From Streptantibioticus silvisoli (lineage in GTDB: Bacteria > Actinomycetota > Actinomycetes > Streptomycetales > Streptomycetaceae), in assembly GCF_027947535.2 (NCBI RefSeq), contig NZ_JAAGKO020000019.1, positions 1 to 64,000 on the forward strand: a stretch of 64,000 bases of DNA, in the 5' to 3' direction. Of this stretch, positions 1 through 64,000 are shown piece after piece (position 1 is the stretch's first letter; the number at the start of each line of letters is the position of its first letter). The notes beneath the pieces were generated by a model. It was given only the letters and a program-made list of their open reading frames with translations. It ran no database searches and was not told the origin of the DNA. Both the position numbers and the translations under genes were made by a program.

Positions 1-297
1 GTCGGCGGGGGCTGCGACGTGGTTGGCCGGAGCCTCGACGCGGGCGGCCGGAGCCGAGGGGGTGTGGTGGTTGCCGGGGGGCGGCGGGGGGTTGAAGGCG
101 GTCGGCGCGCGGGTTCATGCGGTCGGCGTGGCCGGAGCCTGCGGGCAGTGGCGCCGAGCGACGCGCCGGCCGGGTGGGGTCGCTCGCGGCGCGGGGGCTG
201 CGACGCGGTCGGCGGGGGCTTCGACGTGGTTGGCCGGAGCATCGACGCGGGCGGCCGGAGCCGAGGTGGGGCGTGGTGGTTGCCGGGGGGCGGCGGG
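1..297. repeat. Two ~90 bp direct repeats downstream of the TetR gene
   Basis: The stretch starting at base 1 and the stretch starting at base 208 are near-identical for about 90 bp, an offset of 207 bp, differing by a few substitutions and one small indel. Both contain runs of CGGCCGG and GGGGGGCGGCGGGG. Long open frames cross this DNA on both strands, but their composition is low-complexity Ala/Pro/Arg and shows no domain. I read it as a non-coding repeat, or the decayed tail of a proline/alanine-rich gene, lying 3' of the TetR gene. Confidence 0.6.
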
Positions 298-308
298 GTG
301 GCGACGCG

Positions 309-938
309 TCAGCGGTCGCCCTCCGCGGCCGGCGTTTCCCGGAGGGTCGCGGCGGCCGGCGTCTCCCCGAGCGTCGTGGTGGCCAGCGTGTCCCGCAGGG
401 TCGCGGCGACGGCCCACAGGTGGGGCGGGAAATCGCCCTTTCCCTGTGCGTCGACCCAGCGGGCGAACGCGTTCTGGAAGGCGACCGTGGCCAGTTGCGC
501 CACCAGTCCTGCCGTGTCCGCGTCCACGCCGCGCCGCAGGAGCGCGTCGCGGATCGCGGTGGTGATCGTGGCGAGCTTGGTGCGCTCGCGTTCTTGCAGG
601 TCCTGGCTGCTGTCGATCACGGCACGGCGTTCCGCGGCGTGGTCGACGTGGGCGGTCAACCGCGTGCCGACCCGGGCGAGCGCGTCGAGGGCCGCGGACA
701 GCGGGGAGGCGGCGCCGTCGGCGTCGAGTACCGCCTCGGCCACCGCGACGGGCAGTTGCCCGGAGCCCGCGAACAGGACCTCGCGCTTGTCGGGGAAGTA
801 GCGGAAGTACGAGCGCCGGGTGATGCCGGCGCGTTCGGCGATCTGCGTCACGGTCACGTGGTCGTAGCCGTGCTCCCGGTAGAGCTCCAGCGCGGCCTTC
901 GTGAGCCGCTCTTCCGTCCCGGGGTCCCATCGCGCCAT
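309..938 (-). CDS. TetR-family transcriptional repressor
   Basis: This 209-residue protein has the TetR layout. The N-terminal helix-turn-helix, about residues 10-56, includes HVTVTQIAERAGITRRSYFR followed by the typical YFPDKREVLF. A long helical ligand-binding domain follows and ends in an Ala/Thr/Glu-rich tail. It is a cytoplasmic DNA-binding protein whose likely targets are itself and the divergent oxidoreductase. The 120 bp between the two start codons holds a strong inverted repeat (957-1011) that suits a TetR operator. The ATG at 938 is chosen because the HTH domain begins about ten residues after it. The ligand cannot be read from the sequence. Confidence 0.9.
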   Translation of the reverse strand: MARWDPGTEERLTKAALELYREHGYDHVTVTQIAERAGITRRSYFRYFPDKREVLFAGSGQLPVAVAEAVLDADGAASPLSAALDALARVGTRLTAHVDHAAERRAVIDSSQDLQERERTKLATITTAIRDALLRRGVDADTAGLVAQLATVAFQNAFARWVDAQGKGDFPPHLWAVAATLRDTLATTTLGETPAAATLRETPAAEGDR

Positions 939-956
939 GGGCCGACCCTAGCAAAG

Positions 957-1011
957 TGATGTCTCAGTGCGTCGTCGGTGCTAGCCTGAGTGATGACACA
1001 GTGAGACATCA
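957..1011. promoter_or_regulatory. Inverted-repeat operator between divergent TetR and oxidoreductase genes
   Basis: TGATGTCTCA at 957-966 is matched by its reverse complement TGAGACATCA at 1002-1011. The similarity continues inwards imperfectly for about 23 bp per arm (GTCGTC against GTCATC). The pair sits in the only intergenic space between the divergent genes, so TetR binding here could control both directions. The binding itself is inferred. Confidence 0.6.
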
Positions 1012-1058
1012 GCGCGGGACAGGACCCCAGCGGCCCGGCCCGGCGGAAAGGACCCCCG

Positions 1059-2264
1059 ATGCCGCAGAACCCGCGGACCGACGGGCAGCCCGACGAGCGG
1101 ATCGACGGACAGGCCGACGAGCAGGCAGATGAACGGACCGACGAGCGGATCGACGGACAAACCGACAGACAGACCGACGAGCGGGCCGATGAACGGACCG
1201 GCGAGGTGTGGATCCTGGGCGCGACGGGCCGGATCGGCCGTGCCGTCGCCGCGCGCCTCGTGGCGCGCGGACGCACTCCGGTGCTGGTCGGACGCGACCG
1301 GGAGCGCCTGCGCGGGGCCGCGGCGGATCTCGGCCGGGGCGACGACGTGCGGATCGTCGTCGCCGACACGGCGGAACGCGTCGCCGCCGAGATCACGCGC
1401 CGCCGGCCCGGCGTGGTCGTCAACACCATCGGCGACTACGCCGCGACGGCCACGACGATCGCCCGTGCCTGCATGCCGGGCGGGCACTACGTGGACCTGG
1501 CCGCCGACCTGGCCGCCGTCCCCCGGTTGCTCGGCCTGCACGACGAGGCGACCGCCGCGGGCAGCACGCTCGTGACCGGCGCGGGATTCGGTGTCCTGGC
1601 GACGGAGGCCGTCGTGGCGAGGCTGTGCGAAGGCCGGCCCACCCCGCGCGAGGTACGCGTCGACGCGCTGTCCTCGGTGGCCACCGAAGCCGGGACCATG
1701 GGCGCCGCCTTCGCCGGTTCCGTCGTCGGCGCGCTGACCACCGGCGGGCGCCGCTACGACAACGGACGCCTGGTCAGGACCCGGCTCGGCGCGAACCCGC
1801 GAGAGGTCACCCTCCCCGACGGGCAGCGCGTGAAGTCCGCCGGCGCCCCCTCGGCCGAACTCGTCGCCGCCCGGCGGGCCAGCGGAGCGCCGTCCGTCAC
1901 CGTCACCTCCGCACTGATCCCCACCTCGCCCGCGGTACGCGCCGCACTGCCGGTGCTCGGGCTGCTGCTGACGGTTCCCGCGCTGCGGCGCCGGGCGGTC
2001 CGCCGGCTGGCCGGCACCCCTTTCGAAGCCGCGCCCCGGCCGCGCCGGCACTCCTGGGGACACGCCGTCGTGACCTGGCCCGACGGCACGAGCCGCGAGG
2101 GGTGGCTGCGCGCGGCGGACGGCATGGACTACACCGCCGACGTCGTCACGGAGACCGCCCTGCGCCTGGCCGGTGGCGAGGCCCGCCCCGGCGCGTACAC
2201 CCCGACCGCCGCGTTCGGCCCCGACCTCGCCGAGGCGGCCGGGGGAGAGTTCCTCCTGGACTGA
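1059..2264 (+). CDS. Saccharopine-dehydrogenase-like NAD(P)-binding oxidoreductase
   Basis: The protein has 401 residues. After an odd N-terminus, a Rossmann fold begins at about residue 49 with VWILGATGRIGRAVAARLVA (GxTGxxG dinucleotide motif). VVNTIGDYA, GGHYVDLAADL and TGAGFGVLATEAV follow as in saccharopine-dehydrogenase-like and trans-acting enoyl-reductase-like proteins, and the C-terminal half is the usual alpha/beta substrate domain. Residues 5-47 are a low-complexity repeat of units such as TDERIDGQ and ADEQADER, absent from typical relatives. The ATG at 1059 follows GGCGGAAAGGA at good spacing; a later in-frame start close to the Rossmann fold is possible. It is divergent from, and probably repressed by, the TetR regulator. 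Substrate unknown. Confidence 0.8.
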   Translation: MPQNPRTDGQPDERIDGQADEQADERTDERIDGQTDRQTDERADERTGEVWILGATGRIGRAVAARLVARGRTPVLVGRDRERLRGAAADLGRGDDVRIVVADTAERVAAEITRRRPGVVVNTIGDYAATATTIARACMPGGHYVDLAADLAAVPRLLGLHDEATAAGSTLVTGAGFGVLATEAVVARLCEGRPTPREVRVDALSSVATEAGTMGAAFAGSVVGALTTGGRRYDNGRLVRTRLGANPREVTLPDGQRVKSAGAPSAELVAARRASGAPSVTVTSALIPTSPAVRAALPVLGLLLTVPALRRRAVRRLAGTPFEAAPRPRRHSWGHAVVTWPDGTSREGWLRAADGMDYTADVVTETALRLAGGEARPGAYTPTAAFGPDLAEAAGGEFLLD

Positions 2265-2275
2265 GGGGGCTCGGG

Positions 2276-2396
2276 GCGGAGGCGTCTCGGGGCGGAGGGC
2301 GCCTGGGCGGAGGCGTCTCGGGCGGAGGGCGCGATCCCGCGCCGGTGCGAACGCTGCGTACGGGGGCGGTGCGAGCGCTGCGTACGGGGCCGGTGC
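2276..2396. repeat. Short imperfect tandem repeats in an intergenic region
   Basis: GGCGGAGGCGTCTCGGG units occur twice, each followed by CGGAGGGCGC. Then GTGCGAACGCTGCGTACGGG and GTGCGAGCGCTGCGTACGGG occur as neighbouring copies. The stretch lies between the oxidoreductase stop and an MFS remnant. No gene is seen. Confidence 0.55.
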
Positions 2397-3041
2397 TCAG
2401 CTCGTCACGGGCACGCGGCGTACCAGCACGGCCAGCAGGGCCGCGAGCACGCACATGGCGCTGAGCACGAGCCACACCGAGGTGTACGAGCCGGACGCCT
2501 CCCGGGCCAGCGCGCCGACGAAGGCGGACGTGCCGGCCCCGAGCTGGTGGGCGACGTTGGTCCAGCCGAAGACGATGGGGCCGTCCTCGCGGTAGCGCAT
2601 CCGGCACAAGGCGATCACCGGCGGCACGGTGGCCATGTCCACCAGGCCGTAGACGATCACGAAGGCGATGACGGACGGCCCGACCGTCGTCGCGAGCACG
2701 CCGGGCAGCAGGATCAGCGTGACCGCGCGCACGCCGAAGTAGACGGTCAGCAGCCGCCGGGGATCGAAGCGGTCGGTGAGCCAGCCGGAGGCGAGCGCCC
2801 CGACGGTGGAGAAGACGCCGATGAGCGACAGCAGCGAGGCCGCGACGGTGGCCGGCATGTGGTGGTCGCTCGCCGCCGGGACGAAGTTGCTCCACATGAT
2901 GCCGTTGGTCGACGCGCCGCAGACCACGAACATCCCGGCCAGCAGCCAGAACATGCCGGTCCTGGCCGCGCCGGACAGTACCCGTACGGTGCGGATCGCG
3001 GCGCCGGTCTCGGGGGCCGGCTTGGGGACGAACCCGGGCAC
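2397..3041 (-). pseudogene. MFS transporter, C-terminal half only
   Basis: About 210 residues remain, with roughly six hydrophobic segments and the MFS loop signature ASGWLTDRFDPRRL. This is the second six-helix half of a roughly 400-residue major facilitator. The first half is missing: immediately upstream (about 3041) the reading continues into a fragment of a different enzyme in another frame. A half transporter is unlikely to work, so this is called a deletion remnant. A start at 3041 (MPGFVPKPAP) exists, but it falls at the junction and is not convincing. The original substrate cannot be told. Confidence 0.7.
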
Positions 3042-3489
3042 GGACCACGTACGGCCCGCAGGCCGCGGTCAGGTAGCGCCCCAGCTCCATGATCAGCCGG
3101 CACCGCGGGTGGCGCCGGGCGAAGTCGCCGACCACCTCCCGCATGCCCTCGCCCAGCCGGGCGAGGTCGGGGTCGCTCTCGCCGTCGAAGTGGGCGACGC
3201 CCAGTCCGCCGCCGACGTCCACGGTCTCCAGCGGGATGCCGAGTTCGCCGGCCAGCCGCTCGGCGGCGGCCAGGATTCCCGCCGTGTTGCGCACCACGTC
3301 CGCCGGTTCCAGGAAACGGGCGCCCATGTAGGCGTGCACGCCCTGGACGCGGACGTGCCGCAGCCGCGCCACGGCGTCCTTGGAGTCCCGCAGGATCTCC
3401 TCGTCGATGCCGAACTGCCGCGGCTTGCCGCCCATGGCCGGACCGGAGCCCCTGGTGGCGAACGACGGGTTCACCCGCAGGACGACCGG
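3040..3489 (-). pseudogene. Internal fragment of a fold-type III PLP decarboxylase (LysA/BtrK-like)
   Basis: About 150 residues read in one frame. Recognisable segments are VVLRVNPSF, GSGPAMGGKPRQFGID, VQGVHAYMGARFLEPADVV, ETVDVGGGLGV and MELGRYLTAACGPYVV. These belong to alanine-racemase-fold, PLP-dependent decarboxylases of the diaminopimelate, ornithine or acyl-carrier-linked glutamate (BtrK-like) type. The PLP-lysine N-terminus and the C-terminal barrel are both absent. The fragment ends at the junction with the MFS remnant, as if one deletion joined two genes that once lay in the same operon. Family level is fairly sure; substrate is unknown. Confidence 0.65.
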
Positions 3490-3625
3490 GCACCGGCCGC
3501 GTCCCCCCATCGTCGGTTGCCGGCGGCCGGGATGTGTACCGGGGCGGATCGGTGGCATCCGCTTCCTATTGTTCAATGCCGCGTCCGACTCCCCGTCACG
3601 CGAATGAGGAAGCGAAGGTGTCACG

Positions 3626-3832
3626 ATGTCCCAGTCTTCTCCCCGGATGAACACCAGCATCAAGGGCAACGTCATCTCCGGGCTGATCGCCCTGGTCATC
3701 TACGTCGTGATCGCCCTGGCCACCGGTGACAACCCCGGTGCGGCGATCGGGGTCGGGGTCGGATTAGGAGTAGTGGTCTTCCTGCTCTCCTTCGCCATCA
3801 GCCGCACCATCCGCGCGAACCGGGCCCGTTGA
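3626..3832 (+). CDS. Small two-helix membrane protein
   Basis: The protein has 68 residues with two hydrophobic stretches (VISGLIALVIYVVIALATG and AIGVGVGLGVVVFLLSFAIS) around a short GDNPG loop, ending in a basic RTIRANRAR tail that should face the cytoplasm. The ATG at 3626 follows GGAAGCGAAGG. The preceding bases (3570-3600) are the least GC-rich of the area and could hold a promoter. No family is recognised. It is the only intact gene between two decayed stretches. Confidence 0.6.
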   Translation: MSQSSPRMNTSIKGNVISGLIALVIYVVIALATGDNPGAAIGVGVGLGVVVFLLSFAISRTIRANRAR

Positions 3833-4438
3833 GGCGAACCGGCCCGTTGAGCCGGGGTCCGTCCGGCCCCGGCCGACGCGTCGGCACACGGCAGGCGCCG
3901 GGGTGGACGGAGCTGCCCCGGTGCCCGTGTCCGCCGGGGCCGTGGCAGGTGGCGTCGGCCGGGGGTGACGTCGTGCCGCGGGCGTGCGGTTGCTCCTGGC
4001 ATCCTTCGGCGGGCGTCCGTACGATTCCCCGCCCGCCAGGCACGAGGACGACCTTGAGCGGGGTGCGCGGCCGTCGCAGATCGGGTGGTGAATGATGCGG
4101 GATCAACCACCGGGCCGCCAGGGGGCGTAAGGCGGCAGACCGTGCTCCCGGGCAACGGGTTTTCGGCCGACTTCATCGGTTCGTGGAAGGGGCGGCGACG
4201 ACTGAAGGCGTCGAGGCCGAGGCGTCCGTCGCAGGCGGTCCTCACCGTCGATGCGTGAGCAGGGCGCCCGGTCAGCGGCCGAACGTACGACCTGCGAGCA
4301 GCCGAACCCGCCGGCAGCGCCACGGACGCACCGCCGGCCCCTTCGCCGGACGGCCACCGGGGCACCGGCCGAGCACGACGATGCCGTGCCCACCAGGCCC
4401 CGGGCCGCCGCCCCGCCGCCGTCGGTCGGGGCCGGGCC
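3833..4438. other. Gene-free stretch
   Basis: Open frames here are shadows rich in Arg, Pro and Gly with no recognisable domain and no convincing ribosome site. A short repeat built on GGCCCGTTGAG lies just after the small membrane protein stop. The stretch may contain the lost upstream part of the DUF2786 remnant that follows, but I cannot recognise it. Confidence 0.5.
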
Positions 4439-4809
4439 GTCGCCCTCGGTTGCCAGCTCATCCACCTCGGCCAGGACGGCGGCGGGCCGTCCCGCCGCGT
4501 CCACGTCTTCGGGTACGCCAGCGACCTTCAGCGGGTCGAGCTGCTGTACACCTCTCTCCTGCTCCGGTCTCTCCCGCTCCGGATGAGCACGGCCCGGCGG
4601 CTCAGCCCGTCCCGCCGGGCCACGGTGCGCGTGCCTGGCGGCGCTCCTGGCTTCTCGGCTTCGTCGGCCGGGTGGGCGACCGCGTCGAGCAGGCCGAGCG
4701 CGACGCACACGAAGAGGCCGGCGCCGAGACCACCGTCACCGGCCGCGGTGCGGCCGTGGTGCTCGCGGACCGCAGGGCCGTGGTCGAGCGCAACTACCGC
4801 CAGGCGTAG
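4439..4809 (+). pseudogene. DUF2786-family remnant with a frameshift
   Basis: Two frames together give the end of a DUF2786 protein, a family common in Streptomyces with no proven function. The first frame reads VALGCQLIHLGQD and VFGYASDLQRVELLYTSLLL. The second, after a shift between about 4583 and 4640, reads RRSWLLGFVGRVGDRVEQAE and then VVLADRRAVVERNY before TAG at 4807-4809. These match the order of the family's C-terminal half (membership from memory). The N-terminal part is missing or unreadable. Confidence 0.55.
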
Positions 4810-5340
4810 CCGCGTTGCCGAAATGGCGGCCCCACCACCATGGCCGGTGACGGATACGGGTCGGGTTGGGTCGCCGGCAGCCGGGCCGACATCGGCGGCC
4901 GGCGGATCGGCCGTGCCGCCGCCGGGGCCATCGGCGCGTAACCGCACCGCGCCGCGGAGGTGCTCGCCGTGACCTCGGCGGTCGCTCCGGCCGGTTTCTC
5001 CGCGCGCCGCGGAGCGGTGGAGCCGCCGGGCACACCGGAGTGACCGTTCGCCCTCCTTCGCCGCCTGCCCGGTCGCAGACCGGTGGGTCACAGGCTCAAG
5101 GAGTCTCGTCACGTTGACCGTCGGCGGGATCTCGATTTCACGTGCGGGGAAATGCGGGGCAGACGCGGAACGGTGTTCGACGGCAATCGCATGAGTTCGG
5201 CCCCTCGGTCCGGGAGTCACCCGTATGGATGGTTGTCCCGGTTGGGTGAGGCAACGTCGGGCGGATTCATGCGCGATTCGGGAAGATCGTGCATGGGTGC
5301 AGCCGTGCCTGATGGTTTTCTTCGCACGGAAGGACGCGTG
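4810..5340. other. Leader region upstream of the decarboxylase gene
   Basis: No gene is recognised. From about 5100 the base composition becomes less GC-rich, and the frame of the following decarboxylase stays open upstream to 5083 without family-like sequence. The stretch probably holds the promoter of the decarboxylase operon; I could not choose -35/-10 hexamers with confidence. Confidence 0.4.
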
Positions 5341-5343
5341 AGC

Positions 5344-6594
5344 ATGGGCCGGGACGAGAAGTGGTGTGACAGTCATCTCAAGAAATTCCTCAGTGATGTC
5401 CAGGATTGGTATGACCAAAACAAGAACGGTTTTCAGACCGATTTTGACGTGGCGATCAAAGGTGTGAAGCCGTGCCCACCGGAACTACAGGGTGCCCAGA
5501 AGGAAAAGGTCTGGAAGGATTGGCAGCAGGCAACGATCAAAACCCTGATCGACTTCTTCACAGAATGGTGCCAGTGGGGCTGGGGGCAAGGCGTTCACGA
5601 GGGGCTGGACTATATCGAGAAGTTCAGCTGGATCAACTACCACAACGATGCCGGCACGGACTTCATGATCAAGGGCCAGGGCGCTGTCATGCTGGCCGAG
5701 TTCACGAAGCTGCAGGGCGAGCAGATGGACGACGAGCGGTCGGAGAAGCTCGTCCAGCAGTGGATCGAGGAGCTCGGCCCGAAGACGATGGCCGACTACC
5801 GGCCGGGTGACTGGTCGACCTACAACAAGTTCTTCATCAGGGAATTGAAACCCGGCGTGCGGCCGATCGCCGCCCCGCTCGACCCGAGCGTGGTGGTCGC
5901 GCCGACCGACTGCGTCATCAACATGGTTGTCGATGAGCTGACGGATGAAACACTGATCCCGGTCAAGACGGTGGCCATGAACGTCCACACTCTGCTGCAC
6001 GGCTCCCGTTACGCGAAACACTTCACCCACGACAGGGACGGAAATCCCGGTGGTGGTACGGCCGTTTCGTGCATTCTGATGCCCGACACCTATCACCGGT
6101 ACCATGCGCCGGTGGGTGGTGAGGTGGTGGAGGCCCACGATGACATCGCCGGCGCCTACTACGGCATGCAGAACTTCCCCGACCTGGTGAACAACGGGAA
6201 CGTCGGCTACGGGTACGACTACAAGGCATTCTCTGATTTCCGACGCGGGTACGTCATTTTCAAGACCCCGTACCTGGATCACACCGGAAAGCCGGATGGC
6301 GAGGGCTACGTCGGCCTGGTGCCCGTCGGGCTCAACTCGATCGGGTCCGTGCAATTCCTCGACAAGTTCAAGAACGTCAAGCACGGCCAAGCCGTCGCGG
6401 TGGAAAAGGGTGACGAGATCGGCTGCTTCCAGTACGGCGGGTCGCTGAACATCCTGCTGTTCGAGAAGGGGCGCTTCCCCGCGCTGCAACTTCTCATGGG
6501 GCAGCGCATCGGCGTCCTGGACGACCCGGGCCGGTCCAAGAAGTACTTCAGCCGGTCGTACCGCGCCCGGTCGTCCCGCACGTCGACCCTCTGA
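5344..6594 (+). CDS. PSD-family pyruvoyl decarboxylase (PsiD-like)
   Basis: About 416 residues. The C-terminal two thirds are the phosphatidylserine-decarboxylase fold: WSTYNKFFIRELKPGVRPIA, then VVAPTDCVIN, then CILMPDTYHRYHAPVGGEVV with the family histidine. FQYGGSLNILLFEKG follows, where the serine of GGS fits the self-cleavage site that makes the pyruvoyl cofactor. The extra N-terminal domain and absence of a membrane segment resemble the soluble PSD-like enzymes that include fungal tryptophan decarboxylase PsiD, so an amino acid is as likely a substrate as phosphatidylserine. The ATG at 5344 has GGAAGGA nine bases upstream; the in-frame GTG at 5338 is an alternative. A serine carboxypeptidase gene follows 29 bp later, probably in one transcript. 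Confidence 0.8.
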   Translation: MGRDEKWCDSHLKKFLSDVQDWYDQNKNGFQTDFDVAIKGVKPCPPELQGAQKEKVWKDWQQATIKTLIDFFTEWCQWGWGQGVHEGLDYIEKFSWINYHNDAGTDFMIKGQGAVMLAEFTKLQGEQMDDERSEKLVQQWIEELGPKTMADYRPGDWSTYNKFFIRELKPGVRPIAAPLDPSVVVAPTDCVINMVVDELTDETLIPVKTVAMNVHTLLHGSRYAKHFTHDRDGNPGGGTAVSCILMPDTYHRYHAPVGGEVVEAHDDIAGAYYGMQNFPDLVNNGNVGYGYDYKAFSDFRRGYVIFKTPYLDHTGKPDGEGYVGLVPVGLNSIGSVQFLDKFKNVKHGQAVAVEKGDEIGCFQYGGSLNILLFEKGRFPALQLLMGQRIGVLDDPGRSKKYFSRSYRARSSRTSTL

Positions 6595-6623
6595 CGCCGA
6601 CCCCCGAACGGAAGGTGAAAGCC

Positions 6624-8084
6624 ATGCCGCGCAGCCCCGTTTACGGCATCCCGGCCAACGTCGCCGGCACACAGCGCATCGGGTTCTACCCCAGAATCCC
6701 GCATCCGGGCGAGGGGGAGGACGACACTCCGAAGACGGTCCGCTCCTACGCCGGGTATGTGGACGTCAACGGCCCGGGACCGGCGAAAAGCCACCTGTTC
6801 TACTGGTTCTTCGAAAGCCAGACCTGCGACCCCCACCGGGAGCCCGCGGAGCAGAAGAAGCTGATCGAGGACACCCCGCTGCTGATCTGGCTCAACGGCG
6901 GCCCCGGGGCTTCCTCCTCGGCGGGCCTCTTCCTGGAGAACGGCCCCCTGCGCATCGCGGGCGACGCCGCCGGGACCATTTCGGTGAGCCCCGACAGCTG
7001 GAACCAGGAAGCGCACGTCATCTACTGGGACCAGCCCGTCGGCACCGGGTACAGCTACTGCGAGACGCCGAAGACCTATGTCCAGGACGAGGGCACCCTC
7101 GCCACGATGTTCTGCGAGGGCCTGGAAAAGTTCTACGCGACGTATCCGGAGTACAAGTCCTGCCCCCTGTACGTCTGCGGCGAGAGCTACGCGGGAAAGT
7201 ACGTGCCGGCGATCGCTCTGGAGATCGCCGAACACGCGGACATCGAACTGGCGGGCATCGCCGTGGGCAACGGCTGGATCAAGCCCGAGCTTTCGGTCAA
7301 GGTGATGATCGACTACGCCTATGCGTCCGGACTCCTCGGTAAAGGGCAGCAGAAGGCCCTGGACACGTTCTACAAGACATTCAAGCGCGTCCTTGAGGAA
7401 GGCGAGAAGGATGCGGACCTTCAAAAACTGAAGCAGGCCACCGACCTCGGCAACGGGCTGGTGAACGCGGTCCTGGCCTGTGGGGGAGACTTCGACGTCT
7501 ACGACGTACGGCGCTGGGACGACCAGTCCGCCGGGGCGTTGAAACCCTATATGGACAGCGAGGATGTCAGGAAGGCCCTGAATGTGCATGATGCGGGCGT
7601 GGGCTGGCAGTTCGCCGACAACTCGGGTCCGGTGGCCGTGGCGCTGAAGGCCGACAACATGGCGGACGCCTCCCAGAAGTACGCCGCAATCATTGACATG
7701 GGCTACAAGGTCCTGCTCTACACAGGGAACTTCGACACCGCCTGCGGATACCGCAGCACCGAGGAGATCCTGGACGCCATCGTCACTCCGCACGACGCGT
7801 GGCATGCGTCCCGCCGACTGATCTGGAAGCAGGCCCAGGGAAACCCGAAGGGCTTCGTTCGCACCCTCAAGACCGATAAGGCGGGCACGTCACCCGGAAA
7901 GAACGTGACACAGGTGGCCATCCCCGACTCCGGACACGAAGTGCCGGCCTACCAGCCGCAGATCGCCCGGGAGATGCTCTACAACTGGCTCTTCGACCGC
8001 CCCTTCTTCGGCCAGGACCCGCAGAGCGTGGTCGAGGGAATCCTGGACAAGGCCAAGAAAGACGCTGCCGACGAAACGGGATGA
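6624..8084 (+). CDS. Serine carboxypeptidase-like protein (peptidase S10)
   Basis: About 486 residues with all S10 landmarks: LLIWLNGGPGASSSAGLF (oxyanion site), SWNQEAHVIYWDQPVGTGYS, CGESYAGKYVPA (nucleophile serine), LLYTGNFDTACG (aspartate) and SGHEVPAYQP (histidine). S10 enzymes are carboxypeptidases in acidic compartments, and their plant relatives (SCPL) work as acyltransferases. They are uncommon in bacteria. No signal peptide is visible at the N-terminus (MPRSPVYGIPANVAG), so it is probably cytoplasmic, unlike most family members. The ATG at 6624 is preferred over the GTG at 6615 because GGAAGG lies eight to nine bases before it. It lies between the decarboxylase and a Cds1-like gene, which suggests a metabolic rather than digestive role. 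Confidence 0.85.
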   Translation: MPRSPVYGIPANVAGTQRIGFYPRIPHPGEGEDDTPKTVRSYAGYVDVNGPGPAKSHLFYWFFESQTCDPHREPAEQKKLIEDTPLLIWLNGGPGASSSAGLFLENGPLRIAGDAAGTISVSPDSWNQEAHVIYWDQPVGTGYSYCETPKTYVQDEGTLATMFCEGLEKFYATYPEYKSCPLYVCGESYAGKYVPAIALEIAEHADIELAGIAVGNGWIKPELSVKVMIDYAYASGLLGKGQQKALDTFYKTFKRVLEEGEKDADLQKLKQATDLGNGLVNAVLACGGDFDVYDVRRWDDQSAGALKPYMDSEDVRKALNVHDAGVGWQFADNSGPVAVALKADNMADASQKYAAIIDMGYKVLLYTGNFDTACGYRSTEEILDAIVTPHDAWHASRRLIWKQAQGNPKGFVRTLKTDKAGTSPGKNVTQVAIPDSGHEVPAYQPQIAREMLYNWLFDRPFFGQDPQSVVEGILDKAKKDAADETG

Positions 8085-8266
8085 GTGCGCCCGTGCACAG
8101 GGCGTGCCCTCCTCCGGCCAGGGGCGGGTTGGCGGCCACCATCGGTGAGCCGCCTTGTACGTAAGCCGTGCGGATGCCGGGTCCGGGCCAATTCGTCCCG
8201 GCGAAGTGGCGTCGGCGCCCGGTGGTGCCCGAGCCGTTTCCCGGTTCCTGGGATTGCGCCGCAAGG

Positions 8267-8431
8267 ATGAACCGTGCACGTCGTCACCTGTCGCATCCCG
8301 CCCTCGCGATGGTGGCGCTGTTAGTCATGACCGGGTGCCGTCCCCTTCTCGCGGGCGGTGAACTGCCGAAGCCGACGGAGGTTGTCGATGAGTGTCACAG
8401 AGCGGGCGAAGGTGCTGGACGGGACCGATGA
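8267..8431 (+). CDS. Possible short lipoprotein overlapping the next gene
   Basis: A 54-residue frame starts MNRARRHLSHPALAMVALLV and reaches MTGCRPLL, a basic n-region, hydrophobic core and lipobox-like Cys at residue 24. Only about 30 residues follow, and its end overlaps the Cds1-like start at 8388 by 44 bp. AAGG touches the ATG, so the ribosome site is poor. It may be the truncated start of a lost lipoprotein gene or chance. Confidence 0.35.
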   Translation: MNRARRHLSHPALAMVALLVMTGCRPLLAGGELPKPTEVVDECHRAGEGAGRDR

Positions 8432-9548
8432 CGACGACCTGTCGGACAGGTACCGGGACGAACGCGACTGGGTGGCCGGGCGCATCGAACTCATCCGCGG
8501 CCTCCCCCACGTGGAGACACCGCTGATCGAAGTCCCGCTGCCCGCCAAGCTCGACGGGCTGCGGCTGTGCGTCAAGAACGAGTCCGTCCACCCTTCGGGC
8601 AGCCACAAGCACCGCCTGGCCGAGGCGCTGTTCACCAACGCACTCGCCAGTGGGTGGCTGCGCAGCGAAGGGCCCGTGGTCGAGGCGTCCAGCGGTTCCA
8701 CGGCCATCTCCGAGGCGTGGTTCTGCCAGCAGCTCGGCCTGGCGTTCGCCGCGGTGGTGCCCAGCGGTACGGCCAAGGAGAAGAAGGACGCCATCCGCGA
8801 TCTCAACGGCAACGTGGTCGAGGCGCCGCCGGGCGCGGACCTCTGCGAACACGCCCGGCAGTACGCGCTGAAGGTCGGCGGCCACTTCATGGACCAGTTC
8901 ACCTACGCGGAGCGGGCCTACGACTGGCACGGCGAGCACGGCCTCGCGCCGGAGCTGCTCGGCGCGGTGGACCCGGACTGGTTCGTGATGGGCGCGGGCA
9001 CCGGCGGCACCGTGACGTCCGTGGGCCGCTACGCCCGCAACACGGGCCGCAAGGTGCGCGTGTGCGTGACCGATCCGGAGAACTCCGCGTTCTTCGCCGG
9101 CTGGCGGGACGACAACCCGAAGGCCACGGACAAGGGCTCGCGGATCGAGGGGATCGGCCGGCCGAGAGTCGAGCCCTCGTTCCTGTTCCCGATGGTCAAC
9201 CGGATGATCCGGGTGTACGACGCGGCGTCGGTGGCGGCCATGCGGGTGGCCGCCGACCACCTGGGCTTCAGGCCCGGCCCCTCGACCGGGACCGGCCTGT
9301 TCGGCGCGCTGCGGATCCTGCACGGCATGCAGGACCGCGGTGAGCGGGGAACGGTCGCCACCCTCATGTGCGACGACGGCTCGCGCTACAACAACGAGTA
9401 CTACAACAACGACTGGTGCGCGGCCCACGGAATCGACTTCGAACCCTGGCTGGACCCCATCACAGAGTTCTTCCAGACCGGTGACTGGCGGCCGCCGACC
9501 ACCTTCGACACCGCTCCCCGGCCGAGCGACACCCTCTGGAACATGTGA
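8388..9548 (+). CDS. Cds1-like PLP enzyme (cysteine desulfhydrase / cysteine synthase family)
   Basis: About 386 residues of the cysteine-synthase fold. LCVKNESVHPSGSHKHRLAE carries the PLP lysine (SHKHR), VEASSGSTAISEAWF the cofactor phosphate loop, FVMGAGTGGTVTSVGRYAR the glycine loop, and VCVTDPENSAFFAGW, GSRIEGIGRPRVEPSF and CDDGSRYNNEYY follow. This pattern closely matches mycobacterial Cds1, which splits L-cysteine to sulfide, ammonia and pyruvate, more than CysK or CysM. The ATG at 8388 is chosen because GGAGG sits six bases before it; the longer frame from 8358 has no ribosome site. It is co-directional with the decarboxylase and S10 genes, separated by about 300 bp, so possibly the same unit. 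Confidence 0.8.
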   Translation: MSVTERAKVLDGTDDDDLSDRYRDERDWVAGRIELIRGLPHVETPLIEVPLPAKLDGLRLCVKNESVHPSGSHKHRLAEALFTNALASGWLRSEGPVVEASSGSTAISEAWFCQQLGLAFAAVVPSGTAKEKKDAIRDLNGNVVEAPPGADLCEHARQYALKVGGHFMDQFTYAERAYDWHGEHGLAPELLGAVDPDWFVMGAGTGGTVTSVGRYARNTGRKVRVCVTDPENSAFFAGWRDDNPKATDKGSRIEGIGRPRVEPSFLFPMVNRMIRVYDAASVAAMRVAADHLGFRPGPSTGTGLFGALRILHGMQDRGERGTVATLMCDDGSRYNNEYYNNDWCAAHGIDFEPWLDPITEFFQTGDWRPPTTFDTAPRPSDTLWNM

Positions 9549-9582
9549 CTCCGTCGCCACCTGCGGAAGGACCGCTCACCCC

Positions 9583-9930
9583 ATGAACCGCTTGCGCGCC
9601 CTCGGACACCGTGCGGCGACCACGAGTGCGGCCCTCCTCACCGGCGCCGCCGTGCTGGCCGCTCCCACCGCCGCACACGCCGCCGACCAGGAGCCCGTCT
9701 ACACCTGCCAGTTCGTCCTGGCCGACTCGATCAACCGCGTCGCGGGAGAGGACTGCACCGGTGGCCCCGCCGGCTACGAGGGCGCCGGCGACATCAGGAC
9801 GGCCGGCAACGACACCGTGTGGAAGTGCGCCCTGCTCGGCAGCGCCAACGACACCGCCCGCCCGGGCAGGCTCACCGTCGTCGGCCTCGTCGGCTGCGAA
9901 CAGCCCGGCGGCGACGTGGTGTCCGGGTAG
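9583..9930 (+). CDS. Small secreted protein of unknown function
   Basis: The protein has 115 residues. A classical Sec signal (MNRLRALGHRAATTSAALLT, hydrophobic core, AHA-AD cleavage near residue 34) precedes a mature domain of about 80 residues with four cysteines (YTCQF, EDCTGG, WKCALL, VGCEQP), enough for two disulfides. GGAAGGA lies 11 bases before the ATG. The gene begins 34 bp after the Cds1-like stop and could share its transcript. I do not recognise the family. Confidence 0.65.
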   Translation: MNRLRALGHRAATTSAALLTGAAVLAAPTAAHAADQEPVYTCQFVLADSINRVAGEDCTGGPAGYEGAGDIRTAGNDTVWKCALLGSANDTARPGRLTVVGLVGCEQPGGDVVSG

Positions 9931-10317
9931 GACTGGGGGCAGGGGGCGATTGCCCACCCGGCCCGGCCTCCTCGGGGAGCGGTATCTGCGGGCCCTTCGT
10001 CATGCGCTGTGCTCCAGTTGCTACGCGAACCTGGCCGCGGGGGAAGTGCGCGGGGGCGGTCCGGACCGTGCGTTGCTCCGGCGCGGTGAGATTCGGTCGA
10101 CTGGGGCGTGGGGGCCGGAGGGGTTCGAGGAGGCTGTTGTCCGTGGGGTACGGCCGGCTACGGCCGCATGCCGCTGGTGCCGGTGAATTCGCAGGCCCGG
10201 TAGTCGGTGGCGCTCGCGGTCGGAGGTGAGCCAACCGCAGTGAAATGACCCTCCTGGCGCTCCCGGAGTTTCCGCTTTCCTTTGTGACCGGTCACGGAGA
10301 AGAATCGTCCGGAACTG
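9931..10317. other. Gene-free stretch
   Basis: GC-rich sequence with frames on both strands but no signal peptide, domain or good ribosome site. It lies between the tail of the secreted-protein gene and the convergent Uma2 gene and may hold their terminators. I see no clear stem-loop with a U-run. Confidence 0.4.
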
Positions 10318-10884
10318 TCAGATGGTCCCCAGGTCGACAGTGACGGAGAAGGGTGCGGCAGCCTTGATCGCACCGGGGAACATCTCGCCGTCCCGGTAGG
10401 TCCTTGTGGCGGGGTCGAGAACGTAGGTGTACGTGATGGGGACACCGGTGGCTGCCTGTTCGATCCGCCAGTAGAAGGGGATGCCGGCCTTGGCGTACTG
10501 GTCCACCTTCACGATGCGGTCGGTGGTCTCCGAGCCGGGTGAGACGACCTCGACGACCAGGAGCACGTGTTCGGGGCGGGTGGGTGTGACGTCGATGGTC
10601 TCTGCCCGGTAGACGACGACGTCCGGACGGCGATTGGTGAGCGGAACGTCCTGCAGGCGGACGTCGAAGTCCGTGTCGGCGTTCCAGTCCGAGCCCGCGG
10701 CGGTGTCCAGGGCATTGGCCAGGATTCGGGCCAGCCGGGTGCGCCGCTTCGACGCGCTCGGGCTCACGACGACCATCCCGTCCACGATCTCGATGCCGGC
10801 GCACTGCTCCTCGGACCAGGAGTCGTACTGCTCCACGCTGATCTGCGCGTGCATCCACGCGGGCGCGACCATCTCAGCGGTCAT
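10318..10884 (-). CDS. Uma2-family PD-(D/E)XK endonuclease
   Basis: This 188-residue protein matches the Uma2 (DUF820) pattern: EEQCAGIEIVDGMVVVSPSA near the start, NRRPDVVVYRAE with the first catalytic acidic residue, LLVVEVVSPGSETTDRIVK with the E-x-V strand, and KVDQYAKAGIPFYWRIE as the conserved helix. Streptomyces genomes carry many copies and their biological role is mostly unknown. AGGAGGTGTGCC lies before the ATG at 10884. It stands alone, with no partner genes, beside decayed DNA. Confidence 0.85.
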   Translation of the reverse strand: MTAEMVAPAWMHAQISVEQYDSWSEEQCAGIEIVDGMVVVSPSASKRRTRLARILANALDTAAGSDWNADTDFDVRLQDVPLTNRRPDVVVYRAETIDVTPTRPEHVLLVVEVVSPGSETTDRIVKVDQYAKAGIPFYWRIEQAATGVPITYTYVLDPATRTYRDGEMFPGAIKAAAPFSVTVDLGTI

Positions 10885-12291
10885 GGCACACCTCCTTCGA
10901 GGATGCTCGTTGGTTCTGTGCTGCTCGGCTCAGCGTACTGTCCTGCGTCGTCAGGACACCCGCTTTGGAGGGGAACGTCCACGCCCGGGTGGACGGCCCG
11001 TGGGCTTCGTCCGTCGCGTCGTCGAAGTGGAGGTGCGGAGGCTTCCCATCTCCGCGCCCTGCGGTGCGGGAGGCTGCACAACATGAACCGCCTGCGCCGA
11101 GCCCGACTACCTCATGCAGGTGGCGGAGGACCCCGATGGTTCCCGGCGCATGCCCTCGCCCGTCGCCGAGATCGTCCGGGCCGCATCCGGGTGCTCGGCG
11201 AGTGACGTGGGCCTGGGAGTGCCTCCCCCTGCGAGGAACAGGTGATGGGTGGTGCGCCGCCGGCCTTCGTCTGCGGAGTCGAGAAGGGGGCCGACGAGTT
11301 GGTTCGAACTGCGGAAGCCCTCTATCTCGACGGGACCTCGTACCGGGGTGAGATCGCCAGGAGCAAGACCGCCGATGTCCCTTGGGCGGCATGTTCGCGC
11401 CCGACAGCGAGATCGGCCTTCGTGGGCAGCTGAGGGACCCGCCGGCACGGGCGGTGGCGCGGGCTACGCCCAAGACGTCACTACGCCCCTGACGGCCGTG
11501 TCCAGCAGGGAGACGATCGGCTCCGTATCCGCGGCCGACGAGGCCTCGGGTACCCGTCCGGCCGCGTGAAGAGGTGGCCGTCGTTCTGCCGGTCCGGTCC
11601 GGCACTCTGCCTCTCCTCGGCCTGACGCCGACGGTGTGCGTGCAGGAAGGCGACGCGGGAGTTCGGCAAGGCGTTGCGCCTCTGGGGCCGCGATCCAGGA
11701 AATCGCATGAAGTCCGCTGAGGTGTGGGGCGTAAGGGTGTTCGCGCCGGAGGCGTCCTTGGTCCCGGTGCAGGCGCAGAGGATTCGCCCGAGGCGGTCAT
11801 TTCGCTCATCAGGTGCTACTGCCGTGTCCGGGAGGCGCCGAGGATCGTACAGACCCGTGCCAGGCGGCGGGTGGCAATCCGCGGACCAGCATGGAAGACG
11901 GTCAAGGGGTTGCGCTCACGGACACCTGCGGCCTGCACGGGCAGGGCTTCACCGCGCCGGCCCGGCCTGCCCGATCACCCGTCGCCCCGGGGCGCGGAAG
12001 GGTGGATCCATGCTCTGCCACGGGTGGCGGAGTCGCTTCCCGGTATGCCCGGGTCGCTTCCCCCGGCCACCGGTGAGTGCTGGTTGGCGGCGCGGGGGCC
12101 GCCGGCGTGGTGGGTTCGAGCGAGGCGCTCATTCGGATGACCCGATCCCTCTGATCGGGCAGGCGTGGCGCGAAAGCGAGGCGAGAAGTCGCGTTCGCAT
12201 ATATGAATTGTGGTCGCCAGCGTGAACTACTGGTAACGATAAGCGTGTCCTCGCGACGGCGTCAATGCCCCGCGGTTCCGAAACCCCCCCT
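10885..12291. other. 1.4 kb without a supportable gene
   Basis: Frames are short and switch often. Segments such as GADELVRTAEALYLDGTSYR (11299-11358, + strand) look protein-like but cannot be extended, so they may be remnants of decayed genes. The last part, about 12190-12290, is less GC-rich and leads into the tandem repeats before the chitinase gene. No RNA gene was recognised. Confidence 0.4.
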
Positions 12292-12426
12292 CGCCGCACG
12301 GGACGGGCAACCTCGTCGCACGGGGACGCGCAACCTCGTCGCACAGGACGGGCAACGGCGACGCACGGGACGGGCAACCTCGCCGCACGGGACGCGCAAC
12401 CTCGTCGCAATTGGACCCGCAACGGC
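12292..12426. repeat. About six tandem copies of a ~22 bp unit upstream of the chitinase gene
   Basis: The unit is close to CGTCGCACGGGACGCGCAACCT. Copies start at about 12292, 12314, 12337, 12359, 12381 and 12403, with variation mainly in the last three bases (CCT or CGG) and in GGGC/GCGC. They lie 175 bp before the chitinase ATG. Adjacent copies without unique spacers rule out a CRISPR array. Confidence 0.75.
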
Positions 12427-12600
12427 GACGGCCGAATCTGACACGACGTCTTGACGGTTCACGCCGGGGGCAACTAACTTCCGAGCACGGTCGTCAGGAA
12501 AGCTTCCTAACCGTCCCTGTGTGCGAGAACCGGGGGCGGCCGCGCATCCTCCAGTCCGACCTGCAGCCGGACCGATCCGGCCAGAATCTGAAGGCTTCTC

Positions 12601-15600
12601 ATGAGATCACTCATGCCAACACGGAAGCCGGGCGGCCGCCGCTTCGGCATCCGCACGTTGCTCCTCGCCGGAGCCACGCTGCTGGCGTCCGCCGGCCTCG
12701 CCGTCACGACGCCGGGCAGCGCGTCCGCTGCCACCGACACCGCTCTTCCCGCGCACGTTTTCGCGCCCTACTGGGAGTCCTACAGCGGGGACAACGCCCT
12801 GACGGTCTCGCAGCAGTCGGGATCGAAGTACCTCACCGCGGCGTTCATCCAGACCGCTGGCGCCGGCTCGTGCACGGCGTACTGGGACGGGGACACCAGC
12901 CAGCCGATCTCCTCGTCCACCTTCGGCAGCCAGATCTCCTCGATCCAGGCGGCCGGCGGCAACGTGATCCCGTCCTTCGGCGGCTACACGGCCGACACCA
13001 CGGGCACTGACATCGCCGACAGTTGCACAAGCGTCAGCGCGATCGCGTCCGTGTACGAGAACGTCATCACCACCTACAACGTGCCGCGCATCGACCTGGA
13101 CATCGAGCAGGACTCGCTGACTGACACGGCCGGCTACGAGCGGCGCAACGAGGCGGTCGCCGAAGTCGAGTCGTGGGCCGCGGCCAACGGGCGCACGATC
13201 CAGTTCTCGTACACGCTCCCGTCCGACACCACCGGCCTTGACTCCACCGAGCTGCCCATCCTGCGGAACGCCGTCTCGGTCGGCGCCAAGGTCGGCGTGG
13301 TCAACCTGATGACCTTCGACTACTACACCGGCACCTCGCACGAGATGGCCACCGCGACCGAGACCGCGGCGTCAGGCCTGGAGAGCCAGCTCGCCTCGCT
13401 CTACCCCTCCGACGCCGCCTCGCAGCTGTGGGCCATGATCGGCGTGACCGAAATGCCTGGCATCGACGACTACGGTTCGGGCGAAACCTTCACCGAGGCC
13501 GACGCCTCAAAGGTGCTGAGCTGGGCTGGGAGCGAGGGCATCAACACCCTGTCTCTCTGGGCGATCGAACGGGACAACGGCGGCTGCGTCGGCACGGCCG
13601 GATCGGACAGCTGCTCCGGCATCTCCCAGCCGACCTGGTACTTCGCCAACGCGTTCGAACCGTTCACCACTTCCTCGGGCGGCTCCACGCCGGCAGGCAC
13701 GATCGTCGGGAACCCGTCGGGCCTGTGCCTGGGCGACAGCGGCGGATCGACCACGCTGAAGACGACCGCGGACATCGACACCTGTGACGGTTCCGCCGCT
13801 CAGAGTTGGACCGCGTCCGGCGGCACGCTCGTCGACGGCAACGGCCTGTGCCTGAGCGTCACCGGCGCCTCCACGGCGCCGAAGGCGACCGCCGAGGTCT
13901 ATACCTGCAACGGCAGCGTCAGCGAGAACTGGACGGTCGAGTCGAACGGCACCATCGTCAATGACAACTCGGGCCTGTGTCTGAGCGTGGTCGGCAGCGC
14001 CACCACCACCGGCTCGATCGCCGACATCTACACCTGCAACGGCAGCGCCAGCGAGAACTGGACGATCTCGACCGGCTCGTCACCGCCCTCAACGCCAACC
14101 TTCGGCTCGAACGTGTACGTGTTCAACACCTCAATGTCGACCACCACGATCCAGAACGACATCAACGCCGTGTACGCGACGCAGAAATCAAACCAGTTCG
14201 GCACCCAGCGCTACGAGCTGATGTTCGAACCGGGGACGTACGACGTCACCGTCCCGGTCGGCTTCTACACCGAGGTCGTCGGACTCGGTCAGAAGCCGAC
14301 GCAGACCGTGATCACCGGTGGTGGGATCTACACGGACGCGAGCTGGAACGGCGGCAACGCCACCGAGAACTTCTGGCGCGACGTCGAGAACATCACCATC
14401 GACCCGTCCTCCGGCAGCACCGAATGGGCCGCGTCCCAGGCCGCGCCGCTGCGCCGGGTGCAGATCGACGGCAAAGCCGTGCTCGCCGACAACAACGGCT
14501 GGGCCTCGGGCGGCTTCATCGCCGACTCGGTCGTCACCGGCCAGGTCAACGCCGAGACCCAGCAGCAGTACATCTCCCGCAACGACCAGTACGGCAGCTG
14601 GACGGGCTCGAACTGGAACATGGTGTTCGTCGGCGACACCGGCGTTCCCGGAACGAGCTTCCCGAACCCGCCGGACACCACGGTCAGCAACACCCCGGCC
14701 GTTGCCGAGAAACCGTACGTCTACGTCGACTCCTCCGGGAACTGGGACGTGTTCGTGCCCTCCGACGAAAGCAACTCGCAGGGCACGACATGGGCGAACG
14801 GCAACACGCCGGGGACGTCGCTGCCGCTGAGCGACTTCTTCATCGCGACCCCGAGCGACACCGTCAGCGACATCAACAACGCGCTCGCGGCCGGAAAGGA
14901 CCTGCTGTTCACCCCGGGCGTCTACCAGATCGACGGCACCATCCAGGTCAACAACCCGGACACCGTGGTGCTCGGCCTCGGTCTGGCGACGCTGGTGTCG
15001 AACGGCGGCAACACGGTCCTGTCGACCGCGGATGTCAACGGCATCCGTATCGGGGGGCTGCTCTTCGACGCCGGAACGACGAACTCCGCCGAACTCGTGC
15101 AGATCGGCCCGGCCGGCTCCTCCGCCGACCACTCGGCCGACCCGACGATCCTGTCCGACGTCTTCGCCCGGATCGGCGGCGCAACGGTCGGGCAGGCATC
15201 GGAATCACTGGTGATCAACAGCAACAACGTCATCGGTGACGACCTGTGGCTCTGGCGCGCCGACCACGGCAACTCCGGAACCGTCGGCTGGACCACCAAC
15301 GTCGCTCCCAACGGCCTCGCGGTCAACGGCGCGAACGTCACCATCTACGGACTCGCCGTCGAGCACTACCAGCACATCCAGACCCAGTGGAACGGCAACG
15401 GAGGAGCCGTCTACTTCTACCAGAGCGAGATGCCCTACGACCCGCCGAACCAAGCGTCCTGGATGAACGGCTCGGCGGACGGCTACGCCTCGCTCAACGT
15501 CCACTCCACCGTCACCGACTTCCAGGCATACGGCCTCGGCGTCTACTGCCTGTTCACGGACACCAGTATCCAGTCCGCCAACGCGATCACCGCACCGAAC

Positions 15601-15741
15601 ACATCGGGTGTGCAGTTCCACTCGATGGTGACGATCTCGCTGGGCAACGGCGCGGGTGGCATCATCGACAACATCATCAACGGCACCGGCGGCCGGGTGG
15701 GCCCCGGTACGACCAAGGAGGACCTCGCCAGCTACAACTGA
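12601..15741 (+). CDS. Secreted GH18 chitinase - ricin-type lectin - beta-helix protein
   Basis: The protein has 1046 residues. A signal peptide covers about residues 1-43 (cleavage near SASA-AT). Residues 45-355 are a GH18 barrel like Streptomyces chitinases: VFAPYWESY, VIPSFGGYTA and the acid motif RIDLDIEQD with catalytic Glu about 169. Residues about 363-490 contain three CBM13-like repeats, each with GLCL and a closing SENWT or AQSWT. Residues 500-1046 form a right-handed beta-helix type region (FEPGTYDVTVPVGFYTEVVG, LFTPGVYQIDGTIQVNN) related to pectate-lyase-like glucanases. The combination suits chitin plus fungal glucan attack, although activity of the C-terminal part is inferred. 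AAGG six bases before the ATG fixes the start. Tandem repeats lie upstream. Confidence 0.85.
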   Translation: MRSLMPTRKPGGRRFGIRTLLLAGATLLASAGLAVTTPGSASAATDTALPAHVFAPYWESYSGDNALTVSQQSGSKYLTAAFIQTAGAGSCTAYWDGDTSQPISSSTFGSQISSIQAAGGNVIPSFGGYTADTTGTDIADSCTSVSAIASVYENVITTYNVPRIDLDIEQDSLTDTAGYERRNEAVAEVESWAAANGRTIQFSYTLPSDTTGLDSTELPILRNAVSVGAKVGVVNLMTFDYYTGTSHEMATATETAASGLESQLASLYPSDAASQLWAMIGVTEMPGIDDYGSGETFTEADASKVLSWAGSEGINTLSLWAIERDNGGCVGTAGSDSCSGISQPTWYFANAFEPFTTSSGGSTPAGTIVGNPSGLCLGDSGGSTTLKTTADIDTCDGSAAQSWTASGGTLVDGNGLCLSVTGASTAPKATAEVYTCNGSVSENWTVESNGTIVNDNSGLCLSVVGSATTTGSIADIYTCNGSASENWTISTGSSPPSTPTFGSNVYVFNTSMSTTTIQNDINAVYATQKSNQFGTQRYELMFEPGTYDVTVPVGFYTEVVGLGQKPTQTVITGGGIYTDASWNGGNATENFWRDVENITIDPSSGSTEWAASQAAPLRRVQIDGKAVLADNNGWASGGFIADSVVTGQVNAETQQQYISRNDQYGSWTGSNWNMVFVGDTGVPGTSFPNPPDTTVSNTPAVAEKPYVYVDSSGNWDVFVPSDESNSQGTTWANGNTPGTSLPLSDFFIATPSDTVSDINNALAAGKDLLFTPGVYQIDGTIQVNNPDTVVLGLGLATLVSNGGNTVLSTADVNGIRIGGLLFDAGTTNSAELVQIGPAGSSADHSADPTILSDVFARIGGATVGQASESLVINSNNVIGDDLWLWRADHGNSGTVGWTTNVAPNGLAVNGANVTIYGLAVEHYQHIQTQWNGNGGAVYFYQSEMPYDPPNQASWMNGSADGYASLNVHSTVTDFQAYGLGVYCLFTDTSIQSANAITAPNTSGVQFHSMVTISLGNGAGGIIDNIINGTGGRVGPGTTKEDLASYN

Positions 15742-15809
15742 GGCACCCGACCACCCTGACGACCGGCCCAGGCATCGTGTGCCCCTGGCACATGCCCTGC
15801 CCGGCGGGT

Positions 15810-16231
15810 GGCGGAGCAGCCCGCGTAGGCGATGGCGGGCCGACCGGTCATGGCGATGACCGGTCGGCCCTGGATGACCACCGCGGGCTGCGCGGCGACC
15901 GGTTCGGGGGCGGGCGGCGGTGCGGTGTCCGGTCCGGTGGTGGCCGAACCGGCCGGCACCTCACGGCCGGGCGGCCAGAGGTTCGGCGGCCGGCACGCCG
16001 GTGACGGCCCCGGGCCTCGGTCCACCCCACCGGCCCGTCCGGCGTCGTGCCCGCGCCGAGCAACCGGACGGCCCCGCCCGGCACCCGCACATCGATCGGG
16101 GTCTCCACCAACAGCAGCGGCCGGCCCTGCCCGTCGCAGAGTTGGAGCACCGAGCCGTCACCGAGCGACCGCAGCCGCAGGTCGGGCCCGGCGGCGGCCA
16201 GGGCCGCGGCGAGCGTGCGCGGGTCGGGCAT
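15810..16231 (-). pseudogene. DUF6177-like remnant with frameshifts
   Basis: From 16231 the frame reads MPDPRTLAAALAAAGPDLRL, VLQLCDGQGRPLLLVETPI, VRVPGGAVRLLGAG and VGWTEAR. It then shifts to GAVTGVPAAEPLAAR, and again to GREVPAGSATTGPDT and AVVIQGRPVIAMTG. This order matches DUF6177 proteins, which in Streptomyces often sit beside type VII secretion genes (from memory). At least two frameshifts and the missing C-terminus make it non-functional. Confidence 0.5.
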
Positions 16232-16264
16232 CCGCAGCGAGGTGGCGAGCGTACGGTCGGCGCA

Positions 16265-16700
16265 GGAGTCCCCGGGGCGTTGAGCCGCTGGGCCCGAGCG
16301 GACGAGGATCCGGCGCGAACGCGACGCTGTTGAGCGGCGGAATATCTCGGCGGACCGGTCCCGGAACGCCGTCTGCGCCGTCCCGGACCGGCCGTTCGGC
16401 GGTCCGCGCCATCAGGATGTAGAGGTGCACGGAGCCCGCCAGCGCCAGTGGCGCGAGCATCGACAGCCCACCGACGACACCGTCACCCAGGTGCAGGGCG
16501 GACCGTCCGGCCTGCGGTCCGTGGTTCAGCGTGATGGCGTGCAACGCGTTCGCGCCGAGGCTTGGGCTGGTGGCCGCGAGGAAGAGGAACCAGGCGTACA
16601 GCCGGGCACCGAAGTGACGGTGACGAGGGAGCAGGATCGCTCGCACGCCGTACGCGATGAACCCGCCGATGAACACCGGGAACAGATAACTGAGCCCGCG
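16265..16700 (-). pseudogene. Membrane protein fragment cut by an IS5-family element
   Basis: About 140 residues contain three or four hydrophobic segments: LSYLFPVFIGGFIAYGVRAI, ARLYAWFLFLAATSPSLGAN and LSMLAPLALAGSVHLYILMA. A Pro/Asp-rich tail follows. The pattern is like DUF2637/SpdB-type membrane proteins of actinomycete plasmids, but I am not certain of the family. Its N-terminus disappears at about 16700, exactly where the transposase begins on the other strand. It and the adjacent DUF6177 remnant probably belonged to one locus. Confidence 0.45.
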
Positions 16701-17453
16701 GTTGTTCGGTCGGCTGGTGACCGCGTTGCGCCGTGAGGGTGCCGAGGCGGTGCGGCGGGGGTGGCCGTGGGGTCTGCCGCTGGAGGACCGGGTACTGCTG
16801 GTGGCCGCGTACTGGCGCACGAACCTGACGCTGCGGCAGCTCGCGCCGCTGGTCGGGGTGTCGAAGTCGGCGGCCGACCGCATCGTCGACCACCTCGGCC
16901 CGTGTCTTGCGCTCCGGCCGCGTAGGCGGTTCCGCAAGGAGACCGTGCTGATCGTCGACGGCACCCTGGTGCCCACACGCGACCACGCCGTGGCCGAGCG
17001 GTCGAAGAACTACCGGGGTTCCACGAACCACCAGGTCGTCATCGATGCCGACACCCGCCTGGTCGTCGTGATCGGCCGACCGCTGCCCGGCAACCGCAAC
17101 GACTGCAAGGCGTGGGAACTGTCCGGTGCGAAGAAGGCGGTCGGCCGCACCATGGTGATCGCCGACGGCGGCTACCGCGGAACCGGCCTGATCATCCCGC
17201 ACCGACGCGAACGCGGCCGGGCCGAACTGCCGGCCTGGAAGGAAGAACACAACACCTCCCACCGCAACGTCCGTGCCCGCGTCGAGCACACCTTCGCCCA
17301 CATGAAGACCTGGAAGATCCTCCGCGACTGCCGCCTGAAAGGTGACGGCGTCCACCAGGCCATCCTCGGCATCGCCCGACTCCACAACCTCACCATCGCT
17401 CGATCGCCACCCCGGCTCCAGACAGAACCATGCCCATGATCAACGCTTAGGCA
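16701..17453 (+). mobile_element. IS5-family element, copy 1, 5'-truncated
   Basis: The block runs from the first transposase codons at the junction with the membrane-protein fragment to about 17453, just after the transposase stop. Compared with copy 2, the right end lacks 11 bp (ATTACGGGACA) between GATCA and ACGCTTAG. No clear left terminal inverted repeat is seen, so the left end appears lost. Confidence 0.6.
16702..17439 (+). CDS. IS5-family DDE transposase, probably missing its first residues
   Basis: The protein has 245 residues. RVLLVAAYWRTNLTLRQLAP and LVGVSKSAADRIVDHLG are the HTH (HTH_Tnp_4-like) part. VLIVDGTLVPTRD gives the first catalytic Asp, TMVIADGGYRGTG the second, and HNTSHRNVRARVEHTFAHMK the Glu of a DDE_Tnp_4 domain. 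The N-terminus lacks the 15-25 residues that relatives have before this point, and the GTG at 16702 lies at a DNA junction with no ribosome site, so it is likely inactive. Copy 2 at 22.6 kb is almost identical from SAADRIVDHLGP to the end. Confidence 0.75.
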   Translation: MFGRLVTALRREGAEAVRRGWPWGLPLEDRVLLVAAYWRTNLTLRQLAPLVGVSKSAADRIVDHLGPCLALRPRRRFRKETVLIVDGTLVPTRDHAVAERSKNYRGSTNHQVVIDADTRLVVVIGRPLPGNRNDCKAWELSGAKKAVGRTMVIADGGYRGTGLIIPHRRERGRAELPAWKEEHNTSHRNVRARVEHTFAHMKTWKILRDCRLKGDGVHQAILGIARLHNLTIARSPPRLQTEPCP

Positions 17454-17636
17454 GGTAACTGACACCCGACCTGATCGCGCACGCCGTGGTCTTCGTGGCC
17501 GGCGATGAGGGGCCGCCACGACACGGAGGGCGGCACCGGAAGTGCGCGATCGCCGCTGGCGCGTGATCGCGCCGGGATCGTGTTTGCCATGTTCTGTTCT
17601 GGCAGCGTGAACCCCGACCTCGGCGCGATCATCGGC

Positions 17637-18398
17637 TCACATGCCCCCGTCGACCGCCAAGGTCGAACCCGTCACGTAGGACGCGTCCGGCGAAGCGAGG
17701 AACGCCACGGCCGCAGCGATCTCCTCTGGCTGCGCGAGACGGGCGAGGGCGACGTTGGGGAGGATGTCGCTGCCGTCCTCGTCCTTGAGGGTGAAGCCGG
17801 CGTAGTTCTCGGCGTTCTCGGTGGCCATGTCGGTGGCGGTGCCGCCGGGCGCGACCGCATTGATGGTGATCTTGCGGTCCGCCAGCTCAACGGCCAGCTG
17901 ATTCACCATCGTCGAGACGGCGGCCTTGCTGGCGGCGTAGAGGGTGTGGTTGCGCACCGCCATCTTCGTACTCGCCGACGAAGTGAGGACGATCCGACCG
18001 CCCTCTGGAAGCACTGCGGCGGCGGCCTGCACGACAAAGAGCTGGCCGCGCACGTTGGTGTCGAAGACACGGGCGAACTCCTCAGGCGTGATCTCCGCCA
18101 GCGCGCCGAAGTGCTCGATGCCAGCGTTGCTGACCACGATGTCGAGCCCGCCCAGTTGTTCGACGGCCGTCGCGGTTACCCGCGTGATGTCGGCGGGATC
18201 GCTGACGTCGCCCTGGACGGCGATGACCTTCGTCGCGGCGCTGTCGAGCCGGTGGACCAGTTCCTTCGCTCGCTCGGCGTTCGACCGGTAGTTGATGGCC
18301 ACCGATGCGCCCTCCGCGACGAGGCGGCACACAATCGCCGCCCCGATGCCGCGACTGCCGCCGGTGACCAGAGCCTTCTTGCCCGCCAAACTGCTCAT
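17637..18398 (-). CDS. SDR-family NAD(P)-dependent oxidoreductase
   Basis: This 253-residue classical short-chain dehydrogenase has ALVTGGSRGIGAAIVCRL (TGxxxGIG cofactor site), IVVSNAGIEHFG (NAG motif), VLTSSASTKM with the catalytic Ser, LYAASKAAVSTMVNQLAVEL with the YxxxK pair, and VAPGGTATDMATE. SYVTGSTLAVDGGM is the typical FabG-like C-terminus. NYRS after the second strand suggests NADP preference. AAGGAG lies six bases before the ATG at 18398. It lies on the same strand as a flavin hydroxylase and a TetR gene, though a decayed stretch separates them. Substrate unknown. Confidence 0.9.
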   Translation of the reverse strand: MSSLAGKKALVTGGSRGIGAAIVCRLVAEGASVAINYRSNAERAKELVHRLDSAATKVIAVQGDVSDPADITRVTATAVEQLGGLDIVVSNAGIEHFGALAEITPEEFARVFDTNVRGQLFVVQAAAAVLPEGGRIVLTSSASTKMAVRNHTLYAASKAAVSTMVNQLAVELADRKITINAVAPGGTATDMATENAENYAGFTLKDEDGSDILPNVALARLAQPEEIAAAVAFLASPDASYVTGSTLAVDGGM

Positions 18399-19097
18399 AT
18401 GCTCACTCCTTGCCGTATTGGATAATTTTTCCCGGTTTCACAGTCCGCTTGCCCTGCGCGGTCCAGCACAGGGCTCGCCCCACGTCACAAAGGAGGATTC
18501 AAGATGCCCCCAGAGCCTGCTGCGTTGCCGCCGCGAAGCGGACTCGACGCCGCCGCCGGTGTCCCCCCACCGGGCTTCAGGCGACGCTCAAAAAAATCGC
18601 CCGCGAGGCCAGGGCGGTCATCGCCACGCCCTGCAAGCAACTCGCCGACTGCGACGAACCGCCCGTTGCGCCGGCCCCCGCGCGTTCGTTCTTGTCAAGG
18701 CCCTTCGCCGCTATGACCGGCGACCACGGCGCCGCGCCGCTGGAGGCGGTACGGACGTTCCCACTGCGCCTGCTGGAGCACCGCAACCGACTGCCCCTGC
18801 TGTTCCTCGGCACCGGACGCGCCGCCGGGGGGACCGCCCCGAGGACGCCCTTTTCGCCGACGCTCTCGACGTGGCGCTGCGCCACAGGGGCGCCGACGCC
18901 ACGGTCCGGCCCCGTCTTACCGCAGTCGACCTGCCGTTCGCCGGGACAATGCTGGTCCGTGCCCTGCATTCCGGCGGACGTGGCGGCAGGCCGTACGGGT
19001 ACCCCATCGTCTGGGGGTCCGCGGGTGGGCCGGCCACGCAGCAGCTCACCGTGCCGATGAGCTCCGACGGGCTGGACCGCTGCCTCGGCTCGGCGAC
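18399..19097. other. Decayed coding stretch between SDR and hydroxylase genes
   Basis: Plus-strand pieces in several frames look protein-like but do not join: IAREARAVIATPCKQLADCD (about 18600), LLEHRNRLPLLFLGTGRAA (about 18770) and FADALDVALRHRGADATVRP (about 18850). I infer one frameshifted gene that I cannot identify. The left end holds the SDR promoter area, with AT-rich AATTATCCAATA read on the minus strand. Confidence 0.4.
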
Positions 19098-20696
19098 TCA
19101 CGCCGCAGGCACGGCCGCCGGCAGGCGGAGCTGCGCTGCCAAGGAGAGCACGAGCGCGTCGGTATCCCCGATGTCCGCGGACGCACCGTAGACCTGCATG
19201 TCGGGGCGCACCAGCGCCACGGTCGCGCCCAGCTCGCCGAACCAGCGGGCGTAGGTCCCCTCGACGTCGCGGTAGCCGTCCGCTCCAATCATCATCCCGA
19301 TCCCGTCCAGCTGGTTCCAGACTTCGCGCGCCCGATCTGACAGTCTGGTGAGCGGGTCGACGCCGTCACCGATCAGCACGAACCGGCCGGAGCCAACGAG
19401 GTCGTCGAGCAGCCCAGTCACACCGTCCTTCTCGACCAGTCCCTGCCACGAGGGGAACCCGGCAGTGGGATCGTCGACACGCAGGCAGCCAGGACCGAGC
19501 CGCCACTGGGACTTCATGCCCGGCGCATCCGTGCCGTCACCGTCACGCATCGCAAGGAACTGCGCGACCCGCGCCTCAACGGCTTCCCGGCCGGTGGTGC
19601 ACGTCAGCTGCCCGGCGGCGACCGACGCCTCCACGATCTCCCGCACGTGGGGCAGGCGCTCAGTGGTGTAGCTGTCGAGCAGTTCGGGTCCCGTCGTGCC
19701 GGTGAGTACCAGGTCTAGCCGCCAGGCCAGCGCTACGGAGTCGCGCACACCCGAGTTAAAGCCCTGCCCGAGGAACGGCGGCATCTGGTGTGCAGCATCG
19801 CCCGCCAGCAGCAGGCGCCCGTCGCGCCACGCATTCGCCCACCGGCCGCGGAACGTGTAGACCGCTGAGCGCGCCAGCTCGACGTGCTCTGCGGTGACCT
19901 CCCAGCGCTCCAGGAGGTCCCACACCACGTCGTCGTCGGTGAGGTGGGCGGGATCGTCACCGGGCAGGACCATCAGCTCGAAGCGCTGCCGATCCTTACC
20001 GGCCGGCGCCAGCGTGGCGGGCCGGTCGTAGTCCAGGACGTGCCCGAACAGGTCGAGCGGTTTCCTCCCGGGCCGCAGCAGCGTGTCGATCACCAGCCAG
20101 CTCGACGAGAAGCCGGTGTCGGTCACCTGGGTGTCCATCAGCGAGCGGATCACGCTGTTCGCGCCGTCGCAGCCGACGACATAGCGGGCGCGCGCGGTAA
20201 CGGGATCGCCCGCGCGCGGCTGGTCGCCATCGATCGGGTCGAAGGTGACCACGGCGCCCTCGGCGGCCTGCTCGACCGCCGTCGCATCCCAACCCCGGTG
20301 CATCTCGATAAGCGGATGAGAGTCGCACACTCGCCCGAGCACCCCATCGACGTCGGGCTGGTGAAACCCGACCATGGCCGGAAATCCCGACTCCCCGTCA
20401 CCGGGAAAGGTCACCACCGCCAGTTCCTCGCCGCCGGGCGCGAACAGCGACGTCGAGACCTTCCCGCGTTCGAAGTTCAGGTGGGGCGCAAGCTCGTCGA
20501 GCAAGCCGACGGCCTGGAACGTCCGCACCGTCTCGTGGCTCATCCCGGCCGCGCGCGGCAGCGGGAACACCGTCTGCCAGCGCTCGTAGACCGCGACCGT
20601 GCGTCTGCGCTTCGCCAGCAGGAGCGCCAAGGTGAGCCCGGTGGGGCCTGCCCCGACGATCACCACCTCGGTGTCGCTGTGCTTTGTGCCGTCCAT
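19098..20696 (-). CDS. FAD-dependent aromatic hydroxylase (PHBH/MhpA type)
   Basis: This 532-residue group A flavoprotein monooxygenase starts with VVIVGAGPTGLTLALLLAK (GxGxxG). ARYVVGCDGANSVIRSLM is the DG motif, and LLLAGDAAHQMPPFLGQGFN the GD motif with the second FAD site. A C-terminal thioredoxin-like segment (GRFVLIGDGVDPL ... VALVRPDMQVYG) is typical of MhpA-like and polyketide hydroxylases of about 530 residues. They use NAD(P)H and O2 to hydroxylate phenolic rings in catabolism or tailoring. GGGAG lies seven bases before the ATG. The TetR gene about 1 kb upstream on the same strand may regulate it. The exact substrate is not readable. Confidence 0.9.
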   Translation of the reverse strand: MDGTKHSDTEVVIVGAGPTGLTLALLLAKRRRTVAVYERWQTVFPLPRAAGMSHETVRTFQAVGLLDELAPHLNFERGKVSTSLFAPGGEELAVVTFPGDGESGFPAMVGFHQPDVDGVLGRVCDSHPLIEMHRGWDATAVEQAAEGAVVTFDPIDGDQPRAGDPVTARARYVVGCDGANSVIRSLMDTQVTDTGFSSSWLVIDTLLRPGRKPLDLFGHVLDYDRPATLAPAGKDRQRFELMVLPGDDPAHLTDDDVVWDLLERWEVTAEHVELARSAVYTFRGRWANAWRDGRLLLAGDAAHQMPPFLGQGFNSGVRDSVALAWRLDLVLTGTTGPELLDSYTTERLPHVREIVEASVAAGQLTCTTGREAVEARVAQFLAMRDGDGTDAPGMKSQWRLGPGCLRVDDPTAGFPSWQGLVEKDGVTGLLDDLVGSGRFVLIGDGVDPLTRLSDRAREVWNQLDGIGMMIGADGYRDVEGTYARWFGELGATVALVRPDMQVYGASADIGDTDALVLSLAAQLRLPAAVPAA

Positions 20697-20819
20697 GATC
20701 CATCTCCCGGCTGGAGCTTCACCTCTGATGCTTCAAAGGTACATCACTGTACCCATTGCAAACAAGGCAGTCGGGCCGCTTGCACGCTGCATCTCTCCAG
20801 CACCGCACGGTCGGTTCTG

Positions 20820-21640
20820 AAGCCAGCCATGCGTCAGTCGGACGCGCTCGGATCCTGGTGCCACCCACGTCGGCTGGATCGGAGCCGTCGGATCGCTTCG
20901 TCGACGAACGGGTGCACAACGTCAGTCCAGTCGAGCACCCCGGCGCCCCCAACCACGACGGCCCTCCGGTCGAAGATCATCACGGCCTCGCCGGCGGATC
21001 CCACACCGTTTACGAGTGCGCATCTGCATCCTCCGCCGCGAAGCGCTCCGCGTTGTCCAGGAGCGCGAAGGCCTGCTACACGTGGTGGCCTGACGCGACG
21101 ATGCAGATCCGGGGTCCCATGGGACGAGAGTCGGCCCAGTCGTCCACGTCAAAGCGGTTTCCGGCAATTGGACGAGTTCCACCGGCTGGTCCGAACCACC
21201 AGGGAGCCTGGGCTGTCTGAGCGCGGTCCGGTTCACCGCGAGCCCAAAGCGCTGACGACGGTCGCGATCCCCTGTAGCTGCGTGCCGGGCCGCCAGAGTC
21301 CGCGTCGACCCCACGGCCGCAGGAGGGTGATCGGATCGAGGGCAAGATCCGATCTGGGGCGCATGGCCGCGACGATGCCGCTCACGGCAGCTTCAGGCAT
21401 CGGGATGGACGCAGCCGGACGTCGTCGACGAGGTCATGGCCGAGGCGCCGAGGTGAGCCGCCGGCGACGCCGCGTTCGGCATCGGGTTGGGAACCTGCGC
21501 CGAAATGTGGGCCTGACATGCTGGACCGAAATCCGCTGCCGGGAGACCTGCGGGCACCCGGCGCCGACGGATCCATGGCGATGGCGGGAGAAGCACTTGG
21601 TCTGACGGACACTCCCGCAGGCCGCGCCCCGCCCGGGGCG
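20820..21640 (-). pseudogene. Unidentified degraded gene(s)
   Basis: Minus-strand pieces read sensibly for short runs: FDVDDWADSRPMGPRICIVA (stop at GHHV), then QAFALLDNAERFAAEDADAH with another stop. A segment starting MIFDRRAVVVGGAGVLDWTD ends in HQDPSASD at about 20829. Further right, AQVPNPMPNAASPAAHLGAS is isolated. Stops and frame changes mean no working product. I do not recognise the family. Confidence 0.4.
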
Positions 21641-21653
21641 AACACCGGCCATG

Positions 21654-22262
21654 CTAGATCGCCTCGGAGACCCCGTCCCTGGCGTAGGTCTCGCTCTGCA
21701 CAATCGACAGCAGCACCCGGTCGACGAACCGGGCCGCGGTCTCCTCGCTGATGGGCTCGGAGCCGAGGCAGAGCTGATGGAACGAGACGGCGCTGATGAC
21801 CATCAGGATCTCGGGGTCCAGTGCCGACGGATTGGCCTCACCGCGGGCGATGGCCTCAAGCAGCAACTGGCGCAGACCCGACAGGCTGGCCGTCATCAGC
21901 CGTTCCCGCAGCTCGGCCAGCGAGTCGGGATCCCGATAGGACTCGGCGACGACGCTGCGGGCCGCGCGCCCGAGCGTGCCCTCGAATTGACTGACCCGCG
22001 GAAGGTACTCGATGAGATCGGTGCGCAGGTCACCGGAAGAGGTGAACGAAACCGCGGTGGGCACGAACGGCGCGATCGAGTCGTAGATCATCTGATCCTT
22101 GTTCGACCACCGCAGGTACAGCGCACGCCTACTGGTACCGGCGCGGCGGGCCACCCCGACCATCGTCAGGCCCTGATAGCCGAGCTCGGCCAGCTCCTCG
22201 CGAACGGCCTCGCACACCGCGTCGCTGACGTCGGCCGTGGATCGTCTCGTCCTCTCGCTCAC
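21654..22262 (-). CDS. TetR-family transcriptional regulator
   Basis: The protein has 202 residues. The N-terminal HTH is LGYQGLTMVGVARRAGTSRR followed by ALYLRWSNKDQMIYDSI, where the usual YFYF turn is YLRW as in the TetR branch with a TetR_C_16-type C-terminal domain. The rest is helical. The GTG at 22262 gives MSERTRRSTADVSDAVCEAV, a normal lead into the first helix. It is co-directional with the hydroxylase and SDR genes and is the natural candidate regulator for them, though I see no clean operator repeat. Confidence 0.85.
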   Translation of the reverse strand: MSERTRRSTADVSDAVCEAVREELAELGYQGLTMVGVARRAGTSRRALYLRWSNKDQMIYDSIAPFVPTAVSFTSSGDLRTDLIEYLPRVSQFEGTLGRAARSVVAESYRDPDSLAELRERLMTASLSGLRQLLLEAIARGEANPSALDPEILMVISAVSFHQLCLGSEPISEETAARFVDRVLLSIVQSETYARDGVSEAI

Positions 22263-22586
22263 CGAACCAGACTAACGCGGCGGGGTCAGAGGCGTTTCGG
22301 ATTGACGATGACGACCGCCCTGGCACGCTTTCACCGCTCGTCATCGCGCCGCGTTCCTCCTGACTGCAAGCACCACGCCGGTTCCTTACGAGCTGGTGCG
22401 TGATTGCGGCGGCGATGTGACTGGCTGATCGGGGGCGTTTGGTCGGCTGGTGGCGGTGCGGTCGGAGATGTGGTCGGCCGGGGTATTGCTGCCCGCGGGG
22501 CCCGGCCGCAGCAGGGCGGGGCTATCCAGGACGGCTCCGACGCCGTGATCACACCAGCCACACCAAGATCATCCCAACCCCACCGG

Positions 22587-23200
22587 CACTTACGGGACAA
22601 CGCCTTCGGCGGCCGACCGCATCGTCGACCACCTCGGCCCGTGTCCTGCGCTCCGGCCGCGCAGGCGGTTCCGCAAGGAGACCGTGCTGATCGTCGACGG
22701 CACCCTCGTACCCACACGCGACCACGCCGTGGCCGAGAAGTCGAAGAACTACCGATACTCCACCAACCACCAGGTCGTCATCGATGCCGACACCCGCCTG
22801 GTCGTCGTGATCGGCCGACCGCTGCCCGGCAACCGCAACGACTGCAAGGCGTGGGAACTGTCCGGTGCGAAGAACGCCGTCGGCCGTACCACGGTGATCG
22901 CCGACGGCGGCTACCGCGGAACCGGCCTGATCATCCCGCACCGACGCGAACGCGGCCGGGCCGAACTGCCGGCCTGGAAGGAAGAACACAACACCTCCCA
23001 CCGCAACGTCCGCGCCCGCGTCGAGCACACCTTCGCCCACATGAAGACCTGGAAGATCCTCCGCGACTGCCGCCTGAAAGGCGACGGCGTCCACCACGCC
23101 ATCCTCGGCATCGCCCGACTCCACAACCTCACCATCGCTCGATCGCTACCCCGGCTCCAGACAGAGCCATGCCCGTGATCAATTACGGGACAACGCTTAG
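22587..23200 (+). mobile_element. IS5-family element, copy 2, 5'-truncated
   Basis: The sequence matches copy 1 from the codons for SAADRIVDHLGP (about 22605) to beyond the stop. TTACGGGACAACGC occurs at the left junction (22589-22602) and in the same orientation after the stop (23183-23196). A direct rather than inverted arrangement suggests rearrangement, not a clean insertion. Upstream, 22404-22586 shows no gene. Confidence 0.6.
22605..23178 (+). pseudogene. Truncated IS5-family transposase, copy 2
   Basis: The N-terminal HTH region is missing. The remaining frame from about 22605, or from the in-frame start at 22684 (MLIVDGTLVPTRDHAVAEKS), carries the three catalytic acidic positions. 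It is nearly identical to copy 1, including the same C-terminus LQTEPCP. Without the DNA-binding N-terminus it should not be active. Copies 1 and 2 lie in the same orientation 5.9 kb apart and could recombine, deleting the SDR, hydroxylase and TetR genes. Confidence 0.75.
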
Positions 23201-23506
23201 TGGCGTGCGGTCCTCGCATGGCGCGTCACTGCTTCCAAACGGGGGTGAGTCTCTTGGGGCCCGGCGTCTTGTTCCCCCTCTTTCCGGCGTTACTTGAATT
23301 GCGGCGAATGCTTCAAACAAGACGCCTCGCTTCTGTTCGAGATCGTACTATCCGGCTGGCCACTTCTTGGTTACGTCGCCCGGTGCTTCATTTCCGACCT
23401 GGGTGGCCATTTAAAACTGCTTGCACTCCCGGCGTAGTGTCTTCACTTCCTTTTCCAGCTTTGGTGCCAGTCGGTAAAACATCTCGCTACTGATATTGTC
23501 TGCGTT

Positions 23507-24727
23507 TCATTGCTGCTCCAACTCGGCCAGTTTGTCTGCCCTCTGCGTAAGCTGAACTGCCTTCGGCCATGTGATGTCAGGCGAAATGAAAGTTGCCTGA
23601 GCTTGCTTCAGCTTCGCCATGAGCAAGCGTTGAACTTGCTCATCCACCATGGGCCCTGAGATTGAGTTGCGAGAGCATGTGGTGCGGGTGTAGACGTAGG
23701 GGCTTCGCTTGCTGCTGGTTTTCGACCCGCCCATCGGGGTGTTGCAGACTCGCGTCACCTGCGTACCGTCTGCTGCCTCATCCGGGAATCGGTACTGGCA
23801 GCGCAGCAGCGACGAGCTGAGGTATTTGATCGTCTTCGGTATGCCGGTGATCCGTGGAGTGCAAGAACCGCGGGCGAGGTACGTGCTTCCATCCCCGAAG
23901 GTCGCGCACAATGCACTCCACTCCTCCGGTGCGCAGACCGGTTGCCAAACACCCACGATCGGAGAGCCGTCGTCATCCAGGACGAGGACGCCACGGTTCG
24001 CGCGATAGCCACACACCCGTGGAGCGGTCATCATCTGCGTGACGGTCTGCGGGATGATCTCACCGCCCCGGCTGCCCCTCAGCCCGAGCCGTTGGCCTCG
24101 GCGCACAAGGTGCTCACGCCTTCCCCCTGATCCGCTCGCGGATCGCCCGGGCCAGAAAGCCCGCTTCGTCCGGCCGCAGAGTTGTCCGGTCCTCCTCCCA
24201 GCCGAAAGGGCGGGGGCCGCTGTGGGGGAGGCCGTCGAGTATGCGGTCCTGGTGCCAGTCGCGGGTGCGGCGTTTCTTCTTCAGGGACTCCGCCTTGTTC
24301 ACGGCCGCCATGACACCGGTCTTGATGATCTCGCTCTCCTCGGTGAGATCCATCGGTCCCGACGGGGTGTAGAAGCGCCGACTCGTGTCGAGCGTCAGGG
24401 CGTCCTCGAAGTCTTCCCAGTCCCGGGCTGTGCGTTGCACGCCGTCCTGGTCCACGCAGATGACCCCGTGCACCGGGTAGCCCTCGGGGGTGTGCCCGCG
24501 CCGCAGGTCACGAAGCATCGCTAGAAAGTCGGTGCGCACGACGCCCCGCTTCGAGGCCGGCAGGTCGTTGTCGGTGTACCGGTGGACGATCACCGCGCCG
24601 TGTCGAGTGGCGTTCCTGTTGCTGCGGCGGTGCTGGTTCGCCACGCCTTGCCAGCCGACCACGACGACGTGGCGGCCTTCCTCCGGTTGTGCTTGCGCCA
24701 GTCGTCGCAGATCCGGGAGTACGCCAT
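23507..24727 (-). pseudogene. Large serine recombinase with frameshifts
   Basis: Read leftwards, [17 protein letters not shown] starts at 24727. A one-base shift near 24640-24655 leads to [20 protein letters not shown] and RYTDNDLPASKRGVVRTDFL, then ICVDQDGVQRTARDWEDFED (resolvase domain). GWEEDRTTLRPDEAGFLARA begins the recombinase domain. A second shift near 24120 in a G-run leads to IPQTVTQMMTAPRVCGYRAN. A cysteine-containing zinc ribbon (LLRCQYRF ... RVCNTPMGG) and a coiled tail end at 23507. The usual catalytic Ser of YxRxS is Cys (YSRIC). Base composition is lower in GC than in the neighbours, as in phage-type genes. It is divergent from the DUF255 start it probably targeted. Confidence 0.75.
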
Positions 24728-25080
24728 GAGGAAGGCCGAGTGCGGGCGGGCAAGCTCCGCTGGGGAGCGAGGCCGGCGGCCTTGCCTCGCAGGTGAAGAT
24801 CGGTTGGGCCTGTCGTGTCGCTTGGAGTAGGGCCGACAGCCTCTGGATTGGGTACTGCGTCTTCTTCCCGGCTCCACGGCCTCGCAAGGTGGGCCGCACG
24901 GACCCGGTCGTGCGACGATGCCGGGAAGAACCGCCTGGCCGACGCGACCTCCCCGTACCTCCTCCAGCACGCCGACAACCCCGTCGACTGGTGGCCGTGG
25001 TCGCCCGAGGCGTTCGAGGAGGCTCGGCGGCGGAACGTGCCCGTGCTGTTGTCGGTGGGTTACTCCGCGTGCCACTGGTG
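24523..25080. repeat. Left copy (A) of the recombinase/DUF255 start repeat
   Basis: From the recombinase 5' region through its start, the intergenic DNA and about 51 codons of the DUF255 gene, this segment is nearly identical to 62820-63310 (copy C). Its first ~245 bp also match 39453-39711 (copy B). Differences are scattered substitutions and single-base indels. Identity with copy C ends exactly after CCACTGGTG at 25080. Confidence 0.85.
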
Positions 25081-25093
25081 CCAGTGCACTTAG
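24926..25093 (+). pseudogene. 5' fragment of a DUF255/YyaL thioredoxin-domain gene
   Basis: [40 protein letters not shown] and [10 protein letters not shown] match residues 1-51 of the intact gene at 63156. The start codon is changed (AAG for ATG). After the CHWC codons the sequence switches to unrelated DNA and stops at 25091-25093. This is the part left on the far side of an insertion into the gene. Confidence 0.85.
25073..25086. other. Putative serine-integrase att core (element left end)
   Basis: CACTGG-TG-CCAGTG is a perfect 6-bp inverted repeat around a central TG, at the exact point where copy A stops matching copy C. Serine integrases cut at a central dinucleotide flanked by imperfect inverted repeats. 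The partner position in the right copy is TG at 63309-63310, where the intact DUF255 gene continues as TCACGTCATG. Confidence 0.6.
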
Positions 25094-25138
25094 ACAACCA
25101 GGTAGCTGTGACCTGGGATGTTCACAGGGAGCGTCAGT

Positions 25139-25246
25139 ATGGACACGTACGACGAGGAACTTGGCCACAAGATAGACGCCTGGGTCCGGGAGCAGCTGAC
25201 GGCTTCGCCGCAGTGGGCGCCCGAGCAGTACATCAGCATTAGTTAG
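25139..25246 (+). CDS. Short ORF just inside the element end
   Basis: A 35-codon frame, MDTYDEELGHKIDAWVREQL ... QYISIS, is preceded by GGGAG seven bases before the ATG. The strong ribosome site and helical, acidic sequence suggest the real start of a small element gene. The stop after ISIS may mean it is truncated. It lies 53 bp from the att core, a usual place for an element-encoded accessory gene, but I do not recognise it. Confidence 0.4.
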   Translation: MDTYDEELGHKIDAWVREQLTASPQWAPEQYISIS

Positions 25247-25378
25247 GCAGCACCTTGAAGGCGAGGCTTTGTCCACCCAGCGCGACGGGTAGGTGAGGTG
25301 AGAGCACGCGTCCGCGAAGAGGAGAGCCCGCGCAACGGCGCCGCAATGTCCGCATGGGCACACCCCGACCCCGCTGCT

Positions 25379-26112
25379 TCGAACCCTCACCGCCCAGGAA
25401 GCCCGCGCATTCCTCGCGGCCACCCACGGCCACCGGTTGCACGCGCTGTTCGAACTCGCCCTCCACGCCGGACTCCGCAAGGGCGAACTCCTCGGCGGAA
25501 GACCGCGCCACGGGCACCGCCGCCATCCGCTGCACACCCCAGCGCGCCAGCGCCGGCGGTTTCGCCACGCTGCCCACCAAGACGCGGGCCTCCGAGCGTC
25601 GCATCGCCCTCCCCGCCCGCTGCGTCCCGTTGCTGAAGCTCCACCACGAACAGCGGCAGGGTGAGTGCAGGGCAGCAGGCACGACATGGCAGCACGGCGG
25701 GCATGTGTTCACCGCTACGCAGGGTGGACCGATCGACCCGACCAATCTCACCCGCGCCTTCATAGTGCTCCTTCGCAAGGCTGGCCTTCGCCGCATCCAC
25801 TTCCACGACCTCCGGCACTCGACCGCAATATTGCTCCTGGATCAGGGCGTCGAACTCGTCGTGATCAAGGAACTCCTCGGTCACGCCCACATTGGCGTCG
25901 CCGCCACCGTCTACGCCCACGTCCGACCGTGCCGCCAGCAAAACGCCATCGGCGCCCTCAGTATCGTCCTAGGCAGCCCGGAGACCACCGAGAAGGCCAA
26001 CGGTGACGGCGCTGAACTGCCACGCTGCACCGCGCGTCCGCTGACGTTGCCGTCAACTACTACCTTCACCCCAAACAGAAGCTCCGCCAGGACACAAATG
26101 GCGGGCTTCTAG
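25379..26112 (+). pseudogene. Tyrosine recombinase (phage-type integrase), frameshifted C-terminal part
   Basis: RTLTAQEARAFLAATHGHRL and HAGLRKGELLG (box I arginine) are in one frame. After a shift, SERRIALPARCVPLLKLHHE, HFHDLRHSTAILLLDQGVEL (HxxR) and LLGHAHIGVAATVYAHVRP (His and Tyr nucleophile) are in another. This is the catalytic domain of a pSAM2-like actinomycete integrase. The SAM-like N-terminal domain is missing and at least one frameshift lies near 25480-25560. It is a remnant of a second, different integrase inside the same element. Confidence 0.75.
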
Positions 26113-26145
26113 TTTGCCTCAGCGACTACTGATGTTCGCCGCCTT

Positions 26146-26589
26146 CTATCCCGTCTCGACTCTATAGCGCGCTCGGAGTCTTGCCGCGAGAGCAGATGCC
26201 CCTCCGATGCCGGCGTCAATCTCCACCGACCACCAGGTGCTGTCGCTCGCAGTTAGAACCAAGGGGAATCCTGCAAAATCGCCCGCAGTGAATCGTTCTG
26301 GATCAAGCAGGCGATGTTCTCCTGCTGCTACGAGCAGCAGATCGAAGCACTGGCGGACACCGGTCGCGAATTCCCGAACCTGAGTCCACGACATGACATA
26401 CCCCTGCGGCGAGGAAGCTATCTTCTGCCGGAAATCTGCATATTCCAGACCGGTCGCCCCCTGCACAATCCCGTCAAAGTCGAGTACAGACCACACCCAG
26501 TTGTTGTCCGGGACAAGGGAGAGTAGGCTGCCGAGACCGACTATTCCGCCTTCAGTGTCATGCATCCGGAATTCTAGAAGTTCGCTCAT
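26146..26589 (-). CDS. Putative immunity protein for the Rhs toxin
   Basis: This acidic 147-residue protein, MSELLEFRMHDTEGGIVGLG ... ALAARLRARYRVETG, has no signal peptide and no family I can name. Its ATG overlaps the Rhs stop as TCAT on the plus strand (ATGA, 26586-26589), the usual place of a cognate immunity gene directly after a polymorphic toxin. It should bind and neutralise the toxin tip in the cytoplasm of the producer. The role is inferred from position, coupling and size. Confidence 0.7.
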   Translation of the reverse strand: MSELLEFRMHDTEGGIVGLGSLLSLVPDNNWVWSVLDFDGIVQGATGLEYADFRQKIASSPQGYVMSWTQVREFATGVRQCFDLLLVAAGEHRLLDPERFTAGDFAGFPLVLTASDSTWWSVEIDAGIGGASALAARLRARYRVETG

Positions 26590-29500
26590 CGGTCACCCCA
26601 ATCCAACGGTTCCGCGCCATCGCGGCTTCGGGTGCCGCCGGTCACGTTTTCATTCCAGGGATGCTGATGCGGATTGTCATGGTTCTGCGGCCTCCCGTGA
26701 TCAGTAAAGTCGACATCCCGGACGGGTTTTTCGTCTGCATCGAACTCTCGGGCCTGAGCGTACGGGGGATTGCGCCTGCTTCCCTTCACCCCAAGTTGTG
26801 TGTGTGGATAGCCGGCGGCCGCCGGATCAGGAGCTGGCTCACCAGTCCGAGGATCCCTCGGAAGCTCTCGGTCGGGAAAGCCCCGAGGTGTATTGAAATT
26901 TTGAACGAGTACCGGTGTCTCGCCCGCCAGCACATAACACGTATGAAGGTCGGCCTCGGCAGGGGAACTAGCGTTCTGGTCGGTGGGGCTCAAGCCCAAG
27001 GGGTCGGTTTGAGCGAACGGATTGCCGACGTAGGCGTTGGCGTTCGGTGCTGCTGTCAGGCCTAGGGGGTCGGGGGTGGTGTAGTGGGCGATTTCGGGGT
27101 CGTAGTAGCGGTGGTAGTTGTGGTTCAGGCCGGTTTCGGAGTCGTGGTACTGGCCGGGAAAGCGTAGGGGGCAATGGACGCCGCTGTCGGGGGTCGCTTC
27201 ATGTATTCCCCACAGAGTTGCGTTTTCATGCCACGCAACGCGCCCGTCGGTGGTGACAAGTTCTCTCGGAGTGCCGAGGTGGTCGGTGATAATCGCATAA
27301 ATGGTGTGCTTGGGATCGTCCGATAGAGGACGACGATGGGTCTGGGTGACGGCCCGGTGCGTGCCGGGTTGCCAATCCCAGCTAATGGCAATGGAGTTGG
27401 CGTCCTCGGGGTGCTGGATTTCCTCCGCGAGGCGGGTGCCGTCCCAGGTGAAGGCCGTGCGATGCCCCGCCTTGCTGTTGGACCCGAGGCGGTGTTTGCC
27501 CGTTCGGCGGCCGAGGGGGTCGTAGGTGTAGCGCCAGCGGGTGCCGTCGGGGGTGGTGACTGCGGTGAGGCGGTCGTCGGGGTCCCAGGCGTACGTGGTG
27601 ACGTCCCGGCGGCCGGAGAGCGTGCGGCGGACGGTTCGGGTGCGGCGGCCCTGGGCGTCGTGGTCGTAGGTGGTGCGGCCGGCCCGGCGGACGCGGGTGG
27701 CGGTGTGGGTGCGGGCGCCGATGGTGGTGGGGTCGGCCGGGGGTGCGGTGGTGTGGGTGAGGTTGCCCAGGAGGTCGTAGGCGTAGGTCTCGGTCCAGGT
27801 GTCGGAGCGCACCGCGGTGACGCGGCCGGCGGGGTCGAGGTCGTAGTGGCGGGGGCCGGTGAGCAGGTCGGTGATGTGGGTGGGGATGCCGTCGGCCCGG
27901 TAGGTGTACGTGCGCTGCTGGAGGATCTCGGCGGTTGCGCCGTCCGTGGGATGCGCCTGGACGGTCTGGGCGGTCAGGCGGTGGTCGATGTCCCAGGTCT
28001 GGGTGAGGGTGGTCTGCGTGCCGAGGGTGCGGGTGGTCTCGCGGCCGGCCGGGTCGTGGGTGAAGGTGAGGGTTTCGTCGGCGGTGCTGAGGGTGCGGGG
28101 GCGGCCGTTGGCGTCGTAGGTCCAGACGGAGCGGACGCCGGTGGAGGTGGTGCGGTGGGTGCGGCGGCCGAGGAGGTCGTAGGCGTTGGTGAGGATGCGT
28201 CCGTCGACGTCCTCGGTGAGCACGCGGCCGCAGGCGTCGTAGGTGAACTGCACGGTGCTGTCCGGCGAGGTCGCTCGGACGAGGCGGCCGGCGGAGTCGT
28301 GCTCCAAGGTGGTGGTGGCGCCCTCGTCGTCTGTACGGGCGATGGTCCGGCCCATGGGGTCACGGTGGAGGCGGACGGCCTGGCCCGCGCCGTTGACGCG
28401 TTCGGTGAGGTGTCCGGCGGCGTCGGTGCGGTAGGTCAGGACGCGGCCGTCGAAGTCCTGTTCGCCGGTGAGGCGTCCGGCGGGGTCGTAGGTGTAGGTC
28501 CAGGTGTGGTCGTGGGGGTTGGTGACGCGGGTGAGGCGCAGTTCGGTGTCGTAGGCGAAGGTGTAACGGGCGCCGTCGGGGGCGGTGCGGGCGGTGAGCA
28601 GGTCGAAGGGGCCGTAAGCGAACGTGGTGTCCTCGCCGAGGGGGCCGCGGTGGCGCAGGAGGTTGTTCTCGGCGTCGTAGGTCCATTCCTCGCGGGCGCC
28701 GCCGGGGTGCACGCGCCAGGCGGGGAGTCCTTCGGTGGTCCAGCCTGCGCGGGTGGTGGCACCGACGGGATCGGTGATCGCCGTGGGACGGCCGAAGGCG
28801 TCGCGTTCGATGCGGGTGGTGTGGCCGAGGGCGTCGGTGATGGTCAGCGGGAGCCCGGCGGCGCCGGTGGTGCAGTGGTGGCGGTGGCCCAACGCGTCGG
28901 TGGTGCGGAGCAATCGGCCCTGGCTGTCGTGGGCCCAGGTGGTGGTGGCGCCCGCGGGGTCGGTGGACGACACGGGGTTGCCGCGGTCGTCGTAGGTGTG
29001 GTGGCGGGTGGTGCCGTCGGGCTGGGTGACGCTGGTGGGCTGGTGGAGGTCGTTGTAGGTGAGGGTGTGGGAGGCGCCGTCGGGGCGGTCGAGGCGGACG
29101 ACGTCGCCCCGGGCGTCGCGGATCAGCCGGGTGGTGCGGCCGAGTTTGTCGGTCCAGGACAGTAAACGGCGGTAGCGGTCCTGCTCGATCCGGACGCTCG
29201 CGCCGAGGGTGTCGGTGATCGCGACGACCTGGCCGGTGTCGTTCCAGTGGTGGACGGTGTCGTGGCCGAGGGAGTCGGTGACCGTGGTGGTGCGCGCGGG
29301 GAGGTCGTAGTGGAAGCGGGCGGCCATCAGGCCGTCGGGGCCGCCGGTGCGGATGACGCGGCCGGCCGCGTCGAACGTGTAGTGGTAGCGGACGCCGTTG
29401 CGGTCGGTCCAGCCGGTGATGCGGTCCCGGTCGTCGTAGGTGAAGGTCAGGGGCTTGCCGGAGGAGTTGGTGACGCTCGTCAGCCGGCCGCGGCCGTCGT

Positions 29501-31217
29501 AGGCGAGGGCGACCAGGCGGGTGCCGACCCCGGTGCCGTCCAGCAGGCGCAGGGCGGTGACGCGCGGGCCGGCGGAAGTGGTTCCGGTGTCGACGGCGAT
29601 GCGGTAACCGCCGCTGTGCCGCACCTCTTTCGGGCGTCCGTCGGGGTGGTAACGGAACTCGATGCGGTGGTTGTTGCGGTCGGTGACGGCGGTGATCCGC
29701 CGGGTGGAGCCGCGGGGGGTCGGCACGGCGGACGCGGTGGCGAAGTGCCGGGTGACGCCGGTGAACGGGTCGTGGATCCGGATGCCGTCGTCGTCCTCGG
29801 TCAGCGGGTGCCGGGCGCCCTCGGTGGGCAGCACGCTCTCGCCGGGGTGGGTGGGGCGCGGGTAGTGCAGGACCGCGCCGTCCGGGGAGGCGTAGTGCAC
29901 GCCCCCGGCATCGACGTCCACGCGCTGGTCGAGGGTGGAGGACCAGGAGCGCCCGAACCACAGCCCCTTGAGGTAGTGGGAGGCGTGCGACCGCTTGAGG
30001 ACCAGGGGGAGGATGCCGGGCAGGGCGGCGTCGACGTGGGAGAGGAACATCTCGCCGGTGACCACGTCCACCGGGTCGCTCGCCCCGACCCGCTCGTGGT
30101 TCTCCACCGACTCCTGGACGGGGGACTCGATCCCGGTCAGCGGTTCCTGCGCGTCACCGCCCCGGAGGCGGACGTCGGGCTCTTCCGCCTCAACCTCCGG
30201 CGCGAGGGCAGGCGGTAGGGCGGCATCGATCCCGTCCGCATCCGTGTCGGGGGACGGCTGCTCGGCGTCGGCGGGCGCGCGGGTCGGGATGGGCGCCTCC
30301 GGGGTTCCGTTCTCCACGAGGACGGTGTCGGCCTCCGCTGCGGCGAATACCTCCGCCCCTTCGCCGGAAAGGATTCCAAAGGCTCCTGCGGCTTCCGTCC
30401 TGTCGACGCCGGCCGGTGTGCTGTCTGCCTCCGGTGTGCCGGGGGAGTCGTGATCGCTGCTCGGCCCCTCCGGCGGGCTGCCGTCATGCCCGGAGATGTC
30501 GGTGGTGTCACCGTCGGTCGGCTGTCCTTCCGCGGTCGGCGGGTGTTCCGGGCCTCCGGGCTCGATCCGGCGCGTCTCGGCGTTCTGCGCCCGGTGGGCG
30601 TCGTCGGAGCCGGTGGCCTCCGCAGCGGCGGGGGTGGGAGGCGGCTGACCTGCGTCCAACGGGTGATGGGCATCGAGGGTGCTCGCCTGCGGGGGAACGT
30701 CGATGCTGCTTGTGCTGGCGGAGTCCGGGATGGGGGCGTCGGTCGGGGGTACATCGGGGGTGTTCGTGGAACGGATTGCCGGGTTCGATTCGGTGGTCGC
30801 GTCGAGGTCGGCGGGTGCTCCTTCGGCTTGAACCGGTCCGGGAAGCTCCGACTCCGCCGGAGAAGCCGCGCCCGCGAACTCGGCCTGTCCCACGCTGGCG
30901 GGCAGTTCGTCGCCGCTGTCTCCCTCCGCAGGGAAGGGCATCGCCTCGGGCGACTCGTCGTGCGTCCCCGGCAACTCCCCAGGAGGCTGAGAGGCCCCGA
31001 CGGTCGGCTCACCGCCCGGCCACACTGCCCACGGCAGGGGCAGGCGCGACTCGTCAGCCGGCGGGGTGTCAGCAGAAGTGTCCGGGCTGGAATTTTCCCC
31101 AGCGGGCGGGGCGTCGGGGGCATCGAAGACGGCCGCGTCGGGTGGCGTGGCCGGCGCCTCGTCCGGGGTGGACGCAGGCGGGTCGTCGGGCGCCCCCGAC
31201 GGGCTGTCCCATCTCAT
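26586..31217 (-). CDS. Rhs-repeat polymorphic toxin with Ntox24-like C-terminus
   Basis: About 1543 residues. Residues 1-370 are disordered and Pro/Asp/Thr/Glu-rich. GASDPVDVVTGEMFLSHVDA (about 375) opens a DUF6531 domain. About 900 residues of RHS/YD repeats follow (for example YTYDPAGRLTGEQDFDGRVL), then the core end HLGTPRELVTTDGRVAWHEN, RYYDPEIAHYTTPDPLGL and the pre-toxin motif TCYVLAGETPVLVQN. The last ~100 residues (GYPHTQLGVKGSRR, FDADEKPVRDVDFTDHGRPQ, NHDNPHQHPW) resemble polymorphic toxin type 24 (Ntox24), a predicted RNase. No signal peptide is seen. The ATG at 31217 overlaps the ATPase stop by ATGA and follows GAAGGGAAG. Rhs shells encapsulate such toxins; export here is presumably by the two ATPase-like proteins upstream. 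Confidence 0.85.
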   Translation of the reverse strand: MRWDSPSGAPDDPPASTPDEAPATPPDAAVFDAPDAPPAGENSSPDTSADTPPADESRLPLPWAVWPGGEPTVGASQPPGELPGTHDESPEAMPFPAEGDSGDELPASVGQAEFAGAASPAESELPGPVQAEGAPADLDATTESNPAIRSTNTPDVPPTDAPIPDSASTSSIDVPPQASTLDAHHPLDAGQPPPTPAAAEATGSDDAHRAQNAETRRIEPGGPEHPPTAEGQPTDGDTTDISGHDGSPPEGPSSDHDSPGTPEADSTPAGVDRTEAAGAFGILSGEGAEVFAAAEADTVLVENGTPEAPIPTRAPADAEQPSPDTDADGIDAALPPALAPEVEAEEPDVRLRGGDAQEPLTGIESPVQESVENHERVGASDPVDVVTGEMFLSHVDAALPGILPLVLKRSHASHYLKGLWFGRSWSSTLDQRVDVDAGGVHYASPDGAVLHYPRPTHPGESVLPTEGARHPLTEDDDGIRIHDPFTGVTRHFATASAVPTPRGSTRRITAVTDRNNHRIEFRYHPDGRPKEVRHSGGYRIAVDTGTTSAGPRVTALRLLDGTGVGTRLVALAYDGRGRLTSVTNSSGKPLTFTYDDRDRITGWTDRNGVRYHYTFDAAGRVIRTGGPDGLMAARFHYDLPARTTTVTDSLGHDTVHHWNDTGQVVAITDTLGASVRIEQDRYRRLLSWTDKLGRTTRLIRDARGDVVRLDRPDGASHTLTYNDLHQPTSVTQPDGTTRHHTYDDRGNPVSSTDPAGATTTWAHDSQGRLLRTTDALGHRHHCTTGAAGLPLTITDALGHTTRIERDAFGRPTAITDPVGATTRAGWTTEGLPAWRVHPGGAREEWTYDAENNLLRHRGPLGEDTTFAYGPFDLLTARTAPDGARYTFAYDTELRLTRVTNPHDHTWTYTYDPAGRLTGEQDFDGRVLTYRTDAAGHLTERVNGAGQAVRLHRDPMGRTIARTDDEGATTTLEHDSAGRLVRATSPDSTVQFTYDACGRVLTEDVDGRILTNAYDLLGRRTHRTTSTGVRSVWTYDANGRPRTLSTADETLTFTHDPAGRETTRTLGTQTTLTQTWDIDHRLTAQTVQAHPTDGATAEILQQRTYTYRADGIPTHITDLLTGPRHYDLDPAGRVTAVRSDTWTETYAYDLLGNLTHTTAPPADPTTIGARTHTATRVRRAGRTTYDHDAQGRRTRTVRRTLSGRRDVTTYAWDPDDRLTAVTTPDGTRWRYTYDPLGRRTGKHRLGSNSKAGHRTAFTWDGTRLAEEIQHPEDANSIAISWDWQPGTHRAVTQTHRRPLSDDPKHTIYAIITDHLGTPRELVTTDGRVAWHENATLWGIHEATPDSGVHCPLRFPGQYHDSETGLNHNYHRYYDPEIAHYTTPDPLGLTAAPNANAYVGNPFAQTDPLGLSPTDQNASSPAEADLHTCYVLAGETPVLVQNFNTPRGFPDRELPRDPRTGEPAPDPAAAGYPHTQLGVKGSRRNPPYAQAREFDADEKPVRDVDFTDHGRPQNHDNPHQHPWNENVTGGTRSRDGAEPLDWGDR

Positions 31218-34141
31218 GAGCTTCCCTTCGCGGGAGCCGCGGGCCGGACGTCGCCGTAGAGACGGGTGTTCGGCCAGTCGGAGGTGAGGTGGAGGAAGGA
31301 CAAGGTGTTCTTCAGCCGGACGGCGGGATCGGGGTCGCCGTCCAGCAGTGCGGTCGCCACGTCGACGGCGGCGGGCACGGCATGCCCGGCAGTGACCTCG
31401 GACGCCGGTTTGCGGTTGTCGGGGTGACACTCGAACGCCCGGAACTGCTGGGCGGTGGTGGCGCCGGGCAGGTCGAGCCCGCGGCGGCGCCACGCGGCCG
31501 TGTCGGGGTGTGGTCGGTCAGCCGTCGTGGCCGTGACGAGAGCGCGGCAGATGTCGACCCAACGGAACGGTCCCGCCTGCCAGTTGGTTTCTGCGCCGTC
31601 GCAGGCCGTCTGTGCGCCCGCCAGTTGGCCGCGGGCGACGGAAACGAGGTGTGCGGCGAGTCCTGCGGGGTCGTAGTGGAGGGCCAGGGCGGCGTGGCGG
31701 GTCTCGACGGCGGTGTGGACGCGGTGGGCGACGGCGCATTGCAGGGTGCGGGGCCGGCTGCGTTCGCGCAGTCCGGCCAGCCAGTCGGGGTCGGGCTTCG
31801 GAGAGGGTTCGCCGGCGAGGTGGGCGACGGTGAGGAGTTCGAGCCACAGGGTGAGGCGTGCGTCGTCGGCGAGGCGGCCTGCCTCGGTGATTTCGCGCAG
31901 GGTGCAGGGCCGGGCCTGGCAGAGCGGGCCGCAGGCGACGCTGCGGGGCTGGACGGGCGGGACGTGATCGGCGTGGGTGGCGTCCTCGGTGTCCTCGCGC
32001 AGCGGCATGGCGGTGAGCAGGGGGCGGTCCATGCCGTCGGTGAAGACGGCGGCGCGGCCGGACGGGAGGGTGACGAGGTGGCGGGACTGCTCGTCGGTGA
32101 GGTTCATCGTGGCGCCGACCGTGTCCCGGTCGTCCTCGGCCGGGAGGCGGTGGACGATTTTGACGGCGGAGTTCTTGATGACGTCCGGGATGATCTTCGA
32201 CGGGATCTGCTCGGCGACGACGACGCCCTCGCCGTAGGCGCGGATCTCGGCGAGCAGACCCGCGAAGAGCTCGACGGCGTGCGCGGCCGGGCTGCCCGGC
32301 TCCGCATGGCGCAGGAGCCGGTGGGCCTCTTCGATGACGGTGACGTGGTGCAGGCGGACCGGGCCCGCTGTCGCGCGGTGGCGCAGGTGCTCGGTGATGC
32401 GCAGCAGGACGGCGCCGATGAAGAACGCCTTGTCCTGGTCGTTGCCGATGTCCTCCAGTTCGAGGACGACGTTGCGCTCCAGGAGGGCTTCCATGTCGAG
32501 GGGGTGGCCGCCTTCGAAGAAGCGGCCGGGGGTGCCGAGGCGGAGGCTGGCGATGCGGACGTCGATGAAGCCGCGGACGTTGTCGGTGATCTCCCGGCTG
32601 TAGCCGATCTCCTCGACGACCTGGAGGGCGGCACGGCGCAGATCCCCGAGTGTGGGATAGCGGGGCTCGATGGTGGGGTTGATCGGTTCGCTCAAGGTGA
32701 CGTCCCAGCCGGCTTCGCGGTAGCAGCGGGTGAGGGCGTGGGCGAGGACCTGGGGGAAGGGCTCGGCGGCCTCGAAGGCGGCGAGGAACAGGGCCCTGAC
32801 GAGGTCGATGTGGGTTTGCAGGGGGAAGCCGGGCTCGGGTTCCAGGGGGTTGAGGCAGGCGGGTATGACGTCGGGGTCTCCGGGGCGGATGACCAGGACG
32901 GTGTCGTGGCCCCGGAGCCGGCCGGCCATCCGCGCGTACTCGGACTTCGCCGGCTCGATCACCAGCCACGGCACGGACGGGTTCCGGCGGCTGAGTGCCT
33001 CCAGCAGGGTACGGACGCTCTGCGACTTGCCCGCGCCGGTGGCACCGCAGACGAACGCGTGCCGGTTGAGCGTGGTCAGCGCGACCGGCAGGGGAGCGGT
33101 CGGCGCGTCGTCGTGATCGAGAACGTGCCCCAACTCAACGCCCTCATCGACGGTTTGGGCTTCCGGGGTGACGTCGAAGGTGGAGCGCTCCACCATCCGC
33201 ACCCCGGGAACCTCTGTTCCCGGCACCTGCGCGAGCGCGGAGAGCAGGAACGACCCGGAGAGGAAAGGGGATTGCTGGTCGCCGCCGCTCCAGGAGTTGT
33301 CGGCCTTGGTGTCGAGCGCGGTCGCCAGGCCGTCGACCGGTGGGAGGGGCGCGAGGGCGTAGGGGGTGGCGGTGAGGTCGAGGCCGGCGATCAGGAGTCC
33401 TGCGACGCCGGCAGCCGCACCGGGGTCGGGGCCGCCGGCCAGCAGGTGGGTGCGCCACATCCCGGTCGAGCGGGCCGCGCGGGTCTCGCGGTGCAGCCGG
33501 GCGAGACGTTCGGCGCGCACGGTGTAGTCGGGCGAGGAACCCCGGGCACGCGCGTCGCGTTCGGCCGCCGCGAGCCGGGCCGCCTCGCGCTCCAGCTCGT
33601 CCGGCGGAACCGGGTACGCCAGCAACAGCCAGGCGAACGGGCCCTGCCAGGCCCCCAGCAGGCTCTCCTCCAGGAGTCCTGCGGCGGGCGACGGTGTCCG
33701 GTCGGGGTTCAGCAGGGGAAGGAGGGCGTCGACGGTACCGGCCAGCGGCGACCACCAACGGTGTGCGGCCAGGCCGGCGGCAGCTTCCGCCGGGGCGAGG
33801 GGGCGACCGCGGGTGCCCGGAGGGAACGTGAGAGTGGTGGGACAGGTCCGTGCGGCGGGGGTGGTCGCGCACAGTACGGTGACCGGCCCGCCGGCCCGGG
33901 TGCGGGACCAGGACATCAGCAGCGGCCGCCCACCGGAGGCCAGGTTCCGGTGGTAGGCGGCGACCACGGCTGCCTGTCGGTTGGCAGGGCGAACACCGGT
34001 CGCCGTTCGGGGGTCAGGTGAGGGCGCCGGTCGGTAGATCTCCTCGACCCGGCACAACGGGCCCGCTATCTCCAGCCAGGGGGCGACCGGATTCCTACCG
34101 GGCCGGGGAAGAGGGACCGGGAGGGAAGGAGGAAGGTTCAT
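31214..34141 (-). CDS. HerA/FtsK-like ATPase coupled to the Rhs toxin
   Basis: About 975 residues. The N-terminal 400 are Pro/Ala-rich and unrecognised. HAFVCGATGAGKSQSVRTLL is Walker A of a DUF87/HerA-VirB4 ATPase; PWLVIEPAKSEYARM, VVLELEDIGNDQDKAFFIGA and HVTVIEEAHRLLRHAE (Walker B with Glu) follow, then IRAYGEGVVVAEQIPSKIIP. After the domain (about residue 740) come Cys-containing CGPLCQARPCTL and a helical tail. Such hexameric ATPases pump DNA or protein across membranes. The ATG at 34141 overlaps the upstream gene stop (ATGA), and its own stop overlaps the Rhs start (ATGA). Protein secretion, not conjugation, is inferred from this coupling. Confidence 0.8.
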   Translation of the reverse strand: MNLPPSLPVPLPRPGRNPVAPWLEIAGPLCRVEEIYRPAPSPDPRTATGVRPANRQAAVVAAYHRNLASGGRPLLMSWSRTRAGGPVTVLCATTPAARTCPTTLTFPPGTRGRPLAPAEAAAGLAAHRWWSPLAGTVDALLPLLNPDRTPSPAAGLLEESLLGAWQGPFAWLLLAYPVPPDELEREAARLAAAERDARARGSSPDYTVRAERLARLHRETRAARSTGMWRTHLLAGGPDPGAAAGVAGLLIAGLDLTATPYALAPLPPVDGLATALDTKADNSWSGGDQQSPFLSGSFLLSALAQVPGTEVPGVRMVERSTFDVTPEAQTVDEGVELGHVLDHDDAPTAPLPVALTTLNRHAFVCGATGAGKSQSVRTLLEALSRRNPSVPWLVIEPAKSEYARMAGRLRGHDTVLVIRPGDPDVIPACLNPLEPEPGFPLQTHIDLVRALFLAAFEAAEPFPQVLAHALTRCYREAGWDVTLSEPINPTIEPRYPTLGDLRRAALQVVEEIGYSREITDNVRGFIDVRIASLRLGTPGRFFEGGHPLDMEALLERNVVLELEDIGNDQDKAFFIGAVLLRITEHLRHRATAGPVRLHHVTVIEEAHRLLRHAEPGSPAAHAVELFAGLLAEIRAYGEGVVVAEQIPSKIIPDVIKNSAVKIVHRLPAEDDRDTVGATMNLTDEQSRHLVTLPSGRAAVFTDGMDRPLLTAMPLREDTEDATHADHVPPVQPRSVACGPLCQARPCTLREITEAGRLADDARLTLWLELLTVAHLAGEPSPKPDPDWLAGLRERSRPRTLQCAVAHRVHTAVETRHAALALHYDPAGLAAHLVSVARGQLAGAQTACDGAETNWQAGPFRWVDICRALVTATTADRPHPDTAAWRRRGLDLPGATTAQQFRAFECHPDNRKPASEVTAGHAVPAAVDVATALLDGDPDPAVRLKNTLSFLHLTSDWPNTRLYGDVRPAAPAKGSS

Positions 34142-36159
34142 GGGAGCCGCCTCGGCCCGCTGCGCCGAAGCCCGGCCCGTGAGGCTGCCTGGGTGAGAGC
34201 CTTGCCGGCGTTGCGCAAGCTGTCGGCCCCCCATCCGCCGCTCGTCCGCTCGATCTCCGGACGACGCGGGCCGGGGACAACGGCGTGCTCCTGCGGCGGA
34301 CGAAATGACTCCGGGGGCGGCACGGATTCTGCCGGGTTCCGGCGCAGGAGGGCGATCTCCGGGTTGATCTCCACCGGCCCGACCCGGGTGTGCCCGTCGC
34401 TGTGGTCGACCAGGACCATGGCGTAATCCGGCAGTTGCTGAAGTGTTCTCGGCTCGACGGTGTGCTCGAAGACGCGCTGGCGGGTGCTGGTGTCCGACCA
34501 GCTCGTGCCCGCAGCCTCGTTCACGCTGCGGCCCCAGTTGCGCGAGATGTTCCACGTATAGGAGTCGGACGTACTCCACGTGCGGGAGCCGGAGCCGAGG
34601 AAACCCGGCCCGCCCCCGCCTTCGCTGGACCCCTTCCCCGTGGTGACACTCTCGCCCAGCGAAGCGCCGTCCGAGATGCCGAAGCTGTGCGTCTCGTTAC
34701 CGCCGAAGGTATGGGCCAGCTGAGAGACCTCGAAGCGGTGCTCACGACCGATGAAGTCCGCCGCCCGCGCCGCCTCCTCGTGGTTGCCGAGCCGCATGAA
34801 GCCCACCGGTCCCGCGCCCAGCAATCGCGCCACCGGCTCGCGCAGATGCCGGAACATCACCACCAGCCGCACCCCGCGCCGCTCGCACATGTCCGACAGC
34901 CGCTCCACGTGCCGGACCGCCAGATCGTCCGCGCCCGCGACCACCAGGGTCGCCACCATCCCGCCCAGCACCTGCCGAGCCGCCCACGCCACGATCAGGT
35001 CAGCGAGGAACTCCCCACCGCTGCTGCGCCATTCGGTCGACATCACCACACACCGCAACTCCGCATGAGGACGGGCGGAGCTGCGGCTTCCCAGCTCCCC
35101 GAGCTGATGGGCGAACGCCTCGATCCGCCGCAGACTCTCCGACGAGCGCATCCGGTAGTCCTCGGAGAACAACTCATCCATCACCAACCGGCGCTCGGCG
35201 TCGCCCAGTTCACCCTCGCGAGCCGGCTCTCCCAGCAGCACCCGCAGCCCGGCGGCGATCCGCGGCATCGACAGACCACCGGGCTCAAGGGCCTCGCACA
35301 CGGCTGTCAGCAGCCGAGTGTCCATCATCCGTTCACCCCGGTCCGCATCCTGTAGACCCCCGTAGAGCGACTCCACGAACAAGTTGGCCAATACCCCAGC
35401 GTTCAAGCCCACGATAAGGTCGCTAACCGCCATATCCATGGGCAAAATCTGTACATCGACCGATGTACCCGCAGCCTCCGCACCCCGGGCGAACTCACGC
35501 ACCACCATCTCGCCCGACAGGTCCAGCACCGTCACCGCGCCACGATCCGTGAGAGCCGAGGAGCCGAACACCGTCACGAACGCCTCCCACCCCCACGAAC
35601 TCCCGCCCACCACATCGATACGCGCCCACCCCGGCGCGACCGCCACCTGCTGCCACTCCTCCAGCAACGCCACCCGCCGCCGCTCCGCCACCTCGAACAC
35701 CGCACGCCGCTGCGACCACTGCGCCCGTCGCACCCGCAGAAGATCGCGGTGACGCTTGCGGCGCCAGGAACCGTAGGAGCGCACCGCCGCCAGGTGCGCG
35801 ACCACCGACAGGCACCACACGAGGCCCGCCGCGACCCCGAAGATCACAGCACTCAGGAACAACACGGGCAGCTTGAGGGAACTCACGGAATGGACAGTGC
35901 GCCATACCATCCAGGGCAATCCCGCCACCGATCCGAGCAGAACGACGTGCCTGATCCGCAGAAGGCGGGCCAGCAGCTTCGCCCTCGCGTTCACCTCGTA
36001 CGAGGTCCGGTCCTGCGAGGCATCCCCCTCCGGCGGCTCAGGCTCTTCAAAGGGCCGGAGAAAACGGTTCCGATCGCTGAAGACCCACCCCAGGCGCTCA
36101 CCCGAAACGAACAGCGCACGCCACGGCCCGCCACCTCCCGTGCCCCACGTGCCCGACAC
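34138..36159 (-). CDS. VirD4/TraG-like membrane protein of the Rhs operon
   Basis: About 673 residues. Two hydrophobic helices at about 82-125 (VVLLGSVAGLPWMVWRTV, LFLSAVIFGVAAGLVWCLSV) anchor a large cytoplasmic domain. RGAVTVLDLSGEMVVREFAR and VVAGADDLAVRHVERLSDMC with RRGVRLVVMFRHLREPVARL resemble the core of type IV coupling proteins. I find no Walker A, so it may be a pseudo-ATPase. The region GISDGASLGESVTTGKGSSE to SWSDTSTRQR is Ser/Gly/Trp-rich. Start GTG at 36159; its stop overlaps the ATPase ATG. It is the first gene of the four-gene operon; 36160-36289 upstream should hold the promoter. Confidence 0.65.
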   Translation of the reverse strand: MSGTWGTGGGGPWRALFVSGERLGWVFSDRNRFLRPFEEPEPPEGDASQDRTSYEVNARAKLLARLLRIRHVVLLGSVAGLPWMVWRTVHSVSSLKLPVLFLSAVIFGVAAGLVWCLSVVAHLAAVRSYGSWRRKRHRDLLRVRRAQWSQRRAVFEVAERRRVALLEEWQQVAVAPGWARIDVVGGSSWGWEAFVTVFGSSALTDRGAVTVLDLSGEMVVREFARGAEAAGTSVDVQILPMDMAVSDLIVGLNAGVLANLFVESLYGGLQDADRGERMMDTRLLTAVCEALEPGGLSMPRIAAGLRVLLGEPAREGELGDAERRLVMDELFSEDYRMRSSESLRRIEAFAHQLGELGSRSSARPHAELRCVVMSTEWRSSGGEFLADLIVAWAARQVLGGMVATLVVAGADDLAVRHVERLSDMCERRGVRLVVMFRHLREPVARLLGAGPVGFMRLGNHEEAARAADFIGREHRFEVSQLAHTFGGNETHSFGISDGASLGESVTTGKGSSEGGGGPGFLGSGSRTWSTSDSYTWNISRNWGRSVNEAAGTSWSDTSTRQRVFEHTVEPRTLQQLPDYAMVLVDHSDGHTRVGPVEINPEIALLRRNPAESVPPPESFRPPQEHAVVPGPRRPEIERTSGGWGADSLRNAGKALTQAASRAGLRRSGPRRLP

Positions 36160-36289
36160 CTGCGCACCCCCGTGGCGTCATCGGGCCCTCGCACCCGAGT
36201 CCAGGACCTCACCGCACGACCGAACAGCTAACGCTGCATCAGATTCCCAAGGTGGAACAGACGTAGAACCAGCCATACCGGGAGGACGC

Positions 36290-36835
36290 ATGCGCGCTCG
36301 ACGGGGCGCCGGGACATCCGCACGGCGTACGGCCGGGTGGCGGCGGGTGCGACGGAGCGGGCGCCAGGTGAATCGCTTTGCCGCTGCGGCCTCTGCCTAC
36401 CTGCTGTGCCGGGCTTCAGCCGTGAGATTGAACCCGGGAATCACGCTGACGTACGCGGACGACAGGCTGAGCCGGGCCGAAGCTGAAGGGGGCAACGCGC
36501 GCGGTGCGCAGGACTACTTGGCCGCGTACACCGTCGCGGTGCACAAGACCGGCCCCGTGCTTCGACAACTCTTCGCACAACCCGACCTGGCAGCTGGGAT
36601 GTACACCACGGTTCCCCCCAGCAGTCGGCGCCGTTCGCGATCGTGCGGCGGGACCGCGTGGAGTTCGTCAACGGGCAGAAGATCGAGTTCGACCACCAGC
36701 GGGGCCTCCCCGCGCCGGCCGACGCCCCTGGTCCGCGGAGGACAGGCCGTGCAGGGACCGCATCTACGTGGCCACCTTGTGGGTGCTTGGCCACCCGCCC
36801 GTCCGTCAGGGCGGGACCAGCATCATGTTGAGGGT
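36290..36835 (+). pseudogene. Unidentified frameshifted gene
   Basis: GGGAGG precedes an ATG at 36290. The frame gives PGITLTYADDRLSRAEAEGG and AQDYLAAYTVAVHKTGPVLR, then QPDLAAGMYTTVPP. A shift then leads to APFAIVRRDRVEFVNGQKIE and FDHQ. The two halves look like one soluble protein interrupted at about 36620. No family is recognised. It is divergent from the Rhs operon. Confidence 0.45.
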
Positions 36836-36933
36836 AGGCGTCACGTGCGAATCGCTCGCCGTCGGCGGTTGGTGCTTCAGCAGCTTTACCTTAATCAAGC
36901 CACTTTCCCGTTCACGGCCTCGGCATCTGCAGG

Positions 36934-37773
36934 TCATTCCAGCAACGGAAACCGTCCGGACCGGAGCAGCGCCACGATGGCGTCGACCTTGGCCTGCGGT
37001 GCGGCATAGTCCGGGTGCGCCCGCAGGACGGCAGCGGTGTCGTGCAGGCGGTGGAGCTGGGCTGCGGCTTCTGCCACGCCGCGACCCGACGGGCTGACCG
37101 GATGTGCGGTGAACGATGGCATGCGCTGGTTGATGCGGCTGGTGGCGACCGCTTTCGGTACCCGCCGGGCGCAGCGGCAGAACGCTTCAGGGTTCACGAG
37201 ACCGCACGTGGACTCCATGAACGCGCGGATCCGGTGCCGCGCCCTCTGCAGCCGTTTGCGGTACGCCGCCGGGCTGGTTTCGAGTATCCAAGCCGCATCC
37301 GTTGATGAGAGCTCGAAGATGTCGCCGAGCACGAAGGCCACCCGCTCGCCGCGCTCCAGGCACTGCAGCATCGACTGGGTGCAGGACAGCCGCACCTCCT
37401 CGGCCAGCACCGCGGCCTCCGGGCCCTGGTAGTCGACGTCCGCCAGCCCGTCGGCCAGGTCGGCCCGGAACTCGTCAAGGCTGAGCTGCTGCGCCTCCCG
37501 CGGGGTCTTGCGGCGAAGGTTGAGCAGGTAGTTGACGCCGATCCGGTACGCCCAGGTCAGCAGCTGCGCCTCGCCGCGCCAGGACGCCAGCCGCGTCACG
37601 ACCCGGATCAGGATCTCCTGAGTCGCGTCCTCGGCATCGGCCGGCCGCCACGTCATCCGCAGCGCCAGCCGGTAGAGCGAATCCTGTAGGAGGCGGACCA
37701 CCTTCTCCAGGGCTGCCTTGTCGCCGTCGACGGCCCGCGCTACCAGTTCGGCTTCGTCCGCCTCCGCGCTCAC
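36934..37773 (-). CDS. ECF-type RNA polymerase sigma factor
   Basis: This 279-residue protein has sigma-2 (ALEKVVRLLQDSLYRLALRM, DAEDATQEILIRVVTRLASW) and sigma-4 (LQCLERGERVAFVLGDIFEL, SSTDAAWILETSPAAYRKRL). A C-terminal extension of about 95 residues contains CGLVNPEAFCRCARRV and a helical tail, as in some ECF groups where the extension controls activity. No anti-sigma gene is adjacent. The GTG at 37773 overlaps the dehalogenase stop (GTGA), so the two are translated together and the sigma factor may control a stress or substrate response linked to that hydrolase. Confidence 0.9.
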   Translation of the reverse strand: MSAEADEAELVARAVDGDKAALEKVVRLLQDSLYRLALRMTWRPADAEDATQEILIRVVTRLASWRGEAQLLTWAYRIGVNYLLNLRRKTPREAQQLSLDEFRADLADGLADVDYQGPEAAVLAEEVRLSCTQSMLQCLERGERVAFVLGDIFELSSTDAAWILETSPAAYRKRLQRARHRIRAFMESTCGLVNPEAFCRCARRVPKAVATSRINQRMPSFTAHPVSPSGRGVAEAAAQLHRLHDTAAVLRAHPDYAAPQAKVDAIVALLRSGRFPLLE

Positions 37774-38645
37774 GGCCTCGCCGCCTGCGTGACCAGCGCG
37801 TGCCGACGCAGCCAGTCCGCGATGGCCGCTCCCATCGCCGCAGGCTGGTCCTCAGGTATCTGGTGGCCGCCCGGCCCGACAGATACGACTTCGACACCGG
37901 CGAAGCTCTCCGCAGCCCAGCCGACCACCTCGGGCGACCCCAGTCCCACGCCGCCCTCCACAGCCATGATCAGCTTCGGCACCCCGGGAGTCCCGGCCAT
38001 CCAGCGACCGCAGCCGAGAATCACCTCAACCACCTCGGCGGGCTCGCCGTCGAGCGGGAACTCGCGCGTCCAGGCCAGCATCGGCTTCCGCGAGGCTGGC
38101 TCGAGGAACGGCGCCCGGTAGACGTCGAGATCGACCGCTGCCAGCCCACCCGCCACACCGCGGGCCAGGTTGACCTCGACGACCATGTTGTCCTCCATGA
38201 CCATCTTTTCACCCTCGGGTGAGCGGTACGCGCGGAACAGCCCGGCGACCGGGGGCGCGAGTTCTTCCGAGCGCACCGGCCGCAGGAACGTCTCGGCCAC
38301 CGCGATGCCCCGGACCCGCCCGGGATGCCGAGCTGCCCAGTCCATCGCGAGCGTGCCTCCCCAGTCATGGCCCACCAGCACCGCGTCGTCCAGGCTCATC
38401 GCATCGAACCAGGCGTCGAGGTAGCGGACGTGGTCGGCAAGACGGTAAGCGAGATCGGGCTTGCCGGACTCGCCCATGCCGATCAGGTCCGGCGCCAGGC
38501 ACCGGGTCTGGCCCGACACGTGCGGAATCACGTTCCGCCACACGTACGACGAGACGGGGTTGCCATGCAGAAACACCACCGGGATGTCGCCGGTGCCGGC
38601 GTCGCGGTAGCTCATGAACGAATCGAGCACCTTGATGTTGGCCAT
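37770..38645 (-). CDS. Haloalkane dehalogenase-like alpha/beta hydrolase
   Basis: The protein has 291 residues. VVFLHGNPVSSYVWRNVIPH has the halide-binding Asn, LAPDLIGMGESGKPDLAY and DHVRYLDAWFDAMSL match DhaA-type enzymes, VLVGHDWGGTLAMDWAARHP gives nucleophile Asp and the following Trp, IAVAETFLRP the Glu acid and SVGPGGHQIPEDQPAA the catalytic His. All five dehalogenase positions of the HLD-II group are present, so carbon-halogen hydrolysis is plausible. An epoxide hydrolase is less likely because the oxyanion-side tyrosines are not visible. GAGGAAGGATC lies before the ATG at 38645. It is first in a two-gene operon with the ECF sigma factor. Confidence 0.8.
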   Translation of the reverse strand: MANIKVLDSFMSYRDAGTGDIPVVFLHGNPVSSYVWRNVIPHVSGQTRCLAPDLIGMGESGKPDLAYRLADHVRYLDAWFDAMSLDDAVLVGHDWGGTLAMDWAARHPGRVRGIAVAETFLRPVRSEELAPPVAGLFRAYRSPEGEKMVMEDNMVVEVNLARGVAGGLAAVDLDVYRAPFLEPASRKPMLAWTREFPLDGEPAEVVEVILGCGRWMAGTPGVPKLIMAVEGGVGLGSPEVVGWAAESFAGVEVVSVGPGGHQIPEDQPAAMGAAIADWLRRHALVTQAARP

Positions 38646-38816
38646 GACGCGGATCCTTCCTCGTGAAAGCTCTTCTCACTCGGTTGGACACGCGCTGTCG
38701 TCCACTGTGACCGCGTCAACGCAGAATTCCCTCAGAGCACGTGACAAAATTTCGTAGGGCTGGCCTGGCGGGGGCAGTGACCGGTGTGCTGATCCAGCCG
38801 TGTGCATGGCATGAGC

Positions 38817-38914
38817 ATGCGGCCGTGGATCGTGGACGATGACCTGTGGGCGTTGATCGAGCCGTCGTTGTCGCCCTGGCCGGAGCGGGCTCCGGGTCCC
38901 CGGCCGGTGGACGC
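38817..38914 (+). pseudogene. Transposase N-terminal fragment (IS5-type, DUF4096)
   Basis: MRPWIVDDDLWALIEPSLSP and WPERAPGPRPV match the first ~33 residues of common actinomycete IS5-type transposases. Sequence then switches to an XRE-regulator fragment in the same direction. Only the N-terminal tip remains. Confidence 0.65.
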
Positions 38915-39453
38915 TCCGCGCCACGGTCGCGGAGGCGCAGCGCCTGACGGACGGGATGCCGAACGCCCCGAAGCTGGACGAGGACCAACTCGGGCTGTGG
39001 GAAACACGGCCCGAGCGCCCTCCCCGGGCCGGCACCATCGACCTGCTGTGCCGGCTGTACAGCAACAACGCCCAAGGCCTCGGCTTCACCGGCGACTACA
39101 AGAACATCAACCAGCCGGCTCCCATGACGGGGAACGCCCGTCCGGAGACGCACCGGGTGCCGGTGCCGGCCAACTCGATCGAACGGTTGGCGGAGGAAGC
39201 ACGCAAGCAGCTGGACCGCACCCGCGCTCGCGGAACCGTGACGCCCGCACAACTTGACGCGCTGGAGGAGCGGTTGGTGTGCCTGCGGCACGAGTACCTG
39301 TTCACCCCGCCGACTCCGATGCTCGCCACGCTGCTGGCGGAACTCGACGAGGTCCGTGAACTCGCCGCGGAACGTCAGCCGGCATCCATGCAGAAGCGGT
39401 TGTCCGAGATGGTCGCGCTGCTGGCGACATTGGTGGCCGACGTACTGATCTAG
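38915..39453 (+). pseudogene. Internal fragment of a Streptomyces XRE/TPR-type regulator
   Basis: LRATVAEAQRLTDGMPNAPK, LDEDQLGLWE and AGTIDLLCRLYSNNAQGLGF are the end of an XRE-like domain. RVPVPANSIERLAEEARKQL, LEERLVCLRHEYLFTPPTPM and ERQPASMQKRLSEMVALLAT are the start of the TPR-like sensor of large Streptomyces regulators. The HTH start and most of the TPR part are missing: the left end joins a transposase tip and the right end joins a recombinase fragment. It shows at least two rearrangements at one spot. Confidence 0.6.
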
Positions 39454-39748
39454 AAAGTCGGTGCGCACGACGCCCCGCTTTCGAGGCCGGCAGGTCGTTG
39501 TCGGTGTACCTGTGGACGATCACCGCGCCGTGTCGAGTGGCGTTCCTGTTGCTGCGGCGGTGCTGGTTCGCCACGCCCTTGCCTGCGGACCACGACGACG
39601 TGGCGGCCTTCTTCCGGTTGTGCTTGCGCCAGTCGTCGCAGATGCGGGAGTACGCCGTGAGGAAGGCCGAGTGCGGGTGCGGGCGGGCGAGCTCCGCTGG
39701 GGAGCGAGGCCGGGCCTGCTGGACGTAGACGACGGCCTGCCTGCTCAC
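39454..39748 (-). pseudogene. Serine recombinase N-terminal fragment (copy B)
   Basis: [33 protein letters not shown] and RYTDNDLPASK match the recombinase start at 24.7 kb, here without the mid-frame shift but with a different one (an extra T near 39480) after ASK. The start ATG is ACG. Further upstream it reads VSRQAVVYVQQARPRSPAEL from a GTG at 39748, sequence not shared with copy A. Only about the first 80 codons remain. Confidence 0.7.
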
Positions 39749-39939
39749 GGTGAACTCCCCTTCCCGGAGTCGTGGCCGGATGCGGTCCGGCGCAGCGTCG
39801 GTCACGCTGCTGGCCGAGTCGGCGCCGTGCGGCTGGGATCGCGGTCTGATCAGTCAAACGCGGAGAGCAGCCGCGTGTTTGCGCCCGGTGTCCGGGAGGG
39901 CTGCTTGCCCCGCCGTACGGATGTCAGTCGGTGTCGTGA

Positions 39940-40183
39940 ACTCGTCCGCCACCACCCCGGTCCGCACCCGCCACTGCGAGGTGTTGAAGGAACGGGGGAT
40001 GTGCTGCACCTTCGCGCGCCTGGCTGTCCTGGACGCGCTGTCCGCCGCCGGGGTGCCCTATCGGTGAGGACCGCCCAGCGCCAGCGGCTGGACGCCTTTA
40101 GTGAGCGGCCGGACGTCTCGACGGTCTACTACCGGACGGTGGAGCAGCTGACCCAGGGGGCGAGCGGGAAGCGGGCTCGTTGA
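39940..40183 (+). pseudogene. Fur-family regulator, N-terminal remnant
   Basis: RTRHCEVLKERGMCCTFARL and AVLDALSAAG correspond to the first helices of a Fur/CatR winged helix. After a shift near 40063, TAQRQRLDAFSERPDVSTVY and YRTVEQL correspond to the recognition helix (an extra Tyr is present). The metal-binding C-terminal domain is absent. It is a remnant only. Confidence 0.55.
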
Positions 40184-40389
40184 GCCCTGCGCAGTCTGCG
40201 GTGTCGGTACCCGCCCGGCAACGGGGCCGCGTCACCTTCTCGGGGACATCCAAAGGTCCTGATCTCCGGCCGGGTCAGGACCTTCGTGCTGCCGGCCCGT
40301 GTTCTGTACACAGTCCGGGCGGGGGAGTGGCCGGACCGTTGCACAGACAGAAAGCAGAGTGGCCCGGAACGTCGGCGTTCCGGGCAGTG

Positions 40390-40728
40390 TCAGGCCGCGG
40401 TCGTGGTGCTGCCCGGCTCGGTGGCCTTGTGGTGTTCGGTGTTGATGCGCTGGGCCTGTTCGAGCTGGTCTTCGAGGATGACGATGCGGCAGGCGGCGTC
40501 GATGGGGGTGCCCTGGTCGACGAGTTCGCGGGCGCGGGCCGCGATGCGCAGTTGGTAGCGGGAGTAGCGGCGGTGGCCGCCGGCGGAGCGCAGCGGGGTG
40601 ATGAGGCGGGCCTCGCCGATGGCGCGCAGGAAGCCCTGGGTCGTGTTGAGCATCTCGGCGGCCCTGCCCATGGTGTAGGCGGGGTAGTCGTCATCGTCGA
40701 GACGGCCATAGGAGTCGTCTGCTGTCAT
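40390..40728 (-). CDS. Small MerR/BldC-like DNA-binding protein
   Basis: The protein has 112 residues. YTMGRAAEMLNTTQGFLRAI and GEARLITPLRSAGGHRRYSR form the MerR winged helix (the GGHRRYS wing is diagnostic). YQLRIAARARELVDQGTPID and IVILEDQLEQAQRI form a short dimer helix. No effector domain is present, as in BldC-like proteins. This gene type is very common in Streptomyces accessory regions. A perfect 15-bp stem-loop lies just upstream (40754-40784). Confidence 0.85.
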   Translation of the reverse strand: MTADDSYGRLDDDDYPAYTMGRAAEMLNTTQGFLRAIGEARLITPLRSAGGHRRYSRYQLRIAARARELVDQGTPIDAACRIVILEDQLEQAQRINTEHHKATEPGSTTTAA

Positions 40729-40753
40729 CTGTTCCTCTCCGGGGACGCGTGGA

Positions 40754-40784
40754 GGGGCCCTGGTGCCATTGGCACCAGGGCCCC
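40754..40784. terminator. Perfect 15-bp stem-loop upstream of the MerR gene
   Basis: GGGGCCCTGGTGCCA (40754-40768) pairs perfectly with TGGCACCAGGGCCCC (40770-40784) around one base. It is strong enough for termination, but no U-run follows on either strand. It begins 25 bp before the MerR start, so it may end transcription coming from the right or act in the MerR leader. Confidence 0.5.
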
Positions 40785-41604
40785 GAAGGAACTGCTACAC
40801 CATCTGCCGGCCCTGGTACTGCGCCGGCCTACTGTGTCCGCACCGCCGCCGGGGGGCTGGCAGGGGGCGCGGGGATCGCGGTTGCTCGACCGGAGACCAC
40901 CTCACTATCGATGTCCTGCGGTACCCGGGCTCAAGTCGTCCGCCCGGGCGATCCTGATGGCGCTCGGTTCCTCCGTTCTTCCCTCTTGGTCGGCACTTAC
41001 TGAAGGGACTTCATCCTGCTGGTACTGCTCACTGCCGGTGATGCGAACTGCTGTGACCTGGGTAAGCGTCACCCTTCGGCAGCCAGCCCCGTCGCCCGTC
41101 GTGCGTCTGCTCTGGCTTGGAACCCCACTGCCGAACCTCCCGGTGCGCGCGTCCGCAGCCGACGCCTTCACCGAGGTGCTGCCCACTGACTTCACTGCTG
41201 GGTACTGCGAACCGCACTTGCCGGTACTGCCACCGCGTCAACCGCGGTCCTGCTCACGGCGGCCCCTGATCACTGCGGGCCACCCGGTCCGGTCGCCAGT
41301 CCCGTCGCCGTCCTGCAACAACCCTGGCTTCGAAACTCCGCCACCGCACCGTCCTGCGAACTGCACCTTCTTGTACTGCCTTGTACTGCTGGCCGGCAGT
41401 TCGTCTCTGCCAGGCCCTGTCGATCTCGGCTACGAGAGAAACCATAACCACCCCACCGCTCAATGTCTACTCCGGCCGCCATAGATTTCCGCGTGTCTGG
41501 CGGTGCGGTAATCGAGCCCCAAGGGGTGAGGGCGGGAGCGGACGGTCGGCGTCGGGTTGGTGGACCGCAAGCGGAGCACAAGCCCCGGGGCAGCCAGTTG
41601 CGGT
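40785..41604. other. Long non-coding stretch with dispersed TACTGC words
   Basis: Words such as GTACTGC, GAACTGC and CACTGCC recur on the plus strand between about 40790 and 41400, at irregular spacing. No gene, signal peptide or domain is seen on either strand. It could be a long leader of the MerR gene or a spacer from a lost gene. Confidence 0.4.
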
Positions 41605-42283
41605 ATCAGGTCATGTCGATCCAGAGATCAGGGGTGACTCGATCTGCAACGCGCTGGCCGAACTCCTGGGCACGGAGAAGGGGTTGGGCGTCGTCGGCCC
41701 CGCCGGCACCGTGACCGAGACGCTGCGGCTCGCCGCCGGGCACCGGCCGGACGTCGTCCTGCTCGACGTCGACATGCCGGGCGCCACCACCCGCTGTCCA
41801 CGATCCGCCAGTTGCGGCAGATCCTGCCGGACGTGCGCATCCTGGTGCGCACCCAGCGCGGCGGACCGGCCTGACGCAGTCGCTGGTGCCGCTCTGCCCG
41901 GAGCTTCCCGTCGAAGGCGGTCACCCACCGGGCGGTGTGCGCCGCCGTGCGCGCGGCCTTGGGCGGCCGACGGGAGCGAGGTGACGATACTGCTGTCGGC
42001 GGACGGTCTGATCGCGCCCCCGGCGGCCGGGGCGCTCTCGCCGCACGAGCGCGAGGTGATCGGCCGCGCGACGCAGGGCATGAGCAACTACCAGATCGCC
42101 CGGTGCCTGGACATCGCGGAGAGCATCGTGAAGCGGCACATGCACAGCGTCTTCTGCGAACTCGGGGCCCGCTGTCGCGTCGAGGCGGCCAACCGGGCGG
42201 TCGAACTGGGCCTGATCGACCCCTCGGTCCCGATGCCGTCCCGGCACGCGCCGACAACGGCCCGGGGCCCGCACCGGCCGTAG
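41605..42283 (+). pseudogene. NarL/LuxR response regulator with frameshifts in the middle
   Basis: SICNALAELLGTEKGLGVVG and HRPDVVLLDVDMPGA (phospho-acceptor Asp) form a receiver start. Another frame continues STIRQLRQILPDVRILVRTQ. The original frame returns near 41980 and gives ALSPHEREVIGRATQGMSNY and QIARCLDIAESIVKRHMHSV, the LuxR HTH with unusual SNYQIAR in place of SNAEIA. At least two frameshifts in the receiver suggest inactivity. It lies just before the biosynthetic cluster. Confidence 0.6.
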
Positions 42284-42964
42284 GCACCCGTGGCCGGTCC
42301 CGGGGCTCCGTCCCGTGGAACGCGCGGAGCAGGACGGGCGGCCACGACGCACGGCCGATTCGCGGCGAAGACGGTTCAGTGCCACGGCCGCCGAACACGT
42401 CGCCCTCACCGAAGCCGGCGACAGCGGCATTCCGCGTCCCGGTGCAACTCCGGCCCACCGCGCCGAAATTTCGGACCGCCGCCGACCGCGGCGCGCACTG
42501 CGGGTTATTGCCTTTTCAGGAACCGCCGCCGCGTACGCGGCGGCAGAACACCGCATCCACCGACCGATATCAGGCGTACGGCTTTCCTCACCCGAAAAGC
42601 GAATGGCCCGCCCCGGGACGCGGCGGCCGGGCGCCGCACGGGGGCCACGCCCCGGGTCCTTCACGTCGGAGGTGTCCCGTTCCCGGCCCCGCCCACGTTC
42701 CGGCCGGACGACGGGCCGGGCCTGCGCCCGGGGTCGCGCGGCATGCGCTGGCGCCGGGGGACCGGCCGCGCGCCGCGCGGCGGTGCGCCACGGGACTGTC
42801 CCGCGCGCCCCCGAGGAGCGCCGCGCCCCGCACGGCGGGGCGGCGCCGCCCTGTGGGGCACCGCGCCGCCCGGGGTGCCTGTAGGCTGACGTGGCTTCAC
42901 GTGCCGGATAGTTTCGGCTTTCCCGCACGGACACCTATCGCACCTCCTTGGAAGGGCCTTTCTG
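42284..42964. other. Intergenic stretch before the HisRS gene
   Basis: Very GC-rich (42590-42870 almost only G and C), with shadow frames only. ACGTG-GCTT-CACGT at 42889-42902 is a small palindrome, and GGAAGG at 42950-42955 is the HisRS ribosome site. I looked for a T-box-like leader and saw none. Confidence 0.45.
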
Positions 42965-44257
42965 GTGGGACGCTTGCTGCCGACAACTCCGTATCGCGGG
43001 ACGAGGGACTTTCTCCCGTCAGAGATGTCCGTGCGGCAACAGGTCTTCCATCGGCTCTACGACGCGATCGAGCGCTTCGGCTTCGTCCGTTACGACGGCC
43101 CCATCCTGGAATCCGCCGAGATTTACGAGGCGAAGTCCGGCCAGGAGATCGCCGATCAGCAGCTCTACTCCCTCACCGACCGGGGAGACCGCCGGCTCGC
43201 CCTCCGGCCGGAGATGACCCCGTCCGTGGCCCGGATGATCGCCGGCAACGCCGGGCAGCTGCAATTCCCCGTCCGGTGGTACAGCCACGTCATCTGCCAC
43301 CGCTACGAGCGCCCGCAGCGCGGCAGGATGCGTGAGCACCTGCAGATCAACGTCGACATCTTCGGGTCCGACAGCGTCAACTGTGAGATCGAGATCTTCG
43401 AGCTCATTCACGACATGATGTCCGCGGTCGGCGCCACCCGGGACATGTGGGTGCTGCGCGTGGGCGACCGCGCGCTGCTGGAGAGCATCCTGACCGATGT
43501 GGTCGGGGTTCCCGCCGACCGGCTGCAGGCGACCACGTCGCTGATCGACCGCTGGGCGAAGTCCTCACCCGAGCAACTCGTCGCCGATGCCGGCGCCCTC
43601 GGGATCGACGAGAAGCAGTTCGGTCTCCTCGACGACGTACTCAACAGCGGGTCGGCCGTCCTGGAGCGGGTCTCCGACGAGGCTCGCGAGCGGTCCATGC
43701 TGGCGCGGGTCCTGAAGAGCAGCGCCGCCGACCTGATCACCTTCGACCCCTTCATCGTGCGCGGCCTCCAGTACTACACGGGAACGGTCTTCGAGGTCTT
43801 CGACCAGCATCCGAAGAACAACCGTTCGCTCTTCGGCGGCGGGCGCTACGAGGACCTGGCCGGCCTCTTCACCACGAAGCGGATCCCGGGCATCGGGTTC
43901 GGCATGGGCGACGTCACCCTCCACGACTTCCTGGAGGGGCACGGGCTGCTGCCGACCCCGCGGGCCGAAGTGGACGTCGTCGTGATCCCGCTCAGCCCGG
44001 ACCTGGCGACGGACTCCCGGATCGTGGCCCACGACCTGCGGCAGTCGGGTACCCGGGTTTCCACCCCGCTGGAGCCGCGCAAGCTGAGCAAGGAATTGGC
44101 ACGTTCGGACGCCTCGGGGGCCCGGGTCGCGGTCATCATCGCACCGGACGAATGGGAACGGGGCATGGTCGCGGTGCGCGACCTGACGTCCCACGAGCAG
44201 ACCGAGGTGAGCGCCGCCGACGTCGTGGCCGAGGTCAACAAGCTCCTGCGGTGCTGA
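42965..44257 (+). CDS. Histidyl-tRNA synthetase paralogue in the cluster
   Basis: This 430-residue full-length class II HisRS has PYRGTRDFLPSEMSVRQQVF at the start. RLALRPEMTPSVARMIAG and HRYERPQRGRMREHLQINVD give motif 2 with the ATP-binding RYE. FIVRGLQYYTGTVFEVF is the histidine A loop, FGGGRYEDLAGLF the histidine-binding glycine loop, and the anticodon-binding domain begins at VDVVVIPLSPDLATDSRIVA. The loop is RGLQYY rather than RGLDYY, and RPEMTPSVARM resembles the less common HisRS branch. The GTG at 42965 has GGAAGG nine bases before it. It stands at the edge of the cluster with its own terminator, as expected for a resistance copy; a supply of histidyl-tRNA or histidyl-adenylate is the alternative. 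Confidence 0.85.
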   Translation: MGRLLPTTPYRGTRDFLPSEMSVRQQVFHRLYDAIERFGFVRYDGPILESAEIYEAKSGQEIADQQLYSLTDRGDRRLALRPEMTPSVARMIAGNAGQLQFPVRWYSHVICHRYERPQRGRMREHLQINVDIFGSDSVNCEIEIFELIHDMMSAVGATRDMWVLRVGDRALLESILTDVVGVPADRLQATTSLIDRWAKSSPEQLVADAGALGIDEKQFGLLDDVLNSGSAVLERVSDEARERSMLARVLKSSAADLITFDPFIVRGLQYYTGTVFEVFDQHPKNNRSLFGGGRYEDLAGLFTTKRIPGIGFGMGDVTLHDFLEGHGLLPTPRAEVDVVVIPLSPDLATDSRIVAHDLRQSGTRVSTPLEPRKLSKELARSDASGARVAVIIAPDEWERGMVAVRDLTSHEQTEVSAADVVAEVNKLLRC

Positions 44258-44271
44258 GTCCGGCTCCCTCC

Positions 44272-44309
44272 GTCCCCGGACCGCCCGTACCCACGGGCGG
44301 TCCGGGGAC
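44272..44309 (+). terminator. Strong stem-loop terminator after the HisRS gene
   Basis: GTCCCCGGACCGCCCGT (44272-44288) pairs perfectly over 17 bp with ACGGGCGGTCCGGGGAC (44293-44309) around an ACCC loop, beginning 14 bp after the stop. As usual in Streptomyces there is no U-tract. Confidence 0.8.
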
Positions 44310-44348
44310 GTTCGCGCCGTCCGGCCGCACCGGGGCCGGGAGGCACTA

Positions 44349-45428
44349 GTGCCCCAGCCCCCCGGGCGGGCGTCCCGCCCCCGTACGGCGCCGGCCGTCC
44401 GGCCGCCGAAGCCCTGTCCGGGCGACGAGGTCGCCGTCGTCTCACCGTCGCGCGGCCTGCCCGGCGACCTGCCGCTGCCCTATGAACTCGGGCTGCGCCG
44501 GCTGCGGGAGGACTTCGGTCTGCGGCCGGTGGAATACCCCACCACCCGGGGCACCGGAGCCGACGCGCAGGCGCGGGCGCGGGACGTCAACGCCGCGTTC
44601 GCCGACCCGCGGATCAAGGCGCTGATCGCCAGCGTCGGCGGCTGGGAGCAGATCACCGTCCTGCGGCATCTGGACCGCGACCTGATCCGGGCCAACCCGA
44701 AGCCGTTCTTCGGGTACAGCGACAACACCAACCTGTTGTTGTTCCTGCGCGCGCTGGGCATCGTCAGTTACCACGGCGGCATGGTGATGACCCAGTACGG
44801 CAGACCGGGCGCCCTTCACCCGGTGACCGCGCACTCCCTGCGGGCCGCCCTGTTCGGCGCGGGAGAGTACGAACTCCCGGAGGTCGGCGCGTTCAGCGAG
44901 ACCTCCGGTCCCTGGACGGACCCGGCGACCTTCGCGACCGAGCCCCCCGCGGAACCCGCCGACCCCTGGTTCTGGCACAACCCCCACGGCGTGGTCGAGG
45001 GCGCCGGCTGGGGCGGGGACCTGGAGATCGTGTCCTGGCTGCTGATGGCGAACCTGGCGATCGGTGACGCGGCGGACTACGCGGGCGGGGTCTTCTTCAT
45101 GGAGACCGCCGATTCCATGCCCAGTGCCGAGAGCGTGTACGTCATTCTGCGAAGCCTGGGAGAAAGAGGGATCCTGGGGCAGTTCTCCGCCGTCCTGGTG
45201 GGGCGGCCCAAGACCTGGTCACGCGCGCACAGGCTCGGCGCACCGGAGAAGGCGCGGTTCCGCAGGGACCAGCGGGCTGCGGTGCTGCGTGCCCTGTCGG
45301 AATACGCGCCGGACTCCATGGCCGTGTTCAACGTCGACTTCGGTCACACGGACCCCCAGGTCGTCCTCCCGTGCGGCGGACGGATCAGGGTGGACGGCCC
45401 CCGCCGGAAGATCGTCGTCACCTACTGA
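44349..45428 (+). CDS. MccF-like S66 serine peptidase
   Basis: The protein has 359 residues. PGDEVAVVSPSRGLPGD and FADPRIKALIASVGGWE open the fold. PFFGYSDNTNLLLFL has the nucleophile Ser124, GGVFFMETADSMPSAESVY the likely Glu252, and VFNVDFGHTDPQ the likely His333, giving the S66 Ser-Glu-His triad. The GYSDNT signature and length place it nearer MccF than murein LD-carboxypeptidase LdcA. MccF protects Escherichia coli by cleaving microcin C and toxic aminoacyl-adenylate analogues. It has no signal peptide and is cytoplasmic. GGGAGG precedes the GTG at 44349. Next to a spare HisRS it is a natural second self-protection gene. Confidence 0.8.
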   Translation: MPQPPGRASRPRTAPAVRPPKPCPGDEVAVVSPSRGLPGDLPLPYELGLRRLREDFGLRPVEYPTTRGTGADAQARARDVNAAFADPRIKALIASVGGWEQITVLRHLDRDLIRANPKPFFGYSDNTNLLLFLRALGIVSYHGGMVMTQYGRPGALHPVTAHSLRAALFGAGEYELPEVGAFSETSGPWTDPATFATEPPAEPADPWFWHNPHGVVEGAGWGGDLEIVSWLLMANLAIGDAADYAGGVFFMETADSMPSAESVYVILRSLGERGILGQFSAVLVGRPKTWSRAHRLGAPEKARFRRDQRAAVLRALSEYAPDSMAVFNVDFGHTDPQVVLPCGGRIRVDGPRRKIVVTY

Positions 45429-45792
45429 CGGCGGGCGAAACCCCCCGGGACCGGTACGGCCGGTCCCCGCCCGCGCAACCCGCGTCCGTCCGCCCCGGAA
45501 CACCGTCGGCCCCGGGGCGGACGACGCGAACACCGCATGCCCCGGCGCGACGTCCGCACATGAGGCGTTCCCCCTCGACCGCACCGGACTCGACGCGCAC
45601 GAAATCTCCTCGGCGCGCGCCCGGGGGCTTCGCCCGCCCCACCCGACACCGCCGCTTTCGTGGGGGGTCGCCGCGGCCCGACCACCTGCGAAGCAGTGAG
45701 TGCAACAACATCAACTACTCTGACGCAAGCCACTTTCCCCCTCTTCCGGGAATTGGGGTCACAGCACACCAGCTCGTGCAAGGAGAACCAGC
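45429..45792. other. Promoter region of the SARP regulator
   Basis: From about 45690 the sequence turns less GC-rich (AACAACATCAACTACTCTGA), typical of a Streptomyces promoter. AAGGAG sits just before the ATG at 45793. I cannot assign -10/-35 boxes. No gene is present. Confidence 0.45.
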
Positions 45793-47595
45793 ATGGAAGT
45801 CGGGATACTCGGCCAGTTCGTGATCACCATGGCCGGTCGGCCCGTCGAGATCGCCTCCCGGAAGCAGCGGTTGCTCCTGGCCATCCTGCTCACTGCCGAC
45901 GGTACGCCCGTGCACGCCGGCACCCTGACCGACGCCCTCTGGGGCGAGCTGCCCCCGGTGTCCGCCGCGGCCAACCTGCGCCAGCACCTCTACCGGCTGC
46001 GGTCGGCGCTCGGCGGCGACCGGATCGTGCGGCTCGGCGGTACCGGCGTGCGGATGCGTCTGGACGACGTCTCCGTCGACGCCCGGCGCTTCACCGAACT
46101 CGCCACCGCAGGCGAGGACGCTTTGACCGCCGGCCGGCCGGACACCGCCCGCGACCTGTTGGGCGAGGCGCTCGGCCTGTGGCGGGGCGTGCCGTTCGCG
46201 GAGCTGGCCGCCGAACCGGCGCTGACGGCCGAGGTCACCGCGCTGACGGAGCGGCACCTGTTAACCCTTCAACGGCGCATCGACGCGGACCTCGCGCTCG
46301 GCCGGCACAGCGACGTGGTACCGGAGCTGACGAGGCTGGTGACGGCCCATCCCTACCAGGAGGCCTTCTACGCCCAGCAGATGCTCGCGCTCCACCGGTG
46401 CGGCCGGACCGCCGACGCGCTCGCGGTCCTCGCCCGGGCGCGGCGGATCCTGGCCGGCGAACTCGGCCTGGAACCCGGCCACGAGCTGCGCGCTCTGGAG
46501 CGGTCGATCCTGCGCCAGGACGAATCCCTCCGGCTGCCGCGGACCGCCGGTGGGAAGCCGCCGGGACGACGGCGCCCCGAGCCCCTGGGCAAGCCCGCCG
46601 AACTGCCCGCCTCGGTGGCCGACTTCACCGGCCGCACCGCCGAGACGGCTCTTCTCGACACGTACTCCGGCGAGCTCGCCGTCGCGGTCGTGGGCCCGGC
46701 CGGCGTCGGCAAGAGCGCGCTCGCGGTCCACTGGGGGCACACGGCCGCCGACCGGTTCCCCGACGGCCAGCTCTTCGTGGCGCTGCACGGGTTCAGCACC
46801 ACCGGTCCGGCCGAACCGATCGACGCGCTGGCCCGCCTGCTGCGTGCCCTCGGGATGCCGGCCGACCAGATACCCAGTGACGTTGACGAGGCAGCCGCCC
46901 GGTACCGGTCGATGCTGGCCGGGCGCCGCATGCTGGTGGTGCTCGACGACGCCCGCTCCGCGTCACAGGTACGCATGCTGCTGCCCGGCCGGCCGGGCAG
47001 CCTCGCCGTCATCACCAGCCGGCGCCGGCTGTCCGGGCTCCTCGCGCACCACGCGGTACGCCGGATCGCCCTGGGCCCGCTCCCCACCGGAACGGCCGTC
47101 GGGCTGCTGCGGCGGATGCTGACCCCGGCCCGGATCGACGCCGAACCGGACGCGTCCGCCGCCCTGGTGCGCGCGTGCGGCTGCCTTCCGCTGGCCCTGC
47201 GCATGGCCGCCGCGAATCTCACCGACCAGCCCGGCCGGAGCATCACGGACTACGTGGCCGAGCTGCGCCCGGGGTACCGGCTGGTCGGTCTGAGCGACGT
47301 CGAGGACGAATTCACCCTGCGGCTGATGTTCGACAGCTCCTACGCGATCCTTGACGCGACGACCCAGTTGGTCTTCCGGAGGCTGAGCCTGGTGGCCGGG
47401 CCGGACTTCACCGCGGAGACCGCCGCGGCCGTGGCCGGTGTGCCGCTCGACGACGCGTCGGCCGGCCTGGCCCGGCTGGCCGACGCGCACCTCGTCGTGG
47501 CCCGGGCCCCGGGCCGGTACACCTTCCACGACCTGGTCGGCGAGTACGCCGCTCTGCGGCACGGCTCCGGCACCCGCGAGGGCGCCGGCCCATAG
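45793..47595 (+). CDS. SARP-NB-ARC (AfsR-like) cluster activator with a TTA codon
   Basis: The protein has 600 residues. Residues 1-95 are the OmpR-like winged helix (ASRKQRLLLAILLTADGTPV, AAANLRQHLYRLRSALGG). Residues 96-245 are the bacterial transcriptional activator domain (HPYQEAFYAQQMLALHRCGR). From about 275, an NB-ARC ATPase has Walker A VVGPAGVGKSALAVHWGHTA and Walker B MLVVLDDARSASQVRMLLPG. It lacks the C-terminal TPR region of AfsR. It should activate cluster promoters by binding direct repeats with 11-bp spacing. Codon 157 (46261-46263) is TTA, read only by the bldA tRNA in Streptomyces, which would tie expression to development. Its stop lies five bases from the convergent racemase stop. 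Confidence 0.9.
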   Translation: MEVGILGQFVITMAGRPVEIASRKQRLLLAILLTADGTPVHAGTLTDALWGELPPVSAAANLRQHLYRLRSALGGDRIVRLGGTGVRMRLDDVSVDARRFTELATAGEDALTAGRPDTARDLLGEALGLWRGVPFAELAAEPALTAEVTALTERHLLTLQRRIDADLALGRHSDVVPELTRLVTAHPYQEAFYAQQMLALHRCGRTADALAVLARARRILAGELGLEPGHELRALERSILRQDESLRLPRTAGGKPPGRRRPEPLGKPAELPASVADFTGRTAETALLDTYSGELAVAVVGPAGVGKSALAVHWGHTAADRFPDGQLFVALHGFSTTGPAEPIDALARLLRALGMPADQIPSDVDEAAARYRSMLAGRRMLVVLDDARSASQVRMLLPGRPGSLAVITSRRRLSGLLAHHAVRRIALGPLPTGTAVGLLRRMLTPARIDAEPDASAALVRACGCLPLALRMAAANLTDQPGRSITDYVAELRPGYRLVGLSDVEDEFTLRLMFDSSYAILDATTQLVFRRLSLVAGPDFTAETAAAVAGVPLDDASAGLARLADAHLVVARAPGRYTFHDLVGEYAALRHGSGTREGAGP

Positions 47596-47600
47596 GGACG

Positions 47601-48293
47601 TCACTCGTCGAGGGCCGCCGCCACCAGGGCCTCCAGGTGCACCAGCGTGGTGTCCAGCACCGGAACGCCGCACGCCGCCGTGTCCACCACCAGGTTGAAC
47701 TCGGTGCAGGCGAGCACGATGCCTTCGGCGCCATCGGCCACCATCCGCCCGATGACGCGGTGGATCGCCGCTCCGGTCTCCGGCCGCACCACTCCGTGGC
47801 ACAGCTCGTCGTAGATCGCCCGTCGCACGATCTCCTGATCGTCCTCGCCGGGCAGGGTCAGGTCGATCGATCGCGCTGCGAACCGCTCCCGGTACGCCGC
47901 CATCCGCATGGTGATCGGCGTCCCTAGCAGGCCCACCCGGGTGACGCCGAGTCCGGCCGCGCGCGCCGCGTTCACCTCCACCAGGTCGACGAGTGGTACG
48001 CGCAGCGCCGACCGCACGGCCGGCGCCACCTCGTGCATGGTGTTGCAGGCGATGCCGATCAGATCGGCGCCCGCTTCCTGGAGGGCCACGGCCGCCCCGG
48101 CCAGCCGGTCGCCCGCCGCCGTCCATTCCCCGGCCAGTTGCTGCCGCTCGGTGAGGGCGTAGTCGTCCGACCAGATCAGGATGCGAGCCGAGTGCGAGCC
48201 GCCGAGCCGGGCGTTGACCCCTTCGTTGATGCCGCGGTAGTAGGTGATGGTGGACGGCCAGCTCATCCCGCCGAGCAGCCCAATCGTCCTCAT
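47601..48293 (-). CDS. Aspartate/glutamate racemase family protein
   Basis: About 230 residues: MRTIGLLGGMSWPSTITYYR, LIGIACNTMH with the first catalytic Cys, VGLLGTPITMRMAAYRERFA, and GIVLACTEFNLVVDT with the second Cys. This two-cysteine, PLP-independent racemase matches the YgeA/aspartate-racemase type, which makes D-aspartate, D-glutamate or related D-amino acids. The ATG at 48293 overlaps the acyltransferase stop (ATGA, 48290-48293). It is the last gene of the ten-gene leftward operon, suggesting a D-acidic amino acid unit in the product. Confidence 0.85.
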   Translation of the reverse strand: MRTIGLLGGMSWPSTITYYRGINEGVNARLGGSHSARILIWSDDYALTERQQLAGEWTAAGDRLAGAAVALQEAGADLIGIACNTMHEVAPAVRSALRVPLVDLVEVNAARAAGLGVTRVGLLGTPITMRMAAYRERFAARSIDLTLPGEDDQEIVRRAIYDELCHGVVRPETGAAIHRVIGRMVADGAEGIVLACTEFNLVVDTAACGVPVLDTTLVHLEALVAAALDE

Positions 48294-49483
48294 CGTGCCA
48301 CCGCCGCGGCCCGCAGCCGACCGAACCCGGGCGGGTCGATCGAGACGAACGGCCGGGTGTCGCCGCACGGCATGGCGTGCCGGCGCAGCTGGTTGCGCAG
48401 GTCCTCACCGAGTGCGTCGGGCAGGCCGTGGAGGGCGCCGGTGCGCAGCCCGAAGGCCGTCACCGATCCGGTCGCGGCCGGCGCCAGGTCCGGCCGGTCC
48501 TCCACACTGACGATGATCAGCGTCTCGTCCGCGGCGGGCACCGGCAGCGGCGCCGCGTCGCACACCAGCACCACACGTGTGGTCCGGGTGCCGCCGGGGT
48601 CGCGCACCAGCAGCTCCGCCCTCGGGGAGTCGTAGTCGGCGGCGATCACCCGGCAGCCCTTCCAGCGAAGTTCCCCGGCCCAGATCCGGAGCACCTCGAC
48701 GAGTGCGTCCCGGGCTGGCTCCCCGGTCACCGGCCGCCGGTCGAGCTGTCGCTTGACCTTGGCCGGGACGCCACCGGCCAGCACGTCGGCGGGCAGGTCA
48801 CCGGTCACCACCGAGGCGGCCGCGACCACGGTGTTCTCGCCCACGTGGACCCCCGGCAGCAAGGTCACGTGGAAGCCCAGCCAGGCGTTGCGGGCCACTT
48901 GGACCGGGGCGTACGCCGGCCGGGTGCCCTCCAGCGGGCCGTGCCCGAAGTGGTAGCCGTGCGTCCAGACGGCCAGGTACGAGCCGGTCCCGACGTTGTC
49001 GCCGATCTCGATGAGGCAGTTGGAGTTGAGGATGGCGAACTGCGAGATCGTCACCCGGTCGCCGATCACGACGGTCGCGGTCGAGGTGGTGGTGCCGCCC
49101 ATCCCCACCGTTCCGCCCTCGCCGAAGTAGAAGAGGCGGCCGGCCCGGAAGTCCCGGCACAGTACGTCGACGCCGGCACAGATCCGCCCGACGTCACCCA
49201 CGGCGAAACGGTCGGCGGCCAGTACCCGGACGTCGCGGTGGATCTCGCACCCGTCGCCCAGGCGCAGGGCCGACGCGCGCAGGTCCGCGCCCCGGCCGAT
49301 CGACGTGCGGGCGCCGATCTCCACGGTATCGGCGACGATCGTGACGTCGTCGCCGAACGTCACCTCGTCACCGACGACGACGCTGTGGGCGAAGATCCGC
49401 ACGTTTTTGCCGATCCGGCACGACGGCGGCAGGGCGGTCGGGTCGAACGCGGGCGGCGGCTCGGCGAAGGTCGGTGGTTGCAT
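48290..49483 (-). CDS. Left-handed beta-helix (hexapeptide) acyltransferase with extra domain
   Basis: The protein has 397 residues. Residues about 20-250 are hexapeptide repeats: IGKNVRIFAHSVVVGDEVTF, VGMGGTTTSTATVVIGDRVT, ISQFAILNSNCLIEIGDNVG, then AWLGFHVTLLPGVHVGENTV and VLAGGVPAKVKRQ, the usual end of CoA-dependent O- or N-acetyltransferases. THGYHFG supplies a possible catalytic His. A further ~140 residues (ALVEVLRIWAGELRWKGCRV onwards) are not seen in typical members. The stop overlaps the racemase start; the AMP ligase ends 58 bp upstream. It probably acylates the sugar or amine made by the PIG-L step. Confidence 0.8.
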   Translation of the reverse strand: MQPPTFAEPPPAFDPTALPPSCRIGKNVRIFAHSVVVGDEVTFGDDVTIVADTVEIGARTSIGRGADLRASALRLGDGCEIHRDVRVLAADRFAVGDVGRICAGVDVLCRDFRAGRLFYFGEGGTVGMGGTTTSTATVVIGDRVTISQFAILNSNCLIEIGDNVGTGSYLAVWTHGYHFGHGPLEGTRPAYAPVQVARNAWLGFHVTLLPGVHVGENTVVAAASVVTGDLPADVLAGGVPAKVKRQLDRRPVTGEPARDALVEVLRIWAGELRWKGCRVIAADYDSPRAELLVRDPGGTRTTRVVLVCDAAPLPVPAADETLIIVSVEDRPDLAPAATGSVTAFGLRTGALHGLPDALGEDLRNQLRRHAMPCGDTRPFVSIDPPGFGRLRAAAVAR

Positions 49484-49541
49484 GGCTGCTCCGTTGTGAT
49501 GGTCGGTCGGGACGCCGGCGTCCCGGCGCGGGGGCGAGCTT

Positions 49542-51050
49542 CTAACGGTCCTGCGCCGTCCGCTGCCTCACCAGGTCGTGGCCACAGACCCGGTCCACTT
49601 TTCCGGTGCGGCCGAGGGGCAGGCTGTCCACCCGGTGCACGACGTCGGGCAGCTTGCCCCGGTCCAGGTGCCGCCGTCCCCAGTCGCGCAGCGCCGAGAT
49701 GTCGGGCGACTCTCCGGTGACCGCCATGATCAGGTGGATCCGTTCGCCGAGGACCGGATCGGCGAGCCCGACCGCCAGGGCGCCGTGGCATCCCGGGTAG
49801 CCGCTGTAGACCGCCTCGATCTCCAGGGGCGCCACCTTGATGCCGCCGCGTACGATCAGGTTCTTCGTCCGGCCCACCAGGCGCAGCCGGCCCTGCGGTG
49901 TCCACTCGGCCAGGTCGCCGGTGCGGAACCAGGAGCCGGACATGGCGGCCGCGGTGGTCTCCGGGTCGTCTAGGTAACCCGTCATCAGGTAGGGCGTGCG
50001 CAGCAGCAGTTCGCCCGGCTCGCCCTCGCCGCACGTGCTGCCGTCCGGCCTCGCCACGCGTGCTTCGACGCCGGGCGACGGCCGGTCGCCGAGGGTACCG
50101 GCGCACGCGTCGTACCGGTCGGGGGTGAGGATGAAGTCCGAGGTCGACGTCTCGCTGAGCCCGAACACGTCGGCGATCCCCGCGTGCGGGAACAGCTCCC
50201 GGAACCGGCGCCCGAGTCCGCTCGGCAGCGGTTCCCCGCCGGCGATCCACGTGGTCGGAGAGCCCGCCGCCGCGCAGGCCGCAGCCAGGTCCGCGCCGTC
50301 CGGCGCCTCCTGAACCTCGCGCAGTATCAGCCGGAGCATCGTGGGCACCACGGGGATCCTGGCCACCGGTCGCGCGAGGTTCTCCAGCACCTGCCGGGCC
50401 GCGAAGCGCTCCACCAGGTGGACGGTGCCGCCGGTGGCGAGCGTCAGCAGGGACGTCCAGTGACAGAACGCGAAGTGCAGTTGCAGGGGCTGGAGCGTGG
50501 TCTCGCCCGGCGCGAACGGCAGCACCGACTGGATGGCGGCGAGCTTCTCGGCGAAGGCACGATGGGGCACCACCACGCCCTTGGAACGCCCGGTCGAGCC
50601 GGAAGTGAACGCCACGAATGCCTGGTTCCGGTCCAGTTCGGCGGGGACCTTCAAGGCGGTGTCCCGCAGGATCGCGTGCACCGGGCCCGCGCCGAGGGCT
50701 CCCCGCCATTCGGCCGGCAACGGGCCGCCCGTGACGAGGACCTCGCTCCCGGTACGGTCGGCGATCTCGCGCATCACGGGCAGCGGCGAGGACCGGGCGA
50801 CCGGCACCGCGACGCCGCCCGCGGCCCAGACGCCGGCGATGGCGGCCAAGTCGTCACGGGTGTTGCCGACCGCCACGAGGACCGCACGGCCGCGGACGCC
50901 GGTGAGCCGGCGGCCGTTCTCCGCGGTCGCTTCGGCGAGGGCGGCGTAGGTCGTCTCGCCGTCCGCGGCACGGATCGCGACCTCGCCGCCATAGCGCTCG
51001 CCGGCCGCGAGGACGAAACGTTCGAGACGGTGCTCGGGGGGCAGTTCCAC
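49542..51050 (-). CDS. Stand-alone AMP-forming acyl/amino-acid ligase
   Basis: This 502-residue ANL-superfamily enzyme has A3 AFVAFTSGSTGRSKGVVVPH, A5 ADVFGLSETSTSDFIL, A7 GSWFRTGDLAEWTPQGRLRL, A8 GRTKNLIVRGGIKVAPLEIE and the A10 lysine in LPLGRTGKVDR. All catalytic motifs are intact. No carrier-protein or condensation domain is attached and no free carrier protein is seen in the cluster. It may therefore form an acyl-CoA, or an acyl-adenylate used directly by the acyltransferase or another amine ligase. GGAACACACC precedes the ATG at 51050; the TIM-barrel stop lies 54 bp upstream. Confidence 0.85.
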   Translation of the reverse strand: MELPPEHRLERFVLAAGERYGGEVAIRAADGETTYAALAEATAENGRRLTGVRGRAVLVAVGNTRDDLAAIAGVWAAGGVAVPVARSSPLPVMREIADRTGSEVLVTGGPLPAEWRGALGAGPVHAILRDTALKVPAELDRNQAFVAFTSGSTGRSKGVVVPHRAFAEKLAAIQSVLPFAPGETTLQPLQLHFAFCHWTSLLTLATGGTVHLVERFAARQVLENLARPVARIPVVPTMLRLILREVQEAPDGADLAAACAAAGSPTTWIAGGEPLPSGLGRRFRELFPHAGIADVFGLSETSTSDFILTPDRYDACAGTLGDRPSPGVEARVARPDGSTCGEGEPGELLLRTPYLMTGYLDDPETTAAAMSGSWFRTGDLAEWTPQGRLRLVGRTKNLIVRGGIKVAPLEIEAVYSGYPGCHGALAVGLADPVLGERIHLIMAVTGESPDISALRDWGRRHLDRGKLPDVVHRVDSLPLGRTGKVDRVCGHDLVRQRTAQDR

Positions 51051-51104
51051 TGGTGTGTTCCTTTCCGGACCGGCGCCTGCGTGCCGCTCCGGCCCGACGG
51101 AGTG

Positions 51105-51923
51105 TCAGTGCTCGTGCTCTTCGAGTCGCGCGCGGACCCAACGGGCGCTGGCGGCCGCCGTTTCGGCGTCCACCGGACCGTGTTCCAGGACCACCACGTC
51201 CGGGCGGGCGACCGCCCGGGCGTGTGCCAGCACCCCGGCCAGGTCGAGCGGGCCCGGGCCGGGCGCCCCGGCCGACGCCGGCCGGCGGTCCGGTGGACGC
51301 GCGGTCCGGGACACCCCGTAGAAATGCAGGCTGCGGATGCGCGGGCCGAGCGTCTCCAAAAACTCGGCCACCCTGTCCGGGCCGCCGAGCCGGTGCGCGT
51401 GCCCGACGTCCAGGCAGAAGCCGAGGAGGGGGTACTCCGCGAGCAGCCGCGCGTAGTCGGCGGGTGCCCGCAGCAGCGGGTTCGGCGTCAGGTTCTCCAG
51501 GAGTACCGGCACCCCCGCGTCACGTGCCCGTTCCTGCAGCGGACCGAGGAACGCGGCACCGGCCGCCGCGAACCCGGCCCGCGGGTAGGGCGGATACGGG
51601 CTCGGGAAGTGCACCACGACGTGTGCGGCGCCGATGCGCGCGGCCAGGTCCACCGTGCCCAGCGCGAGGTCGAGGGCGAGCCGGGCCTCCGCCGGGTCCG
51701 GCCCGGTGGGCGCGTACCGGGTCAGCGGTGTCCGCTCGTCGTACGGGGTCGGGCAGTGCAGGGCCGGCTGGATGCCGTGCCGCCGGCAGAACCCGGTGAT
51801 CGCCTCGATCGCCGTGCTGGGGTAGTTGTAGAACTCGACCACGTCGGGCCGGTATCCGAGCAGTCCGTCCAGGTCCTCCTTGTCGGACAGGACGCTCGTG
51901 GAGACCCCCAGCCGCGCGGTCAC
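51105..51923 (-). CDS. Sugar-phosphate isomerase/AP-endonuclease-like TIM barrel
   Basis: About 272 residues: VTARLGVSTSVLSDKEDLDG, PDVVEFYNYPSTAIEAI, IQPALHCPTPYDERTPL, AAHVVVHFPSPYPPYP, VPVLLENLTPNPLLRAP and LLGFCLDVGHAHRLGG. The E of LLEN and the DxGH of CLDVGHAH are metal ligands of the xylose-isomerase-like barrel family. Such enzymes epimerise or isomerise sugars and their acids, or dehydrate keto-intermediates. The GTG at 51923 overlaps the methyltransferase stop (GTGA), so the longer frame upstream is rejected. It probably rearranges the sugar of the product. Confidence 0.8.
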   Translation of the reverse strand: MTARLGVSTSVLSDKEDLDGLLGYRPDVVEFYNYPSTAIEAITGFCRRHGIQPALHCPTPYDERTPLTRYAPTGPDPAEARLALDLALGTVDLAARIGAAHVVVHFPSPYPPYPRAGFAAAGAAFLGPLQERARDAGVPVLLENLTPNPLLRAPADYARLLAEYPLLGFCLDVGHAHRLGGPDRVAEFLETLGPRIRSLHFYGVSRTARPPDRRPASAGAPGPGPLDLAGVLAHARAVARPDVVVLEHGPVDAETAAASARWVRARLEEHEH

Positions 51924-52660
51924 GGCGCTGTCACCTCCAGGATCGCGTGGCTGTGGAGCAGGCGGCCGCCGTTGACCGTGGCCGCCTCGCCGTCCACGTC
52001 GACCGTCCAGCTGTGCAACGGGTCGGGCGACCAGCGCTCGACCCGGCGGTCGAGCGCGTAGGCGTGCCACGTCCAGCTCAGCCCTGACCGCAGCAGGTGC
52101 TGCTCGACCGTCCGCTTCGACCAGGTCGTCCAGCCGGTCTGCCAGTCGCCGGACGCGTCCGGCCTGCTGTCGCGCATCCGCACGAGCACGTCCACCGGCT
52201 CGTCGTTGAAGAGTCCGAAGGCCACCAGCCGGCCTCCCGGGCGCAGCGTGGACAGCGCGGGTTCGATCCAGCAGCCCGGGTCATCGAAGAGCGAGTGGAT
52301 GCCGAGCATGGTCGTCACGTCGAAGCCGGTCGGCAGGGTCGCCGCGTCGAGCAGGTCGGCGACCGCGAAGTCGGCGCCGGGCACGTTCGCCCGGGCCGCC
52401 TCCACCACCGGCGCCAGCAGATCGACGCCGGTGCACCTCAGGTTCGGCCGCTCGCGCGACAGGTACGCCACGAAGGCGCCCGCCGAGCAGCCGATGTCCA
52501 GGACCCGCGCGCCGGGTCTGCCGGCGATCGACGCCCCGGCCACGGCGGCCACGGCGGCGAAGTAGGGCTTCTCCGGCGCGCCCCGTTCGGCCAAGACGTT
52601 CCGGTCGACGCTGCGCGGGCCCCCACCGGCCCAGGCGTCGCGCAGATCAGGTCGATCCAT
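51920..52660 (-). CDS. Class I SAM-dependent methyltransferase
   Basis: The protein has 246 residues. ARVLDIGCSAGAFVAYLSRE is motif I, CTGVDLLAPVVEAARANVPG motif II, FDVTTMLGIHSLFDDP motif IV and LSTLRPGGRLVAFGLFNDEP motif V. The C-terminal part (WSKRTVEQHLLRSGLSWTWH) is substrate-specific and unrecognised. It lies inside the operon, overlapping the pentapeptide gene by 14 bp and the TIM-barrel gene by 4 bp. N-, O- or C-methylation of the pathway intermediate is likely; the acceptor cannot be read. Confidence 0.85.
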   Translation of the reverse strand: MDRPDLRDAWAGGGPRSVDRNVLAERGAPEKPYFAAVAAVAGASIAGRPGARVLDIGCSAGAFVAYLSRERPNLRCTGVDLLAPVVEAARANVPGADFAVADLLDAATLPTGFDVTTMLGIHSLFDDPGCWIEPALSTLRPGGRLVAFGLFNDEPVDVLVRMRDSRPDASGDWQTGWTTWSKRTVEQHLLRSGLSWTWHAYALDRRVERWSPDPLHSWTVDVDGEAATVNGGRLLHSHAILEVTAP

Positions 52661-54068
52661 GGTCCTCGCCCTTCAGCGCGTCGGCGAAACGGCGGATGAA
52701 GCTGAGCAGCACGGTCGCCGACGGCGTCCCGGTCTTCGCCAGGGCCTCGGTCAGTCCGGGGCAGCGGTCGACGAAGAACGGCGGCTTCACACCGTCGATC
52801 CGCAGGCCGCCGCAGTCGACCTTGACCCACGCCGACTGGAACAGCGCGGCGCCGGTCACGTCGGCACCGGTCAGGTCGGACTGGCTGAACCGGCTGTAGG
52901 CCGCGTTCACCCCGGTCAGGTCGGCCCCGTGCAGATCAGCGGCGAGGTAGGCCTGTACCAGGATGGCGCCGCTGAGCGAGGCGCCGCGCAGCGACATGCC
53001 GCGGGGCGGGTCGCCGGTGAGCATGGCCCGGTAGAGGTTCGCCTCGGACAGATCGGCACCGTGCAGGTCGACGTCGCGGAAGACGGCGCACCGCGCGGTC
53101 AGTCCGCGCATTCCGGCCTCGGCGAGCGCCGATTCGAAGACGTGCAGGTTCTCCGCCTGCGCCAGTTCCCATCGGCTGCCGACCAGGCTGGAGGCGCTGA
53201 TCGAGCCTCCGACCAGGGTGGCGCCGTTCAGCAGTGCGCCGGGCAGGGCGCTCGACCGGATCCGGACGCCGGCGAGCGCCGCGCGGGTCAGGTCGATCCC
53301 CGGCAGGACGCAGTCGAGCACGTCGAGGTCGGTCGCGTGCAGGCCGACCGCACGGATTCGTTCGCCGCGGATGCCGGCCATCCGCAACCGGGGCAGGTTC
53401 GCGTCGGTCAGGTCGAGGTCGTCGGCCCCGACGGCCCGTTGCAGGGTCAGCCCCTCGCCGCCGGCCCGGCGCAGGCCGAGGCCGGCGAGGTCGGACTTGG
53501 TGATCACCAGCTGATCGACCTGGGCCCCGTGCAGCACCGTGCCGCGCAGGATGCACTCGTTGATCAGCGTCCCTTGCAGGTTGCTCTCGGCCAGTTCGGC
53601 GTCTTCGAGGTCGCACTGGTAGAACGAGCAGCCGGCGAGGTGGGCGCCGGTGAGCTTCGTGCCGCGCATCGAGCAGCCGTGGAACAGGCTGCCGGTGCCG
53701 TCGCGCATGCCCCGGAAATCGACCCCGTCCAGTTTGCAGGTCTGTGCGGCCAGGGCGTGGACATAGGCGTCACGCACGCTCGCGCCGGTCAGGTCGGTCC
53801 GCTCCATGCCGGGGCAGATCATCGTGCACCGGTCGAGCGTGGCGGACCGCAGTCTGGTGCCGTGCAGCGTCGCGCGGTTGAGCGTCGCACCGGTCAGGTC
53901 GGCGCCGGACAGGTCCCAGTTGCTGAGGTCGGCCTCGCTGAGCTGCAGACCGCGGCCGGTGCTCGCGAGCAGCGCGCGGGTCAGTGCGGCCACGTCCTCC
54001 AGCGTCTGGGTGCGGTCCTCGGCCATGTTCAGCTTGGCGAGGATGTCGACATGTTCCTGATCAGCCAT
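52647..54068 (-). CDS. Pentapeptide-repeat protein
   Basis: The protein has 473 residues and almost its whole length is A(D/N)LxX repeats, for example SEADLSNWDLSGADLTGATL, NRATLHGTRLRSATLDRCTM and DLHGADLSEANLYRAMLTGD. It should fold as a long right-handed square beta-helix. A helical N-terminal cap (MADQEHVDILAKLNMAED) and a C-terminal segment (FFVDRCPGLTEALAKTGTPS onwards) flank it. Pentapeptide proteins such as Qnr, McbG and AlbG protect DNA gyrase by mimicking DNA; others are scaffolds. At about 85 repeats it is much longer than Qnr (about 215 residues), so a scaffold or other role is equally possible. It overlaps the methyltransferase start by 14 bp. Confidence 0.85.
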   Translation of the reverse strand: MADQEHVDILAKLNMAEDRTQTLEDVAALTRALLASTGRGLQLSEADLSNWDLSGADLTGATLNRATLHGTRLRSATLDRCTMICPGMERTDLTGASVRDAYVHALAAQTCKLDGVDFRGMRDGTGSLFHGCSMRGTKLTGAHLAGCSFYQCDLEDAELAESNLQGTLINECILRGTVLHGAQVDQLVITKSDLAGLGLRRAGGEGLTLQRAVGADDLDLTDANLPRLRMAGIRGERIRAVGLHATDLDVLDCVLPGIDLTRAALAGVRIRSSALPGALLNGATLVGGSISASSLVGSRWELAQAENLHVFESALAEAGMRGLTARCAVFRDVDLHGADLSEANLYRAMLTGDPPRGMSLRGASLSGAILVQAYLAADLHGADLTGVNAAYSRFSQSDLTGADVTGAALFQSAWVKVDCGGLRIDGVKPPFFVDRCPGLTEALAKTGTPSATVLLSFIRRFADALKGEDHGST

Positions 54069-54164
54069 GACGGTGCCTCCCGGTCGGGCCGGAGCGGTGG
54101 CCGGTGTGGGGGCCGGCGTGGGACAGGAGAGGGCCGGGCGCGTGCCGCCCGGGCAGGACGGCGG

Positions 54165-54830
54165 TCATCCGGTCCACCCGCCGATGCCGGACTGGCGGGC
54201 CACGGCGAAGCCCTCGGCGCGTTCGCAGCCGGCCATCGCTCCGTGCATCGCGTCGACCCGCTCGATGGCGTCGAGGTCCAGCGGCCGGAACCCGGGGCGG
54301 CTTTTCGCGTAGGGCGCGAGGGCGGCCGACTTGCGGTCGGCGACCGCGCCGATGTCGACGAACGCCGTCGGCCGGAAACGGGCGAACGCCGGCGTGCGGA
54401 TCTCGCCGGGCCGGAACTGGTACAGGTCGTACCGGGCGTTGCGTCCGGCCGCCTGCACCGCGCGCGCGGTGACGACGTGGTCGGCGTGGCTGTCACCGTC
54501 CCAGTGGGTGATGACCAGACTCGGGGCGAACTCCCCGACCACCTCGTCGATCAGGGCCACCGCGCGGACCTCGCCCAGTTCGGACACCTGTCGGTGGACT
54601 CCGTCGGCCGCCCATCGCAGCGTGCAGCCGAGCACCTCGGCGGCCTGCTCCGCTGCGGCGCGGCGCTCGTGCGCCCCCGGCGGGGCCTCGGGCATCGCCA
54701 GCACCAGCGTCATCACCTCGGCGCCGGCGTCGGCCAGGACCGCCAGCGTGCCGCCCGCCGCGATCTCGGCGTCGTCGGGATGCGCGACGACGGCGAGCAC
54801 CCGCCGGCCGGTGGCGGTCAATGCCGCCAC
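54165..54830 (-). CDS. PIG-L/LmbE-family zinc deacetylase
   Basis: The protein has 221 residues: RVLAVVAHPDDAEIAAGGTL carries the zinc motif AHPDDAE and THWDGDSHADHVVTARAVQA the second, HxDH-type metal site. The C-terminal part (GFRPLDLDAIERVDAMHGAM) is typical. Relatives remove acetyl from N-acetylglucosamine-linked compounds (PIG-L, MshB, BshB and tailoring enzymes of glycopeptides). The start overlaps the epimerase stop by 13 bp; a 96-bp gap follows to the pentapeptide gene. It probably frees a sugar amine for later acylation or amide formation. Confidence 0.9.
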   Translation of the reverse strand: MAALTATGRRVLAVVAHPDDAEIAAGGTLAVLADAGAEVMTLVLAMPEAPPGAHERRAAAEQAAEVLGCTLRWAADGVHRQVSELGEVRAVALIDEVVGEFAPSLVITHWDGDSHADHVVTARAVQAAGRNARYDLYQFRPGEIRTPAFARFRPTAFVDIGAVADRKSAALAPYAKSRPGFRPLDLDAIERVDAMHGAMAGCERAEGFAVARQSGIGGWTG

Positions 54831-55738
54831 CCGTAGAACGCCTCGGCCTTGGCCAGCACGCTCTCGTCCAGGCGGCCGTACCAGTCCAGGGACTCGGCCA
54901 GTGACGCCTGCCAGTCGGAGAGGCGGAGATCACCGAGCACGGTGGTCAGGTCGGTGATGTCCGCGGTGAGCACCGTGTGCGGCGTCTCCCCGGGTCGCAT
55001 CGGCAGGTGGCGGACTCCGGCGGTGTTGCCGAAGTACGCGTTGACCGCGGCGCACACGTCGTTCACCGAGATCGGGACGCCGCTGCCGCAGTCCGGCAGG
55101 ACGTCGGTCCGTTCGGCGCGGGTGAAGCGGACGGTCTGGTCGGCCAAATCGCGCGAGAAGACCATGTCGACGATCTGCTCGCCGTCGCCCCAGATCTCGA
55201 TGGGGTACCCGAGCTTCGCCTGGGCGGCGAAAGCGGGGACGATCTTGCGGATGGGCAGCAGGGCCTGCCCCGGGCCGTACGCGTTGAACAGGCGGAGCGA
55301 CATGATGCGGGTGTCACCGCCGGCCGCGTTGAACATGGCCGCGAACTGCTCGGCCGCGCTCTTGGTGACGGTGTAGGTGTTGAGCCAGACGTTCGGCTTG
55401 CCCGGATAGAACACGCGCGGCACGCCGGCCGCCGTGGCCTGTTCGAACACCGTCACCGTGCCGCCGATGTTGATGTCGATGGCCTCGTGGGTGGTCTCCT
55501 GGAGCTCGGCCGTGCCGAGGACGCCGGCGAGGTGGTAGACCTCGTCGGCGCCGGCGAAGACCTTCGCCATCAGGTCGGTGTCGCGGACGTCCCCGCGCAC
55601 GTGCTCGGCGTCCACCAGCAGACCCTTGCTGCCGGGCGGCAGCAGGTCGACCTGGACCACCTCGTGGCCCTCGTCGAGCAGGTACTGCGCGATGGTGCTT
55701 CCGAGGAATCCGCTTCCACCGGTCACGATCGTCTTCAA
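54818..55738 (-). CDS. NAD-dependent nucleotide-sugar epimerase/dehydratase
   Basis: This 306-residue extended SDR has MKTIVTGGSGFLGSTIAQYL (GxxGFLG), VYHLAGVLGTAELQETTHEA, the active site NTYTVTKSAAEQFAAM with YxxxK, and SLRLFNAYGPGQALLPIRKI with the sugar-nucleotide signature NAYGPGQ. VDMVFSRDLADQTVRFT follows. It is GalE/UDP-glucuronate-epimerase-like. The ATG at 55738 follows AAGAGGATC. With the dehydrogenase upstream it should make a modified UDP- or GDP-sugar acid such as a uronic acid epimer. Confidence 0.9.
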   Translation of the reverse strand: MKTIVTGGSGFLGSTIAQYLLDEGHEVVQVDLLPPGSKGLLVDAEHVRGDVRDTDLMAKVFAGADEVYHLAGVLGTAELQETTHEAIDINIGGTVTVFEQATAAGVPRVFYPGKPNVWLNTYTVTKSAAEQFAAMFNAAGGDTRIMSLRLFNAYGPGQALLPIRKIVPAFAAQAKLGYPIEIWGDGEQIVDMVFSRDLADQTVRFTRAERTDVLPDCGSGVPISVNDVCAAVNAYFGNTAGVRHLPMRPGETPHTVLTADITDLTTVLGDLRLSDWQASLAESLDWYGRLDESVLAKAEAFYGWRH

Positions 55739-55787
55739 TTGATCCTCTTCTTTTCTGAGAAGGTCGTCCGGGAAAGGCGACGAGGCA

Positions 55788-57089
55788 TCAGGACGGCTGG
55801 GCGCCGATTTCGAGATACCTGGCCGGACCGTCGGCCAGTTCCGAGCGGAAGGACCCCATGTTGTCGATGACGACGGGCGGCTTGTCCGCGTCGCGAACGA
55901 CCTCGGGCAGTGCGGCGTAGGCGCGGTGCGCGGTGACGACGATCAAGGTCCCGAGCGTGCCGACCCCGCCGGGGAAGTCGAGCGGGCCGGCTCCGCCGCT
56001 CATCGTCCGCACCTCGTCGGCGGTGAAGTACGGGTCGTGCACCAGGGTTTCCGCGCCGCGCCGTCGCAGTGCCGCGGCCAGCGCGAGCCCGGGCGACCCC
56101 TCGGCGATCCGGACGTCCGGGGTGTAGCTGATGCCGAGGATCCCGTACGGGCCCGGGCCGGCGGACATCACCCACTCCGCGAGGAGGTCGGCGTACCCGG
56201 CGTTCCACTCCATCGCGGAGCGCACCATGGGCAGGGCGTCCGCCGCGGACCGGTCGACCGCGAAGTGCGGGCTGAGCGGGATGCAGTAGCCCCCGATTCC
56301 CAGGGACGGGTGGTAGGTCGGCACGTTCCACTTGGTGCCGGCCAGCCGCAGGACCTCCGTCATGTCGAGGTCCGGGTACGCGTCGCGCAGCTGGTTCGCG
56401 AGGACCAGGTCGACGTACCGGAAGAGGTTCTCGACGGGCTTGGTGAGCGCGGCGTGGATCCAGTCGCGGGCGAAGTGGACCTGCTCGGTCACCGGCGCGT
56501 AGAGGTCTGCGAGCAGACCGCGGGAGCGTTCGGCGGCCACGCCCACGACGCGGGGAAGCGTGCGCACGTTCATGTCGGGCGAGAGCATCCAGTCGCGCCG
56601 CGGCGCGGTCGCCAGGTGTACCCGGTCGTCCCCGGCGAAGGCCGGGCCGACCGACTCGGCGAGCCAGGACGGGCTGACCGTGCTCTCCAGCACCACCAGC
56701 GACTCCCTGGCGCCGTCGCGCGCGGCGACGAGGCGGGCGAGCACGTCGTGGAGGGGGCCGGTCAACGGTACGCCGTTACGGTCGGTGTTGACGCAGATGA
56801 TGTGGACGTCCGCCGCGTGCCAGTCGGCGCTGTCGCTGAGCACGGCCGTCAGCCGGCCGCTGGAGAGCGCGTCGGGGTCGAGGTGTACGCGGTCCTCGAA
56901 TCCGGGCAGCGGAACCCGGCCGGCGTTGACGGCCGCGACCCGGTCCCGGTCCACGTCGATCACCACCACGGGGAAGCCGGCGGCCACGAAGGCCTCGGCC
57001 GCGGACAGGCCGATGAAACCGGCTCCCCACACCGCGATGTGGGCCGAGCGCGTCCGTACCGCCTCCTGCAGCGTCCGGTCGGTGTCCAT
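55788..57089 (-). CDS. UDP-glucose/GDP-mannose-type nucleotide-sugar dehydrogenase
   Basis: About 433 residues: IAVWGAGFIGLSAAEAFVAA (GxGxxG), VHIICVNTDRNGVPLTG, VVLESTVSPSWLAES, AALTKPVENLFRYVDLVLAN (central domain with Lys), and SLGIGGYCIPLSPHF with the catalytic Cys of GxGGxCxP. YGILGISYTPDVRIAEGSPG starts the C-terminal nucleotide-sugar domain. This NAD-dependent four-electron oxidation gives UDP-glucuronate, UDP-ManNAcA or similar. The ATG at 57089 is chosen over TTG at 57104 because GAGGAG lies seven bases before it; the upstream stop is four bases away. Confidence 0.9.
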   Translation of the reverse strand: MDTDRTLQEAVRTRSAHIAVWGAGFIGLSAAEAFVAAGFPVVVIDVDRDRVAAVNAGRVPLPGFEDRVHLDPDALSSGRLTAVLSDSADWHAADVHIICVNTDRNGVPLTGPLHDVLARLVAARDGARESLVVLESTVSPSWLAESVGPAFAGDDRVHLATAPRRDWMLSPDMNVRTLPRVVGVAAERSRGLLADLYAPVTEQVHFARDWIHAALTKPVENLFRYVDLVLANQLRDAYPDLDMTEVLRLAGTKWNVPTYHPSLGIGGYCIPLSPHFAVDRSAADALPMVRSAMEWNAGYADLLAEWVMSAGPGPYGILGISYTPDVRIAEGSPGLALAAALRRRGAETLVHDPYFTADEVRTMSGGAGPLDFPGGVGTLGTLIVVTAHRAYAALPEVVRDADKPPVVIDNMGSFRSELADGPARYLEIGAQPS

Positions 57090-57093
57090 GGAG

Positions 57094-58311
57094 TCACTCC
57101 TCAACGTTCGTCAGGGGGACGGTCAGTTGGCGCGGCGCGGCGGTCCGGGCCGAGTGCTGGAGGGTCAGGGTCCGGCCGGCGCACTCCTGCGGGCCGACGA
57201 CGGCGAACCAGGACTCGTCGGTCACCGGCAGGTGGCTCAGCACGTTGCCCAGCCGCGTGACGCCCCAGCGCTCCCGGACCCGGTAGCCGCTGCGGCGCAG
57301 CGCGGCCGCCGCGGCCAGGAAGAAGTCGTCGTCGGCGCACTGGAGGTCCAGCAGGTGGACCATGGGTGTTCCGGACGGCGCGAGCAGCGCCGCCATCCGT
57401 TCGGCCGACCCGGCCGTGCTCCAGCACGTCGAAGCCCCGGTGCCGAGGCCGCCGGCCAGCGCGTGGTAGCCGCCGCCCTCGGCCACCACCTGTCCGCCGG
57501 GATCGGTGATCTCGAAGCAGAGGTCGCTGCGGTACTCGGTGACGTCCGCCAGGTTCCAGTCGAGCCGGCACGGCAGACCGACCCGGTCCAGGTACCGCAT
57601 GACGCGGTCGACCTGGGCGCCCCTGCCGGTCAGCGCCGGCTCCAGCGCGGTGACCTCCCGCAGTTGCGCGGTCACCGGCTGGTCGTGGTCGATCTTGGAC
57701 AGCCGGCTCAGCCGATCGCACAACTGGGCCGCGTCGCCGGCCGGTTCCTCCCCCTTGCGCCAGCGATGCAGTATGTCGCGGGCCTCCGTGGCGCCGAGAC
57801 CGCATTCGTCGGCGAGGGTGTCGACGACGCGGTGGTCGCGAAGCGTCACGACGCAGCCCGTGCCGGCGAGGAGCGCGGCCCACAGCCGCAGCATGGTGAG
57901 CTGGGCGGCGAACTCGTCCGGCTCGTTGCACATGGTGGCCACCAGTTGCGTCCACGAGCGCAGGGGCTTGCGCTGATGGCGGGCGACGGTGACGGCGGCG
58001 GCGACCAGGGTGGGCTCGGCGGGCCGGAGGGCGTCCGCCCCCGACACCGCCCGCAGCAGCGCGACGAGCGCGTTGGCCGTCAGCGCGACGTGGCGGCCGC
58101 CCCGGTCGACGAAGTCGAAGATCCGCCCGGCCGCCGCCGAGCCGAACGTCAGATAATCGCTGACATACGAGAGGGGCGCGCTCCGTACCTGGGCATACCC
58201 GAAAGTCGATGCGACTTCCAGAAAGAGAGCCTCTGCACTGTTTATTCTTTCAGCATCCTCGCCGACCACATCCTTGAAACCGGGCGGTAGCATTCCCAGG
58301 CGGCGCCTCAA
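57094..58311 (-). CDS. Divergent HisRS/HisZ-like protein
   Basis: About 405 residues. It starts RRLGMLPPGFKDVVGEDAER like HisRS/HisZ (LPPGxxDxxxxEA). It continues RIFDFVDRGGRHVALTANAL (motif similar to LRPDLT), ARHQRKPLRSWTQLVATMCN where motif 2 FRxE is changed to ARHQ, and GLPCRLDWNLADVTEYRSDL with AEGGGYHALAGGLG in place of RGLDYY and GGGRYD. The last ~85 residues look like the anticodon-binding fold, which HisZ lacks. It is thus a HisRS paralogue with altered catalytic loops. No HisG is nearby, so a histidine-biosynthesis role is unlikely. Start uncertain: TTG 58311 follows GAGG at five bases; ATG 58293 is the alternative. It is first in the leftward operon. Confidence 0.65.
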   Translation of the reverse strand: MRRRLGMLPPGFKDVVGEDAERINSAEALFLEVASTFGYAQVRSAPLSYVSDYLTFGSAAAGRIFDFVDRGGRHVALTANALVALLRAVSGADALRPAEPTLVAAAVTVARHQRKPLRSWTQLVATMCNEPDEFAAQLTMLRLWAALLAGTGCVVTLRDHRVVDTLADECGLGATEARDILHRWRKGEEPAGDAAQLCDRLSRLSKIDHDQPVTAQLREVTALEPALTGRGAQVDRVMRYLDRVGLPCRLDWNLADVTEYRSDLCFEITDPGGQVVAEGGGYHALAGGLGTGASTCWSTAGSAERMAALLAPSGTPMVHLLDLQCADDDFFLAAAAALRRSGYRVRERWGVTRLGNVLSHLPVTDESWFAVVGPQECAGRTLTLQHSARTAAPRQLTVPLTNVEE

Positions 58312-58436
58312 AGTGTCCTCGTACCTCCTCAGCGACGTCCTTCGACCGTCGGCAGCGAGAATCCGCTGCCGCCTGCTCCGGCCCGTTCGCCTTCGACGCG
58401 GGTTCCTCGCAGTCGGCGAAAACGCTAGAGCGGACG

Positions 58437-58489
58437 TGTCAACGCGCCGTACACCCGCCGCGATGCGCCGCGTGTACGCGCGATGTACG
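58437..58489 (-). promoter_or_regulatory. Candidate SARP operator and -35 of the leftward operon
   Basis: On the minus strand CGTACAT-CGCG-CGTACAC (about 58489-58472) gives two heptamers with 11-bp spacing. A further TGTACGG lies at 58453-58447, followed by TTGACA at 58442-58437 with the same 11-bp period. SARPs bind such repeats just upstream of, or overlapping, the -35. No good -10 is visible, which suits an activator-dependent promoter. Confidence 0.5.
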
Positions 58490-58561
58490 CCGCTCCTGTA
58501 GTGCGGGTTCAGCCGTCCCGGATGACGGCGGAGCACTTCCCCCGGCCACCTCGAACTCGCA

Positions 58562-58589
58562 TTGACGCCCTTTGAGGTGCCGGTATAGC
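58562..58589 (+). promoter_or_regulatory. Candidate promoter of the aminotransferase operon
   Basis: TTGACG (58562-58567), a 16-bp spacer, then TATAGC (58584-58589). The start of transcription would fall near 58596, giving a leader of about 37 bases before the ATG at 58633. Confidence 0.6.
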
Positions 58590-58632
58590 GTCTGCGTCTT
58601 CATGTGATCCCGACAGCGGGGAGCGACTCTTC

Positions 58633-59832
58633 ATGCAGCCTGCGCGGCGTACGCCGGGAAGCCCTTACTCGGTCTATTCGGAAATGTCCGCGCTGGCTCG
58701 GCGTACGGGCTCCGTTAATCTCGGCCAGGGCTTTCCCGACTGGAATCCGCCCGAGCCGCTGCTCGCCGCCGCATCCCACGCCATATCCCACGGGGATCAC
58801 CAATATCCGCCCGTGCGCGGTCTGCCGGAACTGCGCCGCGCGGTCTCCGCCGACCTCGCGCTGCGCTGCGGGATCGAGGTGGACCCGGAGACCGAGGTGG
58901 TGATCACGGCGGGTGCCACCGAGGGACTCACCGCGGCGATCCTCGCCCTGGTCGGTGAGGGCGACGAGGTGGTGTTCCCCGAGCCGTTCTACGACGCGTA
59001 CCCGGCCGCCGTCACGATGGCCGGCGGTGTCCCGGTGACCGTCCCGCTGACCGGCCCGGACTACGTGCTCGACGAGGCGGGCCTCGCGGCGGCGGTCTCA
59101 CCGCGCACCCGCATGATCCTGCTCAACACGCCGAACAACCCGACGGGTCGCGTCCTCACCCGGCCGGAACTCGACGCGGTCGCCCGTACGGCGGCGGCAC
59201 ACGATCTGATCGTGCTGGTCGACGAGGTCTACGAACACCTCGTGTACGACGGCCGCGAGCACCTCTCGCCGGCGGCCGTGCCCGGAATGCGCTCCCGGAC
59301 GCTCACCGTCGGTTCCGCCGCCAAGACGTTCTCCGCGACCGGGTGGAAGGTGGGCTGGGTGAGCGGGCCGGCCGAACTGGTGGGGGCGGTGGCGCGCGTC
59401 AAGCAATACCTGTCGTTCGCCACCCAGGGCCCGCTCCAGACCGCGGTGGTGGCGGGACTGAACCTGCCGGCGTCCTACTTCGCGGACCTGCGCGGCGCGA
59501 TGGAACGTCGCCGTGACCTGCTCTGTGCCGGTCTCACCGCGGCCGGTTTCGCCGTGACCCGGCCGGAGGGCGGCTACTTCGTCCTGGCCGACGCCAGCGG
59601 TCTGGGTGTCACCGACGCCGCGGACTACGCCGACTGGCTCGCCCGTCACGGCAAGGTGGTCGCCATTCCCGGCGGTACCTATTTCACCGACGCGCGGTCC
59701 GGCGCGCATCTGCTGCGCTTCGCGTTCTGCAAGACCGACGAGGCCCTGAGGACCGCCGTCGCCCGGCTGTCCGGCCTGCGGGACATCGCGGACGCGTACC
59801 GGGCACCGGCGTCGCGCGGACGGACGCCGTGA
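58633..59832 (+). CDS. Class I/II PLP aminotransferase
   Basis: The protein has 399 residues. VNLGQGFPDWNPPEPLLAAA, HQYPPVRGLPELRRAVSADL, ITAGATEGLTAAILALVGEG and MILLNTPNNPTGRVLTRPEL (Asn for the PLP ring), then VLVDEVYEHLVYDG, TVGSAAKTFSATGWKVGWVS with the PLP Lys, and LLRFAFCKTDEAL with the carboxylate-binding Arg. It is close to methionine/kynurenine-type aminotransferases of fold I. It should make or use an alpha-amino acid or 2-oxo acid precursor. GGGGAG lies about nine bases before the ATG. First gene of the rightward operon, with a candidate promoter at 58562. Confidence 0.9.
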   Translation: MQPARRTPGSPYSVYSEMSALARRTGSVNLGQGFPDWNPPEPLLAAASHAISHGDHQYPPVRGLPELRRAVSADLALRCGIEVDPETEVVITAGATEGLTAAILALVGEGDEVVFPEPFYDAYPAAVTMAGGVPVTVPLTGPDYVLDEAGLAAAVSPRTRMILLNTPNNPTGRVLTRPELDAVARTAAAHDLIVLVDEVYEHLVYDGREHLSPAAVPGMRSRTLTVGSAAKTFSATGWKVGWVSGPAELVGAVARVKQYLSFATQGPLQTAVVAGLNLPASYFADLRGAMERRRDLLCAGLTAAGFAVTRPEGGYFVLADASGLGVTDAADYADWLARHGKVVAIPGGTYFTDARSGAHLLRFAFCKTDEALRTAVARLSGLRDIADAYRAPASRGRTP

Positions 59833-59932
59833 CCGGCGCCCCTCCCCGGCCGTGCGGCGATGCGCCGCCGCCGGGGGCGACACCGCACGGCCGTACGCCG
59901 TGACCGCTTTCTGAGGACGTGGAGGTTTTCAA

Positions 59933-61129
59933 GTGACCGTTCTGGTCGTCGCCGTCGGCCCACCGGTACTGGAGCAGGAGCTCGTCCGCGCGGGCCACAC
60001 GGACTTCGTGTCGGTGGTTCCGGAGGCGTACGCCGGACTGCGCGGCGACGGCCACCCGGTGGTCCCGGTGCGGTCGTTGGACGACTACGCTGCGCTCGCC
60101 GCCGTGGCCCGTGCCCATCCGGGGGCCGGCGCAGTACTGACCGTGCAGGAGGAAGGCATGCGGGCCGCGGCCTTTCTGCGCGACCTGCTCGGCCTGCCGG
60201 GCGCCGGGCTCGGCGAGGCCGTCCGTTTCACCGACAAGACGCTGATGAAACGCCTGCTGGCAGCCGCTGGGCTGCCGGTGGCCGCGAACACCCGGGTCGC
60301 CTCCCTGGACGCCGTACCCGCTGCGGCCGAACTGATCGGCTGGCCCGTCGTGGTCAAACCGGCGGCCGGCGGAGGGACCGAGAACGTGTGGCGCGCCGAC
60401 GGACCGGCGCACCTGGAGCGCTTGGCCGCCGAGGGCCACCTCGCCCCGCTGAGCGCCTGCGGTTCCCTCGTGGTCGAGGCCTTCGTCGACGTCCGCACCG
60501 AGTACCACTGCGACGCCCTGCACGTCGGTGGCCGGGAGGTCTACGCCCACGTGGGACGCTACCCGGCACCGCTCCTCGCCGGACTCGGAGCAACGGGCGG
60601 CACCACGCTGCTGCCGGACACCGATCCGGTCGCGGCCGCCGTACTCGACCTGCACCGCGCCTCCCTGCGTGCGCTGGGGCAGACCGACGGTTTCACCCAC
60701 GGCGAGTTCTTCGGCACGCCCGACGGCCTCATGGTCGGCGAGGTGGCCGCCCGGCCCGGCGGCGCCGGCCTGCCGCGGGCACTGTTCCACCAGTACGGCA
60801 TCGACGTGCGGGCCTGGGCGGTCGACCTCGCGCTGGACCGCCCGCTGCGCCCGGTGGGCGGGGCCCGCGCCGACGTGATCAGCTGGCTCACGCTGCCCGC
60901 CCGTCCCGGACGGATTCACCACGTCAGCAGTGCGAAGGACCTGAGGGAACTGCCCGGCGTGATCGAGGCGGTCATGCGCTACGGCCCGGGCGACCTGTTC
61001 GATCGGCCGCGGTCGTCCATCGCCTACGCCGGCCACGTCTACCTGGCCTCGACGTCCCCGGAGGAGGCCACCACGGACATCGAACGCGTCCTGGCGGCCT
61101 ACCGGTTCGAGCTGGACACCGACGCCTGA
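59933..61129 (+). CDS. ATP-grasp ligase
   Basis: The protein has 398 residues: MTVLVVAVGPPVLEQELVRA, AVLTVQEEGMRAAAFLRDLL, VRFTDKTLMKRLLAAAGLPV, the ATP loop GWPVVVKPAAGGGTENV, and TDGFTHGEFFGTPDGLMVGE followed by VAARPGGAGLPRAL for metal and ATP. This is the carboxylate-amine ligase type (as in L-amino acid ligases and BtrJ/biotin-carboxylase-like enzymes) that forms an amide through an acyl phosphate. With no NRPS in the cluster it is the best candidate for the peptide or amide bond. The GTG at 59933 follows GGAGG. A 100-bp gap separates it from the aminotransferase. Confidence 0.85.
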   Translation: MTVLVVAVGPPVLEQELVRAGHTDFVSVVPEAYAGLRGDGHPVVPVRSLDDYAALAAVARAHPGAGAVLTVQEEGMRAAAFLRDLLGLPGAGLGEAVRFTDKTLMKRLLAAAGLPVAANTRVASLDAVPAAAELIGWPVVVKPAAGGGTENVWRADGPAHLERLAAEGHLAPLSACGSLVVEAFVDVRTEYHCDALHVGGREVYAHVGRYPAPLLAGLGATGGTTLLPDTDPVAAAVLDLHRASLRALGQTDGFTHGEFFGTPDGLMVGEVAARPGGAGLPRALFHQYGIDVRAWAVDLALDRPLRPVGGARADVISWLTLPARPGRIHHVSSAKDLRELPGVIEAVMRYGPGDLFDRPRSSIAYAGHVYLASTSPEEATTDIERVLAAYRFELDTDA

Positions 61130-61238
61130 CCTCCCGACGGCGGGGCTCGCGGCCCGAAGGGGGCCGTCCCGGGGCTCCGGGACCGGCGAGCCGCCGAGGG
61201 GGCGAACCACCGAACGCGGTAAGGATGATGTTGTTTTC

Positions 61239-62582
61239 ATGATCGACCGGCTTGTCCGCCCCGGTCAGTGGACCCTGACGCAGCGCGTACTGCCACCGGC
61301 CGGCCTGCCCCGGCGGCTGTGCACGCAGTCGGCGATTGCCGCGGTGGGTGGGGGTACCTACCTCACGGGCGGTGTGGTCTTCTTCAGCCTCTACACAGGA
61401 CTGCCGGCGACGCAGATCGGGCTGGGCTTCTCGTTCGCCGGTCTGCTGGGGCTGGTCGGATCGCTGCCGGCCGGGCATCTCGCCGACCGGTTCGGCGGCA
61501 GGAGGGTCTGGCTGGCCGGAGCGGTGGTGACCGCCGCGGGGTTCGGTGCCTATCCGTTCGCGAGCGGGTTCTGGTCGTTCCTGCTGGTGATGGCGGTCGC
61601 CACGGTCGGTCAGCTGCTCGCCGGCTCCGGGCAGGGCCTCTACGCGGTCGCCGCCCTGCCGGCCGGCGACCGGGTCCGGGTGCTGTCGTTCGTCCGCGCG
61701 TACAAGAACGTCGGCTTCACCGTCGGCAGCGGGCTCGGCACGGCCGTCCTGGCCCTCGATTCCCGGGTCGCGCTGCTGGCTCTGGTGCTGGCCAACTCGG
61801 TCGGCATGCTGGTCAACGCGGCCCACGTCGCACGGATGCCGGTCGCGCACGCCACCGGGCCGGCCGGCCACCGGCCGCGTCCGAGGCCGTGGAGCGTGCT
61901 GCGCGACCGGCCGTACCTGGCGCTCGCGACACTGCTCAGCATGGTGAGCATCCTCAACGTCACCATCTTCAGCGACGTGATCCCGCTGTGGGCGATCACC
62001 ATGACCGACGTGCCGAAGCCGGTGCTGGGCGTGCTCGTCGCGCTGAACACGGTGATGGCGGTGGCCTTGCAGGTGCCGGCCACCCGCGGCGCCGGGACCA
62101 CCGCCGGCGCCGCGCGGCTGGCCCGGCGTGCGGCCTGGTCCATGGCCGCGGCCTGCCCGGTCCTCGCCCTGAGCGGGGCGACCCACGGCTGGCTGACCGT
62201 GGTCGTGCTGGGCGTGGCCGTGGTCCTCACCACGATGACGGAGCTGTGGATATCCGCTGCCCAGTGGTTCGTCAACACCGACCTGCCGCCTGCGGACCGC
62301 CGGGGCGCGTACGCCGGGGCGAGCCGCATGCTGAACAGCGTGTTCCAGATGATCGGCCCGGCTTCCACCACGTTCCTGGCCATTCGCACCGGCGGCTGGG
62401 GCTGGTGGGTGGTCGCGGCCCTGTTCGCCGCGTGCGCCTTCGCCGTCCGTCCGGCGATGACCGCGGCGACCCGTCGCCCCCGCTACGGCGAACGTACCGT
62501 GCGGGTGCCCGACACCGCTCCGGCCGTGGCGCGGGTGCCCGTCACCGGACGGAGCACCGTGCGGTCGGGGGCGCGTCCGTGA
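61239..62582 (+). CDS. MFS efflux transporter
   Basis: This 447-residue protein has about 12 hydrophobic segments. LPAGHLADRFGGRRVWLAGA is the MFS loop 2-3 motif and FVRAYKNVGFTVGSGLGTAV a motif-C-like glycine-rich helix. The Arg-rich tail (ATRRPRYGERTVRVPD) is cytoplasmic. Its position at the end of the rightward operon suggests export of, and resistance to, the product. The start is ATG at 61239; the 109-bp gap before it contains a GC-rich imperfect hairpin. Confidence 0.85.
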   Translation: MIDRLVRPGQWTLTQRVLPPAGLPRRLCTQSAIAAVGGGTYLTGGVVFFSLYTGLPATQIGLGFSFAGLLGLVGSLPAGHLADRFGGRRVWLAGAVVTAAGFGAYPFASGFWSFLLVMAVATVGQLLAGSGQGLYAVAALPAGDRVRVLSFVRAYKNVGFTVGSGLGTAVLALDSRVALLALVLANSVGMLVNAAHVARMPVAHATGPAGHRPRPRPWSVLRDRPYLALATLLSMVSILNVTIFSDVIPLWAITMTDVPKPVLGVLVALNTVMAVALQVPATRGAGTTAGAARLARRAAWSMAAACPVLALSGATHGWLTVVVLGVAVVLTTMTELWISAAQWFVNTDLPPADRRGAYAGASRMLNSVFQMIGPASTTFLAIRTGGWGWWVVAALFAACAFAVRPAMTAATRRPRYGERTVRVPDTAPAVARVPVTGRSTVRSGARP

Positions 62583-62819
62583 ACCGCCGGGTGTGACCCG
62601 TGAGCACCCGGCTCCGGGCGGCCCCGCGCGCGGTCGGCCGGAGCCCGGGGAGCGGGCACGGCAGCCCCGCCCCCCGTACGTCCCCGGAGGGCCCCGTTGC
62701 GTGGACACTGAAAGCAAGCACGTAAACCGATGCTCCTTGCGGGGTCACGTCTTGCCGCGACGTGGCGGGGCAACGGGGTGGGACAGTGAGGATTCGAGGA
62801 GGCTGACCATGTCGTCGCG
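62583..62819. other. Short spacer between the transporter and the recombinase remnant
   Basis: GGCTCCGG and CCGGAGCC at about 62610 and 62637 can form an 8-bp stem and may end the cluster operon. No gene is seen; homology to copies A and B begins at about 62820. Confidence 0.4.
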
Positions 62820-62957
62820 CCGTGTCGAGTGGCGTTCCTGTTGCTGCGGCGGTGCTGCTTCGCCACGCCCTTGCCTGCGGACCACGACGACGTGGCGGCC
62901 TTCTTCCGGTTGTGCTTGCGCCAGTCGTCGCAGATGCGGGAGTACGCCATGAGGAAG
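62820..62957 (-). pseudogene. Serine recombinase N-terminal tip (copy C)
   Basis: [17 protein letters not shown] and [18 protein letters not shown] remain, after which unrelated sequence begins at about 62818. Only about 45 codons survive. It again has Cys where the catalytic Ser is expected. Confidence 0.7.
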
Positions 62958-63310
62958 GCCGAGTCCGGGTGCAGGCGGGCAAGCTCCGCTGGGGGAGCGA
63001 GGCCGGCGGGCTTGCCTCGCAGGTCAAGATCGGTTGGGCCTGTCGTGTCGGTTGGAGTAGGGCCGACAGCCTCTGGATTGGGTACTGCGTCTTCTTCCCG
63101 GCTCCACGGCCTCGCAAGGTGGGCCGCACGGACCCGGTCGTGCGACGATGCCGGGATGAACCGCCTGGCCGACGCGACCTCCCCGTACCTCCTCCAGCAC
63201 GCCGACAACCCCGTCGACTGGTGGCCCTGGTCGCCCGAGGCGTTCGAGGAGGCTCGGCGGCGGAACGTGCCCGTGCTGTTGTCGGTGGGTTACTCCGCGT
63301 GCCACTGGTG
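62820..63310. repeat. Right copy (C) of the recombinase/DUF255 start repeat
   Basis: It matches 24590-25080 almost base for base, including the recombinase start, the intergenic region and the first ~51 codons of the DUF255 gene. It differs by small indels (for example CTGGGGGAGCG for CTGGGGAGCG). Unlike copy A, it continues without break into the full gene after 63310. Confidence 0.85.
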
Positions 63311-64000
63311 TCACGTCATGGCTCGGGAGAGCTTCGAGGACGAGGTGACGGCTGCCGTCGTCAATGACGGGTTCGTGGCGGTCAAGGTGGACCGTGAGGA
63401 GCGGCCGGACGTTGACGCGGTCTACATGGAGGCCGTGCAGGCCGCCACCGGGCAGGGCGGCTGGCCGATGACCGTCTTCCTGACCCCCGACGCCGAACCC
63501 TTCTACTTCGGCACCTACTTCCCGCCCGCGCCGCGCTCCGGCATGCCCGCGTTCCGCCAGGTGCTCGACGGGGTCTCCACGGCGTGGCGGGACCGGCGCG
63601 AGGAGGTCGCGGAGGTGGCGGCCCGGATCACCGCCGACCTCGCCCGGCGGAGCGTCACCGCCGCGCTGCCCGGTGGCCAGGTGCCCCGTGGGGCCGAACT
63701 CGACTCCGCCGTACGGGTGTTGGCGGATGAGTACGACGCCGTGCACGGCGGCTTCGGCGGGGCGCCGAAGTTTCCGCCGTCCATGGTGCTGGAGTTCCTG
63801 CTGCGCCACCACGCCCGCACCGGATCGCCCGAGTCGCTGGCGATGGCCGAGGAGACCTGCGAGGCGATGGCCCGCGGCGGGATGTACGACCAGCTCGGCG
63901 GCGGATTCGCCCGCTACACGGTCGACCACACCTGGACCGTTCCGCACTTCGAGAAGATGCTCAGCGACAACGCGCTGCTGTGCCGGGTCTACACCCACCT
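63156..64000 (+). CDS. DUF255/YyaL thioredoxin-domain protein (runs off the window)
   Basis: At least 281 residues: [40 protein letters not shown] with the CHWC redox-like motif, [40 protein letters not shown] and [20 protein letters not shown] are the thioredoxin-like part. [40 protein letters not shown] and [13 protein letters not shown] start the (alpha/alpha)6 domain. Full members are about 650-700 residues. Their role is unclear (YyaL, human SPATA20). Codons 1-51 are duplicated at 24.9 kb. Start ATG 63156. Confidence 0.9.

Follow-up and report, generated by a model that had tools for sequence, protein, structure and literature searches.

Three intact genes lie side by side in the same direction on the + strand of the window (the whole 64,000-nucleotide stretch analyzed here, from an 8.7-Mb assembly). 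Their products are a decarboxylase of the phosphatidylserine decarboxylase (PSD) family, a serine carboxypeptidase of the S10 family, and a pyridoxal phosphate (PLP) enzyme resembling the L-cysteine desulfhydrase Cds1, which raises the question of whether these three proteins serve a common route and, if so, on what substrate. All three genes have good ribosome-binding sites and a strong codon-position bias. The decarboxylase gene (PF02666; 5344–6594, + strand; 416 residues; Pfam PS_Dcarbxylase, E 8e-32), for which a GTG at 5338 on the same strand offers an alternative start, is followed by a 29-nt gap (6595–6623, + strand) containing a ribosome-binding site and then by the S10 gene (6624–8084, + strand; 486 residues; Pfam Peptidase_S10, E 1e-83). 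A gap of 303 nt (8085–8387, + strand) precedes the gene for the Cds1-like, fold-type-II PLP enzyme (8388–9548, + strand; 386 residues; Pfam PALP, E 9e-49), which has a less likely start at a GTG at 8358. The small ORF at 9583–9930 is separate from these genes and begins with a stretch resembling an export signal. The S10 gene is probably cotranscribed with the decarboxylase gene, since the gap between them is 29 nt here and 3 to 62 nt, with unchanged gene order, in most relatives; scans for promoters and terminators returned nothing decisive for the limits of the operon.

The surroundings of these genes include some further features. Just upstream of the decarboxylase gene lie a PLP decarboxylase and an MFS transporter that are apparently decayed: the former is a remnant of the LysA/exosortase-associated type on the − strand (2146–3699), with approximately 150 matching residues, and is overlapped in a different frame by the C-terminal half of the transporter (2397–3041). 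On the other side, a gene at 12601–15741 (+ strand) encodes a secreted-looking protein of 1046 residues with GH18 and ricin-B lectin domains, whose long C-terminal region matches no Pfam model.

Bacterial homologs of the decarboxylase are usually annotated as phosphatidylserine decarboxylases, and the window enzyme could accordingly be a soluble decarboxylase of phosphatidylserine, or of another phospholipid, that yields phosphatidylethanolamine. This reading accommodates both its place in the PSD Pfam family and its D-H-S residues. In Escherichia coli PSD, residues D90, H144, and S254 serve both the self-cleavage reaction and decarboxylation; the ligands of the lipid phosphate are Tyr137, a position where Arg is the alternative, and Ser166 (PMC7952604). 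The equivalents of D90, H144, and S254 are kept in 35 of 35 decarboxylase relatives, in which D189, H251, and the G366–S367 pair of the window protein are all conserved; the key residues of the latter further include H254 and the motif YGGSLN. Alignment to G253–S254 of E. coli PSD places the predicted self-cleavage site between G366 and S367 (codons at 6439–6444, + strand, counted from the start at 5344), and cleavage there would give a 50-residue α chain with an N-terminal pyruvoyl group. Comparison supports well the assignment of the protein as a PsiD-type enzyme that processes itself to form a pyruvoyl group, and the fold match described below agrees with the PsiD-like label given in the initial annotation.

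The lipid-binding residues tell a different story. The position of Tyr137 is occupied by Ile or Val, and that of Ser166 by Gly, in 35 of 35 relatives, and the window protein passes none of the cut-offs of the curated NCBIfam PSD equivalogs (best score 80.8 bits versus a cut-off of 371; for TIGR00163, 67.6 versus 111.75). Neither the window copy nor the relatives that were measured have a hydrophobic N-terminal stretch, and a second PSD-family gene elsewhere in the same genome (at C105) also speaks against a lipid role. With the lipid-phosphate residues replaced and a hydrophobic N terminus lacking, phosphatidylserine decarboxylation was set aside as a highly improbable function.

Structural comparison was based on an AlphaFold2 model of moderate confidence (pLDDT 77), in which an N-terminal helical domain (approximately residues 5–165), for which no Pfam domain was found even at lax thresholds, precedes the catalytic domain. 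Over 304 residues, covering model residues 12 to 365, the model aligns with PsiD, the L-tryptophan decarboxylase of Psilocybe (8x4q; Z 22.3, rmsd 3.6; see also 8zia). The match to the arginine decarboxylase of Aspergillus oryzae (9jer; see also 9jf5) is equally extensive (308 residues, Z 21.9, rmsd 3.6), whereas the match to E. coli PSD comprises 215 residues, mainly of the catalytic domain (Z 16.8, rmsd 3.2); the latter enzyme shares the catalytic domain and the self-processing residues but has a different N-terminal domain. The decarboxylases of the matched structures are 17 to 20% identical in sequence to the window protein. PsiD (~17% identity) has the same two-domain chain, retains the D-H-S residues, and is soluble; the window enzyme differs from it in being bacterial and coupled to an S10 protein. 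The A. oryzae enzyme (20% identity) belongs to the PSD family, and its PDB title indicates a free amino acid as the substrate; it is fungal, unlike the window enzyme, and our literature search found no open paper on it. We know of no S10 partner for the A. oryzae decarboxylase. Because the lipid-phosphate residues are replaced and almost all of the chain can be matched in fold to PsiD and the arginine decarboxylase, sequence and model together make a free amino acid, or a similar small α-amino acid, a very likely substrate, in preference to phosphatidylserine.

Turning to the S10 protein, the putative catalytic triad consists of S188, D371, and H438, each kept in 22 of 22 relatives, and the carboxylate-binding residues are N91, E105, and E187 (conserved in 22, 22, and 21 of the 22 relatives, respectively). 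The nucleophile motif is GESYAG or GESYGG in 21 relatives and GQSYGG in one. The triad and the carboxylate-binding residues are shared with cathepsin A, carboxypeptidase Y, and wheat CPD-WII, and a structural model (pLDDT 77, moderate confidence) resembles cathepsin A and carboxypeptidase Y in fold (Z 36–39), the closest being cathepsin A (Z 39, 380 residues aligned). The identification of the protein as a true carboxypeptidase with a complete active site is well supported by these features. It differs from known S10 enzymes in its bacterial operon with a decarboxylase, in the absence of a signal peptide, and in its S1' site, where 21 of 22 proteins have Gln or Glu at the position equivalent to Met398 of carboxypeptidase Y; this substitution is a weak hint that polar or basic C-terminal residues might be preferred. 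A secretion or vacuolar signal is usual, albeit not defining, for the S10 family, whose well-known members are lysosomal, vacuolar, or secreted. Neither a signal peptide nor a hydrophobic N terminus was detected in any of the 12 S10 proteins measured, so these enzymes should be cytosolic. That both the decarboxylase and the S10 protein lack export signals, as noted initially, thus holds.

The initial annotation also suggested that the S10 protein could be an acyltransferase. In such a synthetic role, the acyl-enzyme would be attacked by the amine that the decarboxylase releases, and the product would be an N-acyl amine or peptide amide. Carboxypeptidase Y performs aminolysis, acyltransferases exist among the plant relatives of the family, and the S10 gene directly adjoins that of a predicted amine-forming enzyme in 27 of the 40 loci described below. 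However, both the GESYAG motif and the residues that bind the carboxylate are of the carboxypeptidase type (the nucleophile motif of plant S10 acyltransferases is usually GDSYS), and no conserved gene for a dedicated acyl donor occurs near the pair. Aminolysis is possible, but the residues do not support the acyltransferase assignment, and we consider a synthetic S10 enzyme unlikely.

Conservation of the gene pair was assessed in 395 Streptomycetaceae genomes, the window's own included. Close relatives of the decarboxylase occur in 12 of these (again counting the window's own), one copy being broken, and the intact ones are 53 to 63% identical to the window protein; most have an S10 gene directly 3' on the same strand. 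When searched with the Pfam model for S10, only 11 of the 395 genomes proved to encode an S10 protein of any kind; in 10 of these it adjoins the decarboxylase, and one is a C-terminal remnant. Ten genomes are thus common to both sets (Fisher p 3e-17, ignoring relatedness), and within the Streptomycetaceae, S10 is essentially confined to loci with a decarboxylase partner. A wider scan of 84,980 species genomes yielded 38 decarboxylase loci, which, together with the window and an Embleya locus, make up a set of 40; the databases overlap, some genomes recur from the 395-genome sample, and the samples are not independent. The actinobacterial genera among the scan loci are Streptomyces, Actinomadura, Nocardiopsis, and Streptomonospora, and the remaining loci come from several cyanobacteria, Flavobacteriales, Nitrosomonas, one Pseudomonadota MAG, and one Euryarchaeota MAG. 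S10 adjoins the decarboxylase in 25 of the 30 actinobacterial loci, and the two further cases are the Pseudomonadota (39% identity) and archaeal (44%) MAGs. Streptomyces albireticuli and S. noursei are among the species with the pair. At several loci (L066, L069, and L073), the S10 copy is partial or broken.

Distances among decarboxylases correlate with those among the S10 proteins (r 0.81 for 22 pairs; 0.66 in actinobacteria), and none of 2000 permutations gave a correlation as high. In the decarboxylase tree, S10-bearing members occur in both main clades, which implies that the link is either old, with repeated loss, or has been transferred repeatedly. Most decarboxylases of the deeper clade (cyanobacteria, Flavobacteriales, and Nitrosomonas) and those of five actinobacterial loci have no adjacent S10 gene, indicating that the decarboxylase is able to function in its absence. 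The linkage bears on the possibility that the three genes are adjacent by chance and do not act together. Chance would fit the absence of the Cds1-like gene beside most pairs and the 303-nt gap before it in the window, but the decarboxylase–S10 link is kept across genera and phyla in the face of a family that is otherwise essentially devoid of S10. Chance adjacency is largely refuted for this pair, and as an account of all three genes we give it hardly any weight. The comparative sequence data make it almost certain, in our judgment, that the decarboxylase and the S10 protein form a functional unit.

Some individual loci have peculiarities of their own. In Streptomyces sp. SID3212 (L069, 7707–8365), a block of ~650 bp comprising the last part of the decarboxylase gene and the first part of the S10 gene is inverted as a whole, the pieces being 76 to 90% identical to the window; this is either a real inversion or an assembly error. 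The decarboxylase of L067 is seemingly frame-shifted near its start (~9850–10030), with residues 12 to 45 and those from 65 onward in different frames. Streptomyces sp. MspMP-M5 has two decarboxylase copies (L052 and L057), neither with S10. Directly 5' of the decarboxylase relative in Symploca sp. (L077) is a gene for a PLP-dependent group II amino-acid decarboxylase (3956–5371), and directly 3' of that in a Nitrosomonas MAG (L080) is a second PSD-family gene (11579–13009), whose product has an export-signal-like N terminus.

Clustering of the neighboring genes revealed nothing consistent beyond S10. The minor recurrent partners of the pair are genes for PNPOx-like and Cds1-like proteins; in addition, a GntC-like aminotransferase adjoins it in two loci. 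L045, L059, L061, L066, and Embleya have a PNPOx-like protein (PF12900) next to the pair, and L082 retains a remnant; these proteins fall into two sequence groups ~30% identical to each other. The locus of Embleya sp. NBC_00888 (L135), on a 5.7-Mb linear replicon, has a full four-gene set, in which the decarboxylase and S10 genes are followed by convergent genes for PNPOx-like and Cds1-like proteins; no entry for this locus appears in the PLSDB gene table.

The Cds1-like protein keeps the PLP lysine and the neighboring motif of the mycobacterial L-cysteine desulfhydrase Cds1 (K74, invariant, in S-H-K-H-R or S-L-K-H-R), and Cds1 (NF052478) is its best NCBIfam match. The score of 352 bits nevertheless falls below the cut-off of 600, as do those of other members of its subfamily (347–385), compared with 595 for a partial sequence of a housekeeping relative. 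By this cut-off, the protein is not Cds1 proper. Every sampled genome encodes a Cds1-type or related protein, and these housekeeping proteins are mostly ~45 to 49% identical to the window's copy; the window genome has its own at C86. Members of the rare, divergent subfamily to which the window protein belongs (at least 57% identity to it) were found in few genomes only. They occur in two of the 12 decarboxylase genomes versus two of the 383 others (p 0.005, ignoring relatedness); members without the pair are those of G133 and G300. The standalone gene in G133 (L124, 9065–10231) adjoins a hybrid PKS/NRPS cluster whose domains include a luciferase-like monooxygenase and an aminotransferase.

Five pair loci have an adjoining Cds1-like gene: the window, Embleya, L067, L082, and, as a remnant, L045. 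Its orientation and position vary. Between L067 and L082, the decarboxylases are 86% and the S10 proteins 80% identical, but the Cds1-like proteins, encoded in opposite orientations, only 58%; conversely, the Cds1-like proteins of Embleya and L082 are 93% identical and their decarboxylases only 56%. The gene was thus apparently recruited to the pair more than once, which favors a functional tie in a subset of loci, and we lean toward a functional role for it in this strain. As a core member it was rejected, being absent beside most pairs and also occurring without the pair. Of the linkage first suggested for all three genes, the decarboxylase–S10 part is conserved and the Cds1-like protein is an occasional partner.

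If sulfur metabolism were central, the Cds1-like enzyme would make or cleave a β-substituted alanine (e.g., a cysteine conjugate or cysteate), the S10 enzyme would trim a peptide conjugate upstream, and the decarboxylase would yield a cysteamine- or taurine-like amine. Apart from the apparently repeated recruitment of a rare subfamily distinct from the housekeeping Cds1 of the same genome, this idea draws on the PNPOx-like genes at three of the five Cds1-like loci (one a remnant; p 0.056). It is weakened by the many pair loci, the majority, that have no Cds1-like gene, and by the breadth of fold-type-II PLP enzymes, which act on many substrates; the only pointer to sulfur is the family name. 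We regard a dedicated sulfur route as improbable.

The best explanation overall, to which we would give about an even chance, is a two-gene cytosolic operon serving one small-molecule route. Acting on a small peptide or an amide conjugate in the cytosol, the S10 enzyme would cleave off the C-terminal amino acid, which would form a Schiff base with the pyruvoyl group of the decarboxylase and be released as an amine and CO2. The order of these steps, S10 first and decarboxylase second, is a tentative proposal. Some strains would add the Cds1-like PLP enzyme and a PNPOx-like flavoprotein, which could adapt the substrate or the product, probably by making or processing a β-substituted, possibly sulfur-bearing, substrate. 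In a broader and still more tentative form, the core of S10 and a PsiD-type decarboxylase would belong to a modular actinobacterial pathway, in which Cds1-like and PNPOx-like enzymes are swapped to vary the amine or sulfur-containing product. A literature search, mostly without subscription journals, found no description of the decarboxylase–S10 pair and no described pathway like the one considered here, as the initial annotation had supposed.

To our knowledge, PSD-family decarboxylases that act on free amino acids are known only from fungi. The decarboxylase clade described here spans several phyla and lacks the lipid-binding residues, and misannotation of such proteins is likely to be widespread. 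Its actinobacterial members are tied to the sole S10 carboxypeptidase of the Streptomyces family, and the pair represents a candidate new route of amine formation that is open to testing. It also offers a short marker by which biosynthetic or scavenging clusters of a class not yet on record could be recognized.
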